A DNA stretch of 28,431 nt from a virus, in IMG/VR virus record IMGVR_UViG_3300025849_000161, positions 1 through 28,431 of that record; one strand, given 5' to 3'. The notes beneath the pieces were generated by a model, which did no database searches, was not told where the DNA came from, and was given only the letters and a program-made list of their open reading frames with translations. A program made the translations under genes and the position numbers. Below are positions 1-28,431 of the stretch, piece after piece. Every line of letters starts with the position of its first letter. The first letter of the stretch is position 1.

Positions 1-1
1 A

Positions 2-670
2 TTCAAAGTTTTTATGAGTGCTACTATAGGTGATCCTCGGGCATTTGTTAGGATAATGGGAATTAAGAATGCTAAATTTATTAGAATGGATAATGCATTT
101 AATTATGATAAATCACCGGTAGTATTTGTCAATCGACATAAACTTTCGTTTAGAGAACGAGATGAGAGTCTACCAAAGGTAGTAGAAATATTGGATCAAA
201 TTATAGATAAACACGAGGGTCAACGCGGGGTCATTCACACTGGTTCATATGCGTTCACTAATTACATCAAGCAAAATAGTAAACATACGTTTAGATTGAT
301 GGATTATGAAAACAGTAAGGAAAAGTCTGATATGTTAGAACTTTTTAAAAAGAAAGATGGCGCAGTATTAATGGGACCGTCTCTTCTAGAAGGTTTAGAT
401 TTAAAAGACGATACAAGTCGATTCCAAATATTCTTTAAGGTACCATATCCTTCATTAGGCGATCCATTAATTAAAGCTAAAATGAAAACATCAAATGAGT
501 GGTATGATTGGAAAACAGGAATTAGTGTTATGCAAGGTGTTGGTAGATCAGTTAGAAGTAAAGATGATTGGGCCGTAACATATGTGCTGGATGCATGTTT
601 TAGAAGTTTGATAAATAAACCAGGGTTTTTCCCTCCAAGTTTTATGGAAAGAGTCAAAACTATAAAATAA
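2..670 (+). CDS. XPD/DinG-like SF2 DNA helicase, C-terminal part (5' end outside window)
   Basis: This is the C-terminal helicase domain of a superfamily 2 helicase of the XPD/Rad3/DinG type, an ATP-driven 5'-3' DNA-unwinding enzyme. The frame is open to the first bases of the window and reads FKVFMSATIGDP. The ATG at 14 therefore lies inside the conserved SAT motif and is not the start; the ATPase half lies upstream. Counting from that Met, RGVIHTGSY (71-79) fits motif IV, GPSLLEGLDL (121-130) fits motif V, and QGVGRSVRSKDDWAV (174-188) is motif VI with its arginine finger. The family is clear from motif order and spacing. A role in phage replication or repair is inference. It is the last replication-type gene before the structural block; 11 bases separate it from the lipoprotein gene. 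Confidence 0.85.
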   Translation, partial: FKVFMSATIGDPRAFVRIMGIKNAKFIRMDNAFNYDKSPVVFVNRHKLSFRERDESLPKVVEILDQIIDKHEGQRGVIHTGSYAFTNYIKQNSKHTFRLMDYENSKEKSDMLELFKKKDGAVLMGPSLLEGLDLKDDTSRFQIFFKVPYPSLGDPLIKAKMKTSNEWYDWKTGISVMQGVGRSVRSKDDWAVTYVLDACFRSLINKPGFFPPSFMERVKTIK

Positions 671-681
671 AATACACTATT

Positions 682-1542
682 ATGAAAAGATTTTTAAATA
701 GATTTAGTACTTCTGATAAAATAACTATACTACTAAAGATTTTAGCTGTGGGTACATTAGCTTTACTTATGAGTAGTTGCGCTTCTTTAGATTTTAGAAT
801 TGCTACATTAAATTACGCTACACAGAGACAATCGTTGAATGTATCTAGTCCAATTGAGGCACAAACGTTTACAAGCGACTTTGACACATTTAAAAATTTA
901 GATCCTCAGGATTTAGGACTTTCATTTGGTGGAAATTGGGTTCATTGTCGAATTCATGGTTTTCATGATTTAAACAATTGGACAGATTTTACTTATAATC
1001 CATATTGGTGTAGACCTAGTAATGGTTTTATGAGAGCGTCTTTATATAACTGGAACTGGGGAGGTTACAATTATTGGAATAATCAAATATGGGGATATAC
1101 TCCATATAGATGGTCTCCGTTTGGATACGATAGATGGGGATATAACAATTGGATGGGTAATGTTTATTATGGTAATGGGTGGAATAACTATTATGGATGG
1201 AACAATAATTACATACCATACCGTTGGAGAAGATCAAATATAAACGGTAGGAGAGGTAATGTTGCACCTAGAACAAGATCAACTAGAGTTATTAGAACTA
1301 CGCCTACAAGAACTCGAACAATACCAAACAATGTTAGACCAACTAGGACACCAATTCCAAATAATGTAAGAACTATTAGAACACCTATAAGAAGATCTGA
1401 CGTAAAACCGCCAATAAGAACAAACACAAGACCGGTTAATAATACACCTAATAATATTAGGCCTGTTAGAACAAATACTAGGACGACTACTCAGCCTAGA
1501 AGATCTAGACCAACAAATGTAAAGAAAGACAATTTAAAATAA
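682..1542 (+). CDS. Phage-encoded lipoprotein with W/Y/G/N-rich and R/T/P/N-rich regions
   Basis: 286 aa. The N-terminus is a signal peptide of lipoprotein type: basic residues (MKRF...), a hydrophobic stretch at about 17-30, then LMSSC with the lipidated Cys at 33. Position -3 is Met, which is permissive. Residues about 85-180 are extremely rich in Trp, Tyr, Gly and Asn. From about 181 to the end it is basic and low in complexity (Arg, Thr, Pro, Asn), including two adjacent 11-residue repeats beginning PNNVR. Export and membrane anchoring in the infected cell are inferred from the lipobox. No enzymatic motif is visible. It could act in superinfection exclusion, surface modification or lysis, but nothing in the sequence decides between these. 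The leader has no Shine-Dalgarno sequence. I do not recognise a named family. Confidence 0.8.
   Translation: MKRFLNRFSTSDKITILLKILAVGTLALLMSSCASLDFRIATLNYATQRQSLNVSSPIEAQTFTSDFDTFKNLDPQDLGLSFGGNWVHCRIHGFHDLNNWTDFTYNPYWCRPSNGFMRASLYNWNWGGYNYWNNQIWGYTPYRWSPFGYDRWGYNNWMGNVYYGNGWNNYYGWNNNYIPYRWRRSNINGRRGNVAPRTRSTRVIRTTPTRTRTIPNNVRPTRTPIPNNVRTIRTPIRRSDVKPPIRTNTRPVNNTPNNIRPVRTNTRTTTQPRRSRPTNVKKDNLK
1324..1389 (+). repeat. Two tandem 33-bp in-frame repeats in the lipoprotein tail
   Basis: Two adjacent 11-codon units (1324-1356 and 1357-1389) encode PNNVRPTRTPI and PNNVRTIRTPI. They belong to a longer stretch (about 1270-1530) of degenerate R/T/P/N-rich sequence. Confidence 0.8.
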
Positions 1543-1548
1543 AAAAAC

Positions 1549-1779
1549 ATGGGATTTAACAAATTATTTTTACCTGAACTACACACACTTAAACAGCAAT
1601 TAGAAGAATTAGGAGAAACTGATTTTGGAAAATATTGGTTAAGACGCTTACAAAAGTCTGATGCGACCATTGGATCGATTGAGTCGAATGACTTTATTAA
1701 ACCTTTTGTAGATTTCGCATATAATAATAGCAAACTAATATTTGTAAAAAATGAAATGGATACAGATATTAAAAAATAA
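1549..1779 (+). CDS. Small hypothetical protein
   Basis: 76 aa, predicted mostly helical and charged, with no signal peptide or membrane segment. The frame starts 6 bases after the lipoprotein stop behind an A-only leader (aaaaaaac), and ends 4 bases before the next ATG. It sits in a tight run of small unknown genes and is probably co-transcribed with them. I do not recognise the family. The tight spacing and start/stop placement support it as a real gene. Confidence 0.65.
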   Translation: MGFNKLFLPELHTLKQQLEELGETDFGKYWLRRLQKSDATIGSIESNDFIKPFVDFAYNNSKLIFVKNEMDTDIKK

Positions 1780-1783
1780 ATTT

Positions 1784-2416
1784 ATGTCAACACAATCAAA
1801 TACTAATAATCAGCAATTTTATGTTTGGATTAAATCAGAAAGAATTGGCCAAATTGTAGAGGTTGCAGAAACACAAGACGATGCATCTTGGATTAAATTT
1901 ACAGATGGTACTAAATGTAATTCTAAACTAGCCAGCGAATTTTTATTACCAGCTTCAAGTGAAGATCAGGCTAATATGATCGCGAAAGATTTTGGAGGAA
2001 TTACAACTTATATCGATCCTACTGATGCAACACCGGTTAGACCACGAAGAGATGTGGAACCTACTGATGCAACTCCTGTTAGGCCTCGAAGAGATGTAGA
2101 ACCTGTACAAGAAATTAATGTAATGATGGAAATGCTCAAGAAGATGAGCACTAAGAATAAAGCAGATCTACCTATTAAAGTAAATCTACCTTCTAAAGAG
2201 GTCTATTCTTTACTTAAAGATCAGATGGATATTACAAAGAAAGATCTAAATTCACAAATTGTGGCGCTCGTAGAAAATCAGATAGATAATTTAAGAGACG
2301 AACTAAAAGAACAAATAGAAACATTTATTAATAATTATTATAATGGCAGAACAAACACAACCAACAGAACAGGTGGAAGCTCAAGCTCAACAGAATCAGG
2401 AAATTCCAACGCGTAG
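1784..2416 (+). CDS. Hypothetical protein with duplicated PTDATPVRPRRDVE linker and C-terminal coiled coil
   Basis: 210 aa from the ATG at 1784. An ATG at 1751 is in frame but would overlap the upstream gene by 29 bases; 1784 leaves a 4-base gap and gives a typical MSTQSN start. Residues about 8-75 look like a compact domain (YVWIKSERIGQIVEV...). Two exact copies of the 14-residue PTDATPVRPRRDVE follow at 79-92 and 93-106. After them comes a helical, probably coiled-coil stretch (about 110-190) and a Ser/Thr/Gly/Asn-rich tail. The last 74 bases overlap the next gene out of frame. Function unknown. The architecture (domain, flexible linker, coiled coil) would suit a scaffold or an oligomeric virion-assembly factor, which is inference. 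Confidence 0.75.
   Translation: MSTQSNTNNQQFYVWIKSERIGQIVEVAETQDDASWIKFTDGTKCNSKLASEFLLPASSEDQANMIAKDFGGITTYIDPTDATPVRPRRDVEPTDATPVRPRRDVEPVQEINVMMEMLKKMSTKNKADLPIKVNLPSKEVYSLLKDQMDITKKDLNSQIVALVENQIDNLRDELKEQIETFINNYYNGRTNTTNRTGGSSSSTESGNSNA
2018..2101 (+). repeat. 42-bp in-frame tandem duplication
   Basis: Units 2018-2059 and 2060-2101 encode identical 14-residue peptides. Five of the 14 codons differ between copies, all synonymously (Thr, Pro, Arg, Pro, Val). Confidence 0.9.
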
Positions 2417-2768
2417 AGAGCGTAGACGTAGACTAAAACAACAAGGTGTATTAAGATATCTTAGTAAGAAGAGTTTTTTAGATCCTATTCGTGCGAATTT
2501 TAGAGCAGAAAACATTAAGACTGGTTTTAAGATTCAAGAAATTAGACTTAAACAATTACAAGAAGAGTGGGAAGAAGCATTCATGACTAGATTAGAGTCT
2601 ATGAAAGAAACTTGGTATGAAATGGGATATAACTCTGAAGAAATCAGTTGGTTAGAAGAGGCAGCTGCAATTAGTTTTGCTAATGTCAAAGAAACTCGCC
2701 GCGAAGATAGAAAAGAAGCACAACAATTAATGAAACGTGCTAAAGAATCATTGTTAACAAGACAATAG
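2343..2768 (+). CDS. Hypothetical charged helical protein overlapping the upstream gene
   Basis: 141 aa. It begins with a Gln/Glu-rich disordered stretch, then a basic patch TRRERRRRLKQQ (about 23-34), then long charged helices to the end. The start at 2343 lies 74 bases inside the upstream gene in another frame. It is preferred because it gives ATGGCAGAA, like other starts here, and because the next in-frame Met is about 80 residues later. The frame is closed upstream by a stop at 2316. The basic patch could bind nucleic acid, but no recognised domain supports that. Function unknown. Confidence 0.75.
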   Translation: MAEQTQPTEQVEAQAQQNQEIPTRRERRRRLKQQGVLRYLSKKSFLDPIRANFRAENIKTGFKIQEIRLKQLQEEWEEAFMTRLESMKETWYEMGYNSEEISWLEEAAAISFANVKETRREDRKEAQQLMKRAKESLLTRQ

Positions 2769-2771
2769 ATT

Positions 2772-3095
2772 ATGTTAAGTATTGGAATCGAGCCAGCAGA
2801 TAATGGCGTCATTAAAACACTACTAGACGATAACGTCAATGGTGGTGGAGAACAATTTGAGGCTAGACAGGTTTATGAATTCGAAGGACCTATGAAAAGA
2901 CCTAATCAAATTAAATTTATTAAAGATTTAATATTTGATTTAGGTATTGACATTGGAACAGAGTTAGATCCTGATTATCTTCAAATATTTGCCGGATGGG
3001 GCAGAAAATACAAAGGTTCCGAAAAGGAAATAAAAAATAAAATCCAAATTTTACAAAAAGAAATTGAAAGATTAGGATCTATGTTGGAAGAATGA
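2772..3095 (+). CDS. Hypothetical protein, 107 aa
   Basis: A small acidic protein with a C-terminal amphipathic helix (KEIKNKIQILQKEIERLGSMLEE region, about 84-107) likely to form a coiled coil. It follows the previous stop by 3 bases, and its stop overlaps the next start as ATGA, suggesting translational coupling. No family recognised. Its place in a compact run with the next two genes suggests they work together, which is inference only. Confidence 0.7.
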   Translation: MLSIGIEPADNGVIKTLLDDNVNGGGEQFEARQVYEFEGPMKRPNQIKFIKDLIFDLGIDIGTELDPDYLQIFAGWGRKYKGSEKEIKNKIQILQKEIERLGSMLEE

Positions 3096-3493
3096 ATTTA
3101 AAAGTCGAAGGCGTTTGGTGTAAAACTAGAACAGAGTTTGATAAATTATCTAAAACAGGTGATTACGATCTGTCTGTATCTTATTATGACATTTTTAATA
3201 GATTAATTAAAAGTGATCCTAATAACACCGAGCCATCTGACATAATTATTTCTATTTATATTAGGAAAACAATTCAAAAAACTCTAAGAGATCTGGGCGA
3301 AGATAGTGATGCTAAGATTCTTTATATGTTTAAATCCCTGAGTGCAGATACTGTTAATGGATTTAGAGAATTTATAAATACTATGGTCGATGAAGAATGT
3401 GAATTAGATTTATTGGTTGTCAATAGGTGTGATTTTCCAAAAACAGGTGTTCTTAGCAAATTCGATAATGTTAGGTTTATAGATAATGATTAA
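3092..3493 (+). CDS. Hypothetical protein, 133 aa
   Basis: A soluble alpha/beta-looking protein without a signal or membrane segment. Its ATG overlaps the upstream stop (ATGA at 3092-3095), and its own end overlaps the next gene by 8 bases. This is one of the few starts here with a purine-rich leader (ggaagaatg), though that may only reflect the upstream coding sequence. I do not recognise it. Confidence 0.7.
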   Translation: MNLKVEGVWCKTRTEFDKLSKTGDYDLSVSYYDIFNRLIKSDPNNTEPSDIIISIYIRKTIQKTLRDLGEDSDAKILYMFKSLSADTVNGFREFINTMVDEECELDLLVVNRCDFPKTGVLSKFDNVRFIDND

Positions 3494-4085
3494 ACATAAA
3501 TTATTTGCAAAGGGTGATCAAATCCATGCGTTAATTTCAACAACGCAACAACCTAACTTATTAATACCCGTTAGGGCTACTATATATGATGTCAAATTCG
3601 ATGACGTCAATCCACAATATCAAATTAGGATCAAAAAATTCTACGATCCTGTTTATTTTTTAAAGAAAAACTTATTTGGCGGGAGATTTATAAAAAACTT
3701 TGAAGGAAAAGACACTAAGATAAATCTAAAAAGAGCACTGTATTCTACTGTTGAAGATATTGAAAATAATATATTTAACGGTGACAAATGGAAACAGTAT
3801 TTAATTGTAGTTGATTCTGTTTTTTGTACAAGAACACGAGCTGAACAAGAATCCCTTTTTAATAAAATTCAAACATTTCATATTGAAATGAAGATTAAAG
3901 AACTTTATGAATTAGTGAATAGGTCAGTATATAGAAGCGGTGAATTCTATTGGCACACGAAGGGTGAATATATAAAATCCTTACAGAAATTCTTAGGAAA
4001 TAAATATCCCAAAGATTCTAAATGGGTAGATGAATTGTTATATAGACCTGATACTGACGAAATGGACAACGCAGAATGGGTTTAA
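3486..4085 (+). CDS. Hypothetical protein, 199 aa
   Basis: The N-terminal about 55 residues are beta-rich (KLFAKGDQIHALIS, VRATIYDVKFDDVNPQYQIRI), like a small barrel. The rest is helical with many aromatic and basic residues. The C-terminal part has FYWHTKGEYIKSLQKFL and ends in an acidic tail. It overlaps the preceding gene by 8 bases and is the last gene before a 51-base gap with a candidate promoter. The function is not recognised. A structural or tail-assembly role is possible from position only. Confidence 0.7.
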   Translation: MIKHKLFAKGDQIHALISTTQQPNLLIPVRATIYDVKFDDVNPQYQIRIKKFYDPVYFLKKNLFGGRFIKNFEGKDTKINLKRALYSTVEDIENNIFNGDKWKQYLIVVDSVFCTRTRAEQESLFNKIQTFHIEMKIKELYELVNRSVYRSGEFYWHTKGEYIKSLQKFLGNKYPKDSKWVDELLYRPDTDEMDNAEWV

Positions 4086-4094
4086 TATAATATC

Positions 4095-4110
4095 CTACCA
4101 TATTAGGTAG
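4095..4110 (+). other. Short inverted repeat in the gap before the hub module
   Basis: CTACC (4095-4099) can pair with GGTAG (4106-4110) around a 6-base ATATTA loop. It abuts the GATATATATAA motif. The stem is too short and has no following T-run on this strand, so I do not call it a terminator. Confidence 0.35.
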
Positions 4111-4118
4111 ATATATAT
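4110..4118 (+). promoter_or_regulatory. Candidate phage promoter motif GATATATAT
   Basis: GATATATAT starts 27 bases before the ATG at 4137, in a 51-base gap. The core GATATATA recurs in three other real intergenic gaps of the window at similar positions. It resembles the AT-only T4 late promoter type (TATAAATA) more than a host -35/-10 pair. The promoter role is inferred from recurrence and position. Confidence 0.45.
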
Positions 4119-4136
4119 AAAAAAGAATATCCATAT

Positions 4137-5972
4137 ATGCCGATTACTGACGACGCACATTTTATTTTTAAAAAGGTACTTAATATTGCTGATGAAACTA
4201 CAGGTGTAGATGTTACGCAATATTTTTATGAGGATACAAGGACTGGAAAAGAAGTAAAAACCAGTGCACCTAAACCAGGTTCTCTTAATAATGCCCCTCC
4301 AGAACCAATTGATACGGCTGGAACAGGTAAAAATACACTAGATTTAAATAATACAACCGCTAATTTTGGTGAAGGTTCTCTATATCCAACCAATGGTGTA
4401 GATTCTAGAAGTTATCCGGTTAGAACTGCTATTAGTGGAGATAAAGGTGATATTACATATGAAGATAAAGGAGATACAGTTACCTTAGGTAAAGCACCTC
4501 GAAGTTTATTTAATAATTGGACATTACATAGATATGATAATAGAGTAGGTGTTGTCGCACGAGACAGCACGAGTGAAATAGGAGGTAAAGATTATAATAA
4601 ACCTGTTATGAGCGCGTTGGGTGAGAATATGATACTTAATCCAACTGCTAGAAATATAGTTGAATACGCTAGTAGTACTGGTGGAGAAAGCTTTGCATAC
4701 AGTTATAGTGATTTTATTCAAATGGAACACTACGGTCAAATATCTAATGATTATTTAATTACGCTTAGACGTTTTGCTTATCCCGTTGGCGATGATTTAT
4801 TAAGTCCAAAAATGGCGGGTACTAAACCCGAACCTATTAATGCAGATGCCCCTGATTTGGCTAGAGCTGTTACGTGGTTATCTCCTGCATTGGGCAATGA
4901 TTTAAAAGAGATACTTAAATTTAAGGCTGGTTTTAAATGGACTGAAGCTAAATCAGAAATACAGGACGCACAATCTAGACAAAGCGATACGGGTGCTTTA
5001 GGATCTGCCATAGATAATAGTAAATATGGTTCAGCTATTGAATCTGGTTTAAATGGTTTTACTGCAGCTCAAGCTAAGAAACTTAGACTTGCAGGTAATG
5101 TGGATCATACTAAAGAAACGTATCCTAATAAGGTTTTCGGACCTCTTAATATCATTGATCAGGTTTTAACCAGAGACAAGGGTTTAACCTTTGATCAAGA
5201 ATTTAAATTATCATTTCACTATGATTTAAAAGCATTTCCTGGAACTAGTCCAAAGGTTGCATTTATGGATACATTAGCTAACGTATTGGCGCTTACATAT
5301 AATAATGCACCGTTTTGGGGAGGAGCTACTAGATTTAGTGGTAGTGGAAAAACCGGAAAACCTTTTGGAGATACATCTCTTTTAGAAAAAGGAGATTATG
5401 CTGGTTATATTGGTTCTATTGCTGACACGCTCGCAGGGATGGGTGGAAACTTTATGGATCAATTAAAGAAGACTGCAAAAAATATAGCTGGCGGCGAAGG
5501 AATTAATAAAATTTTAGGTGATTCTTCTATTCTTGAAAATATTGTTGGAGGCGGTTTAATGAAAATGCTGGGTGGACCTTCAGGTGGTGATGTTATTAAG
5601 GCCTTTTTAACAGGCGATCCAACTGGACAATGGCATTTAACTATAGGAAATCCAATGAACCCGATAATGGTCTGTGGAAACTTAGCATTACAAGATTCTG
5701 AATTTAGTTTTGAAGGTCCTCTAGGTTTTGAAGGTTTTCCTACTAAAATGAAAGTTGATATAACACTTAAACCTGGTAGACCTAGAGATAAAACAGAAAT
5801 AGAATCTATGTTTAACGCAGGTAGAGGTAGAATGTATTTACAACCTGAATGGGGTGATGGAGAAGGTATAGATATAGATGCAATGCTTAATGTAGATGCG
5901 TATGGCCAAAATGGTAAAAATATCTCAAATAAAGCTTATATGAGTAGACTTTCTGATATGTCTGCTGGATAA
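4137..5972 (+). CDS. Tail/baseplate-associated virion structural protein
   Basis: 611 aa. The first about 110 residues are Gly/Thr/Asn-rich and probably flexible. A middle region (about 160-225) reads MILNPTARNIVEYAS...LITLRRFAYPVGDD. A later region (about 345-400) has LSFHYDLKAFPGTSPKVAFMDTLANVLALTYNNAPFWGG. The C-terminal domain contains QWHLTIGNPMNPIMVCGNL (about 498-516), then a beta-rich section ending in KPGRPRDKTEIESMFN. This combination is familiar to me from large myovirus virion proteins near the baseplate hub, but I cannot tie it to one T4 gene; a tube-initiator or hub-associated role is inferred. It opens the hub module behind the candidate promoter and is followed 14 bases later by the gp53-like gene. 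Gly-rich hydrophobic stretches (about 425-495) could contact membrane or protein partners. Confidence 0.65.
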   Translation: MPITDDAHFIFKKVLNIADETTGVDVTQYFYEDTRTGKEVKTSAPKPGSLNNAPPEPIDTAGTGKNTLDLNNTTANFGEGSLYPTNGVDSRSYPVRTAISGDKGDITYEDKGDTVTLGKAPRSLFNNWTLHRYDNRVGVVARDSTSEIGGKDYNKPVMSALGENMILNPTARNIVEYASSTGGESFAYSYSDFIQMEHYGQISNDYLITLRRFAYPVGDDLLSPKMAGTKPEPINADAPDLARAVTWLSPALGNDLKEILKFKAGFKWTEAKSEIQDAQSRQSDTGALGSAIDNSKYGSAIESGLNGFTAAQAKKLRLAGNVDHTKETYPNKVFGPLNIIDQVLTRDKGLTFDQEFKLSFHYDLKAFPGTSPKVAFMDTLANVLALTYNNAPFWGGATRFSGSGKTGKPFGDTSLLEKGDYAGYIGSIADTLAGMGGNFMDQLKKTAKNIAGGEGINKILGDSSILENIVGGGLMKMLGGPSGGDVIKAFLTGDPTGQWHLTIGNPMNPIMVCGNLALQDSEFSFEGPLGFEGFPTKMKVDITLKPGRPRDKTEIESMFNAGRGRMYLQPEWGDGEGIDIDAMLNVDAYGQNGKNISNKAYMSRLSDMSAG

Positions 5973-5986
5973 AATAATACTAATAT

Positions 5987-6889
5987 ATGGAATTTAAAGT
6001 ATTCAAATCTAAAAAACTCAACGGTGATAAGAATAAACTATTCTTAGCGCAACCTACCATGATGTTTAAAAGTTTGAGTCCTAGTGAGTCATACATGATC
6101 GCTAAACACATTGTTAAAGATGATGATGTTGTTAGACCGGATAGAGTGGCAGTAGAACATTATGGTACTACAGATGGTTTAGATATTATTTTAAAATTCA
6201 ATGGTATATCTGATCCGTTCTCTCTTAGTCCTGGAGAAACTCTTTGGATACCTATAGACACTATATCATATTATAAATTAGAATCACCTACGGCATTTGA
6301 GGAGAATCCTATTAAGAAGCAATTTATAGACACTAAGAGATTAAGCAAGACTGACCAAAGAAGATTAGAAGCTCTTAAGAAAAAATATAATAAAGAGGCT
6401 TTACTTCCACCTAATGTTATTCCTTTAGGCAAAAAGACATATCAATTTGATGGTACAAACGTTAGATTAGGCATGCATGTACAAACAGATGACGTAGTTA
6501 ATTCTATATTATCTGATATACGAGAAGGAGAACTTTCTACAAATACTATCGATTTAAACGACGAAGATGTATTAGTTATAAACACATCAGATGATTTAAA
6601 TAGTACTTCTAATGGTAATGGAACCACTAATGGTGACGACAATTCTGATGGATCGAACACATCATTATATGAAGATGCTCTTATTAAAAATAGTGGTAAT
6701 TACATAAAATCAAGTGGAAGTGGTGCTGGATCAATAGGCGGTGCTGGATTAAACGGAAGTGGTTCTGGTAAATCAGATAAAGCCGATATATTAGGCGGAA
6801 ATATACCTGACGGTTCGGGACCTACATCTACAGGAAATAATACTTCTGGAGGAGGGGCTGATAGTTCGGATTCACCTTGTTCTAAATAA
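5987..6889 (+). CDS. gp53: gp53-like baseplate wedge protein with LysM-type domain and Ser/Gly-rich tail
   Basis: 300 aa. Residues about 48-90 (PDRVAVEHYGTTDGLDIILKF followed by NGISDPFSLSPGETLWIP) match the LysM-like segment of T4 gp53-type baseplate wedge proteins: a Tyr-Gly turn, a helix, a Pro-x-Ser-Leu/Gly-Glu turn, then a strand ending in IP. In T4, gp53 clamps adjacent wedges around the hub. A charged helical part (about 105-190) follows. The last about 100 residues are low in complexity (Gly, Ser, Asn, Asp, Thr), longer than needed for the wedge clamp and probably disordered. The ATG has a TA-rich leader with no SD. It lies 6 bases before the hub gene. Confidence 0.7.
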   Translation: MEFKVFKSKKLNGDKNKLFLAQPTMMFKSLSPSESYMIAKHIVKDDDVVRPDRVAVEHYGTTDGLDIILKFNGISDPFSLSPGETLWIPIDTISYYKLESPTAFEENPIKKQFIDTKRLSKTDQRRLEALKKKYNKEALLPPNVIPLGKKTYQFDGTNVRLGMHVQTDDVVNSILSDIREGELSTNTIDLNDEDVLVINTSDDLNSTSNGNGTTNGDDNSDGSNTSLYEDALIKNSGNYIKSSGSGAGSIGGAGLNGSGSGKSDKADILGGNIPDGSGPTSTGNNTSGGGADSSDSPCSK

Positions 6890-6895
6890 TAAAAT

Positions 6896-8926
6896 ATGGA
6901 ATTATCTAACAATATATTAGCGGTAGTAGAGCCTAGTATTAGGCCTATGGAAATAAAAATCGATGCTTTAGCTGAAGAAGAGGGAGATGACGCTGAATTC
7001 AAGCAAACCACTGTTATAGCTACTCTTAAGCCAATGGTGTTAGTCAATGGGTATCAATTTTCCCCTGGAGATATAGAATACTTTGAGCTTAATTTAACTC
7101 AAGTTTTACCTACGTGTAAGTTGACACTAAGAGATAGTGCCGGTAAATTCGGTGTTGGTAGTTATCCAAGAGATGGTGATTATTTTACTATATTAATCAA
7201 TTCAAAAAATCAAGAAACGTTTAAATCCATTCATATGGATTTTGATATAAGTTCATCTTCAGCTCCTAAGGAAGGTAATATAGAACCCGCTACATTCAGT
7301 ATGAGCGGATTCTGTAAAGTACCTAGGATATATGCAGAAGATTGTGTTAGTCTTGAATCTGGAGATTCTTTAGAACATTTGGAAGTAATAGCTAGAGACC
7401 TTGGCCTTGGATTAGCTACCAATATAGATACAGCGGATGATAAACAAGCCAGAATTATGGCTTTTACTCCATATTTAGATTTTATAAAATCAATAGTAAA
7501 AGAAAGTTATATCGGTGAAGAATCATTCCAAAAATTTTGGATAGATTCATATTACTACGTGAATTATGTAGATGTTAATGCATTGTTTAATTCTCCTAAT
7601 CCACCCATTGAAGAGTTTGCTGAATCGCTTGCATCTGCTGCCGAGTCAATGACACCTGATACCGAAACTGCTAAAAATGCAGAAGAAGATGGTACGGGCA
7701 ATGATATAGAGGTACCATTGATGTTGACAAATCATATAATGTTCATGGGTAATAATGCTTTTATTGAATCTCACAGAATTATAAATAATTCAAATACTAT
7801 TAGTACTACCGCTGGATATGCTAGAGAAATTACAATATATGACGATAATGGTGAAGATAAGAAACAAGAGTTTAGAATTGAACCTTTAGGTGGAAATGAT
7901 CTAAAGGAATTAGAAGAACCACTGAGAGGTAATAGGAATGATGATAGACATGTTTCTCAAATAAAATATAAGTATATCGGTAGACAAAACGCGGGTGAAG
8001 ATGGTTTAGGTAATGTCCACCCTAATGCCGCATTTGCTCAATTACATAATAAACAAAATGAGATGGAAACTCAAAAAATGAAATTAGAAGTTACTTTAAA
8101 TTCATTTAATCCATCTTTATATAAGTATCAAAAAATACCTGTTTTAATGTATTTGATGGATTCACAGGCAATAGAGCAAAACGAAAGAATTAAAGGAGAT
8201 AAAAAGGAATTAGGCATGGATAAAGACGAGCCTTTTAGCCTAGGTGAAGATACTGAAAGCATTACCGATGAAGGTAAAAGAAGTCCTTCGCAGGCACTAG
8301 ATACTTTTTTATCGGGTTATTATTTAATAGAAGATATTGTATATAGAACTGAAGACGGTGAAACTAAACAAACTGTAACCCTGTTGAGAAGAGAGTGGCC
8401 TACTAGAACTGAGAATTTAATTAACCCACCTGGACTTGAAGGTGCCAGTGATGAAGAAAAAGCAGATAATGTTGCTAAAAACAGCCCAGCACCAGAGCCA
8501 GCACCGGAACCAACACCAGAGCCAACGCCGGAAGCAACACCAGAGCCAACACCAGAGCCAACACCAGAACCAGAAGAATTAGAAATTACTTTAAAAATAA
8601 ACGGAGATGGTTCAACGTTTTTACAAGACGATAGTAATGTTATTGCTCCTTCTCAAAATAAATATTTGAGTATAACTGGTACTTGGTCTTCAAATAGAGA
8701 TTTTGAAGGATTTACAGCAGTAGAAATAGAATATGAAGGGATGGTTGAAGGTGATGGCGCTGAATGGAGTTATCCTAAAATAACAGCTAAAAATGATGGT
8801 ACTTGGATTTTTGAATCTCCACCATATACATACGATGAAGACAACTATAAAATTGAAGTTAGATTCCAAGCAGAAGACAAATGGTTTACAGCTAATGCTA
8901 GAATGACAATAGGCTTCGTAGATTAA
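6896..8926 (+). CDS. gp27-like baseplate hub protein with Pro/Glu/Thr linker and C-terminal Ig-like domain
   Basis: 676 aa. The body (about 45-525) has the order expected of a tail hub protein of the gp27/gpD type: VLVNGYQFSPGDIEYFELNL and LPTCKLTLRDSAGKF (first barrel), a middle domain with FWIDSYYYVNYVDVNALF, and a late barrel ending in SGYYLIEDIVYRTEDGETKQTVTLLRREW. Residues 531-560 are a repetitive Pro/Glu/Thr/Ala linker. Residues about 561-676 form a separate beta-rich domain, likely Ig-like (GTWSSNRDFEG..., NDGTWIFESPPYTYDEDNYKIEV). The hub trimer connects the tube to the spike; the spike gene lies two genes downstream. The linker plus extra domain is unusual for a hub, and the domain may point outward to bind carbohydrate or accessory proteins. 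The hub assignment rests on organisation and position. Confidence 0.65.
   Translation: MELSNNILAVVEPSIRPMEIKIDALAEEEGDDAEFKQTTVIATLKPMVLVNGYQFSPGDIEYFELNLTQVLPTCKLTLRDSAGKFGVGSYPRDGDYFTILINSKNQETFKSIHMDFDISSSSAPKEGNIEPATFSMSGFCKVPRIYAEDCVSLESGDSLEHLEVIARDLGLGLATNIDTADDKQARIMAFTPYLDFIKSIVKESYIGEESFQKFWIDSYYYVNYVDVNALFNSPNPPIEEFAESLASAAESMTPDTETAKNAEEDGTGNDIEVPLMLTNHIMFMGNNAFIESHRIINNSNTISTTAGYAREITIYDDNGEDKKQEFRIEPLGGNDLKELEEPLRGNRNDDRHVSQIKYKYIGRQNAGEDGLGNVHPNAAFAQLHNKQNEMETQKMKLEVTLNSFNPSLYKYQKIPVLMYLMDSQAIEQNERIKGDKKELGMDKDEPFSLGEDTESITDEGKRSPSQALDTFLSGYYLIEDIVYRTEDGETKQTVTLLRREWPTRTENLINPPGLEGASDEEKADNVAKNSPAPEPAPEPTPEPTPEATPEPTPEPTPEPEELEITLKINGDGSTFLQDDSNVIAPSQNKYLSITGTWSSNRDFEGFTAVEIEYEGMVEGDGAEWSYPKITAKNDGTWIFESPPYTYDEDNYKIEVRFQAEDKWFTANARMTIGFVD
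8486..8575 (+). repeat. Pro/Glu/Thr-coding degenerate tandem repeat in hub gene
   Basis: Thirty codons built on a 12-base unit encoding PTPE with Ala/Thr changes (PAPEPAPEPTPEPTPEATPE and onward). It joins the hub body to its C-terminal domain. Confidence 0.9.
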
Positions 8927-8942
8927 AATGAATATATAACAT

Positions 8943-10367
8943 ATGTCAGACTTTAAACATATTAATGAATTTAGAAAAGGTACTACTTTAAGAAAGATCA
9001 GTGAAGATCCAACTTATCTTAGTTTCTTTTTGATGTTCGATAGTGTAGATCCTGAACATTCTCCACTATTATCTGGTAGAGCAGAAGCTTATTTGAAAAA
9101 ATTTGTTGACACAAAAGACGGAAACACAAACTACGCTGGAAATTTAGCTGCATTTAAAAAAGTTTTAATGAAAATCAATAAAGATATGCCATGGTTTTGG
9201 CAAAAAATATCTGGATTGGAGTTAACGCAGACATACGGTAAAATGCAAGAGCCATGGCACGGTGCAGAAAGTCCTAAAATAGACATTGAGTGTTTAGAAG
9301 AAAATGTAGAATTAACTGCAATAAGTCTTATGATGTTATACAGAAAGGCTGTTTATGACTATCAAAGATACGTTGAAATTTTACCAAAAAACTTAAGATA
9401 TTTTAGAGTGTGGATTGTAATGTCAGAAGTTAGGACATTTCAGCAAGATACTGCTGCCAGAGATTTAAATTTATACGGTACAAAGATGCCAGAAGATAGA
9501 GCTGGTTCTGATGTTGAACTCATTCCTAGGGCAAAAGGATATGAAACAGCAGGCCCAAGAAAAGGGCGTGACTTTGACGCTGCTTTAGTCAATAATTATA
9601 ATGCTGAATCAAAACCACATATGATGTTTGAATTAGATTTCTGTGAGTGGATAACTGACTCTATAGCTGACATGTTTGCTGATGCATCTAAAATGCCAGA
9701 ATTAAAAAAACCTAAAATTTCTTTTTCATGGCAACATTCACATATATCTGGTTCTAAATTTGGACCTAATATTACTAAGTCAGAAGAAGAAAATCTTATA
9801 CCAAAAAAACCAGAAGATGATTTATATCCAAATACGCCATTTAATCCGTTGGCAAACGCACAGAATGCTATTAGCGATAAAGTAAATGGTTTAGCAGGTT
9901 CTCTAGTAAATAGATTTAATAACTTAAAAAATAGTTTACCGGGACAAGGTAATAATCCATTAGGTAGAGTTTATCCGGAAGGATTGACAGGTGCGGCAGC
10001 AACAATTGCTAATGCTGGTATGGATAAAGTAAAATCACTTATATTAGATAATGTTCACGGAGCTAGTACAGGTTTAGGTTCTTTAGGAGATATAAATTCT
10101 GCATTAGAGTCTGGTAGTATTAATGGTATTGCTAATTTAGCAGGTCAACTTTTTGGTACTAAATCTTCTAAACCAATAAAGGGTAATATTTCACCTACTA
10201 AAATATATGAGCCTGGAATTGATACTTCCCCGGACGAAAGGATAAACGAAAAGGTTTATGATCCTATTCAGCAAGCTAATGATCAACCTATAAGTCCAGG
10301 TAGAATATATGATCCTGGTGTAGATAGCACACCTGACAATAACATTAACGATAACGTATACGAATAA
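8943..10367 (+). CDS. Virion protein, possible tail-tube-fold baseplate protein with C-terminal repeats
   Basis: 474 aa. The N-terminal about 240 residues include YLSFFLMFD, PWFWQKISGLELTQTYGKMQ, ECLEENVELTAISLMMLYRK and LPKNLRYFRVWIVMSEVRTF. This resembles tube-like virion proteins of large myoviruses, in which a beta-sandwich and helix form a ring stacked on the hub (a gp48/gp54-type role in T4). That is inference from pattern, not a firm match. Residues about 260-415 are Asn/Gly/Ser/Leu-rich and flexible. Two 25-residue repeats, each beginning ISP..IY.PG.D, close the protein (416-440 and 450-474). The stop overlaps the spike gene start as TAATG. A TA-rich stretch (gaatatataac) ends 3 bases before the ATG. 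Confidence 0.6.
   Translation: MSDFKHINEFRKGTTLRKISEDPTYLSFFLMFDSVDPEHSPLLSGRAEAYLKKFVDTKDGNTNYAGNLAAFKKVLMKINKDMPWFWQKISGLELTQTYGKMQEPWHGAESPKIDIECLEENVELTAISLMMLYRKAVYDYQRYVEILPKNLRYFRVWIVMSEVRTFQQDTAARDLNLYGTKMPEDRAGSDVELIPRAKGYETAGPRKGRDFDAALVNNYNAESKPHMMFELDFCEWITDSIADMFADASKMPELKKPKISFSWQHSHISGSKFGPNITKSEEENLIPKKPEDDLYPNTPFNPLANAQNAISDKVNGLAGSLVNRFNNLKNSLPGQGNNPLGRVYPEGLTGAAATIANAGMDKVKSLILDNVHGASTGLGSLGDINSALESGSINGIANLAGQLFGTKSSKPIKGNISPTKIYEPGIDTSPDERINEKVYDPIQQANDQPISPGRIYDPGVDSTPDNNINDNVYE
10188..10364 (+). repeat. Two copies of a 25-residue C-terminal repeat
   Basis: Copies at 10188-10262 and 10290-10364 encode ISPTKIYEPGIDTSPDERIN plus EKVYD, and ISPGRIYDPGVDSTPDNNIN plus DNVYE. 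A 9-codon spacer separates them. Sixteen of 25 residues are identical and most others are conservative. Confidence 0.85.
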
Positions 10368-11077
10368 TGGATGAATTATTTCTAGACAATCTTAGAGATT
10401 CACATTGGTTAGGAGAGGTAGTTGTAAACGAAGATCCTCTCTTAAATGGTAGATGTAAGATTAAGGTTTATGGTAAATTTGATAAACTAACTGACGACGC
10501 TATTCCATGGGCAACACCTATGAATAGGGATCAAGTAGGTTCACATGCTGTACCTAGAGTTGGTGATATTGTTGCTGTTAGATTTGATAATGGTAATATT
10601 TATCACCCAGAATATTGGTTTCAAATAGATCAAAACACAGATCTTAAGACAGATATTTTAGAAACATCTGACGCACCACATGATGTAATAAGTTTAGTAT
10701 ATGATGCTGAACGAAATGTAAGAATTTATCATTCTCCAGAAGATGGCTTAGTTATTACAAGAGGTAGTGGTGCCAAAGAGCGTCCAATCATTCAGATGGA
10801 TGAAGAAGGGTTTATAAAAATTAGTACTGACGCTAAAATGTTCTTAGACTGTGGTGATATATTCGTTTCAAATACGGGCGAACCGGGAGCAGATGAAACA
10901 GAACCTGCAGTAAGAGGTCAATCTTTACAAGATTGGCTACAAATGTGGTTAGATGATTATAACGCACATATTCACCCGACAGGCGTTGGACCATCTGGAC
11001 CACCTATGCCACCTACACCCGTAACTGTAGGAAAATTATCTAGTACTCATATTAACTATCAACAAAAGAATAAATAA
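10367..11077 (+). CDS. Baseplate central spike, gp5/gpV OB-fold type, without lysozyme domain
   Basis: 236 aa. The N-terminal about 100 residues form an OB-fold of the gp5/gpV type: WLGEVVVNEDPLLNGRCKIKVYG, then AIPWATPMNRDQVG, then PRVGDIVAVRFDNGNIYHPEYWFQ. A beta-rich stretch (about 120-175) follows, probably a short spike stem. The end has DDYNAHIHPTGVGPSGPPMPP, a His/Gly/Pro tail common in phage spike proteins. Unlike T4 gp5 (575 aa) there is no lysozyme domain between the OB-fold and the stem. The protein caps the hub and pierces the outer membrane. The start overlaps the upstream stop as TAATG, indicating coupled translation. Confident in family, less so in exact stem structure. Confidence 0.8.
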   Translation: MDELFLDNLRDSHWLGEVVVNEDPLLNGRCKIKVYGKFDKLTDDAIPWATPMNRDQVGSHAVPRVGDIVAVRFDNGNIYHPEYWFQIDQNTDLKTDILETSDAPHDVISLVYDAERNVRIYHSPEDGLVITRGSGAKERPIIQMDEEGFIKISTDAKMFLDCGDIFVSNTGEPGADETEPAVRGQSLQDWLQMWLDDYNAHIHPTGVGPSGPPMPPTPVTVGKLSSTHINYQQKNK

Positions 11078-11079
11078 AC

Positions 11080-12795
11080 ATGCCTGCACTTTGGCCAACA
11101 TTCATACCAGCATTAGCGTCTGATATAGCAGGTCAGTCATTCACTAAACCAGGCGGGGCTATAGTTTCTTATGAGCTCCCAAAGGTTGGAACCGATCAAG
11201 TTCCTATTTTTCCACCATCTAAAGAACTAATAGAGTCTGTTAAACCTGGAAATCCGGTTAACGCTAATTTAACAACTGATCCCACTTCAATGATCAACGC
11301 CATAAATTTGGCACCATTAAGCGGAAGATATGATTTTGGTGTAAGAGTAGCTGAAAGATATTTAGAGGCTGTAAAAAGCTTGGCAATGACGCCATATGGC
11401 GCAGTACACACTAATAATCCAGCCGCTGAATTTATTTTAAAACAAGGTTATGGTTTGGTTTTTGAAAGACTATTAAAAGAAGGTGACATACCTTTACTAG
11501 ACCAAAAGGATGAAAATGGTAATATTATAGAACAAGGTAAAGAGTCACATCCTGATTATGCTGATTTTTGCCCGGGCCCAATCGAAGAGCCAGATCCAGT
11601 CGAAGAACAAAAGAAGTTAGATAAGAAATTCGATAAGTTTGTAGATGAAAATAAAAATGATCCATATTGGGATTTATATAAGTTTAGATTTTTTGAATTT
11701 CCATGTCTAAGTGGTAATGAAACTCAGTCGGAATTAGAAAATCTGTTTGCTGCTAGATTGATAGAACAATATAAAACATCTAATGATAAAGCAGAATTTA
11801 AATTATGGGCAGAATGTTTAGGTTCTAAAAAATATAAAGACAGTACTTTATCGATATCTAACAAACCATATCCTAATATTAGTACACAAACTAGAGCTGA
11901 TATAACAGCAGCCGGTTATAACTGGCAATCTTTAGCAGATAATGTGAGTGATTTATTTATAGCTGGCATAGAAGGCAATGGACCTACATTAGAGTGTCCA
12001 TTAAATGAATGGAAAATTCAAGTAGCATATGATTTTGATCATGATCCTCCTGAAAATCCAAGTAAAAGACCTAAAATATTAACATCTAATGTAGTGGCTA
12101 CTTTTAGCTGGTATCCTGGTTTAAGACAAGGTTCTTTTTCTTATCTTAATGGATCTGCTGTTTCTGCACCTAAGTGGATAAAAACTCCAAATTGGATTGA
12201 AACTGTATACGAAAAAGGTGAATGGAAAAATCATTGGAGAAAAGTACCTGAAGATAAAATAAGACAAGCTTCTAGAGCATCTGATCCGGGCGAAGAACTT
12301 TTAAAAATAGATCCAAAATTAGGGGGTACTTTATTTAAGTTTCAAATGAAAGAAGCCTTAGATGCAAAAAAGGTAGCCGATGAATGTGAAGCTATTGAAC
12401 CAAGCTCTAATATTAATTATAATTGGCCAGGTGGCGATCCATATGAAGAAATGGCAGCCGTTACTATTGCTTACTGGTATGCATGTTTAGTAAAACCTTT
12501 TGCACCAACTCCATCTGCTTTACCTGCGTTAATTCCTCCACCATTAACAGGTATCTACATACCATTATATTATGGTAGTAAAAAAAGATTAGCTAATAAT
12601 TTAAGGAAGGCTTGGAATACTGGCAAAACATTTAGTGTATTACCTGCCCCAATGCCGCCTGCACTTGCGGTTTCTACTGCGGTCGCTGCAGCGTATGCTT
12701 TGCATTTATTGGAATTTAAATTACTTTATTTAGGAGGTATACCTACACCAGTGGGTCCAGTACCCATGGTTGGTTTTGTACCTGTGGTATTCTAA
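11080..12795 (+). CDS. Unrecognised virion-module protein with hydrophobic C-terminus
   Basis: 571 aa, starting 2 bases after the spike gene stop. The N-terminal part begins MPALWPTFIPALASDIAGQS. Residues about 155-200 are strongly acidic/basic (EEPDPVEEQKKLDKKFDKF). Two helix-rich regions flank a beta section with VVATFSWYPGLRQGSFSY. The last about 100 residues are Pro/Ala/Leu-rich and hydrophobic (PPPLTGIYIPLYYG, ALAVSTAVAAAYALHLLEFKLLYLGG) and end in VGFVPVVF. Coupling to the spike suggests a part that sits near the spike or enters the cell with it. The hydrophobic end could insert in a membrane, but this is inference. No known family recognised. It closes the hub module. Confidence 0.6.
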   Translation: MPALWPTFIPALASDIAGQSFTKPGGAIVSYELPKVGTDQVPIFPPSKELIESVKPGNPVNANLTTDPTSMINAINLAPLSGRYDFGVRVAERYLEAVKSLAMTPYGAVHTNNPAAEFILKQGYGLVFERLLKEGDIPLLDQKDENGNIIEQGKESHPDYADFCPGPIEEPDPVEEQKKLDKKFDKFVDENKNDPYWDLYKFRFFEFPCLSGNETQSELENLFAARLIEQYKTSNDKAEFKLWAECLGSKKYKDSTLSISNKPYPNISTQTRADITAAGYNWQSLADNVSDLFIAGIEGNGPTLECPLNEWKIQVAYDFDHDPPENPSKRPKILTSNVVATFSWYPGLRQGSFSYLNGSAVSAPKWIKTPNWIETVYEKGEWKNHWRKVPEDKIRQASRASDPGEELLKIDPKLGGTLFKFQMKEALDAKKVADECEAIEPSSNINYNWPGGDPYEEMAAVTIAYWYACLVKPFAPTPSALPALIPPPLTGIYIPLYYGSKKRLANNLRKAWNTGKTFSVLPAPMPPALAVSTAVAAAYALHLLEFKLLYLGGIPTPVGPVPMVGFVPVVF

Positions 12796-12805
12796 TAATT
12801 AATTG

Positions 12806-12814
12806 GATATATAT
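12806..12814 (+). promoter_or_regulatory. Candidate phage promoter motif GATATATAT
   Basis: It lies in the 46-base gap after the 571-aa gene and starts 36 bases before the S1-domain gene start. The core is identical to the copies at 4110 and 14147. It would give the S1-domain gene its own transcript. Inferred from recurrence. Confidence 0.45.
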
Positions 12815-12841
12815 TATGTTACACCTTTAATATAAAAATAA

Positions 12842-14128
12842 ATGAACAACGAAAAAAACAAAAGAGTTAGAATTGGCGAAGTTAAAGTCGAGGAAACTAA
12901 AATCGAAGAAGTAAACAATCAAGTTGAAAATTCACAAGAAGATTTACAGGATGTCACCGAATCCTATTACGATGAAAATGGTGAATTTATGTGGGACGCA
13001 TATGAAGCTAGTTGCCCATCTAAAACAAGAAAACCCAATCCACATATCAAAACTCTAAGAGGAGATAAAGTTTTTTCTAGAGAAGATTACGCACAAGATT
13101 TTTATGACTTATTAGCTGAATTTGACAGTAAACATAGTTTAATTACTAAACTAAATGCAGGTGAAATTCATGAAGGTAAAATTTACGGAGTAAGTTCTGA
13201 ATTTATTAGCGTTGATATTGGTTATAGAGAATTAATATACGTTAAATATGATAAAGAACCTGCTGATATACAAGCATTAAAACCAGGTGATGAAACATCT
13301 GTTTTAATTACTCAACTTACTAAAAACTCACATATATTAGGATCAATTCACGGAGGTGTTAAACATCGTGTATTCATGGATCTTAGAGAAGGTGTAGAAA
13401 CAGGCGGAACCGCATGGGTTGGTACTGTAACACATATGATTGAAAATGGAGGTTACATGGTAATGATTCAAGGTATTGAGTGTTTTATGCCAGGATCACT
13501 TGCTGGAATTAATAAACTGCATGATTTTTCATCCATCATTGGTAAAGAAATATATGTTGTGCCAGTTAGTTTCTCACCAGAAAGAGGCACATTGGTAGTT
13601 TCTCATAGAAAATATTTACAAGCGTTAATTCCTAATGAAATATCGTCATTAAAAGAAACACAAGGCGAAACTCTTACCGGAAATGTAACAGGAACTGCAA
13701 AATATGGTGTTTTTGTAGAGTTTAATAAATGTCTAACTGGTATGATTCATAATAATGACTTAGACGAAGAAACTTTAGTTAAATTTAAAGCTAGAGAAAT
13801 TAAACCAGGTGATCAAATATCTTTTATGGTAAAAGATATCATAAGTAATACAAAAATTACGTTAACACAGAAAGCAAATATCGTAGTAAATCCATGGAGC
13901 GATATCACATCAAGATACACCATTCCTTCTGTAATAGAAGCTACTGTTAAGACTAAAAAAGACTATGGTCTATTCATTACAATAGAAGAGGGTGTTACTG
14001 GACTATTACACGTGAGCGAATTAGGTGAAGAAGTTATGAGTGTATTTAAGGCCGGTGATAAGATCACTGTTCAAATTACAAGAATCGATGTTGATTCAAT
14101 GAAAGTCTTTTTAAAGATGCCTCAATAA
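12842..14128 (+). CDS. S1-domain RNA-binding protein, ribosomal protein bS1-like (four S1 domains)
   Basis: 428 aa. After an acidic leader (about 1-100), four OB-type S1 domains follow at about 107-170 (GEIHEGKIYGVSSEFISVDIG), 189-257 (GTAWVGTVTHMIENGGYMVM), 276-343 (GETLTGNVTGTAKYGVFVEF, with CLTGMIHNNDL) and 361-427 (VIEATVKTKKDYGLFITIEE, with VTGLLHVSELG). Domains 3 and 4 carry the classic G.FV/LF...G..GL.H.S-type pattern; 1 and 2 are divergent, as in ribosomal S1, where the first domains bind the ribosome. E. coli S1 has six domains and about 557 aa, so this is a shortened form. A role in bringing phage mRNA to ribosomes is inferred; RNA binding or RNA decay roles are alternatives. It sits between two baseplate modules with its own candidate promoter. 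Confidence 0.85.
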   Translation: MNNEKNKRVRIGEVKVEETKIEEVNNQVENSQEDLQDVTESYYDENGEFMWDAYEASCPSKTRKPNPHIKTLRGDKVFSREDYAQDFYDLLAEFDSKHSLITKLNAGEIHEGKIYGVSSEFISVDIGYRELIYVKYDKEPADIQALKPGDETSVLITQLTKNSHILGSIHGGVKHRVFMDLREGVETGGTAWVGTVTHMIENGGYMVMIQGIECFMPGSLAGINKLHDFSSIIGKEIYVVPVSFSPERGTLVVSHRKYLQALIPNEISSLKETQGETLTGNVTGTAKYGVFVEFNKCLTGMIHNNDLDEETLVKFKAREIKPGDQISFMVKDIISNTKITLTQKANIVVNPWSDITSRYTIPSVIEATVKTKKDYGLFITIEEGVTGLLHVSELGEEVMSVFKAGDKITVQITRIDVDSMKVFLKMPQ

Positions 14129-14146
14129 CTATTGCAACGAGAGTGT

Positions 14147-14155
14147 GATATATAT
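14147..14155 (+). promoter_or_regulatory. Candidate phage promoter motif GATATATAT
   Basis: In the 52-base gap after the S1-domain gene, starting 34 bases before the amidoligase-like gene. It shares GATATATA with three other gaps. It may also drive the wedge module downstream, because no larger gap occurs until 27837. Confidence 0.45.
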
Positions 14156-14180
14156 TGAAACGATAATATCATAATCTAAT

Positions 14181-15488
14181 ATGCAAAAATTAAATATAGA
14201 TTCTTCAAGGGAATCAATTTTGAATGCGGCACTCATGGGTGTTGAATTTGAATTCTATTCTAATATCGATCTAGAAGCTACCAAAAAATCTTTGGCTCAG
14301 CTTCTAGATCGTAAGATTAGGTTGGAAGACAAAGCTCATTCTGATTTCCAACCATCTGCTGAAGAATTTAAAATAGAACCAGATATGTCGGGTGGAAAAG
14401 GTCTAATGGAACTAGTTACAGGACCTATTCCGTATAGAAATGCTAGAATAGTTGTAAACAAAGTTTTAGATTGGATATCTAAAAACGGATACACTAACGA
14501 TAGAGCATCAATTCATGTTAATTTATCATTCGATAAAAAATTCTTAGAAGATAAAGATCTTATTTCTAGAATGAACGTTCTTAAGTTTATTTTAGAATTT
14601 GATGAAAAACAAGTTTATAAATTCTTTCCTGATAGAGAAAATTCTGCATACGCAAAGAGTGTCAAATGGGTAATGCCAAAATGGGAAGCATTTCATTTTG
14701 ACGCAAATCAAATTGCATCTAATAATTTTAAATTTGCCGATACTAAATACTATGGAATAAACTTTTCAAAGAAGGAAAAGAATTATTTAGAATTCAGATA
14801 CTTAGGAGGTCAAGATTATGAAAAGAAAGTTGATAATATACTTTATTTAACTGAGAGTTTTTTAATGCAAATGTGGCATTCTTGTAATGATCCTAGATTT
14901 ACAGCTGAAAATAAAATAGAACTTCAGAGAATTTTAAATAAAAATAAACCTATTTCAGAGGCACTTAAAAATTATACTAATGTCAATAAACATTGGCCTA
15001 ATATAGAAATATTAGTAGATTTACAAAGTAATCCTACTATTATTAATGTACACTGGGAAAGATTTAAACACAGAGTTGTTGATTTATTGGTCAATGGTTC
15101 TATGGAAGCAGGAATTATAAACTACGATTCAGATTATGGTGCGGTTCAGGTGAAAGATGGAAAGTTTCCAACTGTTTATTTACTAGAAAATTTTGAATTC
15201 ATAGACTGTGAATTAACAGGTAATATAACCAACTGTAGTTTTTATAATTGTGAAGTTAGCGGTTCGGCTATTATGATGTGCAGTCTATACAAAGGTACTA
15301 AAATAAAGGAGTCTAAAGTAGAGTCATGTTATACACATGGAAGTTGTGAATTAACCAACTGTTATGTTGCCGGAAGAGACACTATGTTTAAAGGTAAAAT
15401 GATAGGTGGAATATTTAGAGAGGGCTTTAGAAGTAAAGACGCTAGATTTGAAGAAACTGAAATAGTAGTAAGTAAAAAAATAAACTAA
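14181..15488 (+). CDS. Amidoligase-like enzyme fused to Cys-rich beta-helix-like tail
   Basis: 435 aa. Residues 20-26 (GVEFEFY), 66-85 (EPDMSGGKGLMELVTGPIPY), 108-117 (RASIHVNLSF) and 202-210 (YLEFRYLGG) follow the order of the putative amidoligase (COOH-NH2 ligase) family related to glutamine synthetase and glutamate-cysteine ligase. Glu-x-Glu, the Glu of ELVTGP, His112 and the EFR segment are candidate metal/ATP-site residues. Such enzymes form amide bonds with ATP; the substrate here is unknown (peptide, protein side chain or cell-wall fragment). Residues about 335-428 form short repeating strands like a pentapeptide or beta-helix fold, with seven Cys between 343 and 394. The gene lies between the S1 gene and virion genes, so modification of a virion or host surface component is plausible but unproven. 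Confidence 0.7.
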   Translation: MQKLNIDSSRESILNAALMGVEFEFYSNIDLEATKKSLAQLLDRKIRLEDKAHSDFQPSAEEFKIEPDMSGGKGLMELVTGPIPYRNARIVVNKVLDWISKNGYTNDRASIHVNLSFDKKFLEDKDLISRMNVLKFILEFDEKQVYKFFPDRENSAYAKSVKWVMPKWEAFHFDANQIASNNFKFADTKYYGINFSKKEKNYLEFRYLGGQDYEKKVDNILYLTESFLMQMWHSCNDPRFTAENKIELQRILNKNKPISEALKNYTNVNKHWPNIEILVDLQSNPTIINVHWERFKHRVVDLLVNGSMEAGIINYDSDYGAVQVKDGKFPTVYLLENFEFIDCELTGNITNCSFYNCEVSGSAIMMCSLYKGTKIKESKVESCYTHGSCELTNCYVAGRDTMFKGKMIGGIFREGFRSKDARFEETEIVVSKKIN

Positions 15489-15492
15489 TATA

Positions 15493-16335
15493 ATGAGTGA
15501 AATTAGAAGCGGGTCTAATAACGACTTGACAACCGGAAGACAATTTGATGCAAACTGTTTGAACGCATTTCTAGATGAATTAGGTGACGATATCACAGGA
15601 GCATGTATGGTTCCTATTAATTTACCACAAAAAGAAATTATCAATATAATTAAGAGAGCTAAAAAATGGTTTTATAAAAAATATGAGTATTCTGTAAAAG
15701 AGAATTTATACCATATTCCAAATAACGTATTTAGTAGTGATTATTTTAAATCTCATAGAACTCTTAATTTACCAGGACCAAGTTTAGATGGCGGAGGTGG
15801 AGTATTTTCTGTTTATGGATTATATGACCTAATGTCTGGTTTCCATGGTCAAGGAGGTGGATTAGATCTTAGATTCCAGTCTGGCGGTGACTTCTCAATG
15901 GAGAGAATGTTGTTTAGAGGTATGTATGAAGGTTCTGGAATGGCTGAGGCTGCAGAAGAATTACAATACTATGTATTGAATGCTTCAATGGCAGACCTGT
16001 CTAGACAGATCCTAGAGAACCCCATTTCTTATGCATATTCCAGTTTAACTGGTGAACTTAAGTTTTTAGGAGATACACCAAAGGGTGATGTTATTCTGGA
16101 GATTTACGAAACTATTCCCGATTGTGCGTTATATGAAGATGAGATTTTCTTTAGATACGTGAGTGCTAAAATTAAACAATCTATCGGTACTAAACTTGGA
16201 ATCTTTAAGTTTGCTTTACCCGGTAATGTCGATTTTGATTATGATGCTATTAAGTCGATGGGAGATGATGAACTTAGTATTATAGAAGAAGAGATTAAGG
16301 GAGACGAAGGTGTAGATTGGATGATGCATTCGTAA
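15493..16335 (+). CDS. Virion protein, possibly neck protein (gp13-like)
   Basis: 280 aa. Residues about 44-75 (LPQKEIINIIKRAKKWFYKKYEYSV followed by YHIP) show the pattern of head-to-tail neck proteins: a helix in which the protein counts an 'index' of residues before an aromatic-rich end. Middle Gly-rich loops (PSLDGGGGVFSVYGLYDL; HGQGGGLDLRF) follow. The end (about 195-265) has GDVILEIYETIPDCALYEDEIFFRYVSAKIKQSIG, also seen in large-phage virion proteins, with an acidic tail. A neck or tail-completion role is inferred. It starts 4 bases after the amidoligase-like gene and precedes gp25 by 21 bases, so it belongs to the wedge operon. Confidence 0.55.
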   Translation: MSEIRSGSNNDLTTGRQFDANCLNAFLDELGDDITGACMVPINLPQKEIINIIKRAKKWFYKKYEYSVKENLYHIPNNVFSSDYFKSHRTLNLPGPSLDGGGGVFSVYGLYDLMSGFHGQGGGLDLRFQSGGDFSMERMLFRGMYEGSGMAEAAEELQYYVLNASMADLSRQILENPISYAYSSLTGELKFLGDTPKGDVILEIYETIPDCALYEDEIFFRYVSAKIKQSIGTKLGIFKFALPGNVDFDYDAIKSMGDDELSIIEEEIKGDEGVDWMMHS

Positions 16336-16356
16336 ATAAACAAGATAAATATATAA

Positions 16357-16713
16357 ATGGAATTATACATAAAATATCCGACTGATCCTAATTACGATCC
16401 GTATCAGGTTCAAACTAATAGTGAAATAGAAATGTTGATTACACAAATTCAAACGCTTTTATTCACTAATACTGGTGAGGTGATGGGTAGTTATAGATTT
16501 GGTTGTGATTTAGAAAAACTTATATATGATTTCAACGCAAGTGCATATAATGTGAAATCTATTATAATTGAACAAATAAATCAATATTGTCCATTAGCTG
16601 AAAAATTCAAAATAGATGTTAATGTTGAGTTTTTAAAGGGTGAAGTTAGAGATATTGGTTTAATCGATATTACAATAGATAGTAGATATGCTGTAAAAAT
16701 AAGCATGCTATAA
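16357..16713 (+). CDS. gp25: gp25/GPW-family baseplate wedge protein (sheath initiator)
   Basis: 118 aa, close to the usual gp25 length (132 in T4). The signature is clear: SEIEMLITQIQTLLFTNTGE (22-41) followed by GSYRFGCDLEKLIYDF (44-59), then a helix and a C-terminal sheet. gp25 joins the wedge to the first sheath ring. At the place of the family's EPR motif this protein has EKF (82-84), lacking both Pro and Arg. It is immediately followed by the gp6/gpJ-type gene, a pair conserved in contractile tails. The leader is TA-rich (ataaatatataaatg) with no SD. Confidence 0.9.
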   Translation: MELYIKYPTDPNYDPYQVQTNSEIEMLITQIQTLLFTNTGEVMGSYRFGCDLEKLIYDFNASAYNVKSIIIEQINQYCPLAEKFKIDVNVEFLKGEVRDIGLIDITIDSRYAVKISML

Positions 16714-16729
16714 AAAAGTATACAAAAAA

Positions 16730-18559
16730 ATGGCAGAATTAAAATTTTTAAATACAATTAGAACAAGTGCTAGTCAAATAAATAATGACGCTAGAACTTA
16801 TATTTCTAGAGTGTATAAAAGAGCAAACAACTTATTTACAGTTGCTTCTCCTTTTGCACAGATACTGAGCGTCTTATCTGAGATGGTAGAATTAGTTATG
16901 TTCTATATAGAAGATTCTGTCGTTGAACAAAACATATATACTGCACAACAACCTGAATCTATTTATGGTATGTCTAGATTGACCGGTCATGATGCAACTA
17001 GAGGTTTTGCAGCGACGGGTGAGATTGATTTTAGGTGGAAACCAGGTGCAGATATGGCTAAAATTGCAGGTAGCACATTAAATATAGATGGTAGAGCTAA
17101 ACTTAAATTTGATATAAATGGTTTAACTTACACTCTATTAAATTCTGTAGATAAATTTAAACTAGAAAAAACAAATTTTAATTCATTTAGAACTTCTATA
17201 ATTCAAGGTGAATTTGAATCTCAAACATTAACTGCAACTGGTGAAAAACTACAGTCTTATAGCGTTAATACTAGTGGCCTGACTGATCATAGTAAAATTA
17301 GTGTAAGCGTAAACGGTGAGTTATGGACTAAACATAATTCTTTATATGATATTAATTATGAAGAAAAAGCGTATCTGGTTAAAACGGGTATCAGTGGAGG
17401 CTTAGATATTTATTTTGGAAATGGTAGTTTCGGGGCAGTGCCACCCGCTGGCGCCTCAATCGTTGTCGAATATGTAAAACATGTTGGTTTAAATGGAAAT
17501 TTAGATGATTCTCCAGACTTGACCATTAAATGGGACGCTGTTGGTTCTGATTCTAATGGAACTGAACATGATTTAAATGAATTTTTAGATGTTACTATTA
17601 CATCTTCACCTAAAATGGGAAGTGATAGAGAATCTACTCAATTTACTAAAATCATGACTCCATTGGCTAGTAAATCATTTGTTTTGGCAACGCCTGACAA
17701 TTATGAATACTTTTTATCTAGATACAACATGTTCTCTTATATCGATGCATATAATACGACTGACGATCAATATTTAGATGACGATAATGTTATTTATATT
17801 TTTGCTGTTCCAGATGCTAAGAAAAAATTAGCAAAAAATCAAGATTATTTTAGCATGCCTGAACAAGAAATGTTTTTAGATCAAGGTGAGTATGATGCTA
17901 TGCATAAAGTATTAGAAGATAGCGGCCAACAAATGGTTACAACTGAAGTTGTTTTCGTTAAACCACAGGTTAGACACTATAGTATGGATATTAATATTAG
18001 ATACTTTGAGGGTTATACTAAAGAAGAAATATACAATAGTGTTAGATCTAAAGTTTCAGAATATTTATTAAATATTACTCGAAGAGATAAATTACCTAAA
18101 TCTGATATTATTTATATCTTAGAAGAAATAGAAGGTATAGATGCTGTTAATATTAGATTTATTTCAGAAACTGAAGAAACCGCTAGAAGACAAGGTTATT
18201 ACGAATCTGTTAATATCAGTGTAGTACCTCAAGAACCTGTTACACTAGAAACTATAGGAAATGGTAAACAAAAATATGTTTTCTTTAAGAAAATAGAAGA
18301 TGTTAAACTAGTAACAGTAGATGAATCTACTCAAATACCTGATCACGTGAGAGGTTTAGATCAGTGGGGAGATATTATCATGGAGAAAGAAGAAGTTGCT
18401 GTATTTAGAGGTGGATGGTTAGACAGAGATGGTGATTTAATAGAAGATGATGTGTTAATGAATGCAGAAGCGGCCGTTAGTATTAACTTTGAAGCAGACC
18501 CTGTGCCTAAAACAATTTACACTAGGGTTCAAGCTGGAAATAGAAGAGCACTTAAGTAA
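16730..18559 (+). CDS. gp6: gp6/gpJ-type baseplate wedge protein
   Basis: 609 aa, close to T4 gp6 (660 aa). The N-terminal helices (1-75) with FTVASPFAQILSVLSEMVEL match the wedge core region of gp6. Residues about 223-258 carry the baseplate-J signature: LDIYFGNGSFGAVPPAGASI followed by VVEYVKHVGLNGNL. The late part (about 385-490) has HYSMDINIRYFEGYTKEEIYNSV and the IEGIDAVNIRFI type seen at the end of J-like proteins. gp6 dimers link the wedges into the baseplate ring. The stop overlaps the next start (TAATG at 18557-18561). Strong call from signature and from the neighbouring gp25. Confidence 0.88.
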   Translation: MAELKFLNTIRTSASQINNDARTYISRVYKRANNLFTVASPFAQILSVLSEMVELVMFYIEDSVVEQNIYTAQQPESIYGMSRLTGHDATRGFAATGEIDFRWKPGADMAKIAGSTLNIDGRAKLKFDINGLTYTLLNSVDKFKLEKTNFNSFRTSIIQGEFESQTLTATGEKLQSYSVNTSGLTDHSKISVSVNGELWTKHNSLYDINYEEKAYLVKTGISGGLDIYFGNGSFGAVPPAGASIVVEYVKHVGLNGNLDDSPDLTIKWDAVGSDSNGTEHDLNEFLDVTITSSPKMGSDRESTQFTKIMTPLASKSFVLATPDNYEYFLSRYNMFSYIDAYNTTDDQYLDDDNVIYIFAVPDAKKKLAKNQDYFSMPEQEMFLDQGEYDAMHKVLEDSGQQMVTTEVVFVKPQVRHYSMDINIRYFEGYTKEEIYNSVRSKVSEYLLNITRRDKLPKSDIIYILEEIEGIDAVNIRFISETEETARRQGYYESVNISVVPQEPVTLETIGNGKQKYVFFKKIEDVKLVTVDESTQIPDHVRGLDQWGDIIMEKEEVAVFRGGWLDRDGDLIEDDVLMNAEAAVSINFEADPVPKTIYTRVQAGNRRALK

Positions 18560-18840
18560 TGGGATTATTCGACAACTTATTAGGATATAGAAGACGTAAG
18601 AGATATGATTTTGTAAAATCTAGAAAGGATTCTAGGTTAAACTCGGGTTATAAGTATGAAGAATTACCACCCGGAGAATTTATAGGTAGATCTCTTTCTG
18701 GACATATTCAAAGAAACGAGACTATCCAGCATTTTCTAATATTTATGGATGATACTATTAAATATTTATTGAAGGGTACCAGATACCTTAACAATTATAA
18801 AAATTATACCGTCAAAGAAGACGATAACGAAACGAGATAA
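18559..18840 (+). CDS. Small protein between gp6-like and gp7-like genes
   Basis: 93 aa, with overlapping stop/start junctions (TAATG) on both sides, so it is translationally tied to the two wedge genes. The N-terminus is strongly basic (MGLFDNLLGYRRRKRYDFVKSR), the middle has GRSLSGHIQRNETIQHFLIF, and the end is acidic. No family recognised. A small wedge-assembly or accessory subunit is likely from position only. Confidence 0.7.
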   Translation: MGLFDNLLGYRRRKRYDFVKSRKDSRLNSGYKYEELPPGEFIGRSLSGHIQRNETIQHFLIFMDDTIKYLLKGTRYLNNYKNYTVKEDDNETR

Positions 18841-21584
18841 TGTACAACAATTTAAGATTTTTTAGAGGATTAGAATACGATCTTAATTTTGAAAAAGATG
18901 ATTTTGACGTATACGCTGGAACTATTCATTTACCAGAAGTTTCTGCGGGTCTATACGAAACAGTTAACCTTTTTATATTAGAAGAATGTGTATATAGAGG
19001 TGACAGTGTAGTTAATTTTCCTATATCTGATTCTGTAAACAAAGATAGTCTTATTTTTGAATGGGAAGAGGTTGATAAATTTAATAGTAAATCTATTATA
19101 TTATATGACATAGATCATTCTGGTAATTTACCAGTCATTAGTGAATTAAAATCACAATCGATAGAGTTAATTGATTATAGTTCGGTAGATTCAATCATTG
19201 ATGATGTTAAACATCTTAATACAATCAATAATTCTGCTATTCAAATAAATATAGCGTTGAATTCTACACAAGCCGGTCAACACGCTAGAATATTAAATAT
19301 TTATAGTATCGCGGATGGTAGTAAAACACTAATAGCTCAAATAGAAATATATGGTGAAGTAGTTACTGAGGACGAAAGACTTAAAGTGTTATTACAAAAC
19401 TTCGGTGCAGCATTAGATGAAGCTGACTTTATGTTATTTAAAGATCACGATATTAGTGAAATGTCACCTGACTATAAATTACTAAATAGAAAAAGAAAAG
19501 AACTTTTATTAGAGTTACATAATATTAAACCATTTGTCGGTACATATAAAGCTATATTAAATGCAATCGATTTCTTTGGATATGATAAATTAACCCTAAA
19601 AGAGTATTGGTTAAACGTAGATAGTGGAGTAAAAAACTTTGGTAAACTATTTGCAATACCTGTTGCTAATTCTTCTACAAGAGGTGAAATGACTAGAAAG
19701 AAACTTAAATTTAAGTTGCCTTCTAGCACGATGAAAAAAACAAGTAAGTTTAGTTTAGTGTATAGATTAAATGAACCTAACGGGACATATGATCAATGGG
19801 ATATACCTAACGTAACTGAAACATTTGATTATACACCTGAAGAGGTTTTAATTAAATTATATGGACTTAAGGCTAAATTACAAAAGGAATATTTACCTTT
19901 ACAATCTAAAATAATAGATATCACAGCTGAAGGTGATTATTTTACACAAAGAAACATAAACGTTTGGAATATTCAAAACGATATTAATTTCTTTAGCGAA
20001 GGTCACACTATTAAATTTAATATATTTCCAAACGATAGACAACTTTTTGTTGAGGATTTATCAATGGTTTTAAAACCGTCTTTAGATCAAAATAGTCTTA
20101 TTAATAACTATAATAAATTTCTTAATTTAAAAGTAGGAGAAGAAAACACTCTTACATATGACGAAAGAGTGGAATTAAAGGATGCCTTTAGATTATTTTA
20201 TGAAACATATCATGATAGAGAATTACACTCTTATAATCCTAATATTCCTATAGGATGTCCAGTGTTATTAGATGGAACCGAATCGTTTGACGACATATGG
20301 GATGAAGCTGAATTTACATGGGAAGATGCACACAATCCAAATGAAACGTTATTAGTTACATGGGATAATTGGTGGAAAGCGTGGGTATATGAAATAGAAT
20401 GGTTAATTACTGGTAAAGGCACAGGTTGGAGTAAAACATATAGAGGTCCTATTGATGATTATTTAGTTTTCCCATTAATATTACCACATAATGATTTATA
20501 TGATGTCGAAATGAGAACATATGATTTATTTGGACACATGTCTTATTATAAACATAAAGACCTTATCGATGTTAAATTAAAACAACTAGAATTATACGGT
20601 ATTTATAAGTGGTTAGAAAACCAAACATGGGACGGCAAATCGTTACCATGGAATGGTTCAGGTGGTTATTGGGATTCTCCTCAAGATAATGTAACACAAA
20701 TCGATGATGCTATTGCTACTCTTTATTTAACACTGGATCGTGCGAACTATGTACATCTGGAAGAAGATCAAGGTTTAAGGTTTTCAACGGTTAGAAGATA
20801 TATTGATACTTACGCTAGAACTGGTTTTACAGAGACTACTGGACCATACCAATGGGACGAATCTACATTCAGATATAAAGATACTGAACATCTTTCATGG
20901 GACTTCATGAGAGTTGGACCAGATTTAACGGCTAGTTTTAAAATAAATGACATTCAACAAGGTGATAAATTAGTAATAAAATTCCAAGATCCAATAACAA
21001 AAGTAATAAGCTTCGGTGAACACGTTATAATTAATGCTACTCCCACTACTGTCAATGACGTAAATGGTTGGACTGCTATTATGGATGAGCTAAATGCAAG
21101 TGAAGACACTGTAATTAGTAAGTTTAATTTTAACGCAGTGTTTGAAGATCTGGATGATAATGATGTTAGCGATGTGTTTAGATTTATATTAGCTGTGGGT
21201 TGGGAATATTCAAAAACATATGACTTTGAAGAAGTCTATATTGAGAAAATAAATCCTTCGTCAAATTCTAATATAAGTGGTGAAGTACATGTTAAACATT
21301 ATAATCCAACATTTGACGATACTAAGATATTTAAAGATTTTGCTGAAGTAGAAAGATCTACTCATGTTACAATTTCTACAGATATTTCTAAGTTCCCGGG
21401 TGCTAAAAATTCAAAATGGACTATTACAAATATAACTAACCCAGAAATCACTGATATATACTATAATAATATGTGGTTAACTTACATTTTCAAAGAACCT
21501 GGATACTATTCAATTCAATTGGAAGCGGAAGATACACATGGTAATAAAAACCTTATAAAAAGGAACATGTTAAAAGTAAAATAA
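18840..21584 (+). CDS. Large baseplate wedge protein, gp7-like by position
   Basis: 914 aa. Size and position directly after gp6 fit T4 gp7 (1032 aa), the third core wedge subunit. Residues about 217-257 (RKRKELLLELHNIKPFVGTY followed by KAILNAIDFFGYDKLTLKEYW) form a helical segment like that in tail proteins of the gpI/gp7 kind. The N-terminal 200 residues and the C-terminal half are beta-rich. One region (about 500-580: ETLLVTWDNWWKAWVYEIEW... YDVEMRTYDLFGHMSYYKHKDLIDVK) and the final about 70 residues (YYSIQLEAEDTHGNKNLIKRNMLKVK) look PKD/Ig-like. The first overlaps the upstream stop; the last ends 13 bases before the next gene. The gp7 call is positional and partly architectural; sequence similarity was not tested. 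Confidence 0.6.
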   Translation: MYNNLRFFRGLEYDLNFEKDDFDVYAGTIHLPEVSAGLYETVNLFILEECVYRGDSVVNFPISDSVNKDSLIFEWEEVDKFNSKSIILYDIDHSGNLPVISELKSQSIELIDYSSVDSIIDDVKHLNTINNSAIQINIALNSTQAGQHARILNIYSIADGSKTLIAQIEIYGEVVTEDERLKVLLQNFGAALDEADFMLFKDHDISEMSPDYKLLNRKRKELLLELHNIKPFVGTYKAILNAIDFFGYDKLTLKEYWLNVDSGVKNFGKLFAIPVANSSTRGEMTRKKLKFKLPSSTMKKTSKFSLVYRLNEPNGTYDQWDIPNVTETFDYTPEEVLIKLYGLKAKLQKEYLPLQSKIIDITAEGDYFTQRNINVWNIQNDINFFSEGHTIKFNIFPNDRQLFVEDLSMVLKPSLDQNSLINNYNKFLNLKVGEENTLTYDERVELKDAFRLFYETYHDRELHSYNPNIPIGCPVLLDGTESFDDIWDEAEFTWEDAHNPNETLLVTWDNWWKAWVYEIEWLITGKGTGWSKTYRGPIDDYLVFPLILPHNDLYDVEMRTYDLFGHMSYYKHKDLIDVKLKQLELYGIYKWLENQTWDGKSLPWNGSGGYWDSPQDNVTQIDDAIATLYLTLDRANYVHLEEDQGLRFSTVRRYIDTYARTGFTETTGPYQWDESTFRYKDTEHLSWDFMRVGPDLTASFKINDIQQGDKLVIKFQDPITKVISFGEHVIINATPTTVNDVNGWTAIMDELNASEDTVISKFNFNAVFEDLDDNDVSDVFRFILAVGWEYSKTYDFEEVYIEKINPSSNSNISGEVHVKHYNPTFDDTKIFKDFAEVERSTHVTISTDISKFPGAKNSKWTITNITNPEITDIYYNNMWLTYIFKEPGYYSIQLEAEDTHGNKNLIKRNMLKVK

Positions 21585-21597
21585 TAAAAACAATAAA

Positions 21598-22164
21598 ATG
21601 GCAAACATTACTGAAATTTTAGGAACTGATTCAGTTTCTTCATCTAGACCGATCATTAATAGTAACTTTGAGTTATTAAACGATGAATTGGCATCTGTTA
21701 TTTCACTACTAAACCCAACTACATTAACGTTAGAAGGTTTATTAAGTGTTACTTCAGAAAATTTAATTATTTCACAAGCAGGTGTAAACTTGTTAAGTGT
21801 AAGTAATTTAGGTGCTGTATTTAGTACTGCTACAACATTCGGTTCGTCAGTATCAATTGGCGGATCTTTGATTAAAAGCGGAGTATTAGGTACTAAAGAT
21901 ATACCAACCACACAAGTAACTCCTACTTCTATAGAGGCTATTACTTACTTCGTTGACGTAAACTTTACGTTACCAGAAGCTGTTGATGGTCAAGAAGTTA
22001 CAATTATCAATGTAGATTCTGATTCAAAATCAATTTTACCAGGAGCAAATGTATCTTTAGGAGCCACATCAATCGCTTTAGATGGATTAAACTCAACAGT
22101 AACACTAAGATGTTTTGATGACGTATGGTACGTTATTTCATCACACGCAACAACAATCGTATAA
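21598..22164 (+). CDS. Short tail-fibre-like virion protein
   Basis: 188 aa. The N-terminus (MANITEILGTDSVSSSRPII followed by NSNFELLNDEL) is the attachment pattern of phage fibre or decorating proteins, in which a 'D...SSR..IN.NF' turn precedes a helix. The middle (about 40-105) is a regular Ser/Thr/Gly/Val beta pattern. The end (VTIINVDSDS...VTLRCFDDVWYVIS) looks like the C-terminal sheet of short trimeric fibres. Presumably trimeric and bound to the baseplate. It lies 13 bases after the gp7-like gene, in line with the order wedge core then periphery. Confidence 0.6.
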   Translation: MANITEILGTDSVSSSRPIINSNFELLNDELASVISLLNPTTLTLEGLLSVTSENLIISQAGVNLLSVSNLGAVFSTATTFGSSVSIGGSLIKSGVLGTKDIPTTQVTPTSIEAITYFVDVNFTLPEAVDGQEVTIINVDSDSKSILPGANVSLGATSIALDGLNSTVTLRCFDDVWYVISSHATTIV

Positions 22165-22183
22165 AACAAAACTTAAAGAATAG

Positions 22184-24121
22184 ATGGCAACTCCTCTAGT
22201 TAGAATACCGCAGCCAATGGGCGGCACAATGTATGCTTTCGCATCTTCTGCGAGAGATATGACTAGGGCTTTTAACAGTTCAGATTTAAATTTTGAGTTT
22301 AGTAAATATGCTTTATTAGATCTTCCAGATTTTACTGATTCAGTTAATGGTTCTAACACAATTGATTTCGAATTAAACCTTAAGCAAGCTTCGGGACAAA
22401 AATATGTTCCTGGTATGCCAAATGTTGACTTCGCTCAAACATTTCAGAACTATGCACTGAACTTAGAAGAACTTCTGTTGCAAGATGACGATTATGATCC
22501 TATCATTTTACAATCTGATGCTGAAAAAATATTCTTCAAATGGTTATCTGCTTTAGGCTCAATTGATTTTGTTGCAGCGGATTCAAATCAAACACTATTT
22601 GGTAATTACACTGAAAAAGTTAATGGAGCATTTGCGAGTGATAATTACGATAGAGTTGTAAAGTATTTAGGTACTATTGACGTAGAGAATGACGTTGCGT
22701 ATCAAGGTAACACATATCACGAGGTTTATATTAACGTACCAACTTCTGTTGGTTATACACCAACTGTATTGTTTAAACCAGGTAATTATAATACTACAGC
22801 AACTAAATTATACGCTTCGGATTATATAGAAGGCAGAGCGGGTCAAACACACCCAGATCCTAATATTAATATTAACACAGTGGTGGATGATTACACTTCT
22901 AATAGTGGAGCATATTACAATATTCAAACTAATGCTACGAATAGTGTTGGTTTGGAATTTAATGCCAATGCTTATGAAGAAATAAATAATAATCCTGACG
23001 TTAAGTCTTTATTAGATTTTGCTAAAAAAGGTCAAAAGTTTACTTTTAATGCTATTTTAGTTTACTATGACATTTATAGCCAATCAGTACCTGCAAATAG
23101 AGCGACTAATTTGTATGGTATTTTAATATTAGACGATATACAAGATTCTTATGGACCTGGTTCTAAAATTAACGAGCAAATTAAATATAAACCGAATGAA
23201 GTTACAGGTCTTAATGGTAATGCTTTTTCATTAAAATTAAATCTTAAATTTAATTCTTCATTAGACAATGTAGGTGTTGAAACAAGCGTTAATGATTTCA
23301 CAACGTTCTCTATGGATTTATTCATGGATACAACAACCGCACTAGAAAATGCAACTGAACTTCTTATTCAAGCCAATAACAGATATGCCAACATAGATGC
23401 TAGATTAGATAGTATAGAAAATTTGGTTACAGCGAGCGAAGATACAGCATCTCTTAGTAATAGAGTTGCTGAATTAGAAGAAGATTTCCAAAATGCTTCA
23501 ATTCAATTGGCAGATTCTAATTCTTTATTAGACTTAATTTCAAAGGCTCATAATAGAATTAATAAATTAATAGACGGTTCTATTCCAGTTGAATTACAAT
23601 ATAATACAGATGTTATATTTGCAGGTAAAGGTACAGAAATCGATAAATCTATTCCTAATAAAATTAAAATTAACAGTACAATAGACGGTTATACACTGAG
23701 TAGCATATATCTTTGGAATATTGCCGGAAATGCCATAGCTGGTCAAATTTCAACAACAAATAAGTTTGACATAGGTTTAGCTGGAGCTGGTGCTTCAAAG
23801 TTTGCAATTTGGTCTAGATTAGAATCTTTTTCTAATAGATTAAGTCTTAACGGTCTTATTGAAAATGATCCCGAAAGTGATCTTAATATATACATAGATG
23901 ACGGTGTTATATCTTGGAAAAAAGGACAAACATTTAAAATAGTATTTGACACAATAAATATGTTAGGTAATAATATTAAAATTTGGACTAGCACTACTAC
24001 TAACTATGATGTGTTAGTGGCTGATATAAACCCTAGTCAATTAATAACAAATAAACCATATATTGAATTAGTATGTATTGATCCTGCTAATTATCAATTT
24101 GAAGCTGATATTTTAAGATAA
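22184..24121 (+). CDS. Baseplate-periphery or fibre-connecting protein with central coiled coil
   Basis: 645 aa. It begins MATPLVRIPQPMGGTMYAFA, followed by two beta-rich domains to about residue 380. Residues about 386-465 form a coiled coil (ALENATELLIQANNRYANID onward; SNRVAELEEDFQNASIQLAD). The C-terminal about 175 residues are a beta domain (NKIKINSTIDGYTLSSIYLW ... IELVCIDPANYQFEADIL) of the sort found at fibre tips or collars. The layout fits an oligomeric rod. It ends 1 base before the next gene, so the two are coupled. Not assigned to a T4 gene; it occupies the gp8-gp11 position. Confidence 0.55.
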   Translation: MATPLVRIPQPMGGTMYAFASSARDMTRAFNSSDLNFEFSKYALLDLPDFTDSVNGSNTIDFELNLKQASGQKYVPGMPNVDFAQTFQNYALNLEELLLQDDDYDPIILQSDAEKIFFKWLSALGSIDFVAADSNQTLFGNYTEKVNGAFASDNYDRVVKYLGTIDVENDVAYQGNTYHEVYINVPTSVGYTPTVLFKPGNYNTTATKLYASDYIEGRAGQTHPDPNININTVVDDYTSNSGAYYNIQTNATNSVGLEFNANAYEEINNNPDVKSLLDFAKKGQKFTFNAILVYYDIYSQSVPANRATNLYGILILDDIQDSYGPGSKINEQIKYKPNEVTGLNGNAFSLKLNLKFNSSLDNVGVETSVNDFTTFSMDLFMDTTTALENATELLIQANNRYANIDARLDSIENLVTASEDTASLSNRVAELEEDFQNASIQLADSNSLLDLISKAHNRINKLIDGSIPVELQYNTDVIFAGKGTEIDKSIPNKIKINSTIDGYTLSSIYLWNIAGNAIAGQISTTNKFDIGLAGAGASKFAIWSRLESFSNRLSLNGLIENDPESDLNIYIDDGVISWKKGQTFKIVFDTINMLGNNIKIWTSTTTNYDVLVADINPSQLITNKPYIELVCIDPANYQFEADILR

Positions 24122-24122
24122 T

Positions 24123-27100
24123 ATGAACACTAATAACTCTATTTCTAATTCGCTCAAGAAACTACTTGAAATTAACTCTAATTCCTTAAAGACATTTGAG
24201 AGAATTAATGAGGCGATCACAACTGATCAAAAGGACGTACCTCTTGAGATACTAACAGATGAAGGCTCTAAAACAGTATATGTGCCCTCATTCGGTTATA
24301 TGAAAAGAGAATTAGAGAGATTAGATACTAATTTAAAATCTCTCTCTGGCTTAGGCAAAGGTAATACTAGAATTAAATTACCGGATGGTACATACCAAAA
24401 TATCATAACTTCTACGTTAAAGACTCCAGCGAATGATATTACTTCATTTAATAGACCTATAAACTTTTCAACAAAGCCAAATTACTTTTTTGAAGATTTT
24501 TTAAATCCTATATTGACAACGAGTATAAATGTTAGTGGTCAAATACCAAATAATACTGAGAGAATTTTAGTTAAAAGGATTGTATTTAATTCTTCTAATG
24601 CAACAACTGTTGAATACTTCAATACTAATTTTAAAAACCAGGACGGTTTAGATTATGAAACTGTAATTAGAGATATTGCAAATAATAATTTATCATATAT
24701 TTTAGACGAAGACACGAGAGACTTGCCATATAGAAGCACTCAATTTACGGGTAAATTTGATGTTTTAAAAATCAATAATTCTAAGAGAGAAGTAAAGGTT
24801 GATGGCGTTGTTAAAAATAGAGCTATTAAATTATACACATTAGATAAATTAACTTATACTGATTCTACTAAAGATCTTATGGAAACTGAGATGCTTAGAA
24901 TAGGAGATGAGTTGATGGTTCAGAGTGGATCTAAAAATACTAGATATAGAATAACTAGAGTTGATGGTTCTACTAATCAAGTTGAATTATTAGTGGTAGA
25001 AGGATATGAATCTATTAAAGTGGGTTCTAATCAATTGGGCATATATAAAAATGATAAATCTAATTTAAATATTAATATTAATGTAGGTTTTAACGAAAGA
25101 CTATTGGTGTTTGTTAAAGCTATTGATCCTGATTCAAAAATATTGGCTGAAAATTGGTCACCTGGAATTGGTTTATACACTAATGAATTAACACTTATTC
25201 AAGAAGACGGTTCTCAGATAAGATTAGATGATTATTATAAAGCAGAGGTTGCAGACTTTGGTAAATACATTTCTGCACTTAAAGAGGATTCTATTCCTCC
25301 GGCAACACAAGGTATCACACCCGATGCTCCATTGTTAGACGTTAACAACTTTAAGGTTGTGCAAATCAATGCTCACCTGACAGCTAATGATACTGCTGAT
25401 AAGATTAAAAAATTATCTGCTGATAAAGTTAATGTAGAAGAGAATATAAAAAAATTAGACGAGACTATTGTTAAAAAGAGGTCAGAAATGTCTACTAAGA
25501 AATATGATTCTACTATTCAAAAAGATAAAGATAGAAACGAATTAAATTCTTTAATTACTCAAAGAACAAGTGAGACTAGTTTATATAATAGTATTGTAAA
25601 TCAAATACAATCTCTGGCATCTGGTTCAAATGTAACTAAGATTGCACCTAAATATAGAGTTAGAGGATTTTGGGAAATACCATCATCAAAGAAAACTGCA
25701 GATACACTAGATCAAAATATTGTTCAGTTCGTATTACAATATAGATATCTTTCAACTAGCGGTAAAGCTAGTGAAGTAACACAATTACCTTTCACTGAAG
25801 GTACTAGGCAGAAAACTGCAGTATTTTCTAATTGGAATGAAATTAAAACTAAACCAAGAGATCGCTATAGAAATGCTGAAACCGGTAAATTTGAATGGCA
25901 AGATAGTTTAGTAGAAGATGCACAAGAAGTTAATTTTAATCAATTAGATTTACCTATTAATGAAGGTGAACTAATAGAAGTTAGAGTTAAGTCTGTCTCT
26001 GAAGCAGGTTATCCAACCAGTCCAATATACTCTGATTGGTCAGAAGCTATTACCATAGATTTCCCTATTACTGAAATAGACACTTCTAATGTAGAGACTT
26101 TATTAATGTCAAATTCAGCTGAAACAGCAGCGGTTAAAATATCTGAAGAATTAATTTCTAAAGGCGTATTTTCACATATTGATGATTCATTTAGCGCTAA
26201 TGAAAAATATTACGCGCACAGTGCAACAAGTATCGCGTCAGGATTTTTATCTAATGAACAAAAACCTATTTCAGTATATGATAAGATTGCTCAATTAGAG
26301 GCTCAGATAGCTGAACTAAAAGGTACTGTAGAAGTTGAATTAGGTGAACTAGTCGTCAAAGTAATGGATGAAGATGGAACAGTAACAGTGATTAACAATG
26401 GTACTAAGAATCAAATCTTCGCAGGATATTATACAGATGAGGTTGCAAGTTTAACGGTTAAAAAGGGTCATATTGTCACCAAGACATTTAAGCTTTTATT
26501 AGAAAATACTAAAGCAACTAAATTAGAATTAGTGGCTAGATTGGTCGGTGACAGAAACTTACCAGCATATAAATCCAGTGCAGCTGGAAATGCTATTACA
26601 GATAATGGATTTGGTGTAATGGTAAATGATTCTGGGACAGCAAACATAGATACTAAAGTTGCATCTGATAACTACTATACATCTGAAGGTAAATATGATT
26701 TGGCTCCAATACAATATCAAAATATAGATAGTAAATCTATTACATCATATGATTTATTAGCTGAAGCACCATATCAATCTGCACAAAGACGTGGACAATT
26801 TGTATATTCTAGATTTATGGATATTGCAAATCAAAATCCATTGTATGTTACCGAGTCATTATTAGAACCTGGTGTATCTAAATTAACTAATTATGAGTAT
26901 GCATTAAGTTATGCTGATATGAATGTAGATAGTAATACTATTTCAATATTGTCGCACACTGGTAATGGTGGATCTGTTGATTTCATATGGACTGGAACAT
27001 TTGGTAGAAATAACGGTAACAATTTAGATACTGAATTTTCACAATCAATGGTAGATGTGTGCAGTACTGCTACGTTAGGTGCGGCAAATTACAATAATGG

Positions 27101-27836
27101 ATTATTTATACATAAAAGTCATCCAGATTTAGAAAACCTATATGTTGACTTTTTAGATAACGTTGCTAATCAAAACAACGTAACTGATGCTGAACAGAAA
27201 AATAACATTAAAACACTTGTTGATAATGCTATTTATACAATGCCTATTACATCAACATATGCAACTGGAACAACATTCGTATACAGTGGCGTTAATTCGT
27301 TGATTGGTAATTCTTTTTCTACTTCAGCTGTAAATTCTACTAAAGCAACACAACAGTTAGCTTTCCAAAAAACATCTGAATTAATACCGTTAGGTGGGGA
27401 CAGAACATTTAAAATGTCCTTTGATGCAAACGATCAATATCTATTAGGTGGAAGATCATGTGGAGCATTTTTGTTTTTATCACCAATTAACTTAAATACA
27501 TTAAGAGTTGCTGGAGATACTAAACAGAGTAATAAGATTATAGAAAAACGTGTTGGCGATTTAGATAATTCTAACGCTATTTCGGTAGATATTATATTCC
27601 AATATAGAATGACAGATTATTTTGGTAATGATCCAGATTCAGATATAGGTAGAATAGGTGGACAAGCTAAATTAAGATTTCCTAATCTAACATATACCAA
27701 AAAAATAGGATTGGATATATTTGATAAACACGATCAACAGTTTTCATTTGATTTAGAAGTATTTGCTAAATATAGTCCTAAAGGTAAAAATTTAAATTCT
27801 ATTAGAGCTGCTAAGTTGACCAGATACGGTGACTAA
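24123..27836 (+). CDS. Very large baseplate/fibre protein with coiled coils and FnIII-like region
   Basis: 1237 aa. A helical N-terminus (SNSLKKLLEINSNSLKTFER) precedes a beta-rich part to about residue 415. A long coiled coil spans about 421-500 (TADKIKKLSADKVNVEENIK...). Residues about 505-650 look like fibronectin type III: KYRVRGFWEIP, QFVLQYRYLS and GELIEVRVKSVSEAGYPTSP followed by IYSDWSEAITI. A second short coiled coil lies at about 717-740 (YDKIAQLEAQIAELKG). The rest (about 745-1237) is mixed and beta-rich and could carry the outer domains. FnIII-like parts are common in baseplate-periphery proteins, where they often bind sugars. This is the largest gene in the window; the fibre role is inferred. 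Confidence 0.6.
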   Translation: MNTNNSISNSLKKLLEINSNSLKTFERINEAITTDQKDVPLEILTDEGSKTVYVPSFGYMKRELERLDTNLKSLSGLGKGNTRIKLPDGTYQNIITSTLKTPANDITSFNRPINFSTKPNYFFEDFLNPILTTSINVSGQIPNNTERILVKRIVFNSSNATTVEYFNTNFKNQDGLDYETVIRDIANNNLSYILDEDTRDLPYRSTQFTGKFDVLKINNSKREVKVDGVVKNRAIKLYTLDKLTYTDSTKDLMETEMLRIGDELMVQSGSKNTRYRITRVDGSTNQVELLVVEGYESIKVGSNQLGIYKNDKSNLNININVGFNERLLVFVKAIDPDSKILAENWSPGIGLYTNELTLIQEDGSQIRLDDYYKAEVADFGKYISALKEDSIPPATQGITPDAPLLDVNNFKVVQINAHLTANDTADKIKKLSADKVNVEENIKKLDETIVKKRSEMSTKKYDSTIQKDKDRNELNSLITQRTSETSLYNSIVNQIQSLASGSNVTKIAPKYRVRGFWEIPSSKKTADTLDQNIVQFVLQYRYLSTSGKASEVTQLPFTEGTRQKTAVFSNWNEIKTKPRDRYRNAETGKFEWQDSLVEDAQEVNFNQLDLPINEGELIEVRVKSVSEAGYPTSPIYSDWSEAITIDFPITEIDTSNVETLLMSNSAETAAVKISEELISKGVFSHIDDSFSANEKYYAHSATSIASGFLSNEQKPISVYDKIAQLEAQIAELKGTVEVELGELVVKVMDEDGTVTVINNGTKNQIFAGYYTDEVASLTVKKGHIVTKTFKLLLENTKATKLELVARLVGDRNLPAYKSSAAGNAITDNGFGVMVNDSGTANIDTKVASDNYYTSEGKYDLAPIQYQNIDSKSITSYDLLAEAPYQSAQRRGQFVYSRFMDIANQNPLYVTESLLEPGVSKLTNYEYALSYADMNVDSNTISILSHTGNGGSVDFIWTGTFGRNNGNNLDTEFSQSMVDVCSTATLGAANYNNGLFIHKSHPDLENLYVDFLDNVANQNNVTDAEQKNNIKTLVDNAIYTMPITSTYATGTTFVYSGVNSLIGNSFSTSAVNSTKATQQLAFQKTSELIPLGGDRTFKMSFDANDQYLLGGRSCGAFLFLSPINLNTLRVAGDTKQSNKIIEKRVGDLDNSNAISVDIIFQYRMTDYFGNDPDSDIGRIGGQAKLRFPNLTYTKKIGLDIFDKHDQQFSFDLEVFAKYSPKGKNLNSIRAAKLTRYGD

Positions 27837-27844
27837 TAAATCTG

Positions 27845-27854
27845 GATATATAAT
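27845..27854 (+). promoter_or_regulatory. Candidate phage promoter motif GATATATAAT
   Basis: The fourth GATATATA copy, in the 57-base gap before the last gene, starting 49 bases upstream of its ATG. The spacing is longer than in the other three, so this is the weakest of the set; a tataaa at 27875-27880 is an alternative element. Confidence 0.35.
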
Positions 27855-27893
27855 ACAGACATGAGAACTGTGTGTATAAAAAGATTTAAATAA

Positions 27894-28431
27894 ATGGCAG
27901 CAACACCTACGGCAATATCGATCAAAATTAACGGTTATACTGATTCACAACTTTCGTGTGATAATAGATCAACCGATAGTCCACGTCAATTATACTATGA
28001 TTCCGATGTAACACCGGAAATAGAAATAGGTACTATAATGTACATTACGTATGATAGTGTATTATTTCCAGGTGATGATTTATGGTATGCATTTGATGCT
28101 GGCATATCTTCTATACAGATAAATAACGCGGGTGAAGTAATTGACATATACGAATGTGTGGTACCAACTGCGACACCTACACCGACAGCGACACCAGAGC
28201 CTACAGCTACTGCGGCGCCAGAGCCTACACCAACTAAAGTACCTCCAACGGCAACTCCAGAACCTACAGCAGTTGAGCCTACAGCGACTCCAGAACCAAC
28301 ATCAGTTGAGCCTACACCGACAGCAACAGAAATTGAGCCTACACCAACTGAAACTGAAATTGAGCCTACACCAACTGAAACTGAAATTGAGCCTACACCA
28401 ACTGAAACTGAAATTGAGCCTACGCCAACTG
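27894..28431 (+). CDS. Fibre-like protein with Cys-bounded domain and Pro/Thr/Glu repeats (3' end outside window)
   Basis: At least 179 codons with no stop before the window ends. Residues 1-88 form a small beta domain flanked by Cys22 and Cys88 (QLSCDN ... ELWY-like stretch DDLWYAFDAG ... GEVIDIYEC). This pattern, with a Gly-x-x-x-Tyr turn and a final G.V..I..C, is common in tail-fibre-related proteins of Bacteroidota and their phages. From residue 91 the sequence is PTATPTPTATPEPT-type, then regular EIEPTPTET units that run off the end. Likely an extended, rigid Pro-rich stalk linking the domain to a further, unseen part. It starts ATGGCAGCA behind an A-rich leader. Role in host contact is inferred. 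Confidence 0.7.
   Translation, partial: MAATPTAISIKINGYTDSQLSCDNRSTDSPRQLYYDSDVTPEIEIGTIMYITYDSVLFPGDDLWYAFDAGISSIQINNAGEVIDIYECVVPTATPTPTATPEPTATAAPEPTPTKVPPTATPEPTAVEPTATPEPTSVEPTPTATEIEPTPTETEIEPTPTETEIEPTPTETEIEPTPT
28329..28431 (+). repeat. Perfect 27-bp tandem repeats encoding EIEPTPTET
   Basis: Units at 28329-28355, 28356-28382 and 28383-28409 are identical, encoding EIEPTPTET. A fourth starts at 28410 with one base change (aca to acg) and is cut by the window end. The upstream stretch (28162-28328) is a degenerate form of the same Pro/Thr/Glu pattern. Confidence 0.95.

Follow-up and report, generated by a model that had tools for sequence, protein, structure and literature searches.

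The open reading frame at positions 12842-14128 of the window, i.e. the whole 28,431-nt stretch IMGVR_UViG_3300025849_000161, belongs to a large virus of Bacteroidota bacteria. Its product is an ancient and shortened viral form of S1, the ribosomal protein by which messenger RNA is brought to the ribosome. The frame lies on the plus strand, runs from ATG to TAA and specifies 428 amino acids (aa). We consider it fairly probable that the product is a phage-lineage paralogue of bS1 that is made late, docks on the host 30S subunit via its domains D1-D2 and delivers late phage mRNA lacking a Shine-Dalgarno (SD) sequence. Close relatives are encoded on 231 IMG/VR stretches, so that the frame did not arise by chance, and an alignment-based scan matched at least 597 stretches, with at least 569 confirmed. 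The features used in the analysis are:

10367..11077, + strand, baseplate hub gene (gp5-like OB domain, phrog_430; Pfam/PHROGs profile matches)
12806..12813, + strand, GATATATA, late-type promoter element of the S1 gene, conserved in 21/21 homologs checked
12814..12841, + strand, conserved 5' leader TTATGTTACACCTTTAATATAAAAATAA, including a possible 4-codon upstream ORF ATGTTACACCTTTAA
12842..14128, + strand, phage S1 gene (P0001), 428 aa, bS1-like, domains D1-D4
12986..13006, + strand, F-x-W-x-x-Y-E motif (FMWDAYE), common to the N-terminus of Bacteroidia bS1 (FDWDAYE)
13085..13123, + strand, helix before D1 (YAQ-[DE]-x-YD), predicted helix 82-94, located where E. coli bS1 has its uS2-binding helix (PMC10123108)
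13151..13351, + strand, S1 domain D1, ribosome-anchoring type, best match host D1, Arg129 at the E. coli Lys43 position
13403..13615, + strand, S1 domain D2, best match host D2, with the phage-specific FMPGSLAG motif
13661..13876, + strand, S1 domain D3, RNA-binding type, closest to host D5, then D4, D3
13919..14125, + strand, S1 domain D4, RNA-binding type, best match host D4, Y/F/H kept
14181..15488, + strand, amidoligase-like gene, preceded by a separate GATATATA element (14147-14154)
16357-16713, wedge gene (phrog_261)
16730..18559, + strand, baseplate wedge subunit gene (Baseplate_J, phrog_219)

The four S1 domains of the original prediction were recovered in a colinear alignment with D1-D4 of E. 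coli bS1, in a domain-wise profile comparison and in an AlphaFold2 model. The Pfam S1 match has an E-value of 2.5e-21, and a phmmer search against solved structures retrieved E. coli bS1 at 1.7e-36, with residues 105-425 of the query colinear with residues 16-342 of bS1 (D1 to D4); D5-D6 of bS1 are absent. In the profile comparison, D1, D2, and D4 each had their host namesake as best match, and D3 ranked host D5 ahead of D4 and D3. The tandem order D1, D2, D3, D4 of bS1 is present, with D3 ambiguous among host D3-D5 because these are very similar paralogues, so that D3 may derive from host D3 or from host D5. The eleven leading NCBIfam models are all bS1 models, among them, in third place, a bifunctional fusion. 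The scores of PNPase and RNase R are far lower, and Pfam revealed no nuclease domain. The protein is thus specifically bS1-like, rather than a relative of PNPase, RNase E, or RNase R. All matches are below the curated cut-offs, the best bS1 model scoring 160 bits versus an equivalog cut-off of 524 (NCBIfam), showing that the protein is bS1-like and not rpsA itself. No PHROGs family was found for it.

The AlphaFold2 model was built from 21 family members and has a mean pLDDT of 67.7 and a pTM of 0.30, so that the single domains are usable and their relative arrangement is not. It contains four units rich in beta-strands, a short helix at residues 51-56 and the helix 82-94 before D1. Ribosome-bound bS1 chains of the PDB are the top Foldseek matches of the model (E-value 7e-25 over 363 columns). 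The predicted acidic leader proved to be acidic when taken as a whole, whereas a stretch of ~12 residues at its start is basic and conserved (KNKRxRIG).

In E. coli bS1, D1 docks on uS2 via Phe5, Phe9, and Lys43, and D2 contacts mRNA through Lys117, Phe120, and Phe130 (PMC10123108). Among the features of the uS2 anchor, the phage protein has the predicted helix before D1, and Lys43 is replaced by Arg in 15 of the 15 rows of the window family; Lys occupies this position in five of the seven huge-phage rows and is lost in Lak phages, whose S1 copies are devoid of D4. In the window family, the Phe120 position is occupied by Tyr, Phe130 is kept as Phe, and the aromatic and His residues on the RNA faces of D3 and D4 are unchanged. 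The helix before D1, the match of D1-D2, and the kept residues support docking together with RNA delivery, short of proof. The D1-D2 half would most likely dock on the host 30S subunit, replacing or competing with host bS1, and D3-D4, as the sole RNA-binding arm, would pass late phage mRNA, which is A/U-rich and SD-less, on to the ribosome. Ribosome binding, the replacement of host S1, and the mRNA preference are what we infer from the protein.

The conserved RNA-binding residues of D3-D4 would equally suit a protein that acts off the ribosome, coating phage mRNA without 30S docking (for stability, antitermination, RNase protection, or as an RNA chaperone), and so would the exchange of the D1 anchor Lys for Arg in the window family and its loss in Lak phages. 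D1 and D2 have little RNA affinity in E. coli bS1, and their retention, their specific match to host D1/D2, and the helix before D1 argue against such a protein, which we regard as unlikely. Al-Shayeb et al. 2020 proposed an initiation role for phage S1 "on or off the ribosome" (PMC7162821), a wording that includes it. A competitive inhibitor, which would fill the uS2 site and, being without D5-D6, stop the translation of host mRNA, is compatible with the retained anchor half and the two missing C-terminal domains. However, the strongly conserved RNA-binding residues of D3-D4 would be needless for a pure blocker, and the late-type promoter fits an early shut-off poorly, making this role improbable. 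Delivery of late phage mRNA by a 30S-docked protein is the reading that we prefer.

To place the protein relative to host bS1, a maximum-likelihood tree of D1-D4 was calculated from 54 rows, i.e. 22 phage S1, 26 Bacteroidota bS1, and six other bacterial bS1. All 22 phage S1 group together in a single clade (100/100), which a stem of 4.76 changes per site separates from bacterial bS1; long branches limit the exact placement in the tree, and the shared phage motifs are independent of it. These motifs, FMP[GN][ST][LM][AG] and G-x-[VI]-T-G-[TS], occur in 22/22 phage rows and 0/38 bacterial rows. The clade includes seven huge-phage records (462-735 kb, Lak phages included), each with exactly one S1 copy, and the window protein is monophyletic with the S1 of these phages (100/100). 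The largest contigs with the close S1 family are fragments of 126-165 kb. That all phage S1 fall into one clade far from bacterial bS1 identifies the gene as one ancient phage gene and not a recent host capture. The very long stem, together with the scores below the bS1 cut-offs (160 against 524 bits), indicates that the function of the protein may have shifted.

Some S1 matches in the phage collection are clearly of bacterial origin, which would fit a contaminated assembly or an rpsA gene captured recently from a host. The record named "Acinetobacter phage MD-2021a" contains an Acinetobacter rpsA with chromosomal neighbours, and MT835643 contains a Bacteroidales-type bS1 and was also judged to be bacterial DNA; such matches were used as bacterial rows only or set aside. 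For the window gene this explanation was rejected and has hardly any probability left: the single clade with all huge-phage S1 (100/100), the AU test, which rejects that Bacteroidia bS1 and the window family belong together (p 1.4e-6), the phage-specific motifs and the phage baseplate genes on both sides speak against it. The F-x-W-x-x-Y-E motif is shared by the N-termini of the window S1 and Bacteroidia bS1; among the N-termini inspected, most other Bacteroidota and the other bacterial rows did not show it. It points to an old origin from, or adaptation to, Bacteroidia. In some Bacteroidota genomes (G114, G044, G060, G087, G110, and G028), there is also a gene for a second S1-type protein, which has 516-570 aa and a long low-complexity leader and in which no bS1 D1 can be recognised.

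The candidate promoter that the original prediction had assigned to the S1 gene itself is supported by the element GATATATA, located 36 nt before the ATG and found in 21 of the 21 homologs. The element was observed 12-90 nt upstream of many ORFs (those at 4137, 12842, and 14181 in the window, and in contigs G119-G121), mostly of structural genes where a function can be assigned, and is a candidate late promoter motif of the phage group. A 150-kb relative contains it 32 times over both strands, with 19 of the 124 ORFs of at least 100 aa having it at most 60 nt upstream. Genes behind it in related contigs encode the portal, tail sheath, prohead protease, head closure, tail-fibre-like, and tail tube proteins, and also ribonucleotide reductase, suggesting that it is a phage promoter element mostly, not solely, of late genes. 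Because it is common to the portal, sheath, protease, and tail-tube genes, late expression of the S1 gene is likely, the timing being read from the promoter motif only. A late-type promoter fits the earlier proposal that the protein favours late phage mRNA. A scan for sigma-70 promoters gave 12 promoter-like sites versus 9.6 expected, i.e. about background. The conserved leader had raised the possibility of S1-specific regulation (autoregulation), which was dropped because the two leaders, that of S1 and that of the gene after it, do not differ in conservation (82.5% against 82.0%).

The S1 gene is flanked by an unassigned gene for a 571-aa protein upstream and the amidoligase-like gene downstream, and lies between the hub gene (10367-11077) and the wedge genes (16357-16713 and 16730-18559), in agreement with its described position between hub and wedge genes. 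In the 462-kb phage LR756500, S1 and the surrounding structural genes have the same order as in the window. The Amidoligase_2-like gene (14181-15488) within the baseplate cluster is kept in this phage at 41% identity. In a 735-kb phage, the gene that precedes S1 matches a tail tube weakly (1.2e-4), and in Lak phages no recognisable window neighbour was found around S1.

The position of S1, which in the window and LR756500 is surrounded by baseplate genes and in the 735-kb phage adjoins the tail-tube-like gene, would be expected if the protein were a virion component of the baseplate or were ejected. Searches of Pfam and PHROGs for a baseplate family, including a gp5/gp27/VgrG-type OB domain, gave no match; ribosomal S1 accounts for every match obtained with structure or sequence, and in Lak phages S1 sits away from baseplate and tail genes. 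In addition, S1 does not have the N-terminus that many ORFs of these phages carry and that resembles a capsid-targeting sequence (CTS). A virion role is therefore very improbable, and the packaging of S1 via a T4-like capsid-targeting N-terminus was dropped as an idea.

The shared N-terminus (MKYIKEYEEFLLE, MKHIKLFEEFTNE, MKTFNKYIVEE) is found at the start of many ORFs of related phages, e.g. at 4106-4795 and 18931-23691 of L083 (LR756500), and also in L255, L256, L258-L260, and L248. We take it to resemble the capsid-targeting sequence of the internal proteins of T4. A regular expression for it matched 7 of 29 ORFs in L083 and 9 of 132 in G120, compared with 0/115 and 2/847 interior Met positions, respectively, and none of the window ORFs. 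The ORFs concerned may encode cargo that is cleaved by the prohead protease and ejected. Two further ORFs of L083 (1062-2240 and 6770-7975; LR756500) have identical N-termini (MIRTSKHVLSFSNKEKL...), lie between structural genes and look like copies of a mobile element. In LR756504 (L087), the region of ~14.4-25 kb is almost devoid of long ORFs under code 11, which may reflect another code, masking, or a non-coding region.

The original prediction had also stated that almost all of the phage genes lack SD sequences. SD-like matches indeed occur at the shuffled frequency in the window and three related contigs, and A-richness is present near -11 to -14. Bacteroidota hosts likewise have no SD sequences, and the A-rich, SD-less pattern is ordinary there (PMC6847099). 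The absence of SD alone therefore cannot make phage mRNA special, it does not follow that an SD-less phage needs its own S1, and the need for a special phage S1 is not evident. If the phage S1 selects at all, it must do so among SD-less mRNAs. The phage S1 bears on the question of how SD-less Bacteroidota choose their start sites and which part bS1 has in this (PMC6847099).

Genes for bS21 are present in two of the five close relatives tested, all five of them fragments, and in four of the seven huge phages. On the 30S platform, bS21 adjoins bS1. A late role of phage bS21 has been proposed from expression data (PMC9723584). A more far-reaching scenario, which we put forward tentatively and consider rather unlikely as a whole, is that these S1 are an ancient lineage confined to phages, which is passed on with the tail module in most huge phages of Bacteroidota and is expressed late. 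Together with phage bS21 in some of the phages, it would remodel the platform at which mRNA enters the host 30S subunit, so that late phage mRNA would be selected among mRNAs that are all SD-less. With its four domains, the compact phage S1 represents the mRNA-delivery arm in a naturally minimal form, and its conservation extends over hundreds of contigs and several complete genomes of huge phages. The proposed takeover of initiation by phages becomes testable with this S1 and the phage bS21 of some relatives.

The hypothesis of the original prediction receives partial support here and has essentially been published. Al-Shayeb et al. 2020 described huge-phage proteins with up to six S1 domains and found that huge phages with S1 rarely have SD sequences, i.e. 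that S1 correlates with missing SD (PMC7162821). The window S1 resembles the S1 of those phages (Mahaphage/Lak) in belonging to the same clade (100/100), in being present in one copy per genome, in its occurrence in SD-less phages predicted to infect Bacteroidetes, and in the functional proposal (PMC7162821). It differs in sequence, with ~37% identity or less in the first search, and the window family has all four domains and the Bacteroidia-type F-x-W motif, in contrast to the Lak copies without D4. The late promoter and the tail-module position are not in the main text of PMC7162821.

With Bacteroidota bS1 (rpsA), the phage protein shares the D1-D4 register, the N-terminal F-x-W-x-x-Y-E and the RNA-binding residues. 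In contrast to it, the phage protein is without D5-D6, has a long insertion after the N-terminal motif and the phage-only motifs, is separated by a stem of ~4.8 changes per site, and stays under the bS1 family cut-offs. The late-expressed bS21 of Bacteroidetes phages, for which Chen et al. 2022 likewise proposed a role in initiation (PMC9723584), is also a ribosomal platform protein encoded among structural genes, expressed late, in SD-less hosts; however, it is bS21 and not bS1, and has metatranscriptome support. Microcystis phage PhiMa05 also encodes a bS1 (PMC13157829), but this was acquired, along with further ribosomal proteins, from a host resembling Vampirovibrio, and has a separate origin according to PMC13157829. 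In Mizuno et al. 2019, S1 was treated as ambiguous and set aside. Compared with these systems, the single-lineage origin, the domain register, the position in the tail module with a late promoter, and the presence of bS21 in some close relatives are new here.
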